Below the pieces are notes generated by a model that was not told where the DNA came from, did not search any database, and was given only the letters and a program-made list of their open reading frames with translations. This document shows, piece after piece, positions 1-64,000 of a stretch of 64,000 nt of DNA. How positions within the stretch are numbered: the first letter of the stretch is position 1; every line of letters begins with the position of its first letter. The stretch comes from Flavobacteriales bacterium (GTDB lineage Bacteria; Bacteroidota; Bacteroidia; Flavobacteriales; Schleiferiaceae): the NCBI GenBank assembly GCA_017795025.1, contig CP051243.1:1178001-1242000 (forward strand). Direction: 5' to 3'. The position numbers were made by a program, and so were the translations under genes.

Positions 1-647
1 GTGATGAAGCGATTGATCAGTTTAGTGCGATTCCGAATATTGATACCATTTTTCGCCTGAACTACAAATTGGGTCAGAAGGATATTCCAGCTAGTTTAAA
101 GGTTTATTATCAAGACTTTCTGGGCGACGAGAACCGCATTTTCCCACCTAGCATCAATTACAAATGGACGCGCGATAATTTCGGACCCATCCATTTACCC
201 AGTGCCGGAAGTTCGGTGGAGCTTACCATCAATAATTACCATTTATACCAACGGATTATTGAAGTTTACGAAGGGCATACCTTCGAGATTAATACCCCAC
301 GTGAACAGGGCGGTGCGCATACCTTTTTAATTGATGGTGAAGCGCAAACCGAATACACTTTTGCCCAAAATTACTATTGGATGATGGGTGACAACCGACA
401 TAACTCCCTCGACAGCCGGTATTGGGGTTTTGTGCCCGAGGATCATATCGTGGGTCGACCCGCCTTTATTTGGATGAGCTACGATAAGTACGGTGAGGGA
501 ATAATGAATAAAATTCGTTTCGACCGGGTATTTACAACGGTAAGTGGCGACGGGGAGCGTACCAGCTATTTTTGGCCCTTTGCTATTATTGTGGCTTTGG
601 GTTATGGCTTTAATTACTTCCGTAAGAAGAAAAAAGGCGCGGCGTGA
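1..647 (+). CDS. lepB: Signal peptidase I (S26 family), C-terminal part, cut by left edge
   Basis: Membrane serine protease that removes signal peptides from exported proteins. The reading frame (codons from base 3) is open to the left edge, so an internal TTG at 69 is not the start and the gene is 5'-truncated. The visible part holds the conserved S26 box GDNRHNSLDSR followed by WGFVPEDHIVGRP, which is diagnostic. The catalytic Ser and Lys would lie further upstream, outside the window. A hydrophobic segment (FAIIVALGYGF) and a KKKK tail close the protein, suggesting a C-terminal membrane anchor. The stop overlaps the next start by 4 bases (GTGA), so the two genes are translationally coupled. 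Confidence 0.93.
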   Translation, partial: DEAIDQFSAIPNIDTIFRLNYKLGQKDIPASLKVYYQDFLGDENRIFPPSINYKWTRDNFGPIHLPSAGSSVELTINNYHLYQRIIEVYEGHTFEINTPREQGGAHTFLIDGEAQTEYTFAQNYYWMMGDNRHNSLDSRYWGFVPEDHIVGRPAFIWMSYDKYGEGIMNKIRFDRVFTTVSGDGERTSYFWPFAIIVALGYGFNYFRKKKKGAA

Positions 648-1249
648 AAAAAGGGCTCTTCAGCCTAAGCTACTGGGGACCCATCTCCTATTATGCGAAA
701 TTGATTCGCTATGAGGAAGTGGTTTTGGAACAATTTGACAATTTCCAAAAGCAGTCCTATCGTAATCGTTGTTATATTGATGGTCCTAATGGCGCTTTAA
801 TGCTCAACCTTTCAATCGACCATCTGCATAAAGGCTTGATGAAAGAGACCCGTATTGCCCCCGAGCAAAACTGGAGCCAACAGCATTGGCAGGCTTTGCA
901 AACCTCCTATAACAACAGTCCTTTTTTCGATAGCCTGGCGCCCGAAATTCAAAGCTTTTACGAGCACGCTCCCGCTCATCTCGCCGAAGTTAATTTGGCC
1001 AGTACCCGCCTGGTTTTAAAATGGCTGCGGGCCGATGTTAAACTTCATCTCAGCGAAAGCTGGCAGGCAACATGGCCCGAGATACAGGATCATCGACAGG
1101 ATTTTAGTCCCAAGAAAAGAAGTTTTGTTCAAGCCAAGCCCTATCCCCAAGTATTTGATCATAAGCACGGCTTTCAGCCAGAGCTTTCCATTTTAGATTT
1201 AATCTTCAACGAAGGTCCTGCGGCCTACGATTACTTGCAGGAGCTTTAA
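644..1249 (+). CDS. WbqC family protein
   Basis: 201 residues, GTG start overlapping the lepB stop. The N-terminus (SLSYWGPISYYAKLI) and the block NFQKQSYRNRCYI match the WbqC-like family, whose founding member lies in an O-antigen cluster; the biochemical role of most members is unknown. No signal peptide or membrane segment is visible, so it is probably cytoplasmic. Its position directly behind lepB suggests an envelope-related operon, but that is inference. Family assignment is by recognition of the N-terminal pattern. Confidence 0.8.
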   Translation: MKKGLFSLSYWGPISYYAKLIRYEEVVLEQFDNFQKQSYRNRCYIDGPNGALMLNLSIDHLHKGLMKETRIAPEQNWSQQHWQALQTSYNNSPFFDSLAPEIQSFYEHAPAHLAEVNLASTRLVLKWLRADVKLHLSESWQATWPEIQDHRQDFSPKKRSFVQAKPYPQVFDHKHGFQPELSILDLIFNEGPAAYDYLQEL

Positions 1250-1264
1250 TTTGTATTTTCGCGC

Positions 1265-2359
1265 ATGCTCCAAAAATACCTCCTTACTCTTGGCCTAGTT
1301 TTGAGCTCCCTGAGCATTGGCTTGCAAGCCCAAGATTGTGCCTGGACCCCGGCCGAAGTTACCGCCTCAAGTGGCTTGATTCTGCGTAAAGCACCCGGTA
1401 AAGGCTTTATAAAACTAATTCCCCAAGGAGATACGGTATTATACTGCGCCGATACTACATACGGTACGCTAAGCTATGAAGGCATTGATGGCTTTTGGCG
1501 CAAGCTGAAATACAATGGTGATATTGGCTATTCCTTTGATGGCTTTTTAAAAGTCTTGGTTCAAGGTCCGCCCACCGATAGCTTAGTACAGGCCAGTAAA
1601 AATTTAGTGCGTAAAAGTGATAGCCTTTTGGGCGATGAACAATCGGCCTCGGTAAACGAAAAACAGTCGGTACATAAAAAACTGAAGGGCGATGCTTTTC
1701 AGTTTTTAGTGGAGACCTATAACTACTGTGGACCAGTACAAGAAATTGATTTACAGTTATATTGGTACGGTGTTTTTTTAGATGATGAGATTAATCCAAC
1801 CGGAGTTTTAGAGGTTCGCCCCTTAAACCTTAATATCAGCCTTAGTAAAAATCAAACCGGCGGAACCATGCAGTTTGATGTGCTCACCGATGAAGAAGAG
1901 CGCAGCCTATTCCTCTTTGCAGTATCCGGCTCCTACCCTTATCAAGAAACGCGTCTTGAGGATGTATTACCGATTATTGGTAGTCGTGGAAAACGTCTTT
2001 TTCCCGGACAAGAATGGGTTTTGGATGCCGAAAGCGGATTAAAGCTAAGTGCCACGGGGAGCATCACTAAGGCGGGGCCTTGTCCCGAAGCCGAAAATTA
2101 CACCCTCAAAGCGATTCTTAATCAGGCGGGCCAAACGGTAGAAATGGACCTAAAGGAACTTATTAGCGATTATGGTTCCTGCTATATTCCCGAAATTTAT
2201 TGGTACGGTGACCTTAGCGGTGATGGCTTACCCGAAATAATTTTTGTGAGCGTTCAGGAAGAGCAGAATGTTTTTCACTTTTTACGCTCCGAAGCACAAT
2301 CCTCTCAACTTTTCACTCTCCAAGCGGTATATACCGTTGAAAACTGCGCGACACCATGA
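1265..2359 (+). CDS. Secreted protein with N-terminal SH3-like domain, function unknown
   Basis: 364 residues. Residues 1-22 form a signal peptide (hydrophobic core LLTLGLVLSSLSIGL, then LQAQ before D24). Residues about 30-95 resemble a bacterial SH3 domain (SGLILRKAPGKGFIKLIPQGD... GFWRKLKYNGDIGYSFDGFL), a fold often used for cell-wall or ligand binding. The rest is not recognised; the C-terminal part has WYGDLSGDGLPEI, reminiscent of an FG-GAP/VCBS calcium-binding turn. It starts 15 bases after the WbqC gene and its stop overlaps the carboxylase start (ATGA), so it sits in the same operon. A near-match to the -7 box (TATTTTCG) lies just upstream. Confidence 0.7.
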   Translation: MLQKYLLTLGLVLSSLSIGLQAQDCAWTPAEVTASSGLILRKAPGKGFIKLIPQGDTVLYCADTTYGTLSYEGIDGFWRKLKYNGDIGYSFDGFLKVLVQGPPTDSLVQASKNLVRKSDSLLGDEQSASVNEKQSVHKKLKGDAFQFLVETYNYCGPVQEIDLQLYWYGVFLDDEINPTGVLEVRPLNLNISLSKNQTGGTMQFDVLTDEEERSLFLFAVSGSYPYQETRLEDVLPIIGSRGKRLFPGQEWVLDAESGLKLSATGSITKAGPCPEAENYTLKAILNQAGQTVEMDLKELISDYGSCYIPEIYWYGDLSGDGLPEIIFVSVQEEQNVFHFLRSEAQSSQLFTLQAVYTVENCATP

Positions 2360-3981
2360 ATATCGAATTCAATAAAAACGAAGATCATTTAAAGCTTCTG
2401 GTTTCGGAAGTAAGAACCAAGCTGCAAAAAATTCATAAAGGCGGAGGCGATAAAAAGATTGCCAAGCAGCATGCTCAGGGTAAATTAACCGCCCGCGAGC
2501 GTATTGCCCATTTGTTAGATGCCAAAATGCCCCAAATCGAAATTGGTGCTTTTGCGGGATATGGTATGTATGCCGAGCACGGCGGCTGTCCGGGTGGTGG
2601 CGTAGTAGTCGTTTTAGGCTATGTAAAAGGCCGTATGGTATTGGTGGTGGCTAACGATGCAACGGTGAAAGCCGGGGCCTGGTTCCCCATTACCGGTAAA
2701 AAGAATTTACGTGCCCAGGAAATTGCGATGGAGAATCATATTCCCATCATTTACCTGGTAGATAGTGCTGGTGTTTACCTTCCTATGCAGGATGAGATTT
2801 TCCCCGATAAAGAGCACTTTGGACGCATCTTTAGAAACAATGCCATTTTATCTTCTAAGGGCATTTCGCAAATAGCCGCGATTATGGGCTCTTGTGTGGC
2901 GGGGGGTGCCTATTTACCGATCATGAGCGATGAAGCTTTGATTGTGGATAAAACCGGCTCTATCTTTTTAGCGGGCTCCTATTTGGTTAAGGCCGCCATA
3001 GGTGAGGATATTGACAATGAAACGCTTGGTGGGGCTACTACCCATTGTGAGATTTCGGGGGTTACCGACTACAAATCGAAAGATGATAAGGATTGCCTAA
3101 ATAGCATCCAGAATATTGTGGATAAGATGGGGGCTTTTGAGAAGGCCGGTTTTAATCGCAAAGAATCCGCCGAACCCGCTAAAGATCCCAAGGAAATATA
3201 CGGCCTAGTACCCCGCGATGGTAAGCCTTATAAAACCATGGAAATTATTGAGCGCCTTGTTGATCATTCCGAATTTGAGGAATATAAAGCCGGTTACGGA
3301 CGTACCATTATTACCGGCTATGCCCGAATTGATGGCTGGGCAGTGGGTATTGTGGCAAATAACCGGGAGTTATTACGCACCAAAAAAGGGGAAACTCAAT
3401 TTGGAGGAGTTATTTATTCCGACTCTGCCGATAAGGCCTCCCGCTTTATTGCCAATTGCAATCAGAAGAAAATACCATTGGTCTTTTTACAAGATGTAAC
3501 TGGCTTTATGGTAGGTTCCCGCAGTGAGCATGGCGGCATTATTAAAGATGGGGCTAAGATGGTGAATACCATGAGTAATTCGGTCGTGCCTAAGTTCACC
3601 GTGATTATTGGCAACAGCTTTGGGGCTGGTAACTATGCCATGTGTGGGAAGGCTTACGACCCTCGATTAATTGTGGCTTGGCCAAATTCTAAGCTAGCGG
3701 TTATGGGTGGGGCTCAGGCAGCCAAGGTGCTAATGCAGATTGAAAAATCGCGTCTTAAATCCCAAGGTGAAGAGATTACTCCCGAAAAGGAAGCCGAGCT
3801 TAATAAAGTGATTCACGATCGCTACGAAGAACAGATGAAGCCCGAGTATGCTGCTGCACGCCTGTGGACCGATGCTATTATTGATCCCTTAGACACGCGC
3901 AAGTGGATTAGCATGGGAATCGAAATGGCGAATCATGCCCCGATTGAGGAGAAGTATAATCCGGGGGTAGTACAAGCGTAG
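2356..3981 (+). CDS. Acyl-CoA carboxylase beta (carboxyltransferase) subunit, methylcrotonyl-CoA carboxylase-like
   Basis: 541 residues, the usual length for this family. Biotin-dependent carboxyltransferase that moves a carboxyl group from carboxybiotin to an acyl-CoA. The N-terminal TARERIAHLLD block, the crotonase-fold oxyanion stretches (VDSAGVYLPMQ, GSCVAGGAYLP) and the C-terminal FGAGNYAMCGKAYDPR / MGGAQAAKVL block are clear. GGATTHCEISGVTD is closer to methylcrotonyl- or geranyl-CoA carboxylase than to the propionyl-CoA enzyme, so leucine catabolism is likely but substrate is not proven. No biotin carboxylase/carrier alpha subunit lies in this window. It is last in the lepB operon, overlapping its upstream neighbour by 4 bases. 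Confidence 0.92.
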   Translation: MNIEFNKNEDHLKLLVSEVRTKLQKIHKGGGDKKIAKQHAQGKLTARERIAHLLDAKMPQIEIGAFAGYGMYAEHGGCPGGGVVVVLGYVKGRMVLVVANDATVKAGAWFPITGKKNLRAQEIAMENHIPIIYLVDSAGVYLPMQDEIFPDKEHFGRIFRNNAILSSKGISQIAAIMGSCVAGGAYLPIMSDEALIVDKTGSIFLAGSYLVKAAIGEDIDNETLGGATTHCEISGVTDYKSKDDKDCLNSIQNIVDKMGAFEKAGFNRKESAEPAKDPKEIYGLVPRDGKPYKTMEIIERLVDHSEFEEYKAGYGRTIITGYARIDGWAVGIVANNRELLRTKKGETQFGGVIYSDSADKASRFIANCNQKKIPLVFLQDVTGFMVGSRSEHGGIIKDGAKMVNTMSNSVVPKFTVIIGNSFGAGNYAMCGKAYDPRLIVAWPNSKLAVMGGAQAAKVLMQIEKSRLKSQGEEITPEKEAELNKVIHDRYEEQMKPEYAAARLWTDAIIDPLDTRKWISMGIEMANHAPIEEKYNPGVVQA

Positions 3982-4734
3982 AGCATAGAGCTTAGAACCT
4001 AGATTGGTCGCGGTGCTCCCTTTTAGACGATATCTTTCTTAAATACTGTTATTTTTCTTCCAAGGGATAATCCTCTGTTGCGGAGACCGTCCCCTTTGCG
4101 GGGCGAAGGGGTGGATTCCGACGGAGGTCGGAAGACAGTCCCTTCATTACATTACGGGCTGTAATACGGGGGGGTAACTTTTCAGATTCAAAAAAAAACT
4201 GATTCTTCGAATTTGGCGACCTGATAATACTCTCCTTAACTTCTCCTACCTTTCATTTTTGCTTGATCAACCGAGAGCTCTGCTCGAGCTCACGGATTCC
4301 ATTGAGAATTTAAGCGATATCCGTAACAACCAGCCGTCGCTAAAGCTATGGCTAGCGAGGAAATCAAGGCTTGGAAGGTTCGCCTCAAAAATGTTCCTAG
4401 CCTCCTGCTTCGGTGGGCGAGCTCCTGGCGTCGCAACCCAACTCAGCTAGTCGTCTACTTCCATTTGTTCGTCTACCCTTCCTAGGCCGGATACCTCCTA
4501 ATAGAAATAAAATCTGGATAGTACGATTTTTTAATATCCAGAAAGTCCATCGTGTAATGTTTTATCAAAAGATACTGTTTGTATCTAAATGCAAATGAAG
4601 CGACTACGAAATATCAATTATTAGCTATTTAAACGTGTTGGAATAATTTGTGAACTATAAGTCTACTTGTGAATTACATCTAGACAAACATGAAATTGCC
4701 ATTAAATTGGAACCAAGTGGTCCTGCTAACAACC
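3982..4734. other. 753-base intergenic region without a convincing gene
   Basis: No reading frame here looks like a real protein; two short open frames at 4259-4598 overlap each other and have no domain, signal peptide or plausible start context. The first 200 bases hold a cluster of small hairpins (separate entry). Roughly 4260-4480 is visibly richer in G and C than 4500-4734, giving a mosaic look. It may be gene remnants or dispersed non-coding repeat, but I cannot identify a parent gene. Confidence 0.6.
4088..4170. repeat. Cluster of three short hairpins (REP-like candidate)
   Basis: Three consecutive inverted repeats: CCCCTT (4091-4096) with AAGGGG (4106-4111); TTCCGAC (4116-4122) with GTCGGAA (4127-4133) around a GGAG loop; and ATTAC (4151-4155) with GTAAT (4161-4165). 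GACCGTCCC (4085-4093) recurs as GACAGTCCC about 49 bases later. No U-tract follows, so this is not a standard terminator. A dispersed intergenic element is the best guess; copies elsewhere in the genome cannot be checked here. Confidence 0.45.
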
Positions 4735-5145
4735 TCACTTTCTTGTATAAACAAGGCTTTGACCATTAGCAATTGACAACAGAGAAAATTGATTAGAACC
4801 CAATTCGTAAAAGAAATAAAAACTTGTGGTATCATATTCATTTATTGCGTTAAAAAAAAACTCGTTAGAATCAGCCTTATATAATTTACCATATATTCTC
4901 ATCTCTTTTGTAATGGAGACTTTATATTTATCTTTAAAATATAAATCATCCTTTGGGTTCTCATAGAAATCCACTACTGAATCGCCTTTAATCTCTATTT
5001 CAATAAAGGAATCTTCGAGTTTCCATTTTCCTTGAATATCTGCTAAAATTTTATCACTATCAGAGACTTCTTCAGTAGTAATATCAGAGCATTGAATTAA
5101 AAGAGCAAACAATAGACCATAGGCCAAAAAGACTGGTCCCTTCAT
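4735..5145 (-). CDS. Small AT-rich lipoprotein, function unknown
   Basis: 136 residues counted from the ATG at 5143-5145, chosen because it begins a signal peptide ending in a lipobox (LLFALLIQC, Cys 20); an upstream in-frame ATG at 5181 would bury this. The mature part has QGKWKLEDSFIEIEIKGDSV and alternating beta-type pattern, like the small lipocalin-like lipoproteins common in Bacteroidota, but no family is certain. The gene is visibly more AT-rich than its neighbours and uses many ATA/TTA/AAA codons, and it lies alone in a gene-poor stretch, which hints at recent acquisition. Confidence 0.6.
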   Translation of the reverse strand: MKGPVFLAYGLLFALLIQCSDITTEEVSDSDKILADIQGKWKLEDSFIEIEIKGDSVVDFYENPKDDLYFKDKYKVSITKEMRIYGKLYKADSNEFFFNAINEYDTTSFYFFYELGSNQFSLLSIANGQSLVYTRK

Positions 5146-5181
5146 TATACTTTTCTTGTATTTCCGTGAAATGGCTAGCAT

Positions 5182-5611
5182 TAAAATAGTAGTCGGTGAT
5201 CATTGTATAGGTAGTGGAAGTCCCTGAATGATTCCAACAGCCCTAAATTACCGATTTCAACCATCAATCCCCCGATTAAACCACGAAACCTATTTCCTCC
5301 CAAATAATCCTTCTTCAGAAACGGATCTAAACCTTTATCGAACTCCGCTTTACCTCTTCTACTCTGCGTTGAAGTAAACCCAATCAACCATTTTTCCAAT
5401 CCACCAATCCACCAATTCACCAATTCACCAATCCCCCTTACTCGGCGCCTGGTCATTAAAACAAAGAGCTCAGGCTCTGCATTGATAAACCTCATCCTTG
5501 AAGCAAATTAAACCACCCCAGGCTCCGCTCATAAACTTAAATTTATGTTATAAAGCCTCCTTCCACATATTGCTTAAGGGTTTAATACGTTGTCTTTCAA
5601 AGCAACAACCA
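5182..5611. other. 430-base intergenic region with repeat element
   Basis: An open frame on the minus strand (5181-5495) exists only because a low-complexity Trp/Gly-coding repeat is translated; I reject it as a gene. The region contains the repeat at 5341-5437 (separate entry) and then the leader of the VWA lipoprotein gene. No promoter box of good quality was found. Confidence 0.55.
5341..5437 (-). repeat. Left copy of a dispersed element with a 9-bp tandem tract
   Basis: Read on the minus strand it starts with a tract of period 9 (units like GGTGAATTG, plus-strand 5396-5437) followed by TACTTCAACGCAGAG and a purine-rich tail. A second copy in the opposite orientation lies at 6812-6920, on the other side of the VWA lipoprotein gene. 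The tract is non-coding. Such tracts fit dispersed intergenic repeats of Bacteroidota chromosomes, but the identity of this one is inferred from the paired copies only. Confidence 0.55.
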
Positions 5612-6811
5612 ATGATCCGTAAATCCCTCGCCCTCCTTTGGGTCCTTCCCCTAATTTCTTGTCAGAACGCCAATCCCCAACTAGCAGAGAACACCACTCC
5701 AGAGAATTCTCCCGAAAACCCCACTATTATTGAGCAGCCCCTCGCGGCCGACAGCACGAAAACCACCGAAGCTAAAGTGGAGCTGGTTTTTTGTTTGGAT
5801 GCCACTGGCAGCATGAGTGGTTTGATTTCTACCGCCAAGGAAAAGATTTGGGACATCGTAACTGTGATGGCCCAGCAACAACCGGCTCCCGAGATTCGAT
5901 TGGGCATGGTATTTTATCGCGACCGTGGGGATGATTTTATCACCAAAACCCTGCAGCATACCACTAGTATCGACAGCATCTACACCGAGCTCTTGGACAT
6001 GGAAGCTTCCGGAGGTGGCGATTCGCCGGAAAGTGTGAACCAAGCGCTTTGGGAAGCGGTGAACGATTTAAAATGGTCGGAAAGTCCAAATACCTACCGT
6101 AGCGTTTTTGTGGTGGGTGACTGTCCGCCCCATATGGATTACAACGAACAGCGCTACGAACAGTCCTGTGAACTGGCCAATAAAAAGCGCATCACCATCA
6201 ACACCATTAAACTGGGCAATAGCTGTCGCGATGCCATCCCTCACTTCCAAAAAATGGCGGAAGCCACCAACGGCACTTACTTGCATCTCGACCAAAACGC
6301 CAGCGATCAAATCATCAATACCCCTTACGATGATAGTATTCGCAAAGTGTCAATAAAGATTGATGAGTCGCGCCTTTACTACGGCAGCAAAGTGGAAAAA
6401 GAGGCCATGAATAGCAAAAAGGAAATGGCTCTTGAGCTCTACGACAAAGCCAGCAGCAATGCCGCCGCTTCCCGCGCCAAATACAATATGAGCGAATCCG
6501 GTAAAAAGAATATTTATGGACGTAAAGAACTGATTGAAGATCTGAAAGCGAATAAAATCGCGCTTCAAGACTTAAAAGCTGAAGAACTTCCCGATGAACT
6601 GAAAGACCTCAGCCCTGAGGCGCAAAAAATTGAGATTCTTCGCCTTAAGAAAGAACGCAGTCGATTGGAAAGTGAACTGCTGAGGCTCAGTAAAAAACGG
6701 GATGCTTTCATCAGCGAAAAGCGGGATGCCGATCCCGATGCCCAGTCCTTTAGTAAACAGATCTTTAGGATTCTTCAGGCGCAAGCTGCTGATGCAGGAG
6801 TGATTATTTAG
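5612..6811 (+). CDS. VWA-domain lipoprotein with C-terminal coiled coil
   Basis: 399 residues from the ATG at 5612, chosen because it starts a lipoprotein signal (MIRKSLALLWVLPLISC, lipobox Cys 17); the open frame upstream to 5498 adds 38 residues with no such sense. A low-complexity Pro/Glu/Thr linker precedes a VWA domain at roughly 55-235 with the metal-ion site DATGSMS and a conserved GGGDSPESVNQAL stretch. The rest is charged and helical (repeated Leu/Lys/Glu, about 320-370), probably coiled coil. It would sit on the periplasmic or outer face of a membrane and bind a protein partner through the metal site. The partner is unknown, and both flanks carry inverted copies of a repeat. Confidence 0.8.
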   Translation: MIRKSLALLWVLPLISCQNANPQLAENTTPENSPENPTIIEQPLAADSTKTTEAKVELVFCLDATGSMSGLISTAKEKIWDIVTVMAQQQPAPEIRLGMVFYRDRGDDFITKTLQHTTSIDSIYTELLDMEASGGGDSPESVNQALWEAVNDLKWSESPNTYRSVFVVGDCPPHMDYNEQRYEQSCELANKKRITINTIKLGNSCRDAIPHFQKMAEATNGTYLHLDQNASDQIINTPYDDSIRKVSIKIDESRLYYGSKVEKEAMNSKKEMALELYDKASSNAAASRAKYNMSESGKKNIYGRKELIEDLKANKIALQDLKAEELPDELKDLSPEAQKIEILRLKKERSRLESELLRLSKKRDAFISEKRDADPDAQSFSKQIFRILQAQAADAGVII

Positions 6812-6920
6812 ATGGGATTGGTGAGTTGGGGAATTGGTAGATTGGTGGAATGATGCATGGGTTTTGGGTGATTGCTTCAATGCAGAGGGCACAGAGCTCA
6901 TGAGTTTCGCAGGGAGAAGT
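6812..6920 (+). repeat. Right copy of the dispersed element, inverted relative to the left copy
   Basis: Begins directly after the VWA lipoprotein stop with GGGATTGGTGAG and degenerate 9-bp units, then GGTGATTGCTTCAATGCAGAG and a purine-rich tail ending near GGGAGAAG. It matches the reverse complement of 5341-5437 in order of blocks, though with substitutions and a short insertion. The pair could recombine to invert the gene between them, but no evidence of that is visible. Confidence 0.5.
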
Positions 6921-7143
6921 CGTTGGATTGGCTAAATGCTTAAGGACAACAAAAGGGGCAATCAAAACAAATCCATTTAGCATTGAAGGCGGATTTCCTT
7001 TTGATCAAAAGGTGATGCCAAGAGATATGCTTCTATTTATGCTAGAGTAAATTAAAGGAGAAGAGCTTGTTTTGAGCGAAGTATGCGGATGCGTCATAGA
7101 AAACCTCAGGAGCTTTTCGAAAAAACCTCAAGGGGAATTACAA

Positions 7144-7187
7144 AAAACCTCAAGTACTTTTTGAAAAAGCACTTGAGGTTTTTTTCG
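7144..7187. terminator. Bidirectional hairpin terminator between VWA lipoprotein and rocD
   Basis: AAAAAACCTCAAGT (7142-7155) pairs perfectly with ACTTGAGGTTTTTT at about 7170-7184, with a loop that itself can pair (CTTTT/AAAAG). A-tract and T-tract on the two sides allow intrinsic termination on both strands, fitting the convergent neighbours. It is built from two units of the 22-bp array. Confidence 0.7.
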
Positions 7188-7211
7188 ATTCATGCGGAAG
7201 AATCAACTAAA

Positions 7212-7245
7212 ACTACCGCAAGAATCACTTCAAACATGCGGTAGT
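7212..7245. repeat. Inverted repeat downstream of rocD
   Basis: ACTACCGCA (7212-7220) and TGCGGTAGT (7237-7245) form a perfect 9-bp inverted repeat with a 16-base loop. It lacks a clear U-tract and lies about 40 bases past the rocD stop on the minus strand. It is part of the 22-bp-period array; an RNA 3'-end stem or a protein-binding site are both possible. Confidence 0.5.
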
Positions 7246-7285
7246 ATTACCTTAAACATGCTGATGTTTTTTATGAGGCCTTGAA

Positions 7286-8566
7286 TTATTCGAATTCTTG
7301 TAAAGTCCTTTGAATAATAGCCACACAATCCAATAGTTGCTCCTCGGTCATGACCAAGGGAGGCGCAAAGCGAATGATATTACCGTGGGTAGGCTTGGCT
7401 AATAAACCATGATCGCGCAAGCGCAAGCAAATATTCCAAGCGGTATCGCTTTCCGGCGAATCATTGATTACAATCGCATTGAGTAAACCTCGACCTCGTA
7501 CCAAGCTTACTACCTTACTGCGATCGATATATTCGTTCATTTTCTCGCGGAAAAGCTCTCCTAAACGACGCGCATTTTGGGCGAGTTTTTCATCGCGAAC
7601 CACTTCCAAAGCGCTCATAGCCACCGCTACCCCAAGTGGATTACCACCAAAGGTAGAACCATGGGTGCCTGGCTTTATCACGTGCATAACCTCATCATCC
7701 GCTAAAACGGCGGATACTGGATAGGCGCCACCACTAAGGGCTTTCCCTAAAATCAAAATATCGGGACGTACATAAGTGTCGGCCTGACGTTCACAATTCC
7801 CTTCGCAAGAGCAATTACCGCATACGGCCAATAGGGAACCGGTACGGGCAATTCCGGTTTGAATTTCATCGGCAATGAAGAGCACATCCTTGGCCTTACA
7901 TAAATCGCGTACGCGACGTAAATAATCCGCATCAGGAGTTACTACTCCCGCTTCCCCCTGAATAGGCTCAACTAAGAAACCCGCTACATGATCATCTTCC
8001 AGGGCGGCTTCTAAAGCTGCAATATCGTTGTAAGGAATACGCTCGAAACCGGGGGTATAAGGTCCAAATCCAGATCGTGCTTCCTCATCATTAGAGAAGG
8101 ATATAATCGTGGTGGTACGTCCGTGAAAATTATTTTCGGCTACTACAATCTTGGTACGTTCCTGTGGGTAACCCTTGGCTTCTTGAGCCCACTTTCGACA
8201 AATCTTGATGGCGGTTTCAACCGCTTCGGCCCCAGTGTTCATAGGCAGCACCTTATCAAAACCGAAGTACTCGGTAATGTACTGATCGTAAAGGCCTAAA
8301 TTGGAATTATAGAAAGCCCTACTAGTAAGGGTTATCTTTTCCGCTTGTTCTTGTAAGCTCTTTACAATTCGTGGGTGACAATGCCCTTGGTTTACGGCCG
8401 AATAGGCAGAAAGGAAATCGTAATAACGCTTGCCTTCCACATCCCAAACGTAAACCCCTTCTCCTCTATCCAAAACTACGGGTAGTGGATGGTAATTGTG
8501 GGCTCCGTGTTTATTCTCTAGGTCCATGAGCTCCCTAGAGCTTAAAATTTGAGTGCTTTCGGTCAT
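7286..8566 (-). CDS. rocD: Ornithine--oxo-acid aminotransferase
   Basis: 426 residues. PLP-dependent enzyme converting ornithine and 2-oxoglutarate into glutamate semialdehyde and glutamate, linking arginine and proline metabolism in the cytoplasm. Class-III aminotransferase features: [11 protein letters not shown] cofactor loop, [23 protein letters not shown], and the Schiff-base lysine K275 in ILGKALSGG. Compared with well-known ornithine aminotransferases it has a short cysteine-rich insertion at residues 249-258 (CxxCxCxxxC) just before the PLP lysine segment. Transcribed alone, with terminator-like hairpins downstream. Confidence 0.93.
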
Positions 8567-8615
8567 CTTATCTTTAGGATTTTAAATTTCGTCTGTGCAA
8601 GGCCTGCAAAATAGG

Positions 8616-8623
8616 TATTTTTG
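8616..8623 (+). promoter_or_regulatory. -7 promoter box for the RNA methyltransferase gene
   Basis: TATTTTTG matches the Bacteroidota sigma-factor -7 consensus TAnnTTTG and sits 8 bases before the ATG at 8632, implying a very short or absent leader. No convincing -33 TTG at the usual spacing was found. It also argues against the GTG at 8623 being the start. Confidence 0.45.
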
Positions 8624-8631
8624 TGCGCTCT

Positions 8632-10080
8632 ATGGCAGGAAAAAAGTTATATCATCGCGGGCAAATTGTTAGTCTAAAGATTGACGATATGGCCTTTGAG
8701 GGCAAGGGAATTGCCCGAATTGAAACAGAATCAGGGAAGTATGTGGTTTTTGTTCCCAATACCATTCCCGGTCAAGAAGTACTTTGCCGCATGGTGAAGG
8801 TTAAAAACTCTTATGCGGAGGCTAAGCTTATTCGAGTGGAGCAAGCTTCTTCGCTAGAAGAACCCAAAGACTACGCCCCCATTCCAGGGGCACCCTACAT
8901 AAGCTTGCCCCTCGCCAAGCAAAAAGAATACAAAGAGAAAACCACCTTGGAACTCTTTCGCCGTATTGGGAAAATCGAAGATGTCGAAAACCGTTTCGAT
9001 GAGTATATCGAATCGCCCCGCATTTGGAACTACCGCAATAAAATGGAGTACTCCTTTGGTTCGGTAGTCGCCCCTCCCAATGGCGATAAATTTATAGATG
9101 GCTTTGCGCTTGGGTTTAAAAAACGTGGACAATGGCTGGCAGTAGAGGCCTTAAGTGGCGACTCTGGAATGTTTGACGCCCAATTCGAAGCCTTCCTACC
9201 GCGCTTATCAGCTTGGTTTGAAGAAAAGGGTCACACCGCCTGGCATGGTAAGAAACACAGTGGTTTTTGCCGCATGCTGGCCGTGCGAAAGTCATTTGCT
9301 CATGATTTGCTCTTGGTGAACTTTGTAAGTAGTAGCTCCGAACTCGACCGCTTCGACCGTGAGGCTTTTACCCAGTTATTTGAAGCCGAGTTTAAGGAGC
9401 GTTTAGGAGGCCTGATACATACCGTTAACGACGATGTAGGCGACCGTCCCAATGCCGCCGATGGAGAGCGCTTTGTTTTAAGCGGGAAGGAAGCAGTGGA
9501 AGAATACATCCATGGCTTGCGCTTCGAAATGAGTATTGAAAGCTTCTTCCAAACCAATCCCGCCTCAGCCGAAAGGCTTTACCAAAAGGCCTTAGACTAC
9601 GTGAAAGAAGCTAATCCGGAAACCAAGCCTGTGATTCTCGACCTCTTCGCCGGCACAGGAACCATTACCCAGCTCCTTGCTCAAGCGGCCCCTAAAGCGG
9701 AAGTTATTGGAGTCGAAATTGTTCCCGAAGCGGTAGCTGATGCTAAGCGATCGGCCCAAAATAATGGGCTTGACCAAATTCAGTTTTTTGCGGCAGATGT
9801 AGGGAAGTTCCTCTATGAGCATCCGCAGTATCAAAACCGCATTCACACCCTAACTTTAGATCCACCGCGAGCGGGAATTGCCCCTAAAACCTTACGAAAG
9901 GTGATTCGACTGGGCGCCGACAGAATAGTATACATCAGTTGTAATCCCGCTACGCAAGCTCGCGATATGGCTAGCCTGGAGGAGTTTGGATATCAATTGA
10001 AAAAGTTCTCCTTAGTGGATCAATTTCCCCATACGGCCCATATCGAAAGTGTGGCCCTATTCGAGAAAGTTAATCGTTAA
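8632..10080 (+). CDS. rlmD: RNA m5U methyltransferase, RlmD/TrmA type, lacking the iron-sulfur cysteines
   Basis: 482 residues from ATG 8632; a GTG nine bases upstream overlaps the promoter box. SAM-dependent methylation of a uridine, probably in 23S rRNA. N-terminal TRAM-like RNA-binding domain (residues 1-60, with MAFEGKGIARI), then the methyltransferase: SAM motif DLFAGTGTITQLL, DPPRAGI, and the catalytic cysteine in YISCNPATQ. The stretch where family members usually have the 4Fe-4S ligands (C-x5-C-x2-C) reads APIPGAPYISLPLAKQ with no cysteine, so no cluster can form there. Exact target uridine is not determinable. The stop overlaps the convergent DUF6095 gene by 11 bases. Confidence 0.85.
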   Translation: MAGKKLYHRGQIVSLKIDDMAFEGKGIARIETESGKYVVFVPNTIPGQEVLCRMVKVKNSYAEAKLIRVEQASSLEEPKDYAPIPGAPYISLPLAKQKEYKEKTTLELFRRIGKIEDVENRFDEYIESPRIWNYRNKMEYSFGSVVAPPNGDKFIDGFALGFKKRGQWLAVEALSGDSGMFDAQFEAFLPRLSAWFEEKGHTAWHGKKHSGFCRMLAVRKSFAHDLLLVNFVSSSSELDRFDREAFTQLFEAEFKERLGGLIHTVNDDVGDRPNAADGERFVLSGKEAVEEYIHGLRFEMSIESFFQTNPASAERLYQKALDYVKEANPETKPVILDLFAGTGTITQLLAQAAPKAEVIGVEIVPEAVADAKRSAQNNGLDQIQFFAADVGKFLYEHPQYQNRIHTLTLDPPRAGIAPKTLRKVIRLGADRIVYISCNPATQARDMASLEEFGYQLKKFSLVDQFPHTAHIESVALFEKVNR

Positions 10081-10291
10081 AGAAGCCTTTGAGGATGGTG
10101 CGCAGGCCTTTAACGGCAAAAAACACCGCTACCAGCATCAATAAAATACTTACGCCCATCCAAATATAGTTGCCTTGGCGGGCGGCGGGAAGACCCAGAG
10201 CTACGTAAAGTGCGGGGCCACTAAATATCAAAGGAAGCGCAATGGCCATAAAACGAATGCCATGCATAATTTTGTCGCGATCTGCTGCCAT
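10070..10291 (-). CDS. DUF6095 family small membrane protein
   Basis: 73 residues with two hydrophobic segments (about 13-32, FMAIALPLIFSGPALYVALG, and about 42-62, YIWMGVSILLMLVAVFFAV) and a lysine/arginine-rich linker and tail. The pattern matches the short flavobacterial DUF6095 membrane proteins; the function is unknown. It lies convergent to, and overlaps the 3' end of, the RNA methyltransferase gene by 11 bases. Confidence 0.65.
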   Translation of the reverse strand: MAADRDKIMHGIRFMAIALPLIFSGPALYVALGLPAARQGNYIWMGVSILLMLVAVFFAVKGLRTILKGFFND

Positions 10292-10354
10292 ACCGCAATT
10301 TAGGAATTATCCTCTGGTCTGGCCGGCAATGTGTAATTTGGAAAAAATTTAAAT

Positions 10355-11113
10355 GTGAAGGTCCTAGGAATCATTCCCGCCCGTTACCAAAGTTCCCGTT
10401 TACCGGGCAAGCCCTTGGCTGAGATTCATGGCAAATCCATGATACAGAGGGTATATGAAAAGGCGTCTCAAGCCATAGCACAAGTGGTGGTGGCTACGGA
10501 TGATGAGCGGATTGCCACCGAGGTGAAGTCTTTTGGTGGAGCGGTGGTGCTCACCTCCGACCAGCACCGCAGTGGTACCGACCGTTGTTTGGAGGCCTAC
10601 CAAAAATGGTCGGCCGAAAATGGTAGCTGCGACGTTATTGTAAACATTCAAGGGGATGAACCGCTGCTCGAGCCGGCGGAGCTTGATTTACTTACTAGCC
10701 TATTTGAAGACCCCGATTGCCAGGTAGGTAGCTTGGTGAAAGCCATTAAAACCCAAGCGGAACTGGATAATCGCAGTGGTTGTTTTGTTACCATCAATGA
10801 TCACGATGAAGCCTTGTATTTCTCTCGGCAGTTAATTCCCTTTCTGCGGGATCTCCCCTATTCGGAATGGCTCAAGCATCATACCTTTTATAAACATATC
10901 GGACTCTACGCCTACCGGCCGCAAGCCCTCTCGAAATTTGCTGCTTTGGAAGTCAGTAGCCTCGAAAAAGCAGAGGCCCTTGAGCAAAACCGTTGGTTAC
11001 AAAATGGCGGTAAGATTAAGCTCAATTACAGTACCGCCAAAGACAGTTTATCGGTAGATACTCCGGAGGATTTAGAACAAGTACGAAAGATTATTGCTGA
11101 AATTGAAGGCTAG
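10355..11113 (+). CDS. kdsB: 3-deoxy-manno-octulosonate cytidylyltransferase
   Basis: 252 residues, GTG start. Activates Kdo with CTP to CMP-Kdo for lipopolysaccharide inner-core synthesis. The nucleotidyltransferase signature IIPARYQSSRLPGKPL opens the protein; VVATDD, TSDQHRSGTDR, NIQGDEPL and the C-terminal VDTPEDLEQVR block are characteristic of KdsB. The 3' end overlaps the next gene by about 20 bases, so the two are coupled. Confidence 0.95.
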   Translation: MKVLGIIPARYQSSRLPGKPLAEIHGKSMIQRVYEKASQAIAQVVVATDDERIATEVKSFGGAVVLTSDQHRSGTDRCLEAYQKWSAENGSCDVIVNIQGDEPLLEPAELDLLTSLFEDPDCQVGSLVKAIKTQAELDNRSGCFVTINDHDEALYFSRQLIPFLRDLPYSEWLKHHTFYKHIGLYAYRPQALSKFAALEVSSLEKAEALEQNRWLQNGGKIKLNYSTAKDSLSVDTPEDLEQVRKIIAEIEG

Positions 11114-11858
11114 GGAACTGCAGGAATTTTTAGATGCCAAGGCCGAGCAGTACGAGACCTCTGCCTTTTTAGATGATGATCCGATTCAGATTCCACACCG
11201 GTTTAGCCTTCCGCAGGATCAAGAGGTTATCGGTTTACTGAGCGCTACCATCGCTTGGGGAAATCGGAAGAGCATTATTCGCAGCGCCCTTAGGATTTGT
11301 GCATTGATGGACGAGGCGCCCTATCAGTTTGTGATGGAGCACCAAAAAACAGACTTAAAGCGAATGGAGGGTTTTGTGCATCGTACTTTTCAAGCCGATG
11401 ACCTCCGTTTTTTTATTCAGGGCCTACGGCAGCTCTATTTAAATGCTCCTACTTTAGAAACCGCCTTTTACCATCCCGAAGGAATGGCAGCTGGAATTGA
11501 AAAATTCCGAAGGGAGATGTTTAAGACCCCGCACGCCCAACGCAGTGAGAAACACATTTCCAGCCCAGCTAAAAACTCAGCCGCCAAGCGCCTTAATATG
11601 TACTTACGATGGATGGTGCGGTCCAATCAAAAAGGAGTTGACTTTGGGCTGTGGCAACAAATAAAACCGGCCGACCTATACTGTCCTTTAGATGTGCATA
11701 GTGGCCGTGCGGCGCGAAAACTTGGCTTGCTAAAGCGGAAGGCCAATGACTGGAAAGCGGCCGAGGAGTTACGGCAGTCTTTAGTAAAATTGGATCCTCA
11801 GGATCCGGTGAAATACGATTTCGCCTTATTTGGACTGGGGGTTTTCGAAAAGTTCTAA
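11094..11858 (+). CDS. TIGR02757 (DUF2400) family protein
   Basis: 254 residues if translation begins at TTG 11094; a second TTG at 11103 is possible, and no ATG precedes the conserved region. The family is common in Bacteroidota and of unknown function; recognisable blocks are DPIQIPHRFS, SATIAWGNRKSI, KRLNMYLRWMVR and the closing PVKYDFALFGLGV. Positively charged central part and the RLNMYLRWMVR motif recall helix-hairpin-helix DNA glycosylase relatives, which is a weak inference. Overlaps kdsB at its start and the convergent oxidoreductase gene by 4 bases at its end. Confidence 0.8.
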   Translation: MLKLKARELQEFLDAKAEQYETSAFLDDDPIQIPHRFSLPQDQEVIGLLSATIAWGNRKSIIRSALRICALMDEAPYQFVMEHQKTDLKRMEGFVHRTFQADDLRFFIQGLRQLYLNAPTLETAFYHPEGMAAGIEKFRREMFKTPHAQRSEKHISSPAKNSAAKRLNMYLRWMVRSNQKGVDFGLWQQIKPADLYCPLDVHSGRAARKLGLLKRKANDWKAAEELRQSLVKLDPQDPVKYDFALFGLGVFEKF

Positions 11859-12499
11859 TCTGCCGCTATTTCGGGAATATCTTCCGAGTAAATAATCTCG
11901 GGCGCTTTATCCGCTAAACTAAGACGAAACATAGCTTTAGCGATATCCTCCGCTTCCACCCCTTTATACCTTTTAGGGATAAGCGGCTTAAAGATTTTGA
12001 AGAGCACTTTCCCTAGGGATTCTAAAAAGCGTTGCTCTTCACGCGGACCTAAAATCATAGAGGGTCGAAGGATAACAGATTCTAAACCACTCGCCAAAAC
12101 CGCCTCTTCCATTCGACCCTTGGTTCGTAGGTAAAAGTTAGAGGCTCCAGCATCTGCTCCCAAGGAAGAAATAACCAAGACGCGCTTAAAACCTTTTTCC
12201 TTAGCCCATTCTGCCGCCTGCTTGGGAATGCCATAATCAATGCTGCGGTACAGGTCCCGATTGGGCGTTTTCTTTTGGGTGGTCCCGATGCATATAAAAA
12301 GGAGATCCGCTTTCTGCTTAATTTCCCAGAAAGAATCGGTCAATAAGTCGCCTAAATGTTCTTCTAATTTGGGACTATCCAGATTTAAACTCCTGCGGGC
12401 AAAGGAATGCACTTTTTCAATTTCCTCCGATGCCAAGAGCTCCTTCATTAAAAAAGAGCCCACTAAGCCACTACCACCTAAGACTACCGCCTTTTTCAT
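11855..12499 (-). CDS. NAD(P)-binding Rossmann protein, HTATIP2/NmrA-like
   Basis: 214 residues. The opening VVLGGSGLVGSFL is a dinucleotide-binding glycine motif of atypical short-chain dehydrogenases; IGTT and ISSLGAD follow strands 4 and 5, and NFYLRTKGRMEEAV supplies the Y-x3-K pair. The LRPSMILGPREE block is typical of HTATIP2-like proteins. Substrate unknown. The start codon overlaps the stop of the upstream secreted-protein gene (TAATG), so the two are coupled with the rhomboid gene in one minus-strand operon. Confidence 0.8.
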   Translation of the reverse strand: MKKAVVLGGSGLVGSFLMKELLASEEIEKVHSFARRSLNLDSPKLEEHLGDLLTDSFWEIKQKADLLFICIGTTQKKTPNRDLYRSIDYGIPKQAAEWAKEKGFKRVLVISSLGADAGASNFYLRTKGRMEEAVLASGLESVILRPSMILGPREEQRFLESLGKVLFKIFKPLIPKRYKGVEAEDIAKAMFRLSLADKAPEIIYSEDIPEIAAD

Positions 12500-13005
12500 T
12501 AATCTAATGTATTTATATCGATGATTCGGAATTTATAACCATCCTCCATCCTTCGCACTTTATAGCGGAAAATATGCAGTACGGCTCCCGTAACAAACAA
12601 TCCGCTCCCTAAAACTATTTGCCCTTCGGTTAAAATCGGGCGATCATCATTAATTACAGCATTAGTAGCAAATATTCCCGTAAAGAAAACGGAAGCCGCC
12701 ATGGAGGCCTGACTTAAAAAGGGAATAACACCCCGAGCGTAACGAACGGCCTTAATTTGTTCAAAGGTATAGTAACGGGTGTTTACCCGGATTCCAGTAC
12801 TATCACCTCCATTAAAATATCCCTCCTCCCAATGTTCTTCTTCGCCATCACTTAATAAGATGGCTATTTGCTCTTCTTGCTTCCACCTACGGTCGGGTAC
12901 GCCTCCCACCTCTTCTAAATACAAATAGGCTTGCGCCTGAAGGTTTCCAGCTAAGAACAGGGATAATCCAAGGAGACTAAACTTTAGAATCAGGCTTGTT
13001 TTCAT
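12499..13005 (-). CDS. Exported hypothetical protein with membrane segments
   Basis: 168 residues from ATG at 13003-13005, where a signal peptide begins (MKTSLILKFSLLGLSLFLAG, cleavage near LQAQ/A); the longer open frame to 13089 lies inside the rhomboid gene. The mature part has a beta-rich stretch (about 25-85) and two hydrophobic helices (FLSQASMAASVFFTGIF and IVLGSGLFVTGAVLHIF). No family recognised. It overlaps the 3' end of the rhomboid gene by 29 bases and shares a base with the start of the oxidoreductase gene. Confidence 0.65.
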   Translation of the reverse strand: MKTSLILKFSLLGLSLFLAGNLQAQAYLYLEEVGGVPDRRWKQEEQIAILLSDGEEEHWEEGYFNGGDSTGIRVNTRYYTFEQIKAVRYARGVIPFLSQASMAASVFFTGIFATNAVINDDRPILTEGQIVLGSGLFVTGAVLHIFRYKVRRMEDGYKFRIIDINTLD

Positions 13006-13723
13006 CTTTCGACTTATAATAATAGTGGATCTGAAGGTCGGAATTATTATCGGTATTCTGTTTCCAATAATCGGGACCATAACGTTCAATTTCTTGGCTC
13101 AGGTCATCATCAATATCTTCATAACTAAAGGGCTTGGGGAAGTTCCTTGGTGGTGAGTTACGGAAATAAACCGCTAGCAAAACCCCAATTACCGCTCCCG
13201 AAATATGCGCTTCGTAGCTTACCCGTGGGTCGGCCGGTACCATACCCCAAATAAAGCTGCCGTAGAGAAAAACAACCAGCATGCTCAGCGCCAATAAATT
13301 AGGATGAGCGCGTAATAAACCCGAAATAAATATAAAAGCGGCTAAGGCATAAATTAAACCCGATGCGCCAATGTGATAACTCTCGCGCGCCCAAATCCAT
13401 ACCCCTAAGCCCGAGAGCAACCAGGCAATTAAAATAACGGGTAGCGCTTTTCGCGGATAGAAAAACATTAAGCCTGCACTTAAAGCGAAAAGCGAAATCG
13501 AATTATTCCGCAAGTGTTCCCAATCACCATGAATTAATGGGGAGGTAATAATGCCGAGCAAACCCGACTCCTTTTGTGGAAACACCCCAAATTCATACAA
13601 GTGTAAACCCAGGTTTCTATCCACTACAAAGATGACGAGCAGCAACATCACCATGCTCAAAGGCAAAAGGATATAGGCCTTGGAGAATAGGGTGTAAAAC
13701 CAATTAGCGGACTGTTTTTGCAT
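12977..13723 (-). CDS. Rhomboid family intramembrane serine protease
   Basis: 248 residues with six or more hydrophobic helices. The catalytic dyad is visible: Ser121 in the GASG motif (HIGASGLIYAL) and His173 in YEAHISGAVIG; H65 and NN around residues 73-74 on loop/TM2 fit the family pattern HGDWEHLRNN. It would cleave membrane-protein substrates within the bilayer. A hydrophilic acidic tail of about 55 residues follows the last helix. First gene of a three-gene minus-strand operon with overlapping ends. Substrate unknown. Confidence 0.92.
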   Translation of the reverse strand: MQKQSANWFYTLFSKAYILLPLSMVMLLLVIFVVDRNLGLHLYEFGVFPQKESGLLGIITSPLIHGDWEHLRNNSISLFALSAGLMFFYPRKALPVILIAWLLSGLGVWIWARESYHIGASGLIYALAAFIFISGLLRAHPNLLALSMLVVFLYGSFIWGMVPADPRVSYEAHISGAVIGVLLAVYFRNSPPRNFPKPFSYEDIDDDLSQEIERYGPDYWKQNTDNNSDLQIHYYYKSKDENKPDSKV

Positions 13724-13826
13724 GATTCAATTTAAGCAAAAAGGATTCCAGCAGCGGCTAAGCGCCTATGTGACATTAGAATGGCAACATTGGCAGTTTA
13801 AATCCAAGGTAGACGACAGAAATAAA

Positions 13827-13834
13827 TACTTTTG
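13827..13834 (+). promoter_or_regulatory. -7 promoter box for rarA
   Basis: TACTTTTG is an exact match to TAnnTTTG, 20 bases before the ATG at 13855, giving a leader of about a dozen bases. A -33 TTG at correct spacing is not obvious. Confidence 0.5.
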
Positions 13835-13854
13835 AAGGACTGAATGTCCCATTG

Positions 13855-15132
13855 ATGAACCTACCTCTCGCCGAACGTTTACGTCCCAAAAATTTTGATG
13901 AAGTTATTGGTCAAGATGAACTTCTTGGACCTCAAGGACAGTTGCGGGTTTTAATTGAACGCGACCTGGTACCTTCCCTCATCTTTTGGGGTCCGCCCGG
14001 CGTTGGGAAAACCACCTTAGCCCAATTAATAGCAGAGAAGTCGGGTCGTAAGTTTTTTACCCTTTCGGCCATTAACAGTGGAGTGAAGGATGTTCGAGAA
14101 GTAGTGCAAAAGGCTCAAGGGCAAGGTTTGTTCGCTTCGGGTAAATCGCCCATTTTGTTTATTGATGAAATTCATCGCTTTAGCAAATCCCAGCAAGATT
14201 CGCTCTTACATGCGGTGGAAAAGGGTATTGTAACCTTGATTGGAGCAACTACCGAAAACCCGAGCTTTGAGGTTATTCCCGCCCTGCGATCCCGCTGCCA
14301 GATATACGTCTTAAAGGGCCTCGATAAAGGGCAGTTACGCTCCCTCTTGGACCGAGCATTGCAAGAAGACGCTTGGCTAAAAGAGCTTAAGATCAACTTG
14401 GCCGAAGATGAAGCTTTGATGCGCTACAGTGGTGGCGATGCCCGAAAGATGCTCAATAATCTAGAGCTCGTAGCCGGTCAACTCGGCAGCGACGCTAAGA
14501 TTAATAATGAAGCGGTAAGCCGAATTTTGAAAAGTCATAATGTGGGTTATGATAAAGACGGGGAACAGCATTATGATATAATTTCCGCCTTTATTAAATC
14601 GGTGCGAGGCAGTGATCCCAATGCAGCGGTATATTGGCTGGCCCGCATGATTGAAGGTGGTGAAGAAGCGCGTTTTATTGCTCGCCGACTGATCATCCTC
14701 GCGGCAGAAGATATTGGTCTGGCCAACCCCAATGCACTGCTTATTGCTAATGCCTGTTTTGAAGCGGTCCATAAAATTGGTTGGCCCGAAGGTCGGATCC
14801 CTCTGGCTGAATGTACCATCTACTTGGCGAATTCACCGAAGAGCAATTCGGCCTATATGGCCATTAATCGCGCCCAAGCGCAAGTAAAAGAAGAAGGCAA
14901 TTTGAGTGTACCCTTGCATTTAAGGAATGCTCCTACCCAGTTAATGAAGGATCTTGACTATGGAGCTGACTACAAGTACAGCCATGATTATCCCGGAAAC
15001 TTTGTAAACCAAGAATACCTTCCCGATGCCCTTCAGGGTACGGTCTTTTATGAGCCTACCGACAATCCGGCCGAAAAAAAAGCCAGCGACATTTTACAAC
15101 ATCGCTGGCCTAAATATTATCCTAAAAAGTAG
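13855..15132 (+). CDS. rarA: Replication-associated recombination protein A (RarA/MgsA AAA+ ATPase)
   Basis: 425 residues from ATG 13855 (a TTG one codon earlier is less likely). Cytoplasmic AAA+ ATPase related to clamp loaders and eukaryotic WRNIP1 that acts at stalled replication forks. Walker A GPPGVGKTT, Walker B LFIDEIHRFSKSQQD, sensor-1 GATTENPSFE and arginine-finger region ALRSRCQ are intact; the C-terminal tetramerisation part contains AAEDIGLANP and LRNAPTQLMK, typical of the family. The gene ends 3 bases from the stop of the convergent lipoprotein gene. Confidence 0.95.
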   Translation: MNLPLAERLRPKNFDEVIGQDELLGPQGQLRVLIERDLVPSLIFWGPPGVGKTTLAQLIAEKSGRKFFTLSAINSGVKDVREVVQKAQGQGLFASGKSPILFIDEIHRFSKSQQDSLLHAVEKGIVTLIGATTENPSFEVIPALRSRCQIYVLKGLDKGQLRSLLDRALQEDAWLKELKINLAEDEALMRYSGGDARKMLNNLELVAGQLGSDAKINNEAVSRILKSHNVGYDKDGEQHYDIISAFIKSVRGSDPNAAVYWLARMIEGGEEARFIARRLIILAAEDIGLANPNALLIANACFEAVHKIGWPEGRIPLAECTIYLANSPKSNSAYMAINRAQAQVKEEGNLSVPLHLRNAPTQLMKDLDYGADYKYSHDYPGNFVNQEYLPDALQGTVFYEPTDNPAEKKASDILQHRWPKYYPKK

Positions 15133-15135
15133 GTT

Positions 15136-16071
15136 TTAGAAACCGTTAAACTGACGGGTAGTATTCACCTTGGCTTGAGTATCGGTGTTTTCGAGGTCGA
15201 TTTCGAAGAAGTTATCACAGCCATCGCTATTTGCACCATCACCGGCAATAAAGTCAATCAAAGCCTTGTTAAAGGTTAATGGATTAGGATCGATGGTGGT
15301 TGAAATCATCAACTCAATTTCACCTTGTAGCAAACGGTACTGACAAGAATTGTCTAATCGCAATGGACTTACAAGGTTGATATTTAAACTATAATCACCT
15401 TCATCATCCGTGTAGGTGGCAACAATGTCGTTAGCATTAGGATCATTGTCATCAGCACCTCCGGCCAAGTCATAAACATCATCGGTAAAATCTCCAGGGG
15501 TAGCCGAACCATTAACCCAAGTAATTAATTTCGAGGAGTTATTAATGGTAAGGGTCACCGGATCTTCGTTATCAGAAGGATTATCCTGAACAGAGAAATT
15601 GGTGATATCTAAAGAGTATTCATTGTTACCCTTGTTTTCTGCCAGGAACCCACCGCTTAAAGGTTGGTCATTCTCCGTATAGTTTACCAAAGCCACATTG
15701 GCCGTAGTTCCAGGAACTAAATAATCGCTACCATTGGCCATAGTAACTTCTAGGGCACCCGCAATGGTTTTACCGCGAGTTTGCGTTCCGATACCGTAAT
15801 CTAAGATGTATTTATTGGGATCGTTAGGGTCGCGGTCAAAAGTAGCGCCATCAATAGTAATTGGCGTAGAAGGGCTCGCTGCGAAATCAAAGGTTTGCAG
15901 GGCTTCATCTACATTTTTGTACATCTGACTCACCGTACTCTCGGCGTTAACGTACATCTCGCCCATGGCGGCTTCCACCTCACCGGTGCTTCCTAAACCG
16001 TCCTCTTCACAGGCGGTAAAAGCCAATGCTGCAACGGCAAGACTCATTAATTTGTAATTCAACTTTCTCAT
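15136..16071 (-). CDS. Lipoprotein, function unknown
   Basis: 311 residues with a lipobox (LAVAALAFTAC, Cys 21) followed by an acidic EEDG stretch. The mature protein is rich in Asp, Asn and Thr and in beta-type segments, without a recognised domain; the Asp/Asn-rich part near residues 200-225 could bind calcium. It is the last gene of an operon with the DUF5723 barrel and a second lipoprotein, 17 bases after the barrel gene, suggesting a surface or periplasmic partner of the barrel. Confidence 0.7.
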   Translation of the reverse strand: MRKLNYKLMSLAVAALAFTACEEDGLGSTGEVEAAMGEMYVNAESTVSQMYKNVDEALQTFDFAASPSTPITIDGATFDRDPNDPNKYILDYGIGTQTRGKTIAGALEVTMANGSDYLVPGTTANVALVNYTENDQPLSGGFLAENKGNNEYSLDITNFSVQDNPSDNEDPVTLTINNSSKLITWVNGSATPGDFTDDVYDLAGGADDNDPNANDIVATYTDDEGDYSLNINLVSPLRLDNSCQYRLLQGEIELMISTTIDPNPLTFNKALIDFIAGDGANSDGCDNFFEIDLENTDTQAKVNTTRQFNGF

Positions 16072-16088
16072 TTGGGATGGGATTTAGA

Positions 16089-17474
16089 TTAAAATTTATA
16101 TAAGATTGATGCGGACTCTTCCGCAGATTGTGCTTCTTCTACTTTCTGTTCTTGCTCTTCGGCATTTTTACTTCTACTGCCATAAAAACAAATATTTAAA
16201 CCTACCCGAAGGTTCGTGGTTTGCACGCTGGCGTAATCGGCAGCCATTACATTATCGGTCATTAAATACAATTGCAAGGGTCCCATTTTCATGTCGAAAC
16301 CAGCGCCAATATTATGCATGGTACCATTAATCATGGAATATCCGGCAGTAAACTGAAAGAATCGACCCCAGCGACCCACATAGTTGATTCCGTAATCATT
16401 AAACATCTCACCATTCCAAATACGGGTATGGAATAAGGCACCAAAGCTATGCTTGGGACTGAGGTTATAATTAAAGCTTACGAATGCGCGATTCATTAAA
16501 TCACGACTGTAAGTATTGCCATCTTCCTCGCGGAAATTAAATGCTTTCTCGAGGCTGTCTAAAGTGGCATCACCCACATTACTAAAATCATCCTGACTAA
16601 GGTCGATCTCCACCCCTTCAAAGTCAAACTCCCCTTCGCTCACATAATCGCGATTAAAGGAAGTATAGGTAATGCTTCCAAAATCGAGGAAAGAAGCACT
16701 TACATCAAAGCGATCATTAATTTTATAATGCACGCCAAAATCGAATACCAAACCGGTATTATTGGGTAAAGCAATGTCGAGGATTTCCTGATCTTCAAAG
16801 GACTCAAAGGCCGAAGGTCCTGAGGTACGCACTAAGATGTCCGACACCGCACGAATATTGTAATTGCCATCGTTCTTCAAGCTCAAATTCATGCGCTCGA
16901 TATAAGCATGTTGCTGGGCAAATACGTACTTCCCTTTCACTCCAAGGGTTAATTTCTCGTTTAGGAACTTATGCTGATAACCTAAGTAGAAATCCGTACG
17001 ATTAATCGTTTCTAAGTCGAAAGTATTTAAGTCTAAATTGGTGATGCTGCCATTACCGCTAAACATGATTTGGAATAATTGGTAGGGCAGGTCCATCTTA
17101 AAATCAACCGTTTGGGTAGCTCCTAAGGTTACAAAACCCCGTCCGGCCTTAAAGCCAATGCCCAAAAGCTCCACTCTGTTGTTTAGGTTCAGCTGACTGC
17201 TTCCATCCAAGGAGGCGCTTAAGTCTGCGAGATTCTGATTAATATCGGTTCCCGCTTCGAAGATGTCGATCAGGGCAAAACCCGAATTATGATAGTGGGT
17301 TGAAAAACCGGAAACTGCTGGTAAACCGATATACCATTTAGTTTGCTGCGGATAGGCAGGATTCGTATGGTGTACCTGAGGAATAGCGTTGAAGTTGTAC
17401 AACATCATATCGCTCTGCGCACTAAGGGCGGTACTCAATCCCAAGGCAACTAGAAATAGACTTATCTTTTTCAT
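16089..17474 (-). CDS. DUF5723 family outer-membrane beta-barrel protein
   Basis: 461 residues. Signal peptide at 1-19 (SLFLVALGLSTALSA), then NFNAIPQVHHTNPAYP, the start typical of DUF5723 proteins, and a long series of alternating aromatic beta strands (LGYQHKF, FDFGVHYKIN, FSFN-type) as in FadL/PorV-like barrels. A short hydrophilic C-terminal extension rich in Glu follows. Start overlaps the stop of the upstream lipoprotein gene by 4 bases (ATGA). Role in export or adhesion is inferred only from the company of two lipoproteins. Confidence 0.8.
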   Translation of the reverse strand: MKKISLFLVALGLSTALSAQSDMMLYNFNAIPQVHHTNPAYPQQTKWYIGLPAVSGFSTHYHNSGFALIDIFEAGTDINQNLADLSASLDGSSQLNLNNRVELLGIGFKAGRGFVTLGATQTVDFKMDLPYQLFQIMFSGNGSITNLDLNTFDLETINRTDFYLGYQHKFLNEKLTLGVKGKYVFAQQHAYIERMNLSLKNDGNYNIRAVSDILVRTSGPSAFESFEDQEILDIALPNNTGLVFDFGVHYKINDRFDVSASFLDFGSITYTSFNRDYVSEGEFDFEGVEIDLSQDDFSNVGDATLDSLEKAFNFREEDGNTYSRDLMNRAFVSFNYNLSPKHSFGALFHTRIWNGEMFNDYGINYVGRWGRFFQFTAGYSMINGTMHNIGAGFDMKMGPLQLYLMTDNVMAADYASVQTTNLRVGLNICFYGSRSKNAEEQEQKVEEAQSAEESASILYKF

Positions 17475-19018
17475 TGATCGGAATTGATTTTATAATTACC
17501 CTTGGCTTGCATGGCCACTTGAATATCAAGGTCGTAATCGGTAAAGAGTTTTACCGCCGTTTGTCCGTTATTGGTAGTATTCACCGAGGCCACGAAGCGC
17601 ATGTCTTGCATGGCTAAAAAGTCATCAATCAAATCCTGATCAAAAACCACTGGACTCTCTTGCACGCTTGGTGAACTCACTCGACCGTTAGCATCAACCG
17701 GTGCGGCAGACAAGAGGGGTAATTCGAAACCATTAATGGAATCTCCGAGGGCATTTATAAAGCTCACCCGCAGATTTAAATCGAAAGGCAAGCGGTTTTC
17801 AGACCTAAAGAATAAGGTAAGCTCATCGAGGTTTTCTAAATTATCAATCCCTCCACCGATGTCTTCGACTACCTCATCTAGACGCATGTCTTCCAAACGG
17901 AACTCCATGGGGATATCCACTTCAAAATCAAGCACAACATCAGAGGTCTTGGAGATGAAGTTCGGCGTGCTCGGAGGCGGAGGTCCGGCCGGATTAATCT
18001 GAATACTTCCAGAGTAGTAAATCTTATTCGGCAAATTTGCTAAGAACTCACTAATTTGAGAATTGGTAGGGTCGATAGTTAAATTCGATACAGCTACCAC
18101 TCCTGGCGCGGGTGAGGCTTGTATTTGGAAAGGGGCATTATCTAAACGCACCCGACTTAACTCGGCATTCTCACCAATAAAATCAGTGTTAATTTCGATG
18201 GGTAATCCCACGGTAGAGTTGGTTACCAAGGTTAATCGCGGATCGGTTAGGTAAAAACCACCGGCAAATTCTTCTAGGCCATTAATATTAAAGTCAAAAT
18301 CACCGGGAGGAGCAGCTTGCAAGCGATCTCCAAAGTAACCGGTAGCGACATCAATACCTAAATTTTCGAGAGCCACCGAGCAAAGAACAATGTTTCCTTG
18401 GTCGATATTGGCAGTGTCGATAATCTCCAAGCCGATATTTAAGGCGTTTACTGCCGTTCCACCATCGGTAAAGTCAAAGTCGAGACCATTAATAATGGAG
18501 GTATCCAATACAGAAGTTTGCCCTGCGGGTAAAAGGAACGTGTCGGCGTAAGTGACTCCATTTAAAGTAGCATTTCGGAAAGTGAAAGCTAAACGAACGT
18601 CGGAATCCACCGTATCGCTGGCATTGATTTCCACGGCAATGCGTCCTTGATCAAAAACCGCATTGTAAAGCTGGGCACCGGCGATGGTCCCTAAAGCCAC
18701 ATTCAAATCAAAATTGGGCTGCGATTTATCTACTACCAAAGGCAGTGGATCCTGATCGGGAATACTAAGAATATCCTCGATGGAATAAGTAAACACCGAA
18801 TCCTGACGATAATAAATGCGCAAGGCGTTGTTAGGATCTACTACTAGGGTAGAATCGTCGATGTCTGTAACTAAATCTTCTAAACTCAGACTAAGTGCTG
18901 CAAGCGGTAAGGTAGCCGAACTTTTCACTTTGATATCATCTACCATATCAAAATCTAGTTCTTTGCTACAACCGAGCACTATAGCTGCTGCCAAGGCCAA
19001 TAAGCCTATTTTTCGCAT
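17471..19018 (-). CDS. Large lipoprotein, function unknown
   Basis: 515 residues from ATG at 19016-19018, which begins MRKIGLLALAAAIVLGC (lipobox Cys 17); the ATG at 19045 would add nine residues before the signal. The mature protein consists of beta-rich segments with repeated short acidic motifs and several LDNAPF/LTIDP-like stretches, perhaps immunoglobulin-like, but no domain is named with confidence. First gene of the three-gene operon with the DUF5723 barrel, translationally coupled to it. Confidence 0.7.
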   Translation of the reverse strand: MRKIGLLALAAAIVLGCSKELDFDMVDDIKVKSSATLPLAALSLSLEDLVTDIDDSTLVVDPNNALRIYYRQDSVFTYSIEDILSIPDQDPLPLVVDKSQPNFDLNVALGTIAGAQLYNAVFDQGRIAVEINASDTVDSDVRLAFTFRNATLNGVTYADTFLLPAGQTSVLDTSIINGLDFDFTDGGTAVNALNIGLEIIDTANIDQGNIVLCSVALENLGIDVATGYFGDRLQAAPPGDFDFNINGLEEFAGGFYLTDPRLTLVTNSTVGLPIEINTDFIGENAELSRVRLDNAPFQIQASPAPGVVAVSNLTIDPTNSQISEFLANLPNKIYYSGSIQINPAGPPPPSTPNFISKTSDVVLDFEVDIPMEFRLEDMRLDEVVEDIGGGIDNLENLDELTLFFRSENRLPFDLNLRVSFINALGDSINGFELPLLSAAPVDANGRVSSPSVQESPVVFDQDLIDDFLAMQDMRFVASVNTTNNGQTAVKLFTDYDLDIQVAMQAKGNYKINSDQ

Positions 19019-19146
19019 ACGTGGGGGTTCTAAAAGTTTGGACATAGTGGGTTGAACTCCTACAAATATGCGAAAATGCCTAATTATCTCATAGTCAAAA
19101 GAAACAAAAAGAGGGATTTACCTATTCAAAATGAGGATTTTCCTAT

Positions 19147-21033
19147 TTAAAGGATATGAAGCTCGGTACGACGATTTCGTGCGCGTTGGGCCTCCGAATC
19201 GTTGGGAACTATAGGCTGTTTACTGCCTAAACCTTTGTATTCGATGCGCTCTTTCGCGATACCCATTTCTACTAAGCGCTCGTAAACCGCCTTGGCGCGA
19301 TTGGTACTTAAGGTGGCATTGTAATCATCTCCACCTTGATTATCGGTATGCCCTTCGAGCCGTACTCGTAAATCAGGGTTTAACTTTAAAAAGCGGTAAA
19401 TCTCCTGTAATTCCTGATCACTCTTAGCATCTAGATTATAGGAATCAAAGTCGAAAAAGATGTTTTCTAAAATTACCTTTTGTCCAGACTTAATAGGAAT
19501 CAATTCAACCAAAAGCTCTAGGGCCTCCTCCCTTTGCTGTTCCGCTAGGGCGAAGTTTTGCGAGTAAAACAAGTAATTTTTTCGGGCTACCGATAAACCA
19601 TAATCGCTACGTGCTGGAAGCACGGCATAAAACCTTCCCTCTTGATTACTACTTCCCAAAACGACCTTATTGGTATCAGCTAAATCCACAAACTTTAGGG
19701 GCGCCCTTAGGCTTTTTCGAGTTTCCTTATCAATCACCTTACCCTGTACATAGGCAATAGGATTGGCTTGAGCGGCTGGCGGTAAAGAAAAGCCGTATAA
19801 ATCGAGCTTACCGTAACCGCTTTCAAGGGCATCAGAGCTAAAAAATCCGGTTTGTCCATCCGGCGCCACAATCAAACTAAACTCTTGATAAGAGGTATTA
19901 ATGGGATGCCCTAAATTTTTGGGTTCTCCCCAACTGCCATCGGGTTGTCGTTCGGAAACAAAAAAGTCTAAATCGCCCATGCCGGGATGACCATTACTAC
20001 TAAAGTAAAGATGCTGATTATCAAAGTGTATAAAGGGGGAGGTTTCCTGCGACATGGTATTTACCTTACCCGGTATCTTCTTAGCCTTGCTCCAGCGACC
20101 ATTCTTAAACTCGCTGTATAGGATGTCCATATTAGGATCATTTCCGCTACGACCACGCACAAAATAAAGCGTGCGCCCGTCTGGGGATATCGAGGGCTGA
20201 CTTTCCCAAAGACCCGTATTTATCGCCGGACCTAGGTTTATAGCCTTCGACCATTGCCCATTAGGGCCTAAAAAAGAGGCAAAGATATCGCAACTTCCAA
20301 AGCCATCGGGACGTTCGCATGCCGCAAAGAAGATCATCGAACCATCGGCACTTAAGCTCTGAGCGCCCTCATTTCCGGAGGTATTCAGCTTGCCGGGAAC
20401 TAGTTGAGCCGGTTCCCAATCTTCGGAGCTACTGCTGCGGGTGCTAATCCAAAAGTCCTCATCCAATTTTTGCCCTTCCTCCGCACGATGGGTAAAAACC
20501 AAAGTGCGAAAGTCGGCCGAAATGCTAGGGAAATATTCCAGTTCCGGCGTATTTATGTTCGGACCTAAATTAACCGGATCGTAGGCAATCTCATGTTTCA
20601 AGGCTTCGATGGCAAATTGAGCACTTTCAATCATTTGCTCAATCTCTTGCACATATCGTGAATTGGCTTGGGGATGCGCCAAATACGATTCTAAAAAGGG
20701 AATACTCTCCTCATAGCGCTTCATGGCGTACAATTGTCGGCCTTGGAAGTAATCCATATAGTAAGGAAAGTCGTAATTCCGGGCCCTTTCGTATTGCACC
20801 AAGGCGCTGTCGGAAGCTCCTAGCTGATTGTAAATGTCTGCCTTAAAAAGATAAGCATCCACAAAGGTTTTATCCTCTTCAATAGCTTCTCCTAGCTCCC
20901 GCAGGGCACGGTCAAATTCCTTTTCGCGTGCATACTCCCTTGCCTTGGCCATATGCTTTAAAGCATCTTTGCGTTGAGCAGATACGGTGTGAACTGAAAA
21001 AAGTAAGAGTAGCAAGCAAACGAAGCGCCCCAT
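19147..21033 (-). CDS. PorE-like protein: TPR, PD40 repeats, carboxypeptidase-like and OmpA domains
   Basis: 628 residues. Signal peptide 1-19, TPR-like helices at about 25-145, PD40/WD40-like beta-propeller at about 165-425 with repeated SPDGRTLYF-type motifs (SADFRTLVF, SADGSMIFF, APDGQTGFF), a carboxypeptidase-regulatory-like segment at about 430-500, and a C-terminal OmpA peptidoglycan-binding domain (FFDFDSYNL, LEGHTDNQGG, NRRTELHI). This order equals that of PorE, a T9SS-associated periplasmic protein of Porphyromonas gingivalis; many flavobacteria carry several paralogues, so the exact role is uncertain. No lipobox is seen. Single-gene transcription unit. Confidence 0.85.
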   Translation of the reverse strand: MGRFVCLLLLLFSVHTVSAQRKDALKHMAKAREYAREKEFDRALRELGEAIEEDKTFVDAYLFKADIYNQLGASDSALVQYERARNYDFPYYMDYFQGRQLYAMKRYEESIPFLESYLAHPQANSRYVQEIEQMIESAQFAIEALKHEIAYDPVNLGPNINTPELEYFPSISADFRTLVFTHRAEEGQKLDEDFWISTRSSSSEDWEPAQLVPGKLNTSGNEGAQSLSADGSMIFFAACERPDGFGSCDIFASFLGPNGQWSKAINLGPAINTGLWESQPSISPDGRTLYFVRGRSGNDPNMDILYSEFKNGRWSKAKKIPGKVNTMSQETSPFIHFDNQHLYFSSNGHPGMGDLDFFVSERQPDGSWGEPKNLGHPINTSYQEFSLIVAPDGQTGFFSSDALESGYGKLDLYGFSLPPAAQANPIAYVQGKVIDKETRKSLRAPLKFVDLADTNKVVLGSSNQEGRFYAVLPARSDYGLSVARKNYLFYSQNFALAEQQREEALELLVELIPIKSGQKVILENIFFDFDSYNLDAKSDQELQEIYRFLKLNPDLRVRLEGHTDNQGGDDYNATLSTNRAKAVYERLVEMGIAKERIEYKGLGSKQPIVPNDSEAQRARNRRTELHIL

Positions 21034-21076
21034 AAATCGTCTTGTTTAAAAAGAAGAAATCAATAACCTTGCAAAT

Positions 21077-21577
21077 ATGAGGAAAGCCTTCAGAAATCTC
21101 CGTTTCCTATTATTATTCAGCCTTATTTTGGGCTGTGATAAAGGAAACGAGCCGGACGATAATTTAGTGGACCCTAAATTGGTTTTAGCCGATATTGAAC
21201 TCGAATACAGCATAACCTGTGGCTGGGGCTCTCGTGCCGACACCCTTATTATCAACCAGGACAGCGTGCACTTCGTCCAGAATTTAAGATGGGGAAACTC
21301 TATGGATACCATCATCGACACCAGCTTTGTTAGCCCAAAACCCTGGTTAAGTCTTTTATATGATGGCTTAAATACGAACGCCTTTCAGCAAATAAACCTC
21401 AATTCGGGTGGTTTACCCTACGATGGTTGCGATGTGTTTCTGTACATCAAAAAGGATCAGCAAAGTCATGCCATCCGCTATGAGCCCAGCGATACCCTAG
21501 TTGGAATGCAATCGTTCATCCTTCAATTAGACTCCCTCTGGAACCAAATTGGGATGATGCCTCCCAGCACTAATTAA
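21077..21577 (+). CDS. Small lipoprotein, function unknown
   Basis: 166 residues with lipobox LLFSLILGC (Cys 18) followed by DKGNEPDD. The rest has the pattern of small beta-sandwich lipoproteins (SITCGWGSRADTLIIN, SHAIRYEPSDTL) and two conserved-looking Cys residues (C46 and C118 area), possibly a disulfide. No family recognised. Divergent from the PorE-like gene; its stop overlaps the convergent pirin gene by 4 bases. Confidence 0.7.
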   Translation: MRKAFRNLRFLLLFSLILGCDKGNEPDDNLVDPKLVLADIELEYSITCGWGSRADTLIINQDSVHFVQNLRWGNSMDTIIDTSFVSPKPWLSLLYDGLNTNAFQQINLNSGGLPYDGCDVFLYIKKDQQSHAIRYEPSDTLVGMQSFILQLDSLWNQIGMMPPSTN

Positions 21578-22422
21578 TCGCGCCAAACGCCCATTTTACC
21601 CGCTTGGTAATCGGCTATAGCCTGATGAATTTCTTGCTCATTAGACATTACAAAAGGACCATGGGCCATTACCGGTTCTTTGATTCGCGGCGCCTGACCA
21701 AAAATGATGTAGGCGTCTTCTAAAACCTCAATTTCCAAACTTCCGGCTTGTTCTTCTAATAAGGCGGTTTGCCGGAAATTCATCTCTTCGCCATTTAAAC
21801 GAATACGGCCCTGCACTAAATAAAAGTAAACCTCATCCTCCGTGGTATCTAAGCTAAAGCTCGAAGGAGCCTTGGCTTCTATGGTACTCATAAATTGGGG
21901 GTAAGGACTTTCTACCGGTCCGGTATGTCCCTTAAAGCTTCCGCTGATGAGATTGAGGTGCACCCCAGAAGTGATGGGAATTTCTGGAATCGATTCTTTT
22001 TGAAAACCTTGATAATGAGGCGGCGTGGATTTTAATTTCGAGGGCAAGTTTATCCATAGCTGCAAGATTTCCATATCACCACCCTCCTTTATAAATTGCT
22101 CGGAAGAGGTTTCAGAATGAATGATCCCTGCTCCGGCAGTCATCCACTGAATGCCCCCTTTCACGATGCGACTTTCAAAACCCTGACTATCCTTATGTAC
22201 CAACTCCCCCTCCACAATAAAGGTGAGGGTTTCAAATCCGCGATGGGGATGCGGACCAAAGGGTAAACCCTGATTATTGGGCCCGAAGTGCTCCGGTCCA
22301 TGATGATTCATAAATAAATAAGGATCGAGCATACTTAATCCGGGGGCCGGCATCGCACGCCAGGTTTTTAAACCGGGCATATGAGCGGGTATAGCGGTTT
22401 TGAGGGCTTTTACTTTTCGCAT
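21574..22422 (-). CDS. Pirin family protein
   Basis: 282 residues with two cupin domains. The N-terminal cupin carries the metal-ligand histidines in PFGPHPHRGFET and the later GIIHSE, as in pirins; LFMNHHGPEHF is also typical. Many bacterial pirins are quercetinases or bind regulators, so the enzymatic role is open. Start ATG at 22420-22422. Divergent from the S24 regulator gene, which shares the 124-base promoter region. Confidence 0.92.
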   Translation of the reverse strand: MRKVKALKTAIPAHMPGLKTWRAMPAPGLSMLDPYLFMNHHGPEHFGPNNQGLPFGPHPHRGFETLTFIVEGELVHKDSQGFESRIVKGGIQWMTAGAGIIHSETSSEQFIKEGGDMEILQLWINLPSKLKSTPPHYQGFQKESIPEIPITSGVHLNLISGSFKGHTGPVESPYPQFMSTIEAKAPSSFSLDTTEDEVYFYLVQGRIRLNGEEMNFRQTALLEEQAGSLEIEVLEDAYIIFGQAPRIKEPVMAHGPFVMSNEQEIHQAIADYQAGKMGVWRD

Positions 22423-22495
22423 GGAAGATGTTTAGATGCAGGACAATTTCGCTAATGGATTGTTCACAATGCCTTTTTAAAAACAATTTCCACTT

Positions 22496-22516
22496 AATGC
22501 TTTTAATTTTAGCATT
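22496..22516. promoter_or_regulatory. Palindrome, candidate operator of the S24 regulator
   Basis: AATGCT (22496-22501) and AGCATT (22511-22516) form a perfect 6+6 inverted repeat with a 9-base AT-rich spacer. It lies 31 bases upstream of the TTG start of the XRE/S24 regulator, in the intergenic region shared with pirin. Autoregulation is inferred from position and symmetry. Confidence 0.4.
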
Positions 22517-22546
22517 CTTTTTATTTTAGCCTTTAAATCGAATCCC

Positions 22547-23338
22547 TTGAAACAGTTAGGACCTAATATTCGCATCTTGCGAAAGCAAAAAGGTTGGACG
22601 CAAGCCCAATTGGCTGAAAAGCTTGAAGTGAATCGCAGCTTAATTGGTGCTTATGAAGATGGCCGTTCCGAACCCCGTTTGGATACCCTACAGATGTTTT
22701 GTCATCTCTTTTCGGTCTCGCTCGAGGAGTTACTGTACAAGAAGTTAGATCAAAAAGCGCCCGAACCTATTCGCAGCAATTACCCCCTGCGTATTTTACC
22801 CGTGGCGGTAGAACCGGGAGGTAAAGAGTTAATCAGTTTAATTCCACAAAAGGCCGCCGCAGGATACACCCGTGGATACGCCGATACCGAATATATTGAA
22901 GGTTTGCAGTCGATTTCCCTACCCCTGCCCGAACTGCAACAAAGTGGCACCTTGCGAATATTCCAAATCGAGGGCGATTCGATGCTTCCTGTGCAACCCG
23001 GGGCCTACATCATTGGGGAGTTTGTAGAAACTTGGGAAACCTTAAAAAATAATGAGTGCTATATTTTACTTACGCTCAACGATGGTATTGTTTACAAACG
23101 CATTGAAAATGAGCTTGCCTCAAAAAACCGCTTGCTCTTAAAATCCGATAATCCCGAATACAAATCCTATTATTTGGATGCCTTAGAGGTGATTGAAATT
23201 TGGAAAGCCAAAGGCATTTTAAGCTTTCAGGTACCGGGGGAAAAGGATCTCCAGGATTTGCACTACCAAAGAATGCTGCAAGGAATTGAAGATTTACGCT
23301 CCGAAATCAAGGACCTTAAAGCCCAGGTTAAAAAATGA
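22547..23338 (+). CDS. XRE-family regulator with C-terminal S24/LexA-like domain
   Basis: 263 residues, probable TTG start since no ATG precedes the helix-turn-helix. Residues 5-60 form a Cro/CI-type HTH (ILRKQKGWTQAQLAEKL, RSLIGAYEDGRSEPRLDTL). Residues about 140-225 resemble the S24 peptidase fold: the Ser motif EGDSMLP and the Lys in GIVYKRIE fit the Ser-Lys dyad of LexA/CI proteins, so self-cleavage is possible. A charged C-terminal helix (about 240-263) ends the protein. The stop overlaps the radical SAM start (ATGA), so regulator and enzyme are coupled. Confidence 0.85.
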   Translation: MKQLGPNIRILRKQKGWTQAQLAEKLEVNRSLIGAYEDGRSEPRLDTLQMFCHLFSVSLEELLYKKLDQKAPEPIRSNYPLRILPVAVEPGGKELISLIPQKAAAGYTRGYADTEYIEGLQSISLPLPELQQSGTLRIFQIEGDSMLPVQPGAYIIGEFVETWETLKNNECYILLTLNDGIVYKRIENELASKNRLLLKSDNPEYKSYYLDALEVIEIWKAKGILSFQVPGEKDLQDLHYQRMLQGIEDLRSEIKDLKAQVKK

Positions 23339-24408
23339 AGCCGAAGCCCAATGGTAGAGGCAGCCTGCACTCCCTAGATAATCCCTTCGAAAAACAAGTT
23401 TATCGAAGCGACCCGGAGTTTTGGGAGTCGGAATACCGCGCTGGGGAGGAGCCCATGGGAGATGTAAAGAATAGCTACACGGAGGTAGAGGCTAAGTCCA
23501 TCGTAAACCGGGTGAATAGCCCTGATATCCCGCACAATTGGAGTTTAAATCCCTATCAAGGTTGCGAGCATGGTTGTTCCTATTGCTATGCCCGTAATAG
23601 TCATAATTATTGGGCCTTAAATGCTGGTCTCGATTTTGAACGCCAAATACTGGTCAAGCGGAATGCCGCCTCCCTCCTTTCCAAGTTTCTTTCACGGCCT
23701 TCCTGGCAGGCCGAGCCGATTATGCTCTCTGGAAACACCGACTGTTACCAACCAATTGAACGAAAATTGAAAATTACCCGCTCCCTCTTGGAGGTCTTTC
23801 TCGAGTTTCGAAACCCCGTAGGCATTATTACCAAAAACAGTTTGATAGAGCGCGATTTAGACCTTTTAAAGGAATTAGCTAAAGAGGATTTAATTCAAGT
23901 GGCCTTCAGCATTAATACCCTTAATGAGGAGCTTCGACGAAAAATGGAGCCCCGCACCGCCACCGCCAAACGTCGCTTAAAAGCCGTGGAAACTTTAAGT
24001 AAAGCTGGGATTCCAGTAATGGTAATGATTGCTCCTATTATTCCGGGTTTAAACAGTCATGAGGTGCTTAAAATTGCCGAAGAATCCGCTCAGCGAGGCG
24101 CTCAAAACATCAGCTACAGCTTATTGCGTTTAAATGGCCAATTACCGGAAGTCTTTTTGCCTTGGTTAAAAGAGAGCTTTCCGAATCACTTTGAAAAGGT
24201 AAAGCAAGGGGTCGAATCCTTGCATGGGGGCAAGCTTAACGATAGCGAGTTTGGCCGCCGAATGCGAGGTTCTGGCGAATGGGCCCTGCAAATAAAGCAA
24301 CAAATTGAACTGGCGCGCCGTAAGTATTTCGCCCATCAAGCCAAAGCGGTTTATAACACCACCTCCTTGCGACGTATTCGAAAGGGGCAATATGGACTAT
24401 TCGACTAA
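23335..24408 (+). CDS. PA0069 family radical SAM protein
   Basis: 357 residues. The motif GCEHGCSYCYAR contains the C-x3-C-x2-C ligands of the 4Fe-4S cluster that cleaves SAM. NPYQGCEHGCSYCYARNSH, the SGNTDCYQPIE block and ITKNSLIERDLDLL match the PA0069/Rv2578c group, distant relatives of spore photoproduct lyase with no established reaction. A short basic C-terminal tail (RRIRKGQYGLF) ends it. Translationally coupled to an S24-type regulator, which suggests a stress- or DNA-damage-induced function (inference). Confidence 0.88.
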   Translation: MKPKPNGRGSLHSLDNPFEKQVYRSDPEFWESEYRAGEEPMGDVKNSYTEVEAKSIVNRVNSPDIPHNWSLNPYQGCEHGCSYCYARNSHNYWALNAGLDFERQILVKRNAASLLSKFLSRPSWQAEPIMLSGNTDCYQPIERKLKITRSLLEVFLEFRNPVGIITKNSLIERDLDLLKELAKEDLIQVAFSINTLNEELRRKMEPRTATAKRRLKAVETLSKAGIPVMVMIAPIIPGLNSHEVLKIAEESAQRGAQNISYSLLRLNGQLPEVFLPWLKESFPNHFEKVKQGVESLHGGKLNDSEFGRRMRGSGEWALQIKQQIELARRKYFAHQAKAVYNTTSLRRIRKGQYGLFD

Positions 24409-24450
24409 GAATAGGTCAAATGGCGTATTTCCGTTTTGGCAAGTGCTAGC

Positions 24451-24458
24451 TAGCTTTG
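24451..24458 (+). promoter_or_regulatory. -7 promoter box for the T9SS Asp-box protein
   Basis: TAGCTTTG matches TAnnTTTG exactly, 16 bases before the ATG at 24475. The -33 element is not evident. Confidence 0.45.
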
Positions 24459-24474
24459 ACTAAAATTACCGTCC

Positions 24475-25755
24475 ATGAAAAAGTTTATCCTTCTTACTTT
24501 ATGCTTAATTCTTTCGCTTTCGAGTTATGCCCAATGGGATTCTTGTGGTGTAACGAATAACAATTCCAATCCGCAGATTGAAGCCATGGATGCCTTTATC
24601 CATTTTAACGGTCGGCTGTTTGTCCACAATTTTATGAATGGTATGCAGTATTCCGACGATTATGGGCAAAGCTGGGATACCATTGCCCAAGGCCGCTTTT
24701 CGGGGGTGCCGGTAAACTTCTTTACGGTAGACCAAAAACTATACACCAGTACCCTAGTGTCGGGTGCTGTGGGGGGTGTGCAATACTACAGCAGCGATAA
24801 TGGTAGTACCTGGACCGAAGATACCGCCGGGATGCCAGGTGCAGTGATTAATCCTAGCTTTAAAGCTAACGTTATTAAAGCGGCGCAAATGGGGGATTAT
24901 ATTTTCTATCAATTTAGGAGCCCAACCCAATTTTATTGGCGTCACAAAGATTCAACAACTTACCATCCGGATAATTTCGCCAATACCAACTTCATGCACG
25001 GTTGGCATTTCGAGCAGGACACGATTTGGGCTTCTATTGGTCAGCAGGTTTACTATTTAAGCCAAGCTCGCGGAAATTATGTGGCTTGCCCCAACAATAA
25101 TTTAAACAATGCCTTTTCGGGAATCATCTATAAAAGTGGGGCCTATATTTATCTGCCTACGCGCGATGCTAACCTCGATTGGATCCTTTGCCGTAGTAAT
25201 GATAATGGTGCCAATTGGGATACCGTATACTTGCAAAACCTATTAGGTACCGGAAGTTTTGGTGCCACGCGGGGGGTGAACAGCATTTATGCCCAAGGCA
25301 ATCAAGTATGGATGGGTCCCGGTTCGAAAGGGAGCGGTACCACTTGCGAAATATTTTACAGTAACGATGCCGGAAGCACCTGGACGATTGAATCGCAAAA
25401 TCTACCCGAAGATCCATTTGGAACTTATGCGGTGGTGAAATTTGTGAACGCGGGAGGCTATATGTTTGCTCAAATGGCCTTTAGAGACATCTACCGCAAG
25501 GCCTTTAATATCGGCCTCCCAAAAAGGACCGCAAGCAACGTGAAGTTATACCCTAACCCCAGTCAGGGAGTATTTCGAATTGAAAGTAGCCTTCCCGTGG
25601 CGAAGGTGCTGATCTATGATTTACGCGGCAATACCCTCAAGGAGTACCATCGCATGAATAGCTATTCTGTGCGGGATTTACGCAGTGGCGTTTACCAAGT
25701 GAAGATTCAATTAGAAGGCGGTAAAATCCTCCATCAAAACCTATTGGTACCCTAA
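24475..25755 (+). CDS. T9SS type-A secreted protein with Asp-box (sialidase-like) repeats
   Basis: 426 residues. Signal peptide 1-19 (ILLTLCLILSLSSYA). Four Asp-box motifs of the S-x-D-x-G-x-T-W kind are spaced along the chain (SDDYGQSWD, SSDNGSTWT, SNDNGANWD, SNDAGSTWT), indicating a beta-propeller like that of sialidases, though no sialidase active-site arginines were assigned. The last about 75 residues are a T9SS type-A sorting domain (LYPNPSQGVFRIES ... GVYQVKI ... HQNLLVP). Predicted to be exported through the outer membrane and anchored or released. Ends 4 bases from the convergent osmC gene. Confidence 0.88.
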   Translation: MKKFILLTLCLILSLSSYAQWDSCGVTNNNSNPQIEAMDAFIHFNGRLFVHNFMNGMQYSDDYGQSWDTIAQGRFSGVPVNFFTVDQKLYTSTLVSGAVGGVQYYSSDNGSTWTEDTAGMPGAVINPSFKANVIKAAQMGDYIFYQFRSPTQFYWRHKDSTTYHPDNFANTNFMHGWHFEQDTIWASIGQQVYYLSQARGNYVACPNNNLNNAFSGIIYKSGAYIYLPTRDANLDWILCRSNDNGANWDTVYLQNLLGTGSFGATRGVNSIYAQGNQVWMGPGSKGSGTTCEIFYSNDAGSTWTIESQNLPEDPFGTYAVVKFVNAGGYMFAQMAFRDIYRKAFNIGLPKRTASNVKLYPNPSQGVFRIESSLPVAKVLIYDLRGNTLKEYHRMNSYSVRDLRSGVYQVKIQLEGGKILHQNLLVP

Positions 25756-25759
25756 ATTT

Positions 25760-26167
25760 TTAGTGCCATTCGAAATGCAGCTCTTGGTTTAGTTCGGGCG
25801 ATAAGCTTTTTGCTACCGGGCAATTTCGACCAATACCCTCTAAAACCTTCTGCATCTTTGAGGAGCAGTTCGCCTTGAGTTTAAAATGAAGTTTAATGGC
25901 CGCAATTCTTCTTGGATTGCTGGCCATTTCCTTTTCGACCGAAACGGAAGTTTCCTCCAAATCGAAACCCTCGGCGCGTGCGCGAATGCCCATTACCGTT
26001 AGCGCACAAGCCCCTAAGGCCGTTGCCACCAAATCAGTGGGCGAAAAGGCTTCTCCTTTACCATTATTGTCGAGCGGGGCATCACTTAAAATCTTATTTC
26101 CCGAACCTAGGTGTTCGGCCTCATTGCGCAATGCGCCTACATATTGTACCTTGCTGATTAGTGCCAT
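25760..26167 (-). CDS. OsmC family peroxiredoxin-like protein
   Basis: 135 residues, the usual size. OsmC/Ohr proteins reduce organic hydroperoxides with a pair of cysteines; both are present, in ALGACALTVMG and in GRNCPVAKSL. FSPTDLVATALGAC is the family signature. Cytoplasmic. It is divergent from the DUF6952 gene and convergent with the T9SS protein gene. Whether it is of the OsmC or the YhfA-like subgroup is not decided; the NCPVAKSL pattern favours the latter. Confidence 0.9.
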   Translation of the reverse strand: MALISKVQYVGALRNEAEHLGSGNKILSDAPLDNNGKGEAFSPTDLVATALGACALTVMGIRARAEGFDLEETSVSVEKEMASNPRRIAAIKLHFKLKANCSSKMQKVLEGIGRNCPVAKSLSPELNQELHFEWH

Positions 26168-26250
26168 TTTCTCTTTTTGCGGACAAGGTACAATATGATT
26201 TTATAGTTATAAACTATACATTTTGAAAGAGCGATAGTATTCACAAATAT

Positions 26251-26258
26251 TATTTTTG
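26251..26258 (+). promoter_or_regulatory. -7 promoter box upstream of the DUF6952/VWA/AAA genes
   Basis: TATTTTTG matches TAnnTTTG, 15 bases before the ATG at 26274. A TTTTG further upstream (26221-26225) is about 25 bases away, longer than the usual spacing, so the -33 box is uncertain. Confidence 0.45.
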
Positions 26259-26273
26259 AAAAAATTTTAAACC

Positions 26274-26528
26274 ATGCGACTACCAATCATAAAACACGCC
26301 CTAGAATTTATTGAAGCTAACGATGAAGATTGGGTACACGAAACCATCGAGTTGTTAGAGCATATGGCCGATGCCAAAGGTCTTAAAGACGAAGAACTGG
26401 AGGTAATTGGTGAATTGATGTCTAATTTTTACGGAGCCTTGGACGTGCATAAAAGCGTTAAAGAAGGGACTCCCCAAAAAGAGGCGCTCAATAATTTCAT
26501 GAAACGAGTGGTGGGCTCTATTAATTAA
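26274..26528 (+). CDS. DUF6952 family small acidic protein
   Basis: 84 residues, strongly helical and acidic, no signal or membrane segment. The opening MRLPIIKHALEFIEANDEDW and the closing GTPQKEALNNFMKRVVGSI match the flavobacterial DUF6952 family, often found close to peroxiredoxin/thioredoxin genes; function unknown. Here it is divergent from an OsmC gene and 54 bases ahead of the VWA/AAA pair, with which it may be transcribed. Confidence 0.75.
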   Translation: MRLPIIKHALEFIEANDEDWVHETIELLEHMADAKGLKDEELEVIGELMSNFYGALDVHKSVKEGTPQKEALNNFMKRVVGSIN

Positions 26529-26582
26529 TAGAAGAAGCAAACCTTCCTTGCATATGCGGGTTTATTTAAAGAATTTCCCTTT

Positions 26583-27689
26583 ATGCAAGGACTGCGATTT
26601 TCTACCTACACCGGAAAGGCTAAGAGTACTTTTGAAAAGCTCTTGAATGTCTTTCAGGAATTACTATTACATACCAGTGGCGACGTAGATGAAGCCATAG
26701 ATTGGCTGCGTACCTTAGACCAGGAATACCAGCTCAGTACTAAGGATTATAGCATCGATGACTTTATTGAGGACCTGAAGAAAAAGGGATACCTGAGAGA
26801 AGAAATCGATGGACCTGATGGTCCGGGAGGATTGAGCATGACCGCGAAAACGGAGCGCTCCATTCGCAATCGCGCTTTAGAGCAAGTTTTTGGGAAACTA
26901 AAAAAGTCTCAAAAGGGAAATCATCAAACCAAGCACAGCGGCAGTGGCGAGGAGTCGAGTAGTGATCACCGCCCCTATCAGTTTGGCGATAGCTTGGAGC
27001 AAATTGATATGCAGCAAAGTGTAAAGAATGCCTTTCAGCGCAGTGGTATCGATGACTTTTCCATGCAGCAAGACGACCTTGTGGTAAACGAACAATTCCA
27101 CAAGGCCCAGCTCAGCACCGTGCTCATGATAGATATTAGTCACTCCATGATCTTATACGATGAAGATCGGATTACCCCAGCCAAACGAGTGGCCTTGGCT
27201 TTGGCCGAGTTTATTAAATCGCGATATCCCAAAGACACGCTTGATATTTTGGTGTTTGGTAACGATGCCTGGACCATTGAACTGGAAGAAGTCCCCTACC
27301 TTAAAGTGGGACCTTATCATACCAATACCGTAGCTGGACTGGATTTGGCGATGGATATTCTGCGTAAAAAGAAGAATGCCAATAAGCAAATCTTTATGAT
27401 TACCGATGGTAAACCCAGTTGCCTGCATGAGCCCGATGGAACGTATTATAAAAATAGCTTTGGCTTAGATGATTATATCGTTGGCAAATGCTACAATCGT
27501 GCGGCGGCTTGTCGCAGAGCCGGCATTCCCATCACCACCTTTATGATTGCCCAAGATCCCTACTTACAGCAATTTGTAGAGCATTTTACCCAAGCCAATA
27601 AGGGCAAAGCCTTTTATACCGGTTTAAATGGTTTAGGCGATTTTATTTTCCAAGATTATGAAAACAACCGTAAGCGAAGAATAAACTAA
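26583..27689 (+). CDS. VWA-domain protein, partner of the AAA ATPase
   Basis: 368 residues, no signal peptide, so cytoplasmic. N-terminal helical region (1-110), a Ser/Gly/His-rich linker (about 110-135), and a VWA domain at about 175-345 with the metal site DISHSM and ITDGKPS. Such VWA proteins pair with MoxR/ChlI-type AAA ATPases as chaperone-like complexes, as ChlD does with ChlI in magnesium chelatase. The ATPase gene follows 2 bases later. Substrate protein unknown. Confidence 0.85.
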   Translation: MQGLRFSTYTGKAKSTFEKLLNVFQELLLHTSGDVDEAIDWLRTLDQEYQLSTKDYSIDDFIEDLKKKGYLREEIDGPDGPGGLSMTAKTERSIRNRALEQVFGKLKKSQKGNHQTKHSGSGEESSSDHRPYQFGDSLEQIDMQQSVKNAFQRSGIDDFSMQQDDLVVNEQFHKAQLSTVLMIDISHSMILYDEDRITPAKRVALALAEFIKSRYPKDTLDILVFGNDAWTIELEEVPYLKVGPYHTNTVAGLDLAMDILRKKKNANKQIFMITDGKPSCLHEPDGTYYKNSFGLDDYIVGKCYNRAAACRRAGIPITTFMIAQDPYLQQFVEHFTQANKGKAFYTGLNGLGDFIFQDYENNRKRRIN

Positions 27690-27691
27690 AA

Positions 27692-29161
27692 ATGACTTAC
27701 CCGAAAATTAAAACCTTAGGCGAACTCAAAAAGGCTAAGTATAAAAGCAAAAGCATTAAAGCGGAAATTCGCGATAACCTCGTTCAAAAACTAAAAGCGG
27801 GTGAAACGGTCTTTACCGGAATCCACGGTTATGAGAATTCCGTTATTCCCGATTTAGAAAGGGCCTTGCTCGCTGGTCATAATATCAACTTTTTAGGGTT
27901 AAGAGGTCAGGCTAAAACCCGATTGGCCCGCCAAATGACCGCCTTACTTGATGAGTATATCCCGGTTATTGAGGGGAGCGAAATAAACGATGACCCCCTA
28001 AACCCCATTTCTAAACAAGGGCAGCAAATTATTGCCGAGCAGGGAGATGATAGTCCTGTAACATGGATTCATCGCGAAGAACGCTACTTTGAGAAATTGG
28101 CAACCCCCGATGTGAGCATTGCTGATCTTATAGGTGATGTTGATCCCATTAAAGCGGCGAACCTGAAGCTCTCCTATGCGGATGAGGCCAGCATCCATTT
28201 TGGGATGATTCCTCGCGCGCATCGTTCGATTTTCGTTATTAATGAGCTGCCCGATTTGCAAGCACGAATCCAGGTGGCGCTTTTCAATATTTTGCAAGAA
28301 GGCGATGTGCAGATTAGAGGTTTTAAGCTGCGTCTTCCCCTCGACTTGCAGTTTGTATTTACGGCCAACCCCGAAGACTATACCAATCGGGGCTCGATTG
28401 TAACGCCCCTAAAGGATCGCATTGGTAGTCAGATTTTAACCCATTACCCTAAGGATCGTAAAACAGCCCGAAAGATTACCGAGCAAGAAGCGAAGCTACG
28501 CGAAGCCCAAAGTGAGCTGGTTTACATTCCCGATCCAGCCCTTGAGCTTTTAGAGCAAATTGCCTTTGAAGCACGAGACAATGAGTATATCGATGCGAAA
28601 AGTGGCGTAAGTACCCGATTAAGCATCAGCGCCTTAGAAAACCTGGTGAGTACCGCCGAGCGCCGGGCCTTGCTCTCTGGTGCCAAGCAAACTTCTGTCC
28701 GTTTACTAGACTTTATGGGGGTTATTCCGGCCATCACTGGCAAGGTGGAATTGGTTTATGAAGGCGAGCAAGAAGGCGCTGGCATCGTAGCCGAAAACCT
28801 CATTGGTGCGGCCGTTAAAAGTATTTTTCCGGAGTACTTCCCTCCTTTAGAGGACCTTAAATCTGGCGATGCTAAAAATCCCTACAAGGCTTTAATCGAT
28901 TGGTTTGGTCAAGGTAAAACCTTAGACATGCTCTTCGATTGGTCTGATTCGGAATACCGCGCAGAATTAGAGGGTATTGGACCCTTAAAGCAACTTATTG
29001 AAGCGCATCAGGCGAAAGCCGACGCTAAAGAACAGTACTTCTTAATGGAACTTGTGCTATGGGCTTTAGCCGAACACGCCCGCCTAAACAAAGAACGCCT
29101 AGAGGAAGGATTCAATTTTGCCGATTTGTTTAGCTCTTACTTAAGGGGCGGCGAAATTTAA
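27692..29161 (+). CDS. ChlI/MoxR-type AAA+ ATPase (magnesium-chelatase-like)
   Basis: 489 residues, cytoplasmic. The P-loop reads GLRGQAKT: alanine takes the place of the last glycine of the Walker A motif, while Lys and Thr remain. Walker B region is IFVINELPDLQARIQ, followed by a sensor-1 TANPEDYTNRG and an arginine-rich LKDRIGSQ, all ordered as in ChlI/MoxR. No bacteriochlorophyll or cobalamin genes are nearby, so a chelatase role is unlikely; a VWA-coupled remodelling role is inferred. Ends before a strong bidirectional terminator. Confidence 0.85.
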   Translation: MTYPKIKTLGELKKAKYKSKSIKAEIRDNLVQKLKAGETVFTGIHGYENSVIPDLERALLAGHNINFLGLRGQAKTRLARQMTALLDEYIPVIEGSEINDDPLNPISKQGQQIIAEQGDDSPVTWIHREERYFEKLATPDVSIADLIGDVDPIKAANLKLSYADEASIHFGMIPRAHRSIFVINELPDLQARIQVALFNILQEGDVQIRGFKLRLPLDLQFVFTANPEDYTNRGSIVTPLKDRIGSQILTHYPKDRKTARKITEQEAKLREAQSELVYIPDPALELLEQIAFEARDNEYIDAKSGVSTRLSISALENLVSTAERRALLSGAKQTSVRLLDFMGVIPAITGKVELVYEGEQEGAGIVAENLIGAAVKSIFPEYFPPLEDLKSGDAKNPYKALIDWFGQGKTLDMLFDWSDSEYRAELEGIGPLKQLIEAHQAKADAKEQYFLMELVLWALAEHARLNKERLEEGFNFADLFSSYLRGGEI

Positions 29162-29195
29162 GCTCCACTTTTACCAAAAGGCATGGTTTGGAAAT

Positions 29196-29233
29196 AAAAA
29201 AGCCGAGGCTATTAATGGAGCTTCGGCTTTTTT
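29196..29233. terminator. Bidirectional terminator between the AAA and LysM genes
   Basis: AAAAAAGCCGAGGCT (29196-29210) pairs with AGCTTCGGCTTTTTT (29219-29233) with one G-U pair and an 8-base loop. A- and T-tracts on both sides serve both convergent genes. Confidence 0.8.
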
Positions 29234-29329
29234 GGGCTTAATGCTAAATCAAGAAGCAAGTTAAAATTAGGATGACCTGATCTAGAGTCCTGATTTTTCT
29301 ATGCTATAACCGCTAGGCTATTGAGGCTA

Positions 29330-31549
29330 TTACTCCCTTAAACCTTCAGCGGTTTTGGTCGTCCCGACTTCCATTTCCAATCGTTCTGGACGGAAATCGA
29401 ACATTCGACTCATAAAGAGGTGGTGGTTCTCCCAACCGCCATCTTCACTGGGCTGCCAATAATAACCGGTGCTACTTTGCTTCTCTTCTTTTAGGTGGTA
29501 TGGGAACTGATAGCCATAGCGCCAAAGTTTGGGTAAAAAGTAAAGTCCGGCATCATAGCCCTGGAATGCAAAAGCCACCGGATCGGCATTATAGGCAGCT
29601 CTAAACTTTTTAATGAAGGCCTGAGTGGCACTATCCTGATAGTTAATATCTCTAAACTCGTAGGTATGGTATTTCAAAGCGTTTAGGTAACTCAGCTCCA
29701 TGGTGGGATAATTAAGCAAACGAGGACTACCAATCACCTGAATAGAAGTGTCTCGCATTACATATAGCTTGCTGATGATATCACTTAAAAACACCGGATC
29801 GTCGCCCAATAAAACCACTAATTTTTGACCTTGGATACTGGACATGCGATCGCGTAAGGTCCAACGGCTTTGTAACTCTTCACAGCTCACAATAGAAGTT
29901 ATGAAATCCTCGGAGCGAGGGTTAAGATGAGCTTTAATGAGCTGCACTTGCTTTTGCTCCTCTGCACTACCGCAATGCGCGAAAATCAAATTCGCCTCAC
30001 CGTAGTAATTGTTGATGAGTTCTGCAATGCGGGCATAGCGGCTCTCGGTAGGTGGAATAACCTGGAATAAGTTTTTACGGCCTTTAACAGCAACGCCCGC
30101 ACTTAAGGGACTAATTACCGGAGTTTCGGAGTCCTTAAGTTCATCGGCCATCCGCTCTACCAAGCGACCATAAGCGGGACCTACCACTAAATCGGCTGCT
30201 AGAGAGTCGATACTTTTAGCAATAGATGGGATTTTGCGCTGGTTGGCCTGACTATCGTACACCTTAATTTTTAGATCCATTCCCATCGCTCGGATGGAAT
30301 CGGCCGCCATTAAAAAGCCTAAATAATACTGCATGGCCATTTCTGTATCGCGGTGGGGCTTAAAGCCACTTACCCCTAGGGTATCCGAATACATGCCACT
30401 GCGGAAAGGTAGTACCATCGCAATACGGTACTGCTTATTAATATCGATTAGGGTCGTATCTCGGGTAGGCTCGGGCTCAATTGTTTTGGGCGTATTAAGC
30501 AATTCTTTGTTTCGCTGCACCGCTGGATCTACTTCTTGGGCCTGCCGCTCTGCTTCCTTCTCGGCTACTAGGCGTTCGAGCCAGGATAGCTCCTTGGAAT
30601 TGCTTTTTTTAGGAACCACAATGTATTTACCTACCACCAGGCCCTTTTTCAATTCCTTGTTTAGGGCTAACAACTCTTCTTGGGTGGCATCGTAGCGTTG
30701 CTTCAAACTAAAGAAGGTATCGCCACTTTTCACCTTATAAAGAAAATAGTCGCTATTGGCTATATCACCTTCCACGTAGGTGGTATCGACCGTATTTTTT
30801 ATTTCCGCAATTTCCTTGCGCTGTTGCTTGGCCTTTTTTCCCTTGCCCGTTACTTCCGGTAAATTGGGTTCTACCAAGGTGGGCCGCATCTCCTTCCGAT
30901 TACGGGGAAGCTTTAACCACTGCCCAATACGCAATCCATCACTTGCCCGTGGATTTAGCAGGTAGAGACTATCTAAACTTATTTTATAGCGCTTACTAAG
31001 AGAATAGGCTGTTTCTTGCTTTTGAATTTTATGATAAAACCAATTGGCGTCCAGCTTAAAGGTGCCTGTATCGAGTGCGGCAGTTTCTACCTGGAACTCG
31101 CTGTGATTTTCGGGATCCCTGGGGATACGGAGAATTTGACCGGTTTTTAGACCACCCTGTTCTTCTAAGGTAGGATTGAGTTCCCTTAAGGTAGGGATGC
31201 TAATTCCGTATTTGGTTTTGATGGAATAGAGCGTTTCCCCTTGAACCACCTTATGGAAGGTATATTTGATACTATCCTCAATGGCCCTGCGACGTTCCTC
31301 TTTAATCGCATTAATCCGGTCGTCGCTAGGAATAACCAATTTCATTCCCTCTTTAAGCTCGTGATCGCGTAAATCTGGATTAAAATAAATTAAGTCGTCG
31401 ATGGTGAAGTTGTACATCCTGGAGATACCGTATAAGGTTTCCTTCGGTTGTACAACGTGAATACGTGCCTCCCCTTGCGCCCAGGCAGAGCCTGAAAACA
31501 AAAGGATGAAAAAGATAATACTAAAGTGTTTCCTAATTCTTATTCCCAT
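29330..31549 (-). CDS. Four-LysM protein fused to a periplasmic-binding (PBP1-like) domain
   Basis: 739 residues. Signal peptide 1-25 ([14 protein letters not shown]). Four LysM peptidoglycan-binding repeats at about 30-74, 99-143, 172-215 and 271-313 ([50 protein letters not shown]), then a charged linker and a domain at about 375-720 like type-I periplasmic amino-acid-binding proteins ([37 protein letters not shown]). No transporter genes accompany it. It probably sits on peptidoglycan and senses or scaffolds a ligand. Overlaps the guaA 3' end by 10 bases and is cotranscribed with it. Confidence 0.88.
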
Positions 31550-33069
31550 TCGATTGTGGCCGGTGGTTTGGAACTAATGTCGTACACCACACGGTTAACG
31601 CCTTTTACCCGGTTAATTATTTTGTTTGACACCTCCGCAAGGAAGGCATAAGGCAAATGTACCCAATCTGCAGTCATGCCATCCGTACTTTCCACGGCCC
31701 GCAAAGCTACTACCTGTTCGTAAGTACGCTCATCGCCCATTACACCTACCGATTGCACTGGTAATAAAATTGCGCCAGCTTGCCATACAGAATCGTACAG
31801 CCCATGCTCGCGTAAGCCGTTAATAAACAGGGCGTCTACCTCTTGCAGGATCCGCACTTTCTCCGGTGTAATATCACCTAAAATACGAATGGCCAATCCT
31901 GGACCTGGGAAAGGATGACGACCTAGCAAGTCGGGATGAATTCCCAAAGCCGCTCCTACTCTACGTACCTCATCTTTAAATAAGGTATTCATAGGCTCCA
32001 CCACTTTTAACTTCATAAAGTCGGGTAAGCCCCCCACATTATGATGCGATTTAATGGTAGCCGATGGACCTTTTACCGAAACCGATTCGATAACATCAGG
32101 GTAAATCGTTCCTTGAGCGAGCCACTTAACATTCTTAATAGCATTGGCTTCATCATCAAAAACCTCAATAAATACGCGGCCAATGATTTTGCGCTTTCGC
32201 TCGGGATCGCTTTCGCCCGCTAAGGCCTCCATAAAACGATCGCTGGCATCCACCCCTTTTACGTTAAGGCCCATGCCTTTATACTGATCCAATACGCTCT
32301 CGAATTCATTCTTACGTAAAAGACCATTATTCACAAAGATGCAGTGTAGGTTATCGCCAATTGCTTCTGATAATAGAACTGCGGTTACGGTGCTGTCCAC
32401 CCCACCACTTAGGCCCAAAACCACTTGGTCTGACCCTAGCTTTTCGCGCATTTGATTAATGCTATCCTCCACAAAGGAAATAGGGGTCCAATCTTGGCTA
32501 CAGCCGCAAATATCTACGAGGAAGTTTCGCAAGAGGTGTAAACCATCGGTACTATGATATACCTCGGGGTGAAACTGGATTCCAAAGGTTTGCTCCCCTT
32601 TAATATGATAAGCCGCCACTCTTACATCGCGGGTACTGGCTATAATTTCGAAGGTTTCCGGCGTTTTTAATATCGTATCGCCATGACTCATCCAAACCTG
32701 AGAGTTTTCGGGCATACCCTTCATCAGAGAGGCATCCCCTTGCATTTCTTCTAAATGGGCACGACCATATTCCCTGGTTTCGGAGGCTTCTACCCGACCG
32801 CCATCTAATTTGGCTAAGTACTGGGCACCGTAGCAAACACCAAGAACCGGCATCTTCTTACGGAAAGAAGTTAAATCAATTTGTGGGGCCTCGCTATCAT
32901 TAACCGAAAAAGGGCTTCCACTTATAATGAGACCTTTAACACTCGCATCTACCTCGGGAATGCTATTGTAAGGATGGATTTCACAATACACATTTAACTC
33001 CCTAACTCGGCGGGCAATTAACTGTGTGTACTGGGAACCACAATCGAGAATCAGTATCTTTTCTTGCAT
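31540..33069 (-). CDS. guaA: GMP synthase (glutamine-hydrolysing)
   Basis: 509 residues, standard length. Converts XMP, glutamine and ATP to GMP. The class-I glutaminase domain carries the catalytic Cys79 (VLGVCYGAQ) and [11 protein letters not shown]; the ATP pyrophosphatase domain has the PP-loop [10 protein letters not shown]; the C-terminal dimerisation domain ends KPPATIEWE. Its last 10 bases overlap the LysM gene. A promoter box lies immediately upstream, giving little or no leader. Confidence 0.97.
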
Positions 33070-33073
33070 GCGG

Positions 33074-33081
33074 CAAAGGTA
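33074..33081 (-). promoter_or_regulatory. -7 promoter box for guaA
   Basis: On the minus strand TACCTTTG, an exact match to TAnnTTTG, ends 4 bases before the ATG (33067-33069). The transcript would be nearly leaderless. Confidence 0.5.
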
Positions 33082-33211
33082 TTTCTTTTTCAGGCGTGTA
33101 TCCTAGCCAAATCAGCCCAGTATTGTGTAAAAAATTAACAAGTGTGCTGTTCAAATAAGTACAGGTAAGTTCCAATTTTCTAAATTGCCAATCTTAAAAA
33201 TACCAGCCTAC

Positions 33212-34231
33212 ATGCGCATTTTAAAGATTGTTTTAATTGTTCTTGGAGTTCTTATTGGCCTCTACCTTTTAATTTCTTTATTCCTATCATCCACTTACGA
33301 TGTATCGCGGACGATCAATATCAACAGTGCTCGTCGCGCCGTTTTTGTGCAAGTGAATGATTTTAGAAACTGGGAAGCGTGGTCTCCCTGGCAAGCTAAG
33401 GATAGTACAATGGTGATTCGCTACTCTGGCGATACCGAGGGAGAAGGAGCAAGCTTTAGCTGGACTTCCGATATCTCAAAAGGCGGTAACCAGCAAATCA
33501 AAAAGGTTATTGATATGGATACCATTTACACCACCCTCAACATTGAGGGAGAAGGGGCTGCCAATGGCTATTGGTATTTCAACAATACTGGCGAAAACAG
33601 AACGGAAGTAACCTGGGGCCTACGCGGGGATCTTCCCTTTTTCTTGCGCATTATGGGCTTATTTATGGATGGTGCCATTGGACCGGATTATGAAACCGGA
33701 CTTTCCAATCTTAAATATCTGGTAGAAAGTCAGAAAAGTGAGTTTATTGAACGTCCGGTAAACACGGTTGAAAAAGATTCCATCATTTACCTAAGCGTTC
33801 GCGAAAACGTAAACATGACGCGTTTGGCCGATGAAGGCTCCGCGCTTTACGCCCGTAATTATGGTAAGATATTGCTCATGCTAGGTAAAAAGGCGGATTC
33901 GGTAATCGCCGGAACACCCTTCGCTATTTATCACGAATGGAACGAAGAAACCCGTCAGGCCGATATCGAATTTTGCATTCCCGTAGATACCACAAGAATT
34001 GAAACCGAGGGCGAAGTAAACCGTCGCATCTTAAGTAAGAGCGAAGGTTTGGAAGTGGATTTTTACGGACCCTATTCCTTGGTAGGTCAGGCCCACGTGC
34101 TTATTGAAGAGTACGCTAAGAATAACGAGGTGCAGCTCGCGCCGATTGGAATTGAGTTTTATGTTACCGATCCAGCAGAACAACCGGATACCAGTAAATG
34201 GCTCACCAAGGTGTATTACCCTAAACTTTAA
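33212..34231 (+). CDS. Membrane-anchored SRPBCC protein fused to a GyrI-like effector-binding domain
   Basis: 339 residues from ATG 33212; an in-frame TTG at 33185 adds nine residues with no support. One N-terminal membrane helix (IVLIVLGVLIGLYLLISLFL), then an SRPBCC/START-like ligand-binding fold at about 35-180 (FVQVNDFRNWEAWSPW), then about 190-335 resembles GyrI/AraC-type effector-binding domains (FAIYHEWNEETRQADIEFCIPV). Both halves are hydrophobic-ligand folds, so a binding or sensing role is likely. Function unknown. A hairpin terminator follows 24 bases after the stop. Confidence 0.8.
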   Translation: MRILKIVLIVLGVLIGLYLLISLFLSSTYDVSRTININSARRAVFVQVNDFRNWEAWSPWQAKDSTMVIRYSGDTEGEGASFSWTSDISKGGNQQIKKVIDMDTIYTTLNIEGEGAANGYWYFNNTGENRTEVTWGLRGDLPFFLRIMGLFMDGAIGPDYETGLSNLKYLVESQKSEFIERPVNTVEKDSIIYLSVRENVNMTRLADEGSALYARNYGKILLMLGKKADSVIAGTPFAIYHEWNEETRQADIEFCIPVDTTRIETEGEVNRRILSKSEGLEVDFYGPYSLVGQAHVLIEEYAKNNEVQLAPIGIEFYVTDPAEQPDTSKWLTKVYYPKL

Positions 34232-34254
34232 GCAAAAAAATAGCATTGTTCATG

Positions 34255-34281
34255 AACCCTGACGCTCCGTCGGGGTTTTTT
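34255..34281 (+). terminator. Intrinsic terminator after the SRPBCC gene
   Basis: AACCCTGACG (34255-34264) and CGTCGGGGTT (34268-34277) form a stem with one G-U pair and a 3-base loop, followed by TTTT. Because an open frame for the receptor begins at 34280 inside this U-tract, the true receptor start is more likely downstream. Confidence 0.8.
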
Positions 34282-34312
34282 GCTTGTCCTCATCAACAAA
34301 AAGAACAGAAAA

Positions 34313-36700
34313 TTGAATTTACGCTCCCTTCTACTCTGCGGCCTTAGTCTATTGAGCCTAAGCACTTTCGCTCAAAAAGGAATTATAAAAGGTCGGGTAT
34401 ACGACGAAATAAATAACGAAGCCCTACCCTTTGCCAATGTTTTTATCGAGGGCACAACTACCGGAACAACCACCGATATCGACGGGAATTACACTTTGGA
34501 ACTGGAGCCTGGGCTTTATAATGTAACTGCTTCCTTTGTGGGCTATACCAATCGAACCGAATATGAGGTTCAGGTAAGTCCTTCTCGCCCTGTAGTTATT
34601 GACTTTGCCCTGAGTGAAAGCAGTCAGACCCTAGCCGAAGTAGAAGTAACCGCCCAAGATCGCATCACGCGTAAGGTGGAAAACCCGGTTTCAGTTAGTA
34701 CCCTGGGTATTAATGAGATTCAACGAAACCCCGGCGGTAACCAGGATATTTCCTTGGTGATTCAATCTTTACCCGGGGTAGCTTCTACCCCCAATTTCAG
34801 GAACGACATCATTATCCGAGGCGGGGCTCCAAATGAGAATAGCTTTTTTTTAGATGGTATCGAAATTCCTTCCATCAACCACTTTGCTACCCAAGGAAGC
34901 TCCGGTGGTCCGGTGGGATTGTTAAACGTGAACTTCATCCGTGAGGTGGATTTATACACCTCTGGCTTCCCGATGGAAAAGGCCAATGCTTTGAGCTCCG
35001 TGCTTGACATCAAACTTAAAGATGGTCGTAGTGATAAAATTGGCGGAATCTTCCAGGTTGGGGCCTCGGAGGTAGGCTTAACTTTGGAGGGGCCCATTAA
35101 CGAGAAAACCACCTTTTTGGCTTCAGCCCGTAGATCTTACTTGCAGTTTCTATTCTCGGTTTTAGAGCTCCCTTTCCTCCCCACCTACAACGATTTTCAG
35201 TATAAAATCAAACATAAGTTTGACGATAAAAACCAATTGACCTTGATTGGCTTAGGGGCCATCGACCAGTTTAAACTAAACCTCGAAGCTAATGAAACGG
35301 AGGTGCAGCAATTTCAATTGGCCTTTTTACCGGTTAACGAACAATGGAATTACAGCGTAGGCGCCAAGTTTACTCACTTTGGCGAAAACTCTTACACCAA
35401 CTTCATCCTCAGTCGATTCATGCTTAACAATACTGCCTTTAAGTTTGAAAACAATGATGAAGAAAACGGTCAGCAGCTATTAGATTACCAGAGTCGCGAA
35501 ATTGAAAACAAACTCCGAATCGAGAACTTTCGTCGTAGTGGCGGCTGGCGTTTAACCAATGGCTTTGGTTTTGAAGAGGTGAAATACATTACTTCCGAGC
35601 TCGATTTACGTGTGGCACCTGGAGCAGCACCTCGGAACTACGAAACCGACTTGCGATTATTCCAATACTTTGTATTTAGCAATGCCAATCGGAGTTTCTT
35701 TGATGAGAAGCTCAATTTAAACTTAGGCTTGCGCCTAGATGGTAATACCTTTAATGCGCAAACCGCCAATCCCCTCAATCAGCTTTCGCCAAAAATTGCC
35801 CTGACCTATAATATCAATTCCGATTGGAGCTTAACGGCAAATTACTCCATTTATAACCAGCTTCCTCCATACACAACTCTTGGTTTTAGAGATACCGCGG
35901 GCACTTTGGTTAATGAGGATTTAGAATACATCTCTACCCAGCATTTGGTGGCTGGTTTCGCTTATTACCTGCCCTTTAATGCTAAAATTAGCGTAGAAGG
36001 ATTCTATAAGATTTACGACAACTACCCCTTCCTAACGGAGCGAGGCATCACCTTGGCCAATTTGGGAAGTGATTTTGGAGTTATTGGCAATGAGCCCGCT
36101 GTTTCTTCGGCTCGCGGACGGGCGCGTGGAATTGAATTCCTTTACCAGCAAAAACTTTATGATGGCTGGTTTGGCACCTTGGCCTATACCTTGGTGAAAT
36201 CGGAGTTTGAAGATGCCAATGGGGATCTGGTGCCTTCTTCTTGGGACAATCAAAATATAATTACCCTTACCGGAGGAAAGAAATTCGGTAAGAATTGGGA
36301 GCTAGGGGTACAGTATCAATTCTTAGGTGGCGCCCCTTACACGCCTACCGATATCGCCACGAGCTCCTTGGTACAAGTGTATAATGTAAATCGCAGAGGC
36401 CTGCCGGATTGGAGTCGATTGAATGAGGAACGCTTTGATAATTTCAATCGAGTAAACATCCGAATCGATAAAAAATGGTTCTTCGAAGCTTGGTCCTTAA
36501 ACCTCTATTTTGATGTGCAAAACCTATTAGGACAAAGTGTTGATGGGGAGCCTTTATTGGCTTTAAATCGGGATGACCAAGGGAATCCTATCATCCTTAA
36601 CCCGAATGATGCTCCTTCCCTACAACGCTATGACACCAAGCTTTTGGAAAATGGCAATGGCACCCGAATTCCCTCTTTGGGTATCATCGTGCAGTTTTAG
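34313..36700 (+). CDS. TonB-dependent outer-membrane receptor with carboxypeptidase-like N-terminal domain
   Basis: About 795 residues with the TTG at 34313 as start: it begins MNLRSLLLCGLSLLSLSTFAQ, a clean signal peptide, while the TTG at 34280 lies in a terminator. Residues about 23-100 are a carboxypeptidase-regulatory-like domain (GRVYDEINNEALPFANVF, GTTTDIDGNYTLEL), followed by the TonB plug (LVIQSLPGV, IIRGGAPNENSFFLDGIEIP) and a 22-strand-type barrel with a C-terminal aromatic residue (GIIVQF). Imports a siderophore, vitamin or carbohydrate, ligand unknown. No SusD partner is adjacent, so it is not a polysaccharide-utilisation pair. Confidence 0.9.
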   Translation: MNLRSLLLCGLSLLSLSTFAQKGIIKGRVYDEINNEALPFANVFIEGTTTGTTTDIDGNYTLELEPGLYNVTASFVGYTNRTEYEVQVSPSRPVVIDFALSESSQTLAEVEVTAQDRITRKVENPVSVSTLGINEIQRNPGGNQDISLVIQSLPGVASTPNFRNDIIIRGGAPNENSFFLDGIEIPSINHFATQGSSGGPVGLLNVNFIREVDLYTSGFPMEKANALSSVLDIKLKDGRSDKIGGIFQVGASEVGLTLEGPINEKTTFLASARRSYLQFLFSVLELPFLPTYNDFQYKIKHKFDDKNQLTLIGLGAIDQFKLNLEANETEVQQFQLAFLPVNEQWNYSVGAKFTHFGENSYTNFILSRFMLNNTAFKFENNDEENGQQLLDYQSREIENKLRIENFRRSGGWRLTNGFGFEEVKYITSELDLRVAPGAAPRNYETDLRLFQYFVFSNANRSFFDEKLNLNLGLRLDGNTFNAQTANPLNQLSPKIALTYNINSDWSLTANYSIYNQLPPYTTLGFRDTAGTLVNEDLEYISTQHLVAGFAYYLPFNAKISVEGFYKIYDNYPFLTERGITLANLGSDFGVIGNEPAVSSARGRARGIEFLYQQKLYDGWFGTLAYTLVKSEFEDANGDLVPSSWDNQNIITLTGGKKFGKNWELGVQYQFLGGAPYTPTDIATSSLVQVYNVNRRGLPDWSRLNEERFDNFNRVNIRIDKKWFFEAWSLNLYFDVQNLLGQSVDGEPLLALNRDDQGNPIILNPNDAPSLQRYDTKLLENGNGTRIPSLGIIVQF

Positions 36701-36731
36701 GACATCTGGGCAGTTTTTCTTTAATTAGAAG

Positions 36732-38135
36732 ATGCAAAGAAAAATTCAAGCGGAAGACTTTCAAAAAGCCTTCGACGCTTTACAGGGCCTGCCTCTTGAG
36801 CAAATTCAGTTTATACTAGACCGCAGTGAAATAAGGCATTACCCCCTCGATTCTTACCTTTTTAAGGCAGAGGAAGCAGCCGATAATATGACCTTCGTTT
36901 TAGAGGGACATTTTAAGATTTACATTCAGCGCCAAGGCAACACCAACTTCATTGCCGAACTGAATGGCGGAGATATTACTGGCCTATTGCCCTTCTCCCG
37001 CATGGAAAAGGCTCGGGCTAATGCCATTGCCACCGAAGAAAGCTGGGCCTTGCAGTTTCCGCGCTCCGCCATGCGCGAGCTGATTCAAAACAACTACGAA
37101 CTCACCGAAAGCCTGGTACACTTCATGACCGGGAGGGTGCGGAATTTCACCACCCTACAGCAGCAAAACGAAAGGATGGTGAGCTTAGGTAAGCTATCGG
37201 CCGGTTTAGCGCATGAGCTTAATAATCCCACCGCTGCCATTGGCCGCAGCGCTAAAGTCTTAAGCGAAAATCAAAAGGAGAATCTGCTTTTATGGCAAGA
37301 GCTTCTTAAAGGCAATCAGCCCTTGGAAGCCCTTCGATGGATACAACAACTATCGGCGGAAATACTTCAGGCGGAAGAAAGTAACTGGGGTATTTTGGAA
37401 CAACAAGAGCAAGAAGATGATTGGTTGGATTACTTTGAAGATCAAGGCTATGAAGATGGTGATGCCCTGATTGAATATTTAGTTTCCAAAAAATTGAGCC
37501 CTCAGCATTTTGATGCTTTTATGCAAGCTTGTCCCCTTGCCGAGCGAAAGCCCATTTTAGATTTGCTCAGTGCCTTACTACGTCAAGCTTCACTTTATGA
37601 AGATGTGGCTACGGCTGCGGAGCGTATCTCCGAATTAGTAGGCAGTATTAAAAGCTTCACCCATATGGACCAGGCTCAGGATAAAGGCATGGCCAGTTTA
37701 ACTTCCTGCCTAAACTCCACCTTAAAAATTCTGGATCATAAATTACGCAAGCATAATATTGATTTACAAAAAGACTTCCCCACCGACCTAGCCAAAATCC
37801 CTTTAAGAGTTGGGCAGGTTAATCAAGTGTTCACCAATCTCATTGATAATGCGATCGACGCCTTAAAGGAAGTGGAGCATCCCCAGATCAAAATCAGCAT
37901 CTTTATGCAACGCGACAATGCTTTTGTAAAGATTGAAGATAATGGCCCCGGGATACCGGATGATTTGAAGGCTTTAATCTTCGACCCTTTTTTCACCACC
38001 AAGGGAGTGGGTGAAGGCAGCGGCATGGGATTGGAAATTTCGCGCCGAATAATAGAACAACACGGGGGCAAACTGGAGCTGGAATCGGCTCAAAACCCTA
38101 CCATATTTAGCATCTGTTTACCAAGCACAGCATGA
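36732..38135 (+). CDS. Cytoplasmic sensor histidine kinase with cyclic-nucleotide-binding-like domain
   Basis: 467 residues, no membrane segment. N-terminal cNMP-binding-like domain (about 20-130; DSYLFKAEEAADNMTFVLEGHFKIY), then HisKA with the phosphoacceptor His161 in GLAHELNNPTAA, an inserted acidic helical region (about 210-250), and a HATPase domain with N box NLIDNAIDAL, G1 EDNGPGIPDDL, F box FDPFFTTKGVG and G2 GSGMGLEIS. Coupled by a 4-base overlap to the response regulator gene, with which it forms a two-component pair. The sensed nucleotide or redox signal is not known. Confidence 0.9.
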   Translation: MQRKIQAEDFQKAFDALQGLPLEQIQFILDRSEIRHYPLDSYLFKAEEAADNMTFVLEGHFKIYIQRQGNTNFIAELNGGDITGLLPFSRMEKARANAIATEESWALQFPRSAMRELIQNNYELTESLVHFMTGRVRNFTTLQQQNERMVSLGKLSAGLAHELNNPTAAIGRSAKVLSENQKENLLLWQELLKGNQPLEALRWIQQLSAEILQAEESNWGILEQQEQEDDWLDYFEDQGYEDGDALIEYLVSKKLSPQHFDAFMQACPLAERKPILDLLSALLRQASLYEDVATAAERISELVGSIKSFTHMDQAQDKGMASLTSCLNSTLKILDHKLRKHNIDLQKDFPTDLAKIPLRVGQVNQVFTNLIDNAIDALKEVEHPQIKISIFMQRDNAFVKIEDNGPGIPDDLKALIFDPFFTTKGVGEGSGMGLEISRRIIEQHGGKLELESAQNPTIFSICLPSTA

Positions 38136-39799
38136 AACAAGTTAAACCAATCATATTTACGATTGATGATGACCCACAGGTTTTAAGGGCCATTCGTTCG
38201 GATCTACGCAAAAAATACCGTGAGGAGTATCGTATCATCTCTACGGATAATCCTAAAGAAGCACGCGAAGCTTTAAGGGAACTCAAAAATCAGAATGCCG
38301 AAATAGCGCTCTTTTTGAGTGATCAACGAATGCCGGAGCTGGATGGGGTTAGCTTCTTAAATGAGGCGAAAACTATATTCCCAAAAGCAAAGCGCGTACT
38401 ACTTACCGCCTACTCCGATACCCAGGCGGCCATTCAGGCGATTAATGAGGTGCAGCTCGACCATTACTTGCTAAAGCCTTGGGACCCGCCCGAGGAAAAG
38501 CTATACCCGGTTATTGATGACCTTTTAGATGATTGGCACGCGAGTCACCGTCCGCTTTTCCAGGGCCTTCGAATGATCGGTTTTCAATATGCCCAGCTTA
38601 GTCATGAATTAAAAGACTACCTAGCCGGAAACCTTTTCCCCTATCGCTGGCTTGATGCCGACCAGGATAAAGATGCTCAAATCCTCATGCAGGAAAACCA
38701 ATTGGGGGTAGAAGATTTACCCGCTTTAATCTTGGAGGATGGAAGTATACTTCGACGGCCGCAAAAGGTGGAAGTAGCCAATAAGTTAGGCTTACCTACC
38801 ACCGCCAAAGCGGAGCTTTACGATACGGTGATTATTGGTGCTGGTCCAGCGGGACTAGCGGCAGCGGTTTATGGGGCCAGTGAAGGCTTAAAAACCCTTT
38901 TGGTAGAAAAACATGCTCCCGGTGGTCAAGCGGGAACGAGTTCCCGCATTGAGAACTACCTGGGTTTTCCCAATGGCTTAAGCGGTTCCGATTTAGCTCG
39001 CCGCGCTTTAAGTCAGGCCAGTCGCCTTGGCGCCGAATTCCTTACCCCTGCCGAGGTTGCGGGAATCCAAATCGCCGATCATCAAAAAGTACTCCGCCTA
39101 CAAGATGGCAAGGAAATCATCGCCAAGTCTTTAGTGATCTCAACCGGAGTAAACTATCGTCAACTCGAAACCAAAGGCCTTCAGTCCTTAACCGGCAGAG
39201 GGGTTTATTATGGTGCCGCCAGCACCGAAGCTTCGGCTTGCGAAAATCGACCGGTTTATATTGTTGGTGGGGGTAACTCGGCCGGACAGGCAGCGATGTA
39301 CCTTTCGCGCTTTGCCCAATCGGTACATATATTAATTCGTCGGGCCAATTTAAGCAGTACCATGTCGGCCTACCTAATTGAGCAAATTGCCGCTACGCCC
39401 AATATTGAGGTAGAACCCTTTAGCGAAATTGTAGAAGCGATAGGCGAAGAACAGCTAAGCAGCCTAAAAATTCGAAATAATAAGGATCAAAACATTCGTG
39501 AAGAAAGTGCCGCGGCGGTTTTCATATTTATCGGCGCTAAGCCCTATACCGATTGGCTACCGGAGGAAATTATTAAAGATGAGAAAGGCTTTATTAAAAC
39601 CGGGACGAGTTTAAATCAAGATAAAGCGGCCCAAAAACAATGGCCTTTAGAACGACTGCCTTTTAGCTTAGAAACCTCGGTTCCGGGCATTTTTGCCGCG
39701 GGTGATGTCCGTTCGGGCGCGATGAATCGAGTGGCTTCTGCGGTGGGGGAAGGAGCGATGAGCATTAGCTATACGCATAAGTATTTAACTGAAATTTAA
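38132..39799 (+). CDS. Response regulator fused to thioredoxin-reductase-like flavoprotein
   Basis: 555 residues. Receiver domain at 7-125 with phosphoacceptor Asp64 (LSDQRMPELDG), Thr92 and Lys115 (HYLLKPWD). A middle region (about 140-225) looks like a thioredoxin-fold remnant. From 232 on, a low-molecular-weight thioredoxin-reductase fold: FAD motif GAGPAGLAAAVYG, GGQAGTSSRIENYLGF, NADPH motif GGGNSAGQAA and FAD-binding AAGDVRSGAMNRVASAVGEGA. The redox CxxC is replaced by TEASAC (about 365-370), so ordinary thioredoxin reduction is unlikely. The output is probably a regulated FAD/NADPH reaction. Known as a fusion family; substrate unknown. Confidence 0.9.
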   Translation: MKQVKPIIFTIDDDPQVLRAIRSDLRKKYREEYRIISTDNPKEAREALRELKNQNAEIALFLSDQRMPELDGVSFLNEAKTIFPKAKRVLLTAYSDTQAAIQAINEVQLDHYLLKPWDPPEEKLYPVIDDLLDDWHASHRPLFQGLRMIGFQYAQLSHELKDYLAGNLFPYRWLDADQDKDAQILMQENQLGVEDLPALILEDGSILRRPQKVEVANKLGLPTTAKAELYDTVIIGAGPAGLAAAVYGASEGLKTLLVEKHAPGGQAGTSSRIENYLGFPNGLSGSDLARRALSQASRLGAEFLTPAEVAGIQIADHQKVLRLQDGKEIIAKSLVISTGVNYRQLETKGLQSLTGRGVYYGAASTEASACENRPVYIVGGGNSAGQAAMYLSRFAQSVHILIRRANLSSTMSAYLIEQIAATPNIEVEPFSEIVEAIGEEQLSSLKIRNNKDQNIREESAAAVFIFIGAKPYTDWLPEEIIKDEKGFIKTGTSLNQDKAAQKQWPLERLPFSLETSVPGIFAAGDVRSGAMNRVASAVGEGAMSISYTHKYLTEI

Positions 39800-39873
39800 G
39801 CCTTTAATCACAAAAACTGACAAGTAAAGAGGAGTCCAAAGTTCTAGTTTAGTGAAAACTAAAACGCATAAAG

Positions 39874-40038
39874 ATGAAAAAATGGATTCCTTTAGCAGCG
39901 ATTGCGCTTCTAGCAATGGCCTGCTCCAAAAACGACGATCGTGAAGTCTTACAACAAGAGCCCGAACCTATACCCATAGTAACGGATACCAGTAATGATA
40001 TCTCAATCAATGATGAAATCAAAGGGGGATTAGATTAA
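39874..40038 (+). CDS. Tiny lipoprotein, 54 residues
   Basis: Starts at ATG 39874 (MKKWIPLAAIALLAMAC, lipobox Cys 17) and ends with TAA at 40036-40038. After the lipid-anchored Cys there is a 37-residue polar tail rich in Asp, Glu and Pro (EPEPIPIVTD). No domain. It is followed at once by an intrinsic terminator (40043-40073), which supports a real short gene. Function unknown. Confidence 0.65.
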   Translation: MKKWIPLAAIALLAMACSKNDDREVLQQEPEPIPIVTDTSNDISINDEIKGGLD

Positions 40039-40042
40039 AGTG

Positions 40043-40073
40043 AAAAAGCGTCAATTATTTGGCGCTTTTTTTT
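40043..40073 (+). terminator. Intrinsic terminator after the tiny lipoprotein
   Basis: AAAAAGCGTCAA (40043-40054) pairs with TTGGCGCTTTTT (40059-40070) with one G-U pair, a 4-base loop and a run of T. It lies before the egtB start, so an open frame beginning at TTG 40059 in it is not the true start. Confidence 0.8.
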
Positions 40074-40118
40074 CGTCGTTCAGAATTGGGAAATTACCTT
40101 AGAGGCAAAGTATATTGC

Positions 40119-41285
40119 TTGAATCGACATTCTATTTTAGGCGATCAATATCAAAAGATTCGCCAACAAACGCTCCGATTAATGGAGCCCCTAAGTATTG
40201 AAGATTATTTGGCTCGGAGCAGTTTCGAAGCCAGCCCCCCTAAATGGCACCTCGGACATACCACCTGGTTTTTCGAAACTTTTATCCTTAAAAATCAATT
40301 AAACCAGTACCAGGTATTTGATCCTAAATTTGGTTACTACTTTAACTCCTATTACGAGTCCTTAGGTGATCGCCTGGCGCGGGAGGAACGTTCGAGTTTA
40401 ACCCGCCCGGCTTTAGCGCTTATACACGACTACCGTAAGTATGTAGATGCGGCCATGATGGACCTGCTCGCAAAAGAAGGTTTAAAGGAAGAGGTGCTTG
40501 ATTTCATCGAATTGGGCTTAAACCATGAACAGCAGCACCAGGAGCTTTTTTTAACTGATTTTAAAAAAGCCTTAGGTCAGCAAGCCCATGCACCAGTTTA
40601 CGACCCGCAGTTTCCTGAAGATGAAGTTCTAGAAGGTCCTCAAAAATGGATTGAGCTGCCCGAAGGCTTATACGAGATTGGGCACTCAGGAGCGGGCTTT
40701 CATTTTGATAATGAAGCTCCCAGGCATAAAGTGTTCCTACCAGCATTCGCAATTTCCAATCAGCTTATTACAAATGAAGAATGGCTCGAGTTTATGGAAG
40801 CGGGGGGCTATGAGAACCCACAATGGTGGCATTCGGATGGCTGGGCCTGGCGACAGAAGGAGAATATTGAAGCGCCCTTATACTGGAGCAAGCAAGAAGG
40901 ACGTTGGCAAAACTTCACTTTGGCTGGAATGCAAGAGCTTAAGCGAGAAGCGCCCGTGAAGCATATCAGCTATTATGAAGCGTGGGCCTTTGCCCAATGG
41001 AAGGGTCAAAGATTGCCCACCGAAGCGGAATGGGAAGCAGCCCAAGAGTTTTTGGATTGGGGAGCGCGTTGGGAATGGACCGAAAGCGCTTATTTGCCCT
41101 ATCCGGGATACAAACCTTATATTGGGCCTGCTAAGGAATACAATGGAAAGTTTATGGTAAACCAGATGGTGCTTCGTGGCGCCTCAGTAGTTACCCCCAC
41201 AGGGCATGCCCGCCCGAGCTACCGTAATTTTTTCCATCCTCATTTTCGCTGGCAATTCACCGGCCTTCGTTTGGCCAAAAAATAA
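40119..41285 (+). CDS. egtB: EgtB-like sulfoxide synthase (ergothioneine pathway)
   Basis: 388 residues from the TTG at 40119, the best start past the terminator; the open frame from 40059 begins inside that hairpin. Non-haem iron enzyme that joins hercynine with cysteine or gamma-glutamylcysteine and O2. N-terminal DinB-type domain with the iron histidines in WHLGHTTWF and NHEQQHQEL, then an FGE-sulfatase (SUMF1) domain at about 190-388 (FAISNQLITNEEWLEF, LPTEAEWEAA, YRNFFHPHFRW). egtD follows 4 bases later. Substrate (cysteine or gamma-Glu-Cys) cannot be read off. Confidence 0.9.
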   Translation: MNRHSILGDQYQKIRQQTLRLMEPLSIEDYLARSSFEASPPKWHLGHTTWFFETFILKNQLNQYQVFDPKFGYYFNSYYESLGDRLAREERSSLTRPALALIHDYRKYVDAAMMDLLAKEGLKEEVLDFIELGLNHEQQHQELFLTDFKKALGQQAHAPVYDPQFPEDEVLEGPQKWIELPEGLYEIGHSGAGFHFDNEAPRHKVFLPAFAISNQLITNEEWLEFMEAGGYENPQWWHSDGWAWRQKENIEAPLYWSKQEGRWQNFTLAGMQELKREAPVKHISYYEAWAFAQWKGQRLPTEAEWEAAQEFLDWGARWEWTESAYLPYPGYKPYIGPAKEYNGKFMVNQMVLRGASVVTPTGHARPSYRNFFHPHFRWQFTGLRLAKK

Positions 41286-41289
41286 ACCA

Positions 41290-42228
41290 ATGAACAGCTT
41301 CCTAAATGATACGGTACAGGGCTTAAGAGCCGCTGATAAATACCTACTTTCTAAATACTTCTATGATGAAGCGGGCGATCGGCTTTTTCAGCAAATCATG
41401 AACCTTGAGGAGTATTACCTCAGTCGCGCCGAGCGCGAGGTTTTTGAGCTTAATCGAAAGGCCATTTGCGACCACTTCCCTTCCGAAGGCTTCCGATTGG
41501 CCGAGCTCGGGGCCGGAGACGGGGTTAAAACCTTGGTCCTTTTAGAAGAGCTAATCAAGCAAAAACGCAATTTCACCTACAATCCTATCGATATTTCGGG
41601 TAATGCCCTCGACCTCCTAGCGGCCAACCTTAAAGCTAAATTGCCAGACCTAGCTTTTGAAGGTATGGAAGCGGAGTACTTTGAGGCTTTACAAAAGCTT
41701 AGTACCCAAACCGATCAGCCCCTAGTGCTGCTTTTCTTAGGCAGTAATATTGGAAACTTCCGACGAGATAATGTGGATGTGTTTATGGATAAGCTGAGCA
41801 GCAGCTTACGCCGAGGTGATCAGTTGCTCATTGGCGTTGACTTAAAAAAGAATCCTAATTTGATTCTCGGTGCCTATAATGATTCGCGCGGGGTTACCGC
41901 GGCTTTTAACTTCAATATCTTAAAAAGGATCAATCGGGAGCTGGATGGAAACTTTGATCTCAGCAAATTTCGACATTACAATACCTATGATCCGCATACC
42001 GGAGAATCACGTTCTTTCCTCATTTCCTTAGCCGATCAGGAAATTCACTTGGGAGCGGCCCAAGAAAGCTTTACGATCAATGCCTTTGAAGCGATTCACA
42101 CCGAAACTTCGCGGAAGTACAGCAAAGCCGATTTAAAGGACTTGGCCGAGAAACACGGCTTTAAAGTAAGCGCCGACTTTAGAGACGGATCAAATTTATT
42201 TACGGATCAAATTTGGGAAAGACTTTAA
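41290..42228 (+). CDS. egtD: L-histidine N-alpha-methyltransferase
   Basis: 312 residues from ATG 41290; the open frame runs back to 41206 inside egtB, but that part is the egtB C-terminus in another frame. Trimethylates histidine to hercynine, the first step of ergothioneine synthesis. SAM-binding ELGAGDGVKTLVLLEEL, YNPIDISGNAL and LFLGSNIGNF, and the C-terminal IHTETSRKYS with the Glu and Ser known to contact the histidine amino group in mycobacterial EgtD. Its stop overlaps the convergent symporter gene by 4 bases. egtA, egtC and egtE homologues are absent from the window. Confidence 0.92.
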   Translation: MNSFLNDTVQGLRAADKYLLSKYFYDEAGDRLFQQIMNLEEYYLSRAEREVFELNRKAICDHFPSEGFRLAELGAGDGVKTLVLLEELIKQKRNFTYNPIDISGNALDLLAANLKAKLPDLAFEGMEAEYFEALQKLSTQTDQPLVLLFLGSNIGNFRRDNVDVFMDKLSSSLRRGDQLLIGVDLKKNPNLILGAYNDSRGVTAAFNFNILKRINRELDGNFDLSKFRHYNTYDPHTGESRSFLISLADQEIHLGAAQESFTINAFEAIHTETSRKYSKADLKDLAEKHGFKVSADFRDGSNLFTDQIWERL

Positions 42229-43940
42229 GCCTTTGGACGTAGTACTGAGAAGAGCCAAGCAAAAAGGACTACGATACCACAGCCAATAACATTGTACCAG
42301 AGATATTCCACCTGCAGGTTGCCCAAGAAAGGCCATTTGTAAACTTGCGCGAAGTGGATGAGTAAGACCACGCTTTCGCCAATTAAGGCCGCATAGAAAA
42401 TACTACCACCCCGTATCTTTCTAAGGAAAAAAGCCACCAGGAAAATACCTAAAATGGTTCCGTAAAAAAGCGAGCCCAGTACATTCACCATTTCAATGAG
42501 GTTATCAAAGAGGTTGGCGGCCAGGGCAAAGCCTATCGCCAATAGGCCCCAAAATATGGTGAGCAATTTTGAAATCCATAATTGCCTTTCCTCGCTGGCT
42601 TCTTTGTGAAAAAGACGATTGTAAAAATCAATAGAGGTAGTTGTGGCCAAGGCATTTAGCTCGCTGGAGGTGCTCGACATTGCTGCCGAGAAAATCAAGG
42701 CGATAATTAAGCCCACCACCCCAGCCGGCAAGTGCTCCATCACAAAGTTTAAAAAGACATAATTGGTATCCTTTACCTTAAACTTTGGGTCGGCCTTTAA
42801 GAGTAATTCTTTCACTTCCGTCCTTAAGGCACGGTCTTCTTCCAGGCGCTTTAAAAACACCTCCTCACTAATGGCTTCTTGGCGGAAGCTGCCACTTTCG
42901 ATAGCGAGCTCAAACTCGGCTCGACCGGCTTGTAACTCGGAATAATTGTGATTGTAGCGAGCCTTAATATCCTTGAGCTCATCGGCATACTCGGTATCAT
43001 TTAAACGATTTAAAGCAACCTCATTAAAAAATACCGGTGGCTTAATGTAGAGGTAGAACACAAAAACCAATACCCCCGTAAAGAGGATAAAAAGTTGCAT
43101 GGGGATTTTAAGCAGGGCATTAAACATCAAGCCTAAGCGACTTTGACGTATATCCTTACCGCTTAAATACCGTTGCACCTGACTTTGATCGGTACCGAAG
43201 TACGATAAAGCCAAAAACAAACCGCCGGTTAATCCACTCCAAACCGTGTAGCGCTCATTAAGGCTAAAGTCGAAGTCTAAGATTTGCATTCTTCCAGCCG
43301 AGCCCGCCACCTTGAGCGCCGTACCAATACTGGTGTGCTCACCGATGCGCATCATCAATAAAACAAAGGCCAAGGCCATCCCCAAAAGGATGATTCCCAT
43401 TTGGAGTTTTTGGGTAATACTAACCGCTTTACTGCCTCCGGTTACGGTATAAATAATCACCAAAAAACCTACAAACAGAATGGTGAGTTGCAAGTTCCAA
43501 TGGAGGATGGTGGATAAGATTATAGCTGGCGCAAAAATGGTTAAGCCTGCCGCTAAGCCGCGTTGCACTAAAAACAAGAAAGCCGCCAGTAATCGGGTTT
43601 TTAGATCAAAACGGGATTCCAAATACTCATAGGCCGTATACACTTTTAGGCGGTAGTAAATAGGAATAATAAAAGCGGAGATAATCACCAAAGCCAGGGG
43701 CAGTCCAAAATAAAATTGCACGAAGCGTAAGCCTGACTCATAGCCCAAACCCGGGGCGCTTAAAAAGGTGATGGCACTGGCTTGGGTCGCCATAACCGAT
43801 AGGCCGATGGTTAGCCATTTCATCTCATTGCCGCCCCGCAGGTAATCGTTTAAATTTCGAGAATTCCGGGTACGCCAAGTACCATAAGCCACAATGGCAA
43901 AAAGAGTTCCGAAGAGTACAATCCAGTCTGTGGTGCTCAT
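42225..43940 (-). CDS. Sodium:solute symporter (SSS family)
   Basis: 571 residues with about 13-14 hydrophobic helices in the SSS arrangement. The first helices (WIVLFGTLFAIVAYGTW, NEMKWLTIGLSVMATQASAITFLSAPGLGY) and the motif GGSKAVSITQKLQ are typical. A hydrophilic stretch at about 310-370 is an extra soluble loop. Substrate not predictable; sugars, sialic acid or amino acids are family choices. It follows the PIG-L deacetylase and the 35-residue peptide in one minus-strand operon, suggesting uptake of a product of the secreted deacetylase. Confidence 0.9.
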   Translation of the reverse strand: MSTTDWIVLFGTLFAIVAYGTWRTRNSRNLNDYLRGGNEMKWLTIGLSVMATQASAITFLSAPGLGYESGLRFVQFYFGLPLALVIISAFIIPIYYRLKVYTAYEYLESRFDLKTRLLAAFLFLVQRGLAAGLTIFAPAIILSTILHWNLQLTILFVGFLVIIYTVTGGSKAVSITQKLQMGIILLGMALAFVLLMMRIGEHTSIGTALKVAGSAGRMQILDFDFSLNERYTVWSGLTGGLFLALSYFGTDQSQVQRYLSGKDIRQSRLGLMFNALLKIPMQLFILFTGVLVFVFYLYIKPPVFFNEVALNRLNDTEYADELKDIKARYNHNYSELQAGRAEFELAIESGSFRQEAISEEVFLKRLEEDRALRTEVKELLLKADPKFKVKDTNYVFLNFVMEHLPAGVVGLIIALIFSAAMSSTSSELNALATTTSIDFYNRLFHKEASEERQLWISKLLTIFWGLLAIGFALAANLFDNLIEMVNVLGSLFYGTILGIFLVAFFLRKIRGGSIFYAALIGESVVLLIHFAQVYKWPFLGNLQVEYLWYNVIGCGIVVLFAWLFSVLRPKA

Positions 43941-44048
43941 TTAGGCGTAATAGGCGGTGATGAGGTAGTACAAAATGATTTGCAAGAAAAGGAAAATCAA
44001 GACAGCGCTGTACAGTTGCCGCCACTTCATTTTATCATTGCCCTCCAT
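43941..44048 (-). CDS. 35-residue membrane peptide between deacetylase and symporter
   Basis: ATG at 44046-44048, stop at 43941-43943; translation gives MEGNDKMKWRQLYSAVLIFL and then a hydrophobic helix ending ILYYLITAYYA. It overlaps the deacetylase 3' end by 14 bases, and its TAA abuts the symporter ATG (TAAATG). A short cytoplasmic positive stretch and one membrane helix are typical of small transporter-accessory proteins. No homologue named. Confidence 0.65.
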   Translation of the reverse strand: MEGNDKMKWRQLYSAVLIFLFLQIILYYLITAYYA

Positions 44049-46533
44049 GCTGGTAAGATATCATATTTGCTAAGAGTCGATAGGCACCCGTTACCCCAGC
44101 CGGTAATTCGCGGAAAAAGGAAATACCGGTATACATAAAGGCCCCTTGGCCATAATTAGCGATTAATAAGCCGCCTAAGCGATCCGGCTCTCCTTTATCA
44201 TGCCAGCCCAATGGCGCATCGTAGGCGGAATCCCATTCACTGGCAAAGTACAAACCACGTTCCTGCACCCAACCCGTGAAATCTGCCTTACTAAGCGTAT
44301 TCGGTTGATTTAAGACCGGATGATTCTTAAGCAGAAACTTGGCTTCCGCCACCTCTTCGGTAACGCGTTCGCGAGAAATGGTAAAAGGATAAGGAGCAAT
44401 ATCTTCCCCTTGGAAGCTCCGCGAACGGGTGTTGTATTGAACTATCAAATTTCCGCCCGCTTTCACATAGTTAAACAGCTCCTCCTTACGATCGAAAAGC
44501 CAGGCCTGTGTATTGTAGGCGCGAATTCCTAATATGATGGCTTGATACTGGGACAAATCGGTTTCTCGAAGGCTTTGAGCATCCAGAAAATCGACCTGAT
44601 AGCCCATTTGAATAAGACCCTCGGGCACCTTATCACCCGCCCCAACAATATAGGCCACCTTGGTCCCTTTTATCGCCAGGTCTAAAGGAATCATATCAAT
44701 CTTAGGCTCCTCTAAAACCATCCGTTTATCGATATGAGGGTAGTCTATTTCAACCAAGGTTTGCAGGGGCGTTAATAGGTAGGTTTGACCAGGAACCTCA
44801 GGAGTTTCTTCCCTTAGGTAGATCATCAATTCGCTTCGCTTGGAGCCTGCTTTTCGCTGGAGGGTAATTCGTTCGCTCCTTACCTGGTCAGCCTGATCGA
44901 ATTCAAGGTTAATTAAGGCGGGTTCGATACTCCAATCGCCTTCCGTTTCTAAACCAATGGTATAGGAGCCTGGAGTAAAAGCTCTAAAGTCGAGGCTTAT
45001 TTCCTGACTAGCGCCTTCTCTAAAAAACAGCTTGGCATTGGCGGTGCTCACGGTTAGCTTAGGAACAACCATTAAAGGACGCTCAATTTCCCCCTCTACC
45101 CGATCGCTAAATTTATAGCGAGCCGGAACTTTTAATTGGAAACTACCTTTACCCGCAATCTTAACCTCTACGGAAGTGGCGAAAACAGCATCATTCTCGG
45201 GCTGCCCAATTAATTGGGGATTGGAAACCTTAAACATGGCCTGATAAGGATTTTTTAGCCAATAAGGCTGAGAGCTTAGCTTATTGGGTAAGTCTACTTC
45301 AAAATCATACTGGGATAAATCATTTTCAGCTAAGCTCACGAAGCTTTTTGCGGTACTATTGGGTTTGCCCCATGAAACGCGTGGGTCTTCCACTTCCACC
45401 TCCAAAGGACTGCGCTGAATCATTCGGGCCTCGAAGCTTACTTTTTGACCAGCGGTGGCATACTCCGAATTGGCGAGCATCTCCAGCTTTAGGCCCAAGC
45501 AATCGGCAAGGAGCAATTGAATTTTCTCTGCCAAGATTTCCATTTCTAGCCCTTCAGAATCGCGCATCATATTTAAAAGTTCGAGCAGCCCATCTACCGA
45601 AAGGTGGGGCTTTCGTGGATTAAAGTCTTGTTCAATTTCACTTAATAGGGTACTAATTTTTGGATGGCCTAAATCGGTCCATGATAGCGGTAAGCCGGAA
45701 AAGATACTGCCCTCGGGCGTGCTACCCTTCATTAATTTTAGATATTCCTTTTGGCTACCTCGGGCAACGGAAACACCAAACCCTTGACTTTTATGCTGAC
45801 TGCGACTATAGCTTGCTAGCTCATTGCAGGAGAGTCCTAACTCGGGCAGGTAGGTACCTACGTCAACCACCGAATAAGTAGGATCATTAGCGGCGAGGCT
45901 ATCAATTTTAGGTTCCCACCAGGCACTATGGTTCCAAAAAATCCGACCTACTTGCCAGGGTTCAAGCCCTTGGTCAGGAAAAACCTTGGGGTCTGCCGCC
46001 TTATCAAATGCCTCTAAGGCAATCATGGCACTCGCGGTATGATGGCCGTGCCCTGCTCTGGCATCCGGTGGAAAACGAGTAATAATAATATGAGGTCGAA
46101 ACTTACGGATCACACGGATCGCATCACTTAACACTTGCTCCCGATCCCATTGGGTAAAAGTTTCCTCGGGATTCTTACTGTAACCGAAATCTACCGCGCG
46201 GGAGAAGAATTGATTTCCACCGTCAATCTTACGGGCCTGCATCAATTCTTGCGTTCGCAAAACCCCTAATTGCGCACCTAATTCTTTACCAATCAAATTT
46301 TGTCCACCATCGCCACGGGTTAAACTTAGATAAGCAGTTTCCGCACCAATGTCATTGGCCAACCAAGCAATCATGCGTGTGTTCTCATCATCGGGGTGAG
46401 CTGCTAGATAAAGCACCCGCAATGGGGTTTGGAGCTGCTGCACGCGATGGAGAATGGATGATGAGCTTGATCTCTGTGCATCTGCCGAAAGGCTGAAGAT
46501 TAGAACAGATAGGAGCGTGAGTATTTTTCGCAT
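44035..46533 (-). CDS. PIG-L family deacetylase with C-terminal GATase-like region
   Basis: 832 residues. Signal peptide 1-19 (ILTLLSVLIFSLSADA). LmbE/PIG-L zinc domain at about 35-260 with the metal ligands in AAHPDDENTRM and GHGHHTASA. N-acetylglucosaminyl-type deacetylases have this fold. A central beta-rich part (about 370-600) and a C-terminal GATase1/ThuA-like domain (about 620-830; LGIRAYNT, GGNLIVQYNTRS) follow. Secreted or periplasmic by the signal. First gene of the operon with the membrane peptide and symporter. Confidence 0.88.
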   Translation of the reverse strand: MRKILTLLSVLIFSLSADAQRSSSSSILHRVQQLQTPLRVLYLAAHPDDENTRMIAWLANDIGAETAYLSLTRGDGGQNLIGKELGAQLGVLRTQELMQARKIDGGNQFFSRAVDFGYSKNPEETFTQWDREQVLSDAIRVIRKFRPHIIITRFPPDARAGHGHHTASAMIALEAFDKAADPKVFPDQGLEPWQVGRIFWNHSAWWEPKIDSLAANDPTYSVVDVGTYLPELGLSCNELASYSRSQHKSQGFGVSVARGSQKEYLKLMKGSTPEGSIFSGLPLSWTDLGHPKISTLLSEIEQDFNPRKPHLSVDGLLELLNMMRDSEGLEMEILAEKIQLLLADCLGLKLEMLANSEYATAGQKVSFEARMIQRSPLEVEVEDPRVSWGKPNSTAKSFVSLAENDLSQYDFEVDLPNKLSSQPYWLKNPYQAMFKVSNPQLIGQPENDAVFATSVEVKIAGKGSFQLKVPARYKFSDRVEGEIERPLMVVPKLTVSTANAKLFFREGASQEISLDFRAFTPGSYTIGLETEGDWSIEPALINLEFDQADQVRSERITLQRKAGSKRSELMIYLREETPEVPGQTYLLTPLQTLVEIDYPHIDKRMVLEEPKIDMIPLDLAIKGTKVAYIVGAGDKVPEGLIQMGYQVDFLDAQSLRETDLSQYQAIILGIRAYNTQAWLFDRKEELFNYVKAGGNLIVQYNTRSRSFQGEDIAPYPFTISRERVTEEVAEAKFLLKNHPVLNQPNTLSKADFTGWVQERGLYFASEWDSAYDAPLGWHDKGEPDRLGGLLIANYGQGAFMYTGISFFRELPAGVTGAYRLLANMISYQHGGQ

Positions 46534-46555
46534 GGAGAATATTAAAATGGGTTTC

Positions 46556-46563
46556 CAAAACTA
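46556..46563 (-). promoter_or_regulatory. -7 promoter box for the PIG-L operon
   Basis: On the minus strand TAGTTTTG matches TAnnTTTG exactly, 22 bases before the ATG at 46531-46533. No good -33 TTG at the expected spacing. Confidence 0.45.
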
Positions 46564-46708
46564 ATAATACCGAACAAATAGCTTTAGTTCATACTTATAA
46601 GATATTGATATAATAGAGCCCTGTAATTACAATTGTTCAAATCTCTATTTAATGTGAAGGAAAGGTTAAAATTCAAGGCTTATATTTACGCACCCTAAAT
46701 TTTTCCGA

Positions 46709-49700
46709 ATGAAGAAAATGCTACTCTTAGGTCTGGTTCTATGCGCCAATTTAGCATGGTCCCAGAACCAAAGTTCATTGAAACCAATTCTATTTGTAAA
46801 TGAAACCGTGGATGCCGAAGCGGTTTCGGAAGGTAGAAACTTACAGTACGCTGGTTACAGTTATGTACTAATTCAACATCCCGATTTAAGGATTCAAGCT
46901 GATTTTTACGGCTTTCAAACCTTAGATTACATTCCAAGTAACGCGGCCTTTGCCCGAGTGGCCAATGCGCAATTGGAACAAGCCAGCCGCAATTTAGAGC
47001 GTGCCGGTGGTCGGGTATTAAAAATCAAGGACGCCTGGCGCTTATCCAAGGCCCTTTACACCAACGATTATCCCGAATGGGCTTGGGCCGAAGATGGTCA
47101 GAGCCTAATCCTAAGAATGCAATACCATCGTGGTCTTAGTCACCTCAATATTGCTCAGGCTTTACAAGCGGCTAATATTCCGGTTTTAGAAGAAAAAGAA
47201 GGTGACCGGGTTTTTAAAATCGTCTTAGATCCTGAAAACATGGACCAACTCCTGAGCTTTGGCTTTGTGGAGTACGTGGAAGAGAAAGAGGCTCCCGCCA
47301 TTATGGATAATGAGGAGTCGCGTATTTCACATCGGGTAAACACCCTACAACAAGCTAATTACAATGGAGGCTTGCAATACGATGGCAGCGGCATTACCGT
47401 GGCGCATAATGATGCGGGTCTTATTGGTGGGCATATCGATTTTAAAGGTCGTTTTACCAACCAGCACAATTCTCCGTCTAATACCGATCATGGTTTTCAT
47501 ACTGCAGGTACCATTTTTGGTGCTGGTAATATGGATCCTCGCGAAGCGGGAATGGCTCCAGGGGCCGATTTATACTATTACAATTACCCACAAGCCTTAA
47601 ATCAGGCGGATGCCCTTTACAGTGGGATTGGTGCGCGGATTACCTCCAACTCCTTTTCCAATGGTTGTAATAGCGGCTACAGTACTTGGTCGCAAGCGCT
47701 TGATAAGGACGCTTATGACAATCCTAATATGGTGCATGTATTCTCTTCTGGTAACAATGGAGGATCGCCCTGTAACAATGCTTACGTTCCTGGCACGGGC
47801 TGGGGAACCATTACTGGTGGTCATAAGATGGGTAAAAACGTGATTACCGTGGGTAATAATGATAAGAACGACAACATCGCAGGTTCGAGTTCTAAGGGTC
47901 CTGCGACCGACGGACGGATTAAGCCCGATATTACGGCGGTGGGTACCAGTGTACGTTCTACCGCTGGAGCGCCTTTAAGTTCTGATAATAGCTATTCGAC
48001 CAAAACCGGAACCTCAATGGCCTGCCCAGGGGTTAGCGGTAGTGTTGCGGTTTTAATGGAAGCTTACAAAGACCATAATAATGGCATGGAGCCTCACGGG
48101 GCTTTGATCAAAGGAATTTTAATGAACGGTGCCGATGACCTTGGAAATGCCGGTCCGGATTTCACCTTTGGTTACGGACGTATTAATGTGCGTCGTTCTT
48201 ACGAGATTATCGAAAATGGCTGGACCGCTACCGATAGCATCAGCAGCGGAGATTCGGCCACTTTTACTTTCAATATTCCCGCAAATACAGCGCAGGCTAA
48301 GTTTATGATCATCTGGTCGGATCGTGAGAGCGCGCCTAGTGCGGGTGCCGATTTAGTGAATGACCTCGACTTAGAAGTAACTTATAACAATACCACTTAC
48401 CTACCTTGGGTATTGGACCCTAGTCATAATGTTGCAGCGATTACTAGTCTTCCCGTTCGCAAGCGTGATTCGCTCAACAATATTGAGCAAGTAACGCTTG
48501 ATAATCCTGCTGCTGGTGCGGCAACGATTAAAGTTCGTGGTTACAATGTACCGGTGGGTGTTGATCAAAAGTTTCATGTTATCGCCTATTATGAGAGCAA
48601 TGACCTAGTTATTACCTATCCTAGCGAGGGTATGGGATTAGCCACTGGTTCCACCCATCGCGTTACTTGGGATGCCCCTCAAAATACCACCTACTCGGTA
48701 GAGTTTAGCTTAAACAATAAATCGACTTGGTTCTCTCTGGGAAGTACTTCCGGTCGCTTTACCAATTGGACCATGCCAAACTTACCTCGTAATCAGGTTT
48801 ACTTGCGCATTACCTCTGCCTTTGATACTGCTGAGGTTGGTCCGATGACGGTAGTTCAAACGCCAGGAGCTATTAATGTTTTGGCAGCTTGTCCGGATAG
48901 CGTGCATTTAGACTGGAATAATGTTCAAGGGGCCAGCGGCTATGTGGTGTACAAATTAGGTCCTAAGTACATGGATTCCATTGCTTACGTTGATACTTCT
49001 GAAGCTTGGGTGCCTCATAATCCCACCCAAGTTGATTGGTTCTCCGTAGCGGCTGTAATTAATGATACTTCAGTTGGGTTCCGCTCCTTTGCTTATGAGA
49101 AGCCAGCCGGTATCTTTAACTGTAATGTGCCTTCCGATTTGAAATTGGAAGCGGTTACTTCAGCCTCGGGAGACATTCCAGACTGTGTGGCAGGAACCGA
49201 CAGCGATTTACCGGTATTCCTAATTAAGAACACCGGATCAAACCCGATTAATTCGGTTGACGTTTCCTTCCAACGTTTTGGTGCCTCAGGTATAACTACC
49301 GAAACCATTAATCGCACAATCAATCCCGGCGATACGATTCATCATTATTTCCAAAGTCGTTTGACCTTGCTAAACAATGTGAATTTGCAGTACTACTTCT
49401 GGATTGATGCTGCTGCGGATGGTAACCCTTTTAACGATACTATTATCTCTGGCGCCCGTAAAATTGTAAGTAGCGGATCAGTAGAAACCGTTCCTTACCG
49501 TCAGGATTTTGAAAACTTTATTAGCTGCTCCACCAATGATAATTGTGGCGGCACCAATTGTTTCCTCACCGACGGTTGGCATAACTTCCAAAATGGAGCC
49601 ACTGATGATATTGATTGGAGGATAAACAGCGGGCCAACGCCAAGTTCGGCCACTGGTCCAAGTACCGACTATAACCCTGGAAACTCCAATGGAAAATACC

Positions 49701-50311
49701 TCTATCTGGAAGCTTCTGGAGATTGTGACAGCGCTGAGGCGATGGTTTTAAGTCCTTGTATCGACTTAAGCAACACCTTCCGTCCGCATGCTACGATTTA
49801 CTACAATATGTACGGTTTAAATATGGGTACCCTTTCGGTAGATGTATATGATGGCCGCGTTTGGCATTTAGATGTTTCACCGCAACTTATCGGAAATCAG
49901 AGTTTTGATTGGGAGCCCCTAACTACCGATCTCAGCCAGTTTGCCGGTCAAAAGGTAGTGCTTCGTTACCGTGGAAAAACCGGTGATGGTTTCCGCAGTG
50001 ACATTGCCATCGATGACTTCTCCGTGGTAGACTCATCCGGTATTGGACTTAGCGAAAACTTAATTGGTGGATTGAAATTATTCCCGAATCCAAGTAAGGG
50101 TGTATTCCAATTGAGTAGTGTACTTCCTTTAGATGAGGAAACCACTATTCAAATTACAGACCTAAGTGGAGCCCTAATTTGGAGTGGTAAGGTGCCTAGT
50201 CACAACACCTATTCTATGGAAATCAATATTGAGGACCAAGCTCCAGGGGTTTACCTATTGGAAATTGGAAATTCAGATTTCCGCAAGACCTTCCGCTTGA
50301 TTAAGGAATAA
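46709..50311 (+). CDS. Secreted subtilase (S8) with MAM-like module and T9SS type-A domain
   Basis: 1200 residues. Signal peptide 1-18 (LLLGLVLCANLAWS). S8 protease domain at about 205-500 with Asp235 (VAHNDAGLIG), His261 (TDHGFHTAGT) and Ser436 (GTSMACPGVSG), oxyanion Asn in SSGNNGG. Then a P-domain/CUB-like segment, an Ig/fibronectin-like stretch (about 625-810), CARDB-like repeats (about 815-925), a MAM/choice-of-anchor-J module (about 930-1110, VETVPYRQDFENF ... DIAIDDFSVVD), and a T9SS type-A sorting domain (LKLFPNPSKGVFQLSS ... TFRLIKE). Exported to the cell surface or medium. A strong terminator follows. Confidence 0.92.
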   Translation: MKKMLLLGLVLCANLAWSQNQSSLKPILFVNETVDAEAVSEGRNLQYAGYSYVLIQHPDLRIQADFYGFQTLDYIPSNAAFARVANAQLEQASRNLERAGGRVLKIKDAWRLSKALYTNDYPEWAWAEDGQSLILRMQYHRGLSHLNIAQALQAANIPVLEEKEGDRVFKIVLDPENMDQLLSFGFVEYVEEKEAPAIMDNEESRISHRVNTLQQANYNGGLQYDGSGITVAHNDAGLIGGHIDFKGRFTNQHNSPSNTDHGFHTAGTIFGAGNMDPREAGMAPGADLYYYNYPQALNQADALYSGIGARITSNSFSNGCNSGYSTWSQALDKDAYDNPNMVHVFSSGNNGGSPCNNAYVPGTGWGTITGGHKMGKNVITVGNNDKNDNIAGSSSKGPATDGRIKPDITAVGTSVRSTAGAPLSSDNSYSTKTGTSMACPGVSGSVAVLMEAYKDHNNGMEPHGALIKGILMNGADDLGNAGPDFTFGYGRINVRRSYEIIENGWTATDSISSGDSATFTFNIPANTAQAKFMIIWSDRESAPSAGADLVNDLDLEVTYNNTTYLPWVLDPSHNVAAITSLPVRKRDSLNNIEQVTLDNPAAGAATIKVRGYNVPVGVDQKFHVIAYYESNDLVITYPSEGMGLATGSTHRVTWDAPQNTTYSVEFSLNNKSTWFSLGSTSGRFTNWTMPNLPRNQVYLRITSAFDTAEVGPMTVVQTPGAINVLAACPDSVHLDWNNVQGASGYVVYKLGPKYMDSIAYVDTSEAWVPHNPTQVDWFSVAAVINDTSVGFRSFAYEKPAGIFNCNVPSDLKLEAVTSASGDIPDCVAGTDSDLPVFLIKNTGSNPINSVDVSFQRFGASGITTETINRTINPGDTIHHYFQSRLTLLNNVNLQYYFWIDAAADGNPFNDTIISGARKIVSSGSVETVPYRQDFENFISCSTNDNCGGTNCFLTDGWHNFQNGATDDIDWRINSGPTPSSATGPSTDYNPGNSNGKYLYLEASGDCDSAEAMVLSPCIDLSNTFRPHATIYYNMYGLNMGTLSVDVYDGRVWHLDVSPQLIGNQSFDWEPLTTDLSQFAGQKVVLRYRGKTGDGFRSDIAIDDFSVVDSSGIGLSENLIGGLKLFPNPSKGVFQLSSVLPLDEETTIQITDLSGALIWSGKVPSHNTYSMEINIEDQAPGVYLLEIGNSDFRKTFRLIKE

Positions 50312-50328
50312 GAAAGCCCTAAATATTT

Positions 50329-50365
50329 AAAAAGCCCGCTTGAATTGAATCAAGCGGGCTTTTTT
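50329..50365. terminator. Bidirectional terminator between the subtilase and clpB
   Basis: AAAAGCCCGCTTGA (50330-50343) pairs perfectly with TCAAGCGGGCTTTT (50350-50363) around a 6-base loop, with A- and T-tracts for both convergent genes. Confidence 0.88.
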
Positions 50366-50395
50366 GTTTTTAATGAATTTGGGATTAGCGCTTGC

Positions 50396-53011
50396 TTAGT
50401 CGATATCCAAGTCTATAGTCGCATTGGTGAAAACCAGTTTATCCTGCTCATCCATATCTAATAAGATGGCCTGGTCTTTTTCTACTTCACCCGCCAAGAT
50501 GCGCTTGGATAGTTCGTTTAAAACGCGTTTCTGGATTACCCTCTTCACGGGTCGGCCACCATACTGCGGATCGTAACCAATATCGGCTAAGTACTGCAGG
50601 GCAGCGGGACTGGCTTCTAAGGTAATATTCTGCTCTTCCAACTGCGCTTTTACGCGGTTTAACTGCAGGCTCACAATCTGCTTAAGGTCACTCTTTTCGA
50701 GAGGCAAGAACATAATGCTTTCATCAATCCGATTTAAGAATTCCGGTCTTACCGTTTGCCTTAAGAGTTGCATCAACTCGCTGCGTGTATCTTCATACAC
50801 CTGATATTTATTCTCGTCCGTAATATCGGCAAAGCGCTCCATGATAAGGTTCGAGCCCATATTGGAGGTCATAATGATAATGGTATTCCTAAAATTGGCT
50901 ACCCGGCCCTTATTGTCCGTTAGGCGTCCTTCATCCAGTACTTGTAGTAAGATGTTGAATACATCAGGGTGGGCCTTTTCGATTTCATCCAAAAGCACCA
51001 CGGAGTAGGGTTTACGACGTACGGCTTCGGTAAGCTGACCGCCCTCATCATAGCCTACATAACCGGGAGGTGCTCCAATTAAGCGGCTTACCGAATGGCG
51101 CTCTTGGTATTCGCTCATATCAATGCGGGTCATGGCATTATCATCGTCGAATAAAAACTCGGCCAGAGCCTTCGCTAATTCTGTTTTACCAACTCCCGTA
51201 GTACCGAAGAAAATGAAGCTTCCAATAGGGCGATTTTGATCTTGTAAACCCGCGCGACTGCGGCGCACGGCGTCACTTACGGCCATAATTGCTTCCTCCT
51301 GACCGACCACACGTTTATGCAGTTCCTCTTCTAAACGCAGCAATTTACTGCGCTCCGATTCCAACATCTTGCTGATAGGGATTCCGGTCCAGCGGCTTAC
51401 CACATCGGCAATGTCTTCCGCTTCCACTTCCTCCTTAATTAGGGCATTGGCGTTTTGTAAATCTTCGGCCTGACTCTCAAAGTCTTTTAGTCTTTGCTCG
51501 GCTTCCTTTAGTTTACCATAACGGATTTCCGCTACTTCCCCATAATTACCGGCACGCTCGGCCTGCTCGGCTTGGAGTTTGAGTTGCTCCATTTCCTCTT
51601 TGGCCTGTTGGATTCCTTCCACCACCGATTTTTCAGAATTCCATTTAGCGCTTAATCCATCGCGCTCCTCATTAAGCTGAGCCAAATCTTCTTTGATGGC
51701 CTTTTGCTTGCTAGGATCTCCTTCCCGCTTTATGGCTTCTAGTTCAATCTCCAACTGCATGATTTTCCGGTCGAGGATATCAATTTCCTCGGGCTTGGAG
51801 TTGATTTCCATGCGCAACTTCGAGGCTGCTTCATCAATGAGGTCAATGGCCTTATCCGGTAAAAAACGATCGGAGATATAGCGTTGTGATAATTCCACCG
51901 AAGCAATAATCGCTTCATCCTTAATACGCACCTTATGGTGAGTTTCGTAGCGTTCCTTAATTCCCCGTAAGATGGAAATAGCGGATTCGGTGTCGGGCTC
52001 CGAAACTATAACCTTTTGGAAACGGCGTTCTAGGGCCTTGTCCTTTTCAAAATACTTTTGATATTCATTTAGGGTGGTCGCACCTATCGCTCTGAGTTCT
52101 CCTCTTGCCAGTGCCGGTTTTAGGATATTAGCGGCATCCATTGCGCCCTCTCCTCCACCTGCGCCAACTAGGGTGTGAATTTCATCAATAAACAAAACCA
52201 GGTGGCCATCGCTTTCGGTAACTTCCTTTACCACCGCCTTAAGTCGTTCTTCAAACTCCCCTTTGTACTTAGCCCCTGCTAAGAGGGCACCCATGTCGAG
52301 GCTGTAAATTTTTTTATCCTTTAAGTTTTCGGGAACGTCTCCTTTAATGATGCGATGCGCCATTCCCTCGGCGATAGCGGTTTTACCAACACCAGGCTCC
52401 CCTATTAAGACGGGATTATTCTTGGTACGGCGCGATAAGATCTGCAGTACGCGGCGGATTTCTTCATCCCGACCAATTACGGGATCGAGTTTACCCGCTT
52501 CGGCCAAATCGTTCAAATTCTTAGCGTATTTCTCCAGCGCATTGTACTGCTCTTCCGAGGAGGCCGAATTCGACTGACTGCCTTTTCGTAGGTCTTTTAA
52601 AGCCAAGTCCCAGCCCTCTTTCGTCATACCAGAGTCCTTCAACATTTGCGCTACGGGGTCCTTACCTTCCAATAAACCAAAAATTAGGTGCTCCAAGGCA
52701 ACATACTCATCCTTTAGTTTTTGGGCTTTATTAAAGGCTCTTAGGAGCGTCTGATTGGCATTTTGATCCAGGTATTGATTCGCACCCTCTACTTTGGGAT
52801 AAGATTTGAGGATTCCTTCCAAGGCCGAATAAACCGCCTCCTCATTAACACTCATCTTCTTTAAAAAGAAAGAGAGAATGTTTTCATCGGCTTGTTTAAT
52901 CCCTTTAAGTAAGTGTCCGGTTTGAATGGCTTGATGTCCAAGCTCCAAACTCAAGGCCTGCGCTTGTTGCACCGCCTTTTGTGATTTTATAGTGAATTTA
53001 CTGAGGTCCAT
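50396..53011 (-). CDS. clpB: ATP-dependent chaperone ClpB
   Basis: 871 residues, full length for ClpB. Disaggregase working with DnaK. N-terminal Clp repeats (1-145), nucleotide-binding domain 1 with Walker [14 protein letters not shown] and Walker [15 protein letters not shown], the ClpB-specific long coiled-coil middle domain (about 410-530), nucleotide-binding domain 2 with [16 protein letters not shown] and [15 protein letters not shown], and C-terminal D2-small domain. No P-element for ClpP binding (IGF/L) is evident. Several TGTC/GACA palindromes lie upstream and may be heat-shock control sites. Confidence 0.97.
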
Positions 53012-53310
53012 TTCAGAGATTTTTGCTGATTAATAGCAAAATAAGCTCCAAGCTGCTTTTGAATATTTATTGCTGACGGGCTGTCGGGACAAAACATTAA
53101 ACCCTGACTATCAGTCACCTAAATCTAAAGCAAACTGACAAAATGAAAGCGCTTATTCTCAATTGGATCATGATATCTTATGGCGCATCTCCGAGCCTTT
53201 GCTTCCTAGATAAGGTCGCTGCTTCTTCAACAAAAGGTCGATGAACACGAGTGGAAAGCTGAAGTACTGCATTAGGTGGAGTACTTAACTCCTAGGCTAG
53301 TCTCAGGAAT
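53012..53310. other. Intergenic region upstream of clpB
   Basis: 299 bases with no convincing gene. A short ATG frame at 53142-53243 codes for 33 residues with no signal or domain and is rejected. It contains TGTC/GACA palindromes (separate entry) and the near-match -7 box TTATTTTG on the minus strand (53037-53044), which has one mismatch to the consensus and lies 25 bases before the clpB ATG. Confidence 0.45.
53073..53141. promoter_or_regulatory. TGAC/GTCA palindromes, candidate control region of clpB
   Basis: TGTCGGGACA (53082-53091, arms TGTC and GACA), TGACTATCAGTCA (53105-53117, 5-bp arms) and a half site TGACA (53136-53140) are clustered 70-130 bases upstream of clpB. No CIRCE element was found. 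Heat-shock control is inferred only from position before clpB. Confidence 0.3.
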
Positions 53311-53344
53311 AAAAAAAGCCGCCCCCAATTATTGGAGACGGCTT
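53311..53344 (-). terminator. Terminator after the giant T9SS gene
   Basis: On the minus strand AAGCCGTCTCC pairs with GGGGGCGGCTT (two G-U pairs) with a CAATAATTG loop that can itself pair, followed by TTTTTTT. It lies 23 bases past the stop of the 1630-residue gene. Confidence 0.78.
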
Positions 53345-53366
53345 CTATAATAGTCTAAACGTTTAC

Positions 53367-56300
53367 TTATTTCACGATAAGCTTACGAGTTACGCGCTCC
53401 CCATCGATACTTAAGTTAATAAAGTAAATACCAGGGGTGTATTCGATGGTTTCAAATACCATCGTGGCGCTACCTCTTTCGAGGTGATAGTCTTTACTCA
53501 TCATCCGTTGTCCCAGGACATTGACAATATCCACATGGACGTCTTTCGCTTGTGCATTGAAGACCGGTAAGTGGGTAACCGAAGTACTTGGGTTCGGGCT
53601 CAATTCACCGATGTAGGAATCAGGAACTGGATTGTATTCTTTGCTACCAATTACGAAGGTTGGCTTCTCTTTGGTAGTTTGCATACAGAAGTCATCAATT
53701 GCCCAGCCTTTGTCTTGGATAGACCAGTCACTTTCGAAACGGAAGCGGAATACAGCACGGTTAGCCGCAGTATCAAACTGGAATACATAACGAGCGGTGT
53801 CCCAGTCAGCGGTATCGGTCCAACCTGGCTTAATAATGTCCAGTGCGGTAACATACTCGGTATTATACCAGTTTGTTTCATTGGCGAAACCGAGTACTTG
53901 CCAAGAGCGACCACCATCTAGGGTAACTTCTACTACCCCACCATCGTGGTACTTCTCGGTTTCGAATTTATGCATGAAGCTAATTTCATAGGCCGTACCA
54001 GTATCAATAACGAACACCGGACTAAATAATCCTGATTGATCACGAGAGCGATAGTTGCTATCTAAGCCCGTCATCCAACAAGAATTACCACTAAAGGCAC
54101 CTGGGAATTGGGTTGGTGTACCTTGCTCCCAGCTCCATTGTCCACGTGCATACGTTTGCGTGTTCAAGGCAATGAAAGGAAGGGCTCCATTTCCAAGTTC
54201 AAAGTCGTTACAGTAACTGGTGTCGCCGTTCGCAACGCTAAACTCGTATTCGGGTAATACCGCTACTGGGTAGCATACCGTATCATCCGACTGACGGTTA
54301 TCAATCTTATTATTTGGACGACGAGTGATTAAGCACATTTGGTGCAATCCTGAAGTCACTACCGCACCAGGAATGGAGTCGGTATAATCGTAACGGAAGC
54401 GGCTTCCTTCGATAAAGAAGGGTGGCGAAACGGCAGTTTCCCATGGACCGTCCCAAACGAGATTCGAACCGCTTACATCATCGAACCACTGTACTTTCAC
54501 TTGACTCGAATCCAAAACCTTAGCCCCTGTATTACGGATCAGCACATCAATAGGCTGTGCGAAGGTTGGAATCTGTAAAGGATTCGCAAATACGTAATCC
54601 TCTGGAGTAGCGGAGTTCTGGGGTGGAATGTAGAATTCAAAATCATCAATTGCCCAGCCTTCTAAAGTTCTAGAGGTATTAGATCCTGCTACAGAGCTAA
54701 ACTTGAAGCGGAACTGCAAGATATTGGGCTCGTAGTTGAGCTGAGAAATTGGGAATACCGAGTAGGCCCATCCCGAAGGATTGGAGCCATTAACCGAACT
54801 ACCTGTCCAACCTTTGGTAATTCCGGTACCAGCCGGTCCCTGGATGGTTCCAAAGTAACCAGTATACCAGTTTTGACCAATGTTAGAGAAGGTGGCTAGA
54901 TTACCTCCTAGCTCCCGCCATTGTCCATTAAGGTTTACCTCGATGGCACCAGCAGCTGAGCTACCCATATCTACGTTTTGATAGAAAGCTACCGTAGCTG
55001 AAACCACTGTATCGAATCCATCTAATTGAGGCGTTCTTAGAAATTCTTGCTTGCCATCGATAAAGTGGCCGGTGCTGATACCGGTAGCCCAAATATTATC
55101 ATTGGCCTGTAAAGAAGAGAACTGACTGTTATTAGCTACTTGACCCCGCTCCCACTGTAAATAGGTAGAAGCGTTATTTGTGGAGCTCCAGCTAAAGAAG
55201 CCATATTCGTCATAATTACAATTATCAAAATCATCGTAGAAATCGAGATCATAGGTACCTTGACCAACTACCAAACGACAAACCGTATCATTGAAGGTAT
55301 GGGTATCATTGGTATAACTAGTGTAAGCACAAATTTCACAATCACCTTCCGGAACGATAATGTCGATATTTGGCATGGAAAAGTTTACCGCCGAATTAGT
55401 TGGAATAGTCGCCGTAGCCGTGCTATTATAGGTTGTGGTAACCCCTGCTGTAGGCCCACATTTAGGAGTGATAGCCATGGTAACCGAAACGTTGGAAGCA
55501 TTGGTAGTTCCAAAATTACGTACCACTACCGCTTCGGTAGGACCGTTCAATACTACTCCTGCTGGCCATGCTAATTTCGGCCATTCGATGAACTCTACCC
55601 CGACGTCGTTAGCAATACGATCGTAAATCATCACCTTATCAATGGCGATATCGGCTAAGTCACCCACACCGGTACGGCTTGCTTTAACGCGCAGTTTAAT
55701 CTGCTTATTAGCGTAGGCCGAAAGGTTTACACGCTTGTACTCGTAATTACTTAGGGGATACGTTCCGGGATAAGTGTTTACTAATGAACCAGCAACCGGG
55801 TTCCAAACATCGGGGGCATCCACCCCAGGCTCATTTACTTCAATTTCGATATCGTCAGCATTAGCACCAACCATATGGTAGTAGAAGTCGAGGGTAACAT
55901 TGTTCATTCCCGCGAAATCCATACACTGGGTAGTCACCATATAGGTCGAAACATCCCCGGTACTGCCGGTTGCTTCGGTGTAGAAGTATTGTCCTTTTTG
56001 GTGGTGACCGTATTTAGGTCCCGTGCCACGGGTAAAGGTGTATCCACTACCTACCTTCCAAACATAACCAGGGTCGAGACCTGTTTCGGTAGTAAATAAG
56101 GTAGTACCTGTTTGGGAAGTATTAGGAGTGGCATTCTCAAAGTCCATCACTAATGGGAAGCTGGAATAACCCGCCACGTGATTGATGGTGGCGCTAACCG
56201 CTGTATCATTATCTGGAATGGTATCCATTGGATGATTGGCCCAAACCTTAACATTATAGGTTCCTAAAGCCGCCATATTCGCGGTAGTACTTAAGGTATA

Positions 56301-58259
56301 GGTAACCGTATCACCGGTTCCTAAGGCCAGCGTCGCCGTTTCATTCTGAACCGCTCCGGTATTGGTTTGAATTTGTAAGGGCAAGCTGGTTAAACTATCG
56401 CAACCGTTATTGCGGATAATAACTTCGATGGTTTCCGAACCAGAGTAAGAACAAAGACCTTCTACCGGTGCCGTTACCTCTAGAATTTCGGCATCAACCG
56501 GGGTAGGTTCGAAAATTCTAAGGTCATCAATGGCCATATCAGCACGAGCTGCAGCACCTGTCTTAGGAGTTTGCTTCGCAGATAGGAAACGCAAGCGGAT
56601 AAACTGACCATTAAATTCCTTAATGGGCACTAAAGCACGTTCCCAAGGATCGGCTTGTGCTTTTTGCTGTTCTTTACGAATAAAGTAATAACCGTTATAC
56701 CAAGCCGGGTTATTGGTACCTGTATCCACGTCAATACGCATAGTTCCCATGTCTTCACCAAAGAAATGATAGTAAAATTCTAAGGCGTAGCACTTGGTAA
56801 CATTGGTAAGGTCGATACAAGGCGTAATTAAGGTAGTAGTAGTGTTTTGGTTACCCTGAGAACCTTCGGCGTAAAGATACTTCGCGCCATTAGGGGTATG
56901 GTTACCATTAGGACCGGTAAATGGTGTACCAGTCGGGCCAGTACGAATACTCCAGGCGTAGCCCGCGGTATTCTCAGGTGGCTGAACATTCCAATAGTTC
57001 ATACCTGATTGCTCATTAGGGAAATTACCACGGTGACCTGTTCCCATATCTCCTAAACCGGAGCCGGCTACCCATTGAGGACCTTCGAAGTTTTCCACCC
57101 AAGGGAAGCTACTGATGGTTCCTGGTAATGTACCACAATCGGGGGCACCACATTTAAAGGGTAAGCCTTGCTGTGGCCAGAATTTGATATAGGCGTTTTG
57201 GGGATTGGCTAAGGAATCGGGGAATCGCGTGGTATTAGGGCAAGCTAAATCCCAAGCACGGAAGTAATACTGAACCGTATCGCCCAATTGAATATTTTGG
57301 AAAGTCCCTTGGTACTCAAAGTTAGGAGCACTAGTAAGACCTAAGTTAAAGTTTTGCCATGCCCCAGTTCCAGAGGAATTGATGATTCGATAGAAAACAG
57401 TTACACTGTCGATGCCACTCACCCAAGTTGGGTTGCTGGCTCCACCAGGAACCGTATCGGTTACCCGAGCACCTACTTTATAGTTGTTATTCGGCTCCTG
57501 GGTGATCGCGCCGGTTGGACGAACAGGGAAACAAGGAATTGGGGTATAGTTAAAATGGAATAAAGGTGGGAACAGCTCACAGTTTGAACCGGTTACCACC
57601 AAATTATCTACCCACCAACCAGCACCGTAGCTTCGGCCAGTCAGGTTAGGGTTTAGCACTTCAAAACAAGAGAATTCAATTTGCACGTTCGCAAAACCGG
57701 CACCTGTAGGTCCAGTTGCTAAGTTGGAGATATCGAACTTCTCGAACTGCCACCAAGAGTTCGCTACGGGAGGATCGGTTCCTGCAAACCAATGGTTGAT
57801 TCCCTGATTGGGGATATTATACGATGCTTCCTGGAAGTTGGAAGAGGAACGCCAGTTACTGCTACCCAAGTAAATCGCGTTGTTGTTGTTTAAGGTGGTC
57901 CATGTGGTACCGCCATCGGTAGAAATACGAATCAATCCCGAGTTAACCTGATTGATCTTGGCGATGTGATAAAACTCTAAAAACACGAAGGACTTCCCTA
58001 CGGTGCTAAAGGAGTTTGTTCGGAAAACTACTTCGGAACTGTTAGACCCGGTTGCCGGTGCCTGAACCTTACCATGGTAAGATCCCGAACCACTAATGGA
58101 GACATTATTAGTGTCTTTCCAAGTAGTGGTAGCCGTTCCCAACGATAAAGTTGTGATGGAATCACCAGGGTCAAATGTTTCAATAAACAGAGTATCAACT
58201 TGGGCTGTTAAGCTTACGCTTAGCATTGTTCCCAGAGAGAGAAGTAACCACTTCTTCAT
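53367..58259 (-). CDS. Giant multi-module T9SS adhesin-like secreted protein
   Basis: 1630 residues from ATG at 58257-58259, which begins a signal peptide (MKKWLLLSLGTMLSVSLTAQ); the ATG at 58295 adds 12 residues and overlaps the promoter box. About five MAM/choice-of-anchor-J jelly-roll modules each end in an AIDD-like motif (VDNLVVTGS, ADMAIDDLRIFE, ADIAIDKVMIYD, WAIDDFEFYI, WAIDDFCMQT), separated by CARDB/Ig-like linkers such as VTAPVEGLCSYSGSETIEVI. A T9SS type-A domain closes it (GELSPNPSTSVTHLPV ... VTRKLIVK). Likely cell-surface adhesion or matrix protein; no enzyme motif seen. Not recently frameshifted. Confidence 0.88.
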   Translation of the reverse strand: MKKWLLLSLGTMLSVSLTAQVDTLFIETFDPGDSITTLSLGTATTTWKDTNNVSISGSGSYHGKVQAPATGSNSSEVVFRTNSFSTVGKSFVFLEFYHIAKINQVNSGLIRISTDGGTTWTTLNNNNAIYLGSSNWRSSSNFQEASYNIPNQGINHWFAGTDPPVANSWWQFEKFDISNLATGPTGAGFANVQIEFSCFEVLNPNLTGRSYGAGWWVDNLVVTGSNCELFPPLFHFNYTPIPCFPVRPTGAITQEPNNNYKVGARVTDTVPGGASNPTWVSGIDSVTVFYRIINSSGTGAWQNFNLGLTSAPNFEYQGTFQNIQLGDTVQYYFRAWDLACPNTTRFPDSLANPQNAYIKFWPQQGLPFKCGAPDCGTLPGTISSFPWVENFEGPQWVAGSGLGDMGTGHRGNFPNEQSGMNYWNVQPPENTAGYAWSIRTGPTGTPFTGPNGNHTPNGAKYLYAEGSQGNQNTTTTLITPCIDLTNVTKCYALEFYYHFFGEDMGTMRIDVDTGTNNPAWYNGYYFIRKEQQKAQADPWERALVPIKEFNGQFIRLRFLSAKQTPKTGAAARADMAIDDLRIFEPTPVDAEILEVTAPVEGLCSYSGSETIEVIIRNNGCDSLTSLPLQIQTNTGAVQNETATLALGTGDTVTYTLSTTANMAALGTYNVKVWANHPMDTIPDNDTAVSATINHVAGYSSFPLVMDFENATPNTSQTGTTLFTTETGLDPGYVWKVGSGYTFTRGTGPKYGHHQKGQYFYTEATGSTGDVSTYMVTTQCMDFAGMNNVTLDFYYHMVGANADDIEIEVNEPGVDAPDVWNPVAGSLVNTYPGTYPLSNYEYKRVNLSAYANKQIKLRVKASRTGVGDLADIAIDKVMIYDRIANDVGVEFIEWPKLAWPAGVVLNGPTEAVVVRNFGTTNASNVSVTMAITPKCGPTAGVTTTYNSTATATIPTNSAVNFSMPNIDIIVPEGDCEICAYTSYTNDTHTFNDTVCRLVVGQGTYDLDFYDDFDNCNYDEYGFFSWSSTNNASTYLQWERGQVANNSQFSSLQANDNIWATGISTGHFIDGKQEFLRTPQLDGFDTVVSATVAFYQNVDMGSSAAGAIEVNLNGQWRELGGNLATFSNIGQNWYTGYFGTIQGPAGTGITKGWTGSSVNGSNPSGWAYSVFPISQLNYEPNILQFRFKFSSVAGSNTSRTLEGWAIDDFEFYIPPQNSATPEDYVFANPLQIPTFAQPIDVLIRNTGAKVLDSSQVKVQWFDDVSGSNLVWDGPWETAVSPPFFIEGSRFRYDYTDSIPGAVVTSGLHQMCLITRRPNNKIDNRQSDDTVCYPVAVLPEYEFSVANGDTSYCNDFELGNGALPFIALNTQTYARGQWSWEQGTPTQFPGAFSGNSCWMTGLDSNYRSRDQSGLFSPVFVIDTGTAYEISFMHKFETEKYHDGGVVEVTLDGGRSWQVLGFANETNWYNTEYVTALDIIKPGWTDTADWDTARYVFQFDTAANRAVFRFRFESDWSIQDKGWAIDDFCMQTTKEKPTFVIGSKEYNPVPDSYIGELSPNPSTSVTHLPVFNAQAKDVHVDIVNVLGQRMMSKDYHLERGSATMVFETIEYTPGIYFINLSIDGERVTRKLIVK

Positions 58260-58292
58260 AAAAGGTAGTATTTGTGCAGTTTTGAAGATGCA

Positions 58293-58300
58293 CAAATATA
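58293..58300 (-). promoter_or_regulatory. Promoter of the giant T9SS gene
   Basis: On the minus strand TATATTTG matches TAnnTTTG; TTG lies at 58319-58321, 18 bases further upstream, close to the expected -33 spacing. This is the only box in the window with both parts in place. It lies 33 bases before the ATG at 58259. Confidence 0.6.
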
Positions 58301-58349
58301 ATAAGACAGTACGATTAACAATTTGGTAATTATTCTTTGCGCGTTTTTT

Positions 58350-58958
58350 TTATTTAACGCGCAATTGGGCAATACTTTTGCCTTCCAGATGTAAATCCAG
58401 TAAGTCGTTGGTTTGCACCGCCCCTACGCCAGCTGGAGTGCCGGTAAAGATAAGATCACCAATCTTTAAAGTGAAGTATTTAGATACTTCGGCGATGATC
58501 CGGTCGACGGAGAACAGCATATCCTTACTATTCCCTTTTTGCACGGTCTCCCCATTCTTTAAAAGACTGAAGTTTAGATTATTGAGATCGTATTCCTCTT
58601 TATTTAGCCAAGGTCCGATAAAGGCCGAACCATCAAAAGCTTTGGCCTTTTCCCAAGGCAATCCTTTCTCTTTTAATTTACTTTGTAAGTCTCGGGCCGT
58701 AAAATCGAGACCCAAGGTAAACTCTTGGTAATAACGATGCGCAAATTTTTCTTCGATGTGTTTCCCCAAACGATCGATGCGAATCACAATTTCCAGTTCA
58801 TGCTGGAGATTCTGGCTAAAATCGGGAATGAAAAATGCATTTCCCTTAGGAAGTATCGCACTGTCCGGTTTTAAAAACACCACCGGTTCTGCCGGAACTT
58901 GGTTATTAAGTTCTTTGGCATGATCTGCATAATTTCGACCGATACAGATGATCTTCAC
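58350..58958 (-). CDS. Fumarylacetoacetate hydrolase family protein
   Basis: 202 residues, GTG start. FAH-fold enzyme of the small YcgM/FAHD1 type, which cleave C-C bonds of acyl-pyruvates or decarboxylate oxaloacetate. Metal ligands are in HELEIVIRI (Glu, Glu) and DFTARDLQ (Asp); GRNYADHAKEL, FIGPW and GTPAGVGAVQ are family blocks. Overlaps the exonuclease stop by 4 bases (GTGA), so it is cotranscribed. Substrate not known. Confidence 0.9.
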   Translation of the reverse strand: MKIICIGRNYADHAKELNNQVPAEPVVFLKPDSAILPKGNAFFIPDFSQNLQHELEIVIRIDRLGKHIEEKFAHRYYQEFTLGLDFTARDLQSKLKEKGLPWEKAKAFDGSAFIGPWLNKEEYDLNNLNFSLLKNGETVQKGNSKDMLFSVDRIIAEVSKYFTLKIGDLIFTGTPAGVGAVQTNDLLDLHLEGKSIAQLRVK

Positions 58959-59722
58959 GATTGTAACTTTCGAAGTTTAATTGCTGTTAGGACCTTTTTG
59001 GTGTAACGGGGAAAGTCGGCATTTTGAACCCAACCATAATAACCTGGATCACGCTCTAGGACTTCCTCTACCGGTTGACCGCGATACTTACCAAAGCTAA
59101 AGCACTCCACTTTATCTTCATTGTAAACAATAAAGCCTGCAAAGTCGGCCGCCTTGAAACGATTACTGTAGTCCGCCAGAAAGTCCATATCATTTTCCAG
59201 ATCCGAATAGCGATCCAACTGACTCATCAAGATTTCATAGGTCGCTAGGGTATCTGCTTCGGCCGAATGGGCATTCTCTAGGTCTTTACCGCAGTAAAAT
59301 TTATAGGCTGCACTAAGCGTACGTTGCTCCTTTTTATGGAAGATGTTTTGCACGTCCACCGCCACACGTTTACCTAAATCGAAGTCAATACCCGCGCGTA
59401 GAAACTCCTCCACGAGTAAGGGAATATCGTAGCGATTGGAATTATAGCCCCCCAAATCCGAGTCTTTAATAAGCTCGTGTACCCGGTGGGCCAATTCCTT
59501 AAAGGTGGGTTCTTGGGCCACCTTTTCGTTGGTAATCCCGTGGATGGCAATCACCTCATCCGACATTTGCATTTCGGGGTTTACCAACCAAGTGCGGCTT
59601 TCCCGATTTCCATTGGGATAAACTTTTAAAACGCTTATCTCTACAATGCGATCATTGGTTACCGAAGTTCCGGTGGCTTCCAGATCAAAGAAGCAAATGG
59701 GTCGTTTGAGGTTTAAATCCAT
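58955..59722 (-). CDS. DEDDh 3'-5' exonuclease (DnaQ-like)
   Basis: 255 residues, cytoplasmic. Exonuclease residues: Asp13 and Glu15 in FDLEATGT, motif II GGYNSNRYDIPLL, and motif III HSAEADTLATYE with the His of the DEDDh class. It removes nucleotides from 3' ends of DNA or RNA. C-terminal part (about 185-255; YRGQPVEEVLERDPGYYGWVQNADFP) has the small domain seen in PolC-like/DnaQ proteins of flavobacteria. Follows the E2 gene after 2 bases and precedes the FAH gene, so all three form an operon. Confidence 0.9.
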   Translation of the reverse strand: MDLNLKRPICFFDLEATGTSVTNDRIVEISVLKVYPNGNRESRTWLVNPEMQMSDEVIAIHGITNEKVAQEPTFKELAHRVHELIKDSDLGGYNSNRYDIPLLVEEFLRAGIDFDLGKRVAVDVQNIFHKKEQRTLSAAYKFYCGKDLENAHSAEADTLATYEILMSQLDRYSDLENDMDFLADYSNRFKAADFAGFIVYNEDKVECFSFGKYRGQPVEEVLERDPGYYGWVQNADFPRYTKKVLTAIKLRKLQS

Positions 59723-59724
59723 CT

Positions 59725-61089
59725 TTAAATTTCGCGGTTAGGGTCAAACTGCTCAAGATAATCAGCCACCCTACGCACAAACATACCTCCTAAAGCACCG
59801 TCAACCACGCGATGGTCGTAACTATGACTTAAGAACATTTTATGGCGAATGGCGATCATATCTCCTTCGGGTGTTTCCACCACTGCAGGCTTTTTAACTA
59901 TCGCTCCGGCCGCCATAATGGCCACCTGCGGTTGATTTATAATTGGGGTTCCCATTACGTTCCCGAAGGTACCCACATTAGTTAGGGTGTAGGTTCCTCC
60001 CTGAATTTCGTCGGGACTCAATTTATTTTGACGAGCACGGTTGGCCAAATCGTTCACCTGTTTGGTGAGGCCTACTAAATTGTAGTTGTCGGCATTTTTA
60101 ATTACCGGTACAATAAGGTTACCACTTGGCAATGCCGCCGCCATACCGATATTGATATTGCCACGCTTAATGATCGTGTTGCCATCCACGCTTACATTGA
60201 TAAGCGGGAAATCTTTAATGGCTTTCACCAGGGCCTCAATCAATAAGGGGGTAAAGGTGATTTTTTGACCTTCGCGTTTCTGGAATTCACCTTTTACCTT
60301 GTTTCGCCAGTTTACCATATTGGTAACGTCGGCCTCAACAAAAGAAGTTACGTGTGGAGAAGTATGCTTCGACATCACCATGTGCTCGGCAATCATCTTA
60401 CGCATGCGATCCATCTCCATGATTTCATCGTTGCCACCAATAGACACTGGAGGAGCTGGTTTTGGAGCGGGAGCTGCTTTCGCTGAGCCTGGGGCGGGAC
60501 TAGGACTGCTCTTCGGTGTCGCTGCCGCTTGTGGAGCAGCGGCCGGAGCCGGCTGAGAACCTCTATTCTCCACATAATCCAAAATATCGGCTTTGGTCAC
60601 TCGACCTTCGGAGCCGCTACCCTCTAGGTTTTCGAGCTCCTCTAAACTTATACCTTCTTCCTTAGCAATGGAACGCACCAAAGGAGAATAAAACTTACCG
60701 TTGGCGCTACGAGGAATTTCAACCGCCGCTGCCGCGGTACCATTAGCCACCATTTTCTCGGCCTCTACTGCCGCTGCGGGTGCAGGGCTTGTTTCTTCCG
60801 CCGGAGCCTCTTGATCATTGTTTCCTGCCTCGGCAGAAGCACTGCCTCCTTCGGTTTCAATAATGGCAATAACCTGCCCTACTTGAACAACATCATCTTC
60901 ATTAAATAGCTTCTTCTTGAGCACGCCATCTTCGGGAGCGGGAACTTCACTATCAACTTTATCGGTAGCGATTTCCAGAACGGATTCTTCCGCCTCGATG
61001 GTTTCGCCTTCTTCCTTTAACCATTTGATGATAGTTGCTTCGGCAACACTTTCGCCCATTTTGGGCATGATTAATTCGATTTCTGCCAT
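59725..61089 (-). CDS. 2-oxo acid dehydrogenase E2 (dihydrolipoamide acyltransferase)
   Basis: 454 residues from ATG 61087-61089, at the start of the lipoyl domain (MAEIELIMPKMGES); the upstream open frame to 61230 is unrelated sequence and a promoter box lies at 61126-61133. One lipoyl domain with Lys44 in EIATDKVDSE, an Ala/Pro-rich linker, a peripheral-subunit-binding domain (SPLVRSIAKEEGISL), a second flexible linker (about 175-215), and the acyltransferase domain with HSYDHRVVDGALGG. Pyruvate, 2-oxoglutarate or branched-chain complex not settled; the lipoyl sequence is closest to branched-chain E2. E1 and E3 are not in the window. Confidence 0.9.
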   Translation of the reverse strand: MAEIELIMPKMGESVAEATIIKWLKEEGETIEAEESVLEIATDKVDSEVPAPEDGVLKKKLFNEDDVVQVGQVIAIIETEGGSASAEAGNNDQEAPAEETSPAPAAAVEAEKMVANGTAAAAVEIPRSANGKFYSPLVRSIAKEEGISLEELENLEGSGSEGRVTKADILDYVENRGSQPAPAAAPQAAATPKSSPSPAPGSAKAAPAPKPAPPVSIGGNDEIMEMDRMRKMIAEHMVMSKHTSPHVTSFVEADVTNMVNWRNKVKGEFQKREGQKITFTPLLIEALVKAIKDFPLINVSVDGNTIIKRGNINIGMAAALPSGNLIVPVIKNADNYNLVGLTKQVNDLANRARQNKLSPDEIQGGTYTLTNVGTFGNVMGTPIINQPQVAIMAAGAIVKKPAVVETPEGDMIAIRHKMFLSHSYDHRVVDGALGGMFVRRVADYLEQFDPNREI

Positions 61090-61125
61090 GTTTCGAGAGG
61101 TGATTAAATAGCTTTTTTCAGGCTG

Positions 61126-61133
61126 CAAAGGTA
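61126..61133 (-). promoter_or_regulatory. -7 promoter box for the E2 operon
   Basis: On the minus strand TACCTTTG matches TAnnTTTG exactly, 36 bases before the ATG at 61089. It supports that start over the one at 61230. Confidence 0.5.
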
Positions 61134-61175
61134 AGAAAAGTAATAGCTCTACACAGCCGATTGAAAGACTCCAAG

Positions 61176-63128
61176 CTAATTTCCAAGCTTGCGCAGGAAT
61201 CGCCAAATAAAGGCTAAGTCTTTTTGCCAACGGTAATCCTTGGCATAGAGTTGATTAAGCTGTCGCTTGAGGCGGGCATCGTTTTGATTTGACCGAAGGG
61301 TTAAATCCAGCTCTAAGACGCCCTTCGGCAATTTTGGCAAGCTTCCGTTTTGCGGATCTTCGGCATAAGACACCCAAGTTTTAAGCCCCAAAAGCACGGC
61401 AAATACATTCCCTAAAAAGGCAATTGGACGCTTCATAAACCAAATCATCAAGGGAGAAATGGGAATAAACACTAAAGCCAAACTTAGGTCCAACAAGCGC
61501 TTGGCGCGACGATTTTCGGGTTTATCAATGCGATTAAAGTCCTGGGTATACCAGGATCCTTGGGAGTGAATAGAGTTACTGCCAATAATAAACTGACTTT
61601 CGGGAGGGGCGATTTTAAACTCCAGATTGGGATCTTTTAAATCGCGCATCGCTTTAAATATCGCTTCCGAACTGAGGTTAGCCGAGCAAAAAATCAATTC
61701 ATCAATATTAAACACGCGCACCAAATCCGGTAAATCCTTAATGCTGCCCACGAAGGGATCATCGTAGTTCGCATCACTGCTTACCCAAGCCGAAAAGCTA
61801 TTCTGCGGCTGATAACTTTGCAGTAAAGAACTCACTCTCGATAATTCATCTTTCTCCCCCACTAATAAAACTCTGGAATTACGCTGACCCGAAACAAGGA
61901 TGGGTTTGGAGGCCAGTAAGCTCCAAGCATACCGCCAGGCGATCAGGCTTAAGCCGGCCCATAAAGCCCCAAGAATAATAATGGCCCGCGAGAAACGCCA
62001 TTCCTCAGGAATTAAACTGTAAACTACTAAAATGGCTACCGAGCCTAAAGCTAAGCCTCTAAATATTTGACTGATGCGTACTTGCTTATCATACACCCCA
62101 TTTAAAAATAAGCTCAAGACCCAAAAGGCAATGTAAGCGGGAACCGCGTAAAGCATTAGAGCATCTGGATACTCTCCTCCCTGAATAAAGCGATGGTTGT
62201 GTTCCCAATACTCCTTGATGTAATAAAGTCCACCGTAAAGTACCGCAACATCAATAAGAGGGAGGCTTATGCTTTTAAGAATCCGGGCCAAAGCCGCCGC
62301 GCCCGCTCGCAGGTAAATGGCGAGGTTGATAAAGAGGGAATAAAATCGGGCATAGTTGCTACTAAAGTGCTTTTCGGCGAAAATGACCATAGCCTTGTAA
62401 AAGACCCGTACATAATTAAGGGAGCCTTTTTTGGTGGACTCTCCCTTGTAATGAATGATGGTACTTTCCGCTAAATAATAATTCTTGTAGCCCCCTTTTA
62501 GGATGCGGTAGCTAAGATCAATATCCTCCCCGTACATAAAGAAGTCTTCATCGAGCAAGCCCACCTCATCCAAGGTCTTTTTACGCATCATCATATAGGC
62601 TCCGGCTAAAATCTCTACTTCCTGATTTTCATCTTCCGAAAGGTGACCGAGGTAATATTTTGCAAATCGCTTGGAGCGAGGGAAAATACTGGAAAGGCCG
62701 AAGATCTTGTAAAAGGCCACCCAAGGGCTGGGTAAGCCGCGTTTGGATTCGGGTAAATACTCTCCTTTGCCATCAATCATTTTAATACCTAATCCCCCGG
62801 CCTCGGGATGAGCGTCCATAAAGTCGATGCTTTTTTGGAAGGTGTGTTCTTCCACCACCGTATCCGGGTTTAATAAAAGGATATACTCCCCTTTAGCTAC
62901 TCTTATGGCTTGATTATTGGCTTTCGAAAAACCGGGATTGTCCTGATTAGCGATGAGCTTTACCTCTGGAAACTGAGTGCGCACCATAGTCACCGAGTCA
63001 TCTGCCGAATGATTGTCGACTACAAACACCTCAGCCTCAATTCCATCTAAAGCTCTGTATACGGAGCGTAAACACTGCTCTAAAAAGTAGCGTACGTTGT
63101 AGTTAACAATTACAATACTGAGCTTCAT
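61176..63128 (-). CDS. Family-2 glycosyltransferase fused to a sugar-transferase-like membrane half
   Basis: 650 residues. GT-A domain at 1-260 (LSIVIVNYNVRYFLEQCL, VVDNHSADDS, LNPDTVVE, a later EDIDLSYRI) as in rhamnosyl- and other cell-wall glycosyltransferases. Then about five hydrophobic helices (290-405), a Rossmann-like domain at about 425-520 (SRVLLVGEKDELSRVSSLL) like that of polyprenyl glycosylphosphotransferases, and a last part (RRAKRLLDLSLALVFIPISP) like the membrane start of WcaJ-type enzymes, without their catalytic motif. Adds sugars in surface glycan synthesis. Start overlaps the next gene's stop by 4 bases. Confidence 0.88.
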   Translation of the reverse strand: MKLSIVIVNYNVRYFLEQCLRSVYRALDGIEAEVFVVDNHSADDSVTMVRTQFPEVKLIANQDNPGFSKANNQAIRVAKGEYILLLNPDTVVEEHTFQKSIDFMDAHPEAGGLGIKMIDGKGEYLPESKRGLPSPWVAFYKIFGLSSIFPRSKRFAKYYLGHLSEDENQEVEILAGAYMMMRKKTLDEVGLLDEDFFMYGEDIDLSYRILKGGYKNYYLAESTIIHYKGESTKKGSLNYVRVFYKAMVIFAEKHFSSNYARFYSLFINLAIYLRAGAAALARILKSISLPLIDVAVLYGGLYYIKEYWEHNHRFIQGGEYPDALMLYAVPAYIAFWVLSLFLNGVYDKQVRISQIFRGLALGSVAILVVYSLIPEEWRFSRAIIILGALWAGLSLIAWRYAWSLLASKPILVSGQRNSRVLLVGEKDELSRVSSLLQSYQPQNSFSAWVSSDANYDDPFVGSIKDLPDLVRVFNIDELIFCSANLSSEAIFKAMRDLKDPNLEFKIAPPESQFIIGSNSIHSQGSWYTQDFNRIDKPENRRAKRLLDLSLALVFIPISPLMIWFMKRPIAFLGNVFAVLLGLKTWVSYAEDPQNGSLPKLPKGVLELDLTLRSNQNDARLKRQLNQLYAKDYRWQKDLAFIWRFLRKLGN

Positions 63129-64000
63129 GGGCTAAGTACGGCCTGACCGTTTTGGTGGACTAAATTATGCCCTTCCATAATTTCATTTTGGGCATCGATT
63201 TCCGGCAAATATAAAATTCGCAAGCCAGCTTCTCGTGCCGAATCAATCTCTGCCTGGCTGCTATAATGATCTATCAAGTGATGATTTTGCGGGTATTTAA
63301 ACACTAATTCGGGCCAGTACCACCCCGCTACTACTAAACTGGGGGGCGCTTTCTTGAGCACCTCAATACTTTGATCTACCGTTTGGGAACGCACCGAACG
63401 CTTTTCTTGGTCTATGCGCAAGGCTCCTTTTACCGGATCACAAAAAACGGTTTGCCCCCCCGCCTCAAATTTAAATGCGGCCGGACCAGGCTCCGCTCCG
63501 CGCCAAGGGTTTTCGTAATCAAAACCGAAAATTAACAAGGAAGCTAAACTGCTATAGGCAGCCCATCGCGACCAGCCTTTCGGCAGATAAATAGCCATCA
63601 AAATAAGGACAAAGGGAACCGCCGGAATAAAGAATTCGGCTTTAAAAGGTAAGCGAAGAAAAACGAAAAGCTGTAGGGCAATCACCAATACCAAAAACGG
63701 TAATAGGCGCGAGGCTTTTAGATGAGGCGCCATTTCCTTAGCTTCAAATCCCCGGAAAAGCCGAATGATAGCCGCGGCGATAAAGAGTAAAAAAGGGAAT
63801 CCCCAAATACCGATGGACAATTTATAAAGGACCGATGCCCAGGACGGGAATGGTGGTTTATGAAAGTCTAAAAATGCCCAACCATAATGAATAAAAGGCA
63901 GGCTATAAGCAAGCATGGACAGTAAGCCCGCCCCCAAAGCAATGGTGAAATAAGACCGCCAGTTTCGAAAGCCTAGTAAAACGATAAAGGGGGCGATAAA
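63125..64000 (-). CDS. Multi-spanning membrane protein, probably surface glycan related; 5' end outside window
   Basis: The frame is open to the right edge, so the start lies beyond it; a TTG at 63935-63937 is not taken as the start because 21 in-frame codons precede it. About five or six hydrophobic helices in the first 150 visible residues, followed by a soluble tail of about 140 residues (YPQNHHLIDHYSSQAEID). The pattern recalls GT-C or PMT-like glycosyltransferase C-termini, but no catalytic motif is visible. Coupled to the glycosyltransferase by the 4-base overlap. Confidence 0.7.
   Translation of the reverse strand, partial: FIAPFIVLLGFRNWRSYFTIALGAGLLSMLAYSLPFIHYGWAFLDFHKPPFPSWASVLYKLSIGIWGFPFLLFIAAAIIRLFRGFEAKEMAPHLKASRLLPFLVLVIALQLFVFLRLPFKAEFFIPAVPFVLILMAIYLPKGWSRWAAYSSLASLLIFGFDYENPWRGAEPGPAAFKFEAGGQTVFCDPVKGALRIDQEKRSVRSQTVDQSIEVLKKAPPSLVVAGWYWPELVFKYPQNHHLIDHYSSQAEIDSAREAGLRILYLPEIDAQNEIMEGHNLVHQNGQAVLSP

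Follow-up and report, generated by a model that had tools for sequence, protein, structure and literature searches.

What is a tandem array of 22-bp units doing between the ends of two genes, and which protein, if any, reads it? The question arises from positions 7078–7275 of the window (the whole 64,000-nucleotide stretch of DNA analysed here), for which the original prediction described a noncoding array of variable cores on a strict 22-bp period. Comparison of sequences makes it likely that this array belongs to a family of DNA elements whose partners are HU-HIG proteins (PF18291), which form a branch of the HU/IHF superfamily and were found here in Bacteroidota. The HU-HIG arrays as a whole suggest a previously undescribed system of protein–DNA recognition.

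The 22-bp array is real, as judged by lag identity, shuffles, and dyad count. Identity at lag 22 over 7078–7275 is 0.523, the highest among lags 5–79, and the comparison with shuffled sequence on which the original prediction had staked its case came out in favor of the array: the lag-22 value was reached in 0/5000 dinucleotide-preserving shuffles, and likewise in 0/5000 when any lag from 10 to 44 was allowed. Scanned in 110-bp stretches over lags 10 to 60, the entire window peaks at lag 22 and at the position of the array. TRF recovers only part of it (7100–7168, period 22). Nine imperfect 16-bp dyads occupy 7079–7269, each laid out as AAA-[5][5]-TTT (16 bp without the spacer that follows), at steps of 22, 22, 22, 21, 22, 22, 22, and 22 bp, and the supposedly strict period therefore holds for seven steps while one (7145 to 7166) is 21. 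Dyad matches amount to 44/72, a value equaled by 0/5000 mononucleotide shuffles with the best of 22 phases allowed.

The short cores that had been listed are present, although what was taken for variability resolves into two unit types. A units (7101–7181) place CCTCA opposite GCTCC, CCCCT, GTACT, or GCACT, and B units (7079–7094 and 7188–7269) draw on CATGC, TATGC, CATCC, CATCA, CTTCC, CTTGC, and CTACC. A/T tracts flank the central segment in both types, the order is B-A-A-A-A-B-B-B-B, and the 22-bp pitch is preserved over both A/B borders. Unit 1 (7079–7094, AAGTATGCGGATGCGT) is of B type with poor outer arms (dyad 5/8) and lies 22 bp from unit 2 (7101–7116), an A unit with half-sites CCTCA and GCTCC (6/8) that is followed after 22 bp by unit 3 (7123–7138; CCTCA and CCCCT, with a degenerate right arm, AAT; 4/8). 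After a further 22 bp comes unit 4 (7145–7160; CCTCA and GTACT; 4/8), then after 21 bp unit 5 (7166–7181), a reversed A unit (GCACT and CCTCA; 5/8) that stands 22 bp from the first of four B units: unit 6 (7188–7203; CATGC and CTTCC; 6/8), unit 7 (7210–7225; CTACC and CTTGC; 4/8), unit 8 (7232–7247; CATGC and CTACC; 4/8), and unit 9 (7254–7269; CATGC and CATCA, AAACATGCTGATGTTT; 6/8).

The noncoding reading holds, since the array sits between two gene ends. It lies 16 bases from the end of a putative aminotransferase gene (7286–8566, minus strand, 426 aa, ornithine-aminotransferase-like by reading) and 267 bp beyond a convergent 437-aa ORF (5498–6811, plus strand) with a von Willebrand-like region, also by reading. 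Units 4 and 5, with their A and T tracts, pair as the left and right arms of a hairpin (7138–7188) that is terminator-like on both strands, folding at −19.6 kcal/mol on the plus and −24.8 kcal/mol on the minus strand (z = −5.2 and −8.0; 0/200 shuffles each). Folding of the B block is weaker (z = −3.4 and −4.5). The claim that part of the array doubles as a terminator finds support in the A block only, through its strong hairpin, whose stem absorbs the A and T tracts on both strands, although a terminator pattern scan lists none (0 reported). The A block may also act as a shared terminator that ends both convergent transcripts. Other tandem repeats flank the vWA-like gene at 5380–5434 and 6813–6851 (CCAATCCA units; ~16-bp TGGAATTGGTAGATTGG units). 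Short ORFs at window positions 4259–4450 and at L013 2324–2578 share an almost identical stretch (LDQPRALLELTDSIEN..SDIRN), apparently a dispersed repeat of this genome and unrelated to the array.

The window array mixes the two unit types and is an orphan, with no HU-HIG gene alongside. A relative of the aminotransferase gene is present in 7/7 genomes of the genus, namely that of the window (G000) and those of six sister species (G001–G006), whose copies are 86–88% identical. In the 600 bp after this gene, 22 is the leading period in 0/6 sisters, so the array was either gained in this genome or lost in the sisters. In G001 and G005, what by reading seems to be the same convergent neighbor is present, with a short terminator-like inverted repeat in between.

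The array design recurs elsewhere. A blastn search with window positions 7060–7300 finds matches in 5/39 genomes including its own, all within the genus, and two sequence models, R1 (B trimers) and R2 (A trimers), recover arrays beyond these; 150 candidates were scored per genome, which makes the array lists lower bounds and is also the depth behind the absences within the genus. The search of this genome and its relatives that the original prediction called for thus finds the design at at least eight other intergenic places here (near 74051, 526291, 685257, 1322237, 1468067, 2250298, 2832041, and 2960232) and in 4/6 sister species (G001, G002, G003, and G005). Beyond the genus, G026 and G028, from other families of the order, also contain arrays. 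The exact pattern of two ACCKCAWG cores 18–26 bp apart occurs in its own genome in the window array only. Across 34 genus arrays, 16-mers scoring 9–10 of 10 are spaced by 22 (56 cases), 21 (8), 44 (33), 43 (4), and 66 bp (14), with few others, counts that show the sharpness of the pitch and give no independent period, as these arrays were retrieved with 22-pitch queries. Some arrays are nearly uniform, for example L237. In three arrays of G002 (L020, L023, and L024) the spacers tend to hold a second small palindrome (TTTACTGTAAAC-like), and a 22-bp unit can thus contain two dyads.

By rough ORF calls, 39 array loci are intergenic or nearly so; the exceptions are two arrays that share 13–48 bp with an ORF of 85–92 aa, and at three of the loci an additional ORF of 80–110 aa spans the array. 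Both neighbors could be called at 23 of the 28 genus orphan arrays examined (9 convergent, 12 codirectional, and 2 divergent). The nine arrays of G000 share no flanks, leader, or tail (18 flanks of 700 bp, blastn at E 1e-3), on which ground a MITE with leader and tail was dropped. The idea that orphan arrays are leftovers of lost HU-HIG genes was likewise abandoned, because a search of ~2 kb to each side of 29 orphan loci (less at contig ends) turned up no HU-HIG relic (best tblastn E 0.20). Among tRNA and tmRNA genes, only one tRNA was found at 37 array loci, in L009 at ~0.9 kb from the array.

The most recurrent neighbor of the arrays is the HU-HIG gene, which is among the flanking ORFs at 9/39 array loci (the copy at L025 is poorly preserved). 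A second recurrent set comes after the HU-HIG gene (L012_R, L017_R, and L095_R), and only two further small sets of flanking ORFs recur. Linked proteins match PF18291 over its full length in 5/5 cases scanned (profile 1–124 or 1–125; 88–116 bits against a cutoff of 26.2; E-values 5e-25 to 1e-33), 4/5 pass the cutoff of NCBIfam HU_rel TIGR01201, and the Pfam and NCBIfam scans of these HU-HIG proteins show no nuclease domain. The PF18291 cutoff is cleared by many canonical HU/IHF genes as well, with coverage of ~30–121 and ~30–50 bits, and HU-HIG was therefore told apart from them by coverage and score. An AF2 model built for one Chryseobacterium member shows the HU fold that defines the HU/IHF superfamily (mean pLDDT 83.6, pTM 0.60), and its top PDB match is 4fmr (Bacteroides), followed by HU and IHF. 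HU and IHF carry a conserved intercalating proline at the arm tip; alignments A3 and A5 show no invariant proline in the stretch that, as placed by sequence alignment, probably forms the arm tip, and an IHF kind of kink is therefore uncertain. Two queries returned no relatives of HU-HIG in viral contigs. One genome, G159, has 14 HU-HIG loci over 50 bits.

We propose a class of arrays that would be bound by HU-HIG, with at least three dyads of 16–18 bp at a two-turn pitch and a unit type common to an array adjoining a HU-HIG gene. The window array has the dyads and the pitch, and its unit types are shared in this way: the B units resemble the array beside G000:684734 (L139), and the A units resemble arrays beside HU-HIG genes in G005 (L151) and G002 (L147 and L160). 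The second HU-HIG gene of G000 adjoins a weaker 22-period stretch, unlike the other arrays, at ~2179430. Arrays lie downstream of the HU-HIG gene in the window's genus, G026, and G028, starting 26–97 bp past the stop codon at seven genus loci, and upstream at most of 38 named loci from other genera and of still more distant ones. At the named loci, upstream arrays were found in 16/16 scorable cases with the last unit 52–197 bp before the start codon (11/16 within 80–130), distances for which some unit chains include a spurious last unit. The Bacteroidetes promoter motif is TTTG-N-TANNTTTG; between upstream array and start codon it was found at 0/22 loci (22 of the 38), and TANNTTTG alone at four.

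Several features accompany HU-HIG genes locally. Six loci (L200–L205) from Epilithonimonas and a Chryseobacterium MAG share a short, conserved inverted repeat, TGTAGATTTTTATCTACA, placed between array and gene ~100–120 bp ahead of the start codon. The B-type HU-HIG gene and its array are followed, in three species of the window's genus, by a gene for a 198–201-aa protein with a conserved SAGCQ motif (L012 2223–2819, L017 2549–3151, and L095 2195–2800); the one copy tested has no Pfam or NCBIfam match, and the protein may be a cell-wall hydrolase, in a neighborhood that recalls the HU/amidase couplets of Bacteroides. A period-21 stretch with a different AT-rich unit lies downstream of the HU-HIG gene of L136 (G002:C3, ~2000–2110), and ORFs that are HTH-like by reading occur near the HU-HIG genes of L136, L143, and L192.

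Period tests were also begun from the HU-HIG genes themselves. In a motif-free test over lags 12–60, lag 22 leads at 19/30 HU-HIG loci versus 0/37 canonical HU/IHF loci, where HU-HIG means more than 50 bits with long coverage and canonical the rest (one control, L168, has 50.4 bits), and where the 30 loci come partly from genomes picked for having arrays. Among the 11/30 loci at which 22 is not the top lag, three (L134, L139, and L151) carry arrays that the motif detects. Unit scores of at least 8 occur at 15/20 HU-HIG loci versus 0/10 HU/IHF loci; as this threshold was chosen after the scores were known, the motif-free tests are preferred. At the 38 named loci, which were chosen by protein alone (set a: Epilithonimonas, Chryseobacterium, Kaistella, Flavobacterium, Capnocytophaga, Lutibacter, and others), the leading lag is 22 in 26/38 and 44 in 6/38, and in controls 1.8–2.3 kb away it is 22 in 1/38. 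Set b comprises 20 of 28 further HU-HIG loci above 50 bits, from four genomes of the class that belong to other families (f46 and f69, probably Bacteroidales). Here the leading lag is 22 in 4/20 and 23 in 4/20, and reading finds an upstream array with a pitch of 20–23 or its double in 11/20, with unit sequences unlike those of the window.

When flanks of equal length are compared, a leading pitch of 20–23 or its double, 41–46, is found in 26 + 9 of 38 loci of set a versus 8 + 5 of 38 controls, and in 10 + 2 of 20 loci of set b versus 0 + 5 of 20 controls. Median best identity is 0.74 at HU-HIG loci versus 0.53 in controls for set a and 0.66 versus 0.51 for set b, and it is also lower in those controls (13/38 and 5/20) that have such a pitch or its double. 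Some other period leads at 3/38 and 8/20 HU-HIG loci, and in the DNA examined at the HU-HIG loci G002 C249, G246, and G254 C14 a clear array is missing. Units at L163 and L166 are also unlike those of the window, and some distant units are clear dyads, for example GCGAACGATCGTTCGC and GTCGGACAGCTGTCCGAC. With pitch and linkage present in distant loci where the units are unlike, it is pitch and linkage that are conserved and not sequence.

Arrays and HU-HIG genes are present and absent together. Among 119 genomes of the order, 9/12 with HU-HIG above 60 bits contain an exact unit pair at spacing 22, versus 1/107 others (P = 2e-10, Fisher's exact test; the counts come from two tables, of pairs and of HU-HIG, whose shared handles agree, and 82 genomes of the HU-HIG table are unlisted). 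In G004 and G006 of the window's genus, every HU/IHF gene is canonical and full-length HU-HIG is absent. R1 finds nothing in either genome even with E raised to 1, and the top R2 matches stand at E 0.003 and 0.03, respectively; the G006 assembly is 89% complete.

Array and protein subtype also agree in the cases tested. A-type arrays at E < 1e-3 (R2) occur in G000, G002, and G005 only, of the seven genus genomes. An A-type HU-HIG gene lies directly after folC in G002 and G005, and the same place in G000 holds a 26-residue relic of it (57.7% identity, E 6e-5). The 1.5 kb after folC in G001, G003, and G004 contain no A-type gene match at E 1e-3, and in G006 there is a weak match of 47 aa (E 1e-4) ~1.2 kb off. 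A-type arrays thus persist in G000 without an intact A-type gene; the B-type gene of this genome is at G000:684734–685108. A third array type of G002, CACCGCGGTG, was predicted beforehand to lie beside the HU-HIG gene at C87 or C249 and is present at C87: four copies of ACCGCGGT at pitch 22, plus one more unit in altered form, lie ~0.1 kb past the gene. The two HU-HIG paralogues of Epilithonimonas hungarica adjoin arrays that are unlike each other (CAACTTGATG and CGTACGTGCC), and each array resembles that of its paralogue's closest relative in another genome. For the 16 scorable of the 38 named loci, protein similarity and array similarity are correlated (Mantel r = 0.42, 1/2000 permutations), and shared descent alone could yield part of this correlation. 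In Epilithonimonas caeni (G123), the nearest HU-HIG relative of the CAACTTGATG-type genes is split over two reading frames (L254 2097–2362) and CAACTTGATG-type arrays remain elsewhere (L261 and L263), a state of broken gene and surviving arrays that parallels the A type in the window's genome.

That a protein binds one face of the helix remains the best reading after these comparisons, with HU-HIG as the likely family, although the binding itself is something we infer. Each HU-HIG lineage would have its own dyad, often as three to five repeats beside the gene, plus orphan arrays elsewhere. The pitch would correspond to two helical turns, at 22 bp here and 20–23 bp in more distant families. With one HU-HIG dimer on each dyad, neighboring dimers would share one face of the DNA and their bends would add up, and a four-dyad array might be curved or wound into a tight nucleoprotein knot in which about four units perhaps make one turn of DNA. 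An array upstream of the HU-HIG gene probably serves autoregulation; because arrays lie downstream at some loci and upstream at others, a simple operator does not explain all of them. Orphan arrays may mark, structure, or insulate intergenic places, mostly gene ends. In the window, A units, whose gene is now a relic in this genome, stand between B units of the type that goes with the G000:684734–685108 gene.

An alternative that we consider unlikely is a mobile or self-copying minisatellite family, MITE- or REP-like, for which HU-HIG would be a host factor or a passenger. Orphan arrays are dispersed and intergenic and come and go, with 0/6 sisters carrying the array at the window locus, and BrickBuilt of Porphyromonas gingivalis is described as a minisatellite in a MITE (PMC4596501). 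Such mobility fits poorly with the nine G000 arrays, which lack common flanks, leader, or tail, and with the absence of HU-HIG relics near the 29 orphan loci; recurrent flanking ORFs are confined to HU-HIG, the next gene, and the two small sets, and unit sequence tracks HU-HIG lineage while pitch stays constant between unlike units. The same constancy, across species and unrelated unit sequences and in step with one gene family, leaves hardly any room for chance minisatellites whose pitch was inherited through duplication by slippage, for which near-uniform arrays such as L237 might speak.

The arrays could instead act as RNA, with tandem hairpins for termination or 3′ end protection and the HU-HIG linkage secondary. 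Folding is strong on both strands of the A block and weaker in the B block, a terminator-like inverted repeat takes the array's place in G001 and G005, and 9/23 genus orphan arrays are convergent (with 12 codirectional and 2 divergent). We nonetheless regard this as very improbable: many B units are not self-complementary in mid-unit (CATGC opposite CTTCC), which is why RNA structure was set aside as the common principle, arrays lie upstream of the gene at most named and more distant HU-HIG loci, and it is hard to see what a pitch of two helical turns would mean for RNA. It is also improbable that another, unseen DNA-binding protein is the true partner and HU-HIG merely a linked gene. The HTH-like ORFs near three HU-HIG genes would suit such a partner, as would the A-type orphan arrays that persist in G000 without their intact gene, yet HU-HIG recurs most among the array flanks and the co-occurrence holds down to subtype.

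A pairing of HU-HIG proteins with arrays would share features with several known systems. HU proteins have little sequence preference in binding and are a textbook case of weak specificity, and IHF sites are single and asymmetric. HU-HIG arrays resemble IHF sites and HU-wrapped DNA in the shared protein fold and, in the window units, in A/T tracts around a central segment, and they differ in being tandem dyads that vary between paralogues. Partition (parC/ParR and tubC/TubR) and repressor systems offer known cases of tandem sites in phase next to a gene for a small DNA-binding protein, and HU-HIG arrays likewise adjoin such a gene; unlike partition sites and iterons, they are chromosomal, several, and dispersed, their partner has an HU fold, and no ATPase or GTPase partner was noticed alongside. 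REP elements with RAYT also combine one gene and an adjacent repeat with orphan repeats elsewhere in the genome, as HU-HIG genes do with their arrays, but the scanned HU-HIG proteins lack a nuclease domain and the units keep a fixed helical pitch. Roles for HU-HIG in recognizing mobile elements and in chromosome partition were reportedly proposed by Burroughs et al. in 2017. Searches of the open literature, with subscription journals mostly outside it, yielded no report of arrays beside HU-HIG genes, nor any DNA target of the family (PF18291/TIGR01201).

The original view that no known class of repeat has this design is fair for Rfam, where 0/15 matches over 6500–7900 (E up to 1, mostly microRNA families) reach or even approach the gathering score, but a similar 23-nt intergenic minisatellite, BrickBuilt, has been published in P. 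gingivalis (PMC4596501). It is the closest published thing that we found, compared here by its description. BrickBuilt has 19 dispersed intergenic copies of imperfect 23-nt tandem units, with up to 22.8 units and often leader and tail segments (3/19 elements have neither), and BrickBuilt_14 is listed beside a DNA-binding protein (PF00216) (PMC4596501). It is thus intergenic, dispersed, and imperfectly tandem like the HU-HIG arrays, and distant HU-HIG loci have a leading period of 23 in 4/20 cases. The unit of 23 nt differs from the 22 bp, with one step of 21, of the window array, leader and tail are frequent there whereas the nine G000 arrays share no flanks, and no cognate protein is proposed in the passages of PMC4596501 considered. 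What our searches of the open literature found nowhere is the combination of an HU-superfamily protein with paralogue-specific unit sequences over several families of one class.

A broader reading, which we hold only tentatively and think somewhat less probable than its opposite, is that HU-HIG proteins are sequence-specific nucleoid proteins with private protein–array codes across Bacteroidota. Each paralogue would have its own dyad, about four dimers would close an ~88-bp loop, and the arrays would be small nucleoid or segregation centers, with several codes per cell that can be mixed in register as in the window and with BrickBuilt of P. gingivalis as one of them. If HU-HIG proteins do read these arrays, a branch of HU with a private, helically phased array for each paralogue would provide a natural one-gene-one-sequence code, and the many HU-HIG copies of some genomes (14 in G159) would become directly testable. 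A function would also be at hand for a class of intergenic repeats, perhaps with BrickBuilt among them, that is currently catalogued as minisatellite or MITE.
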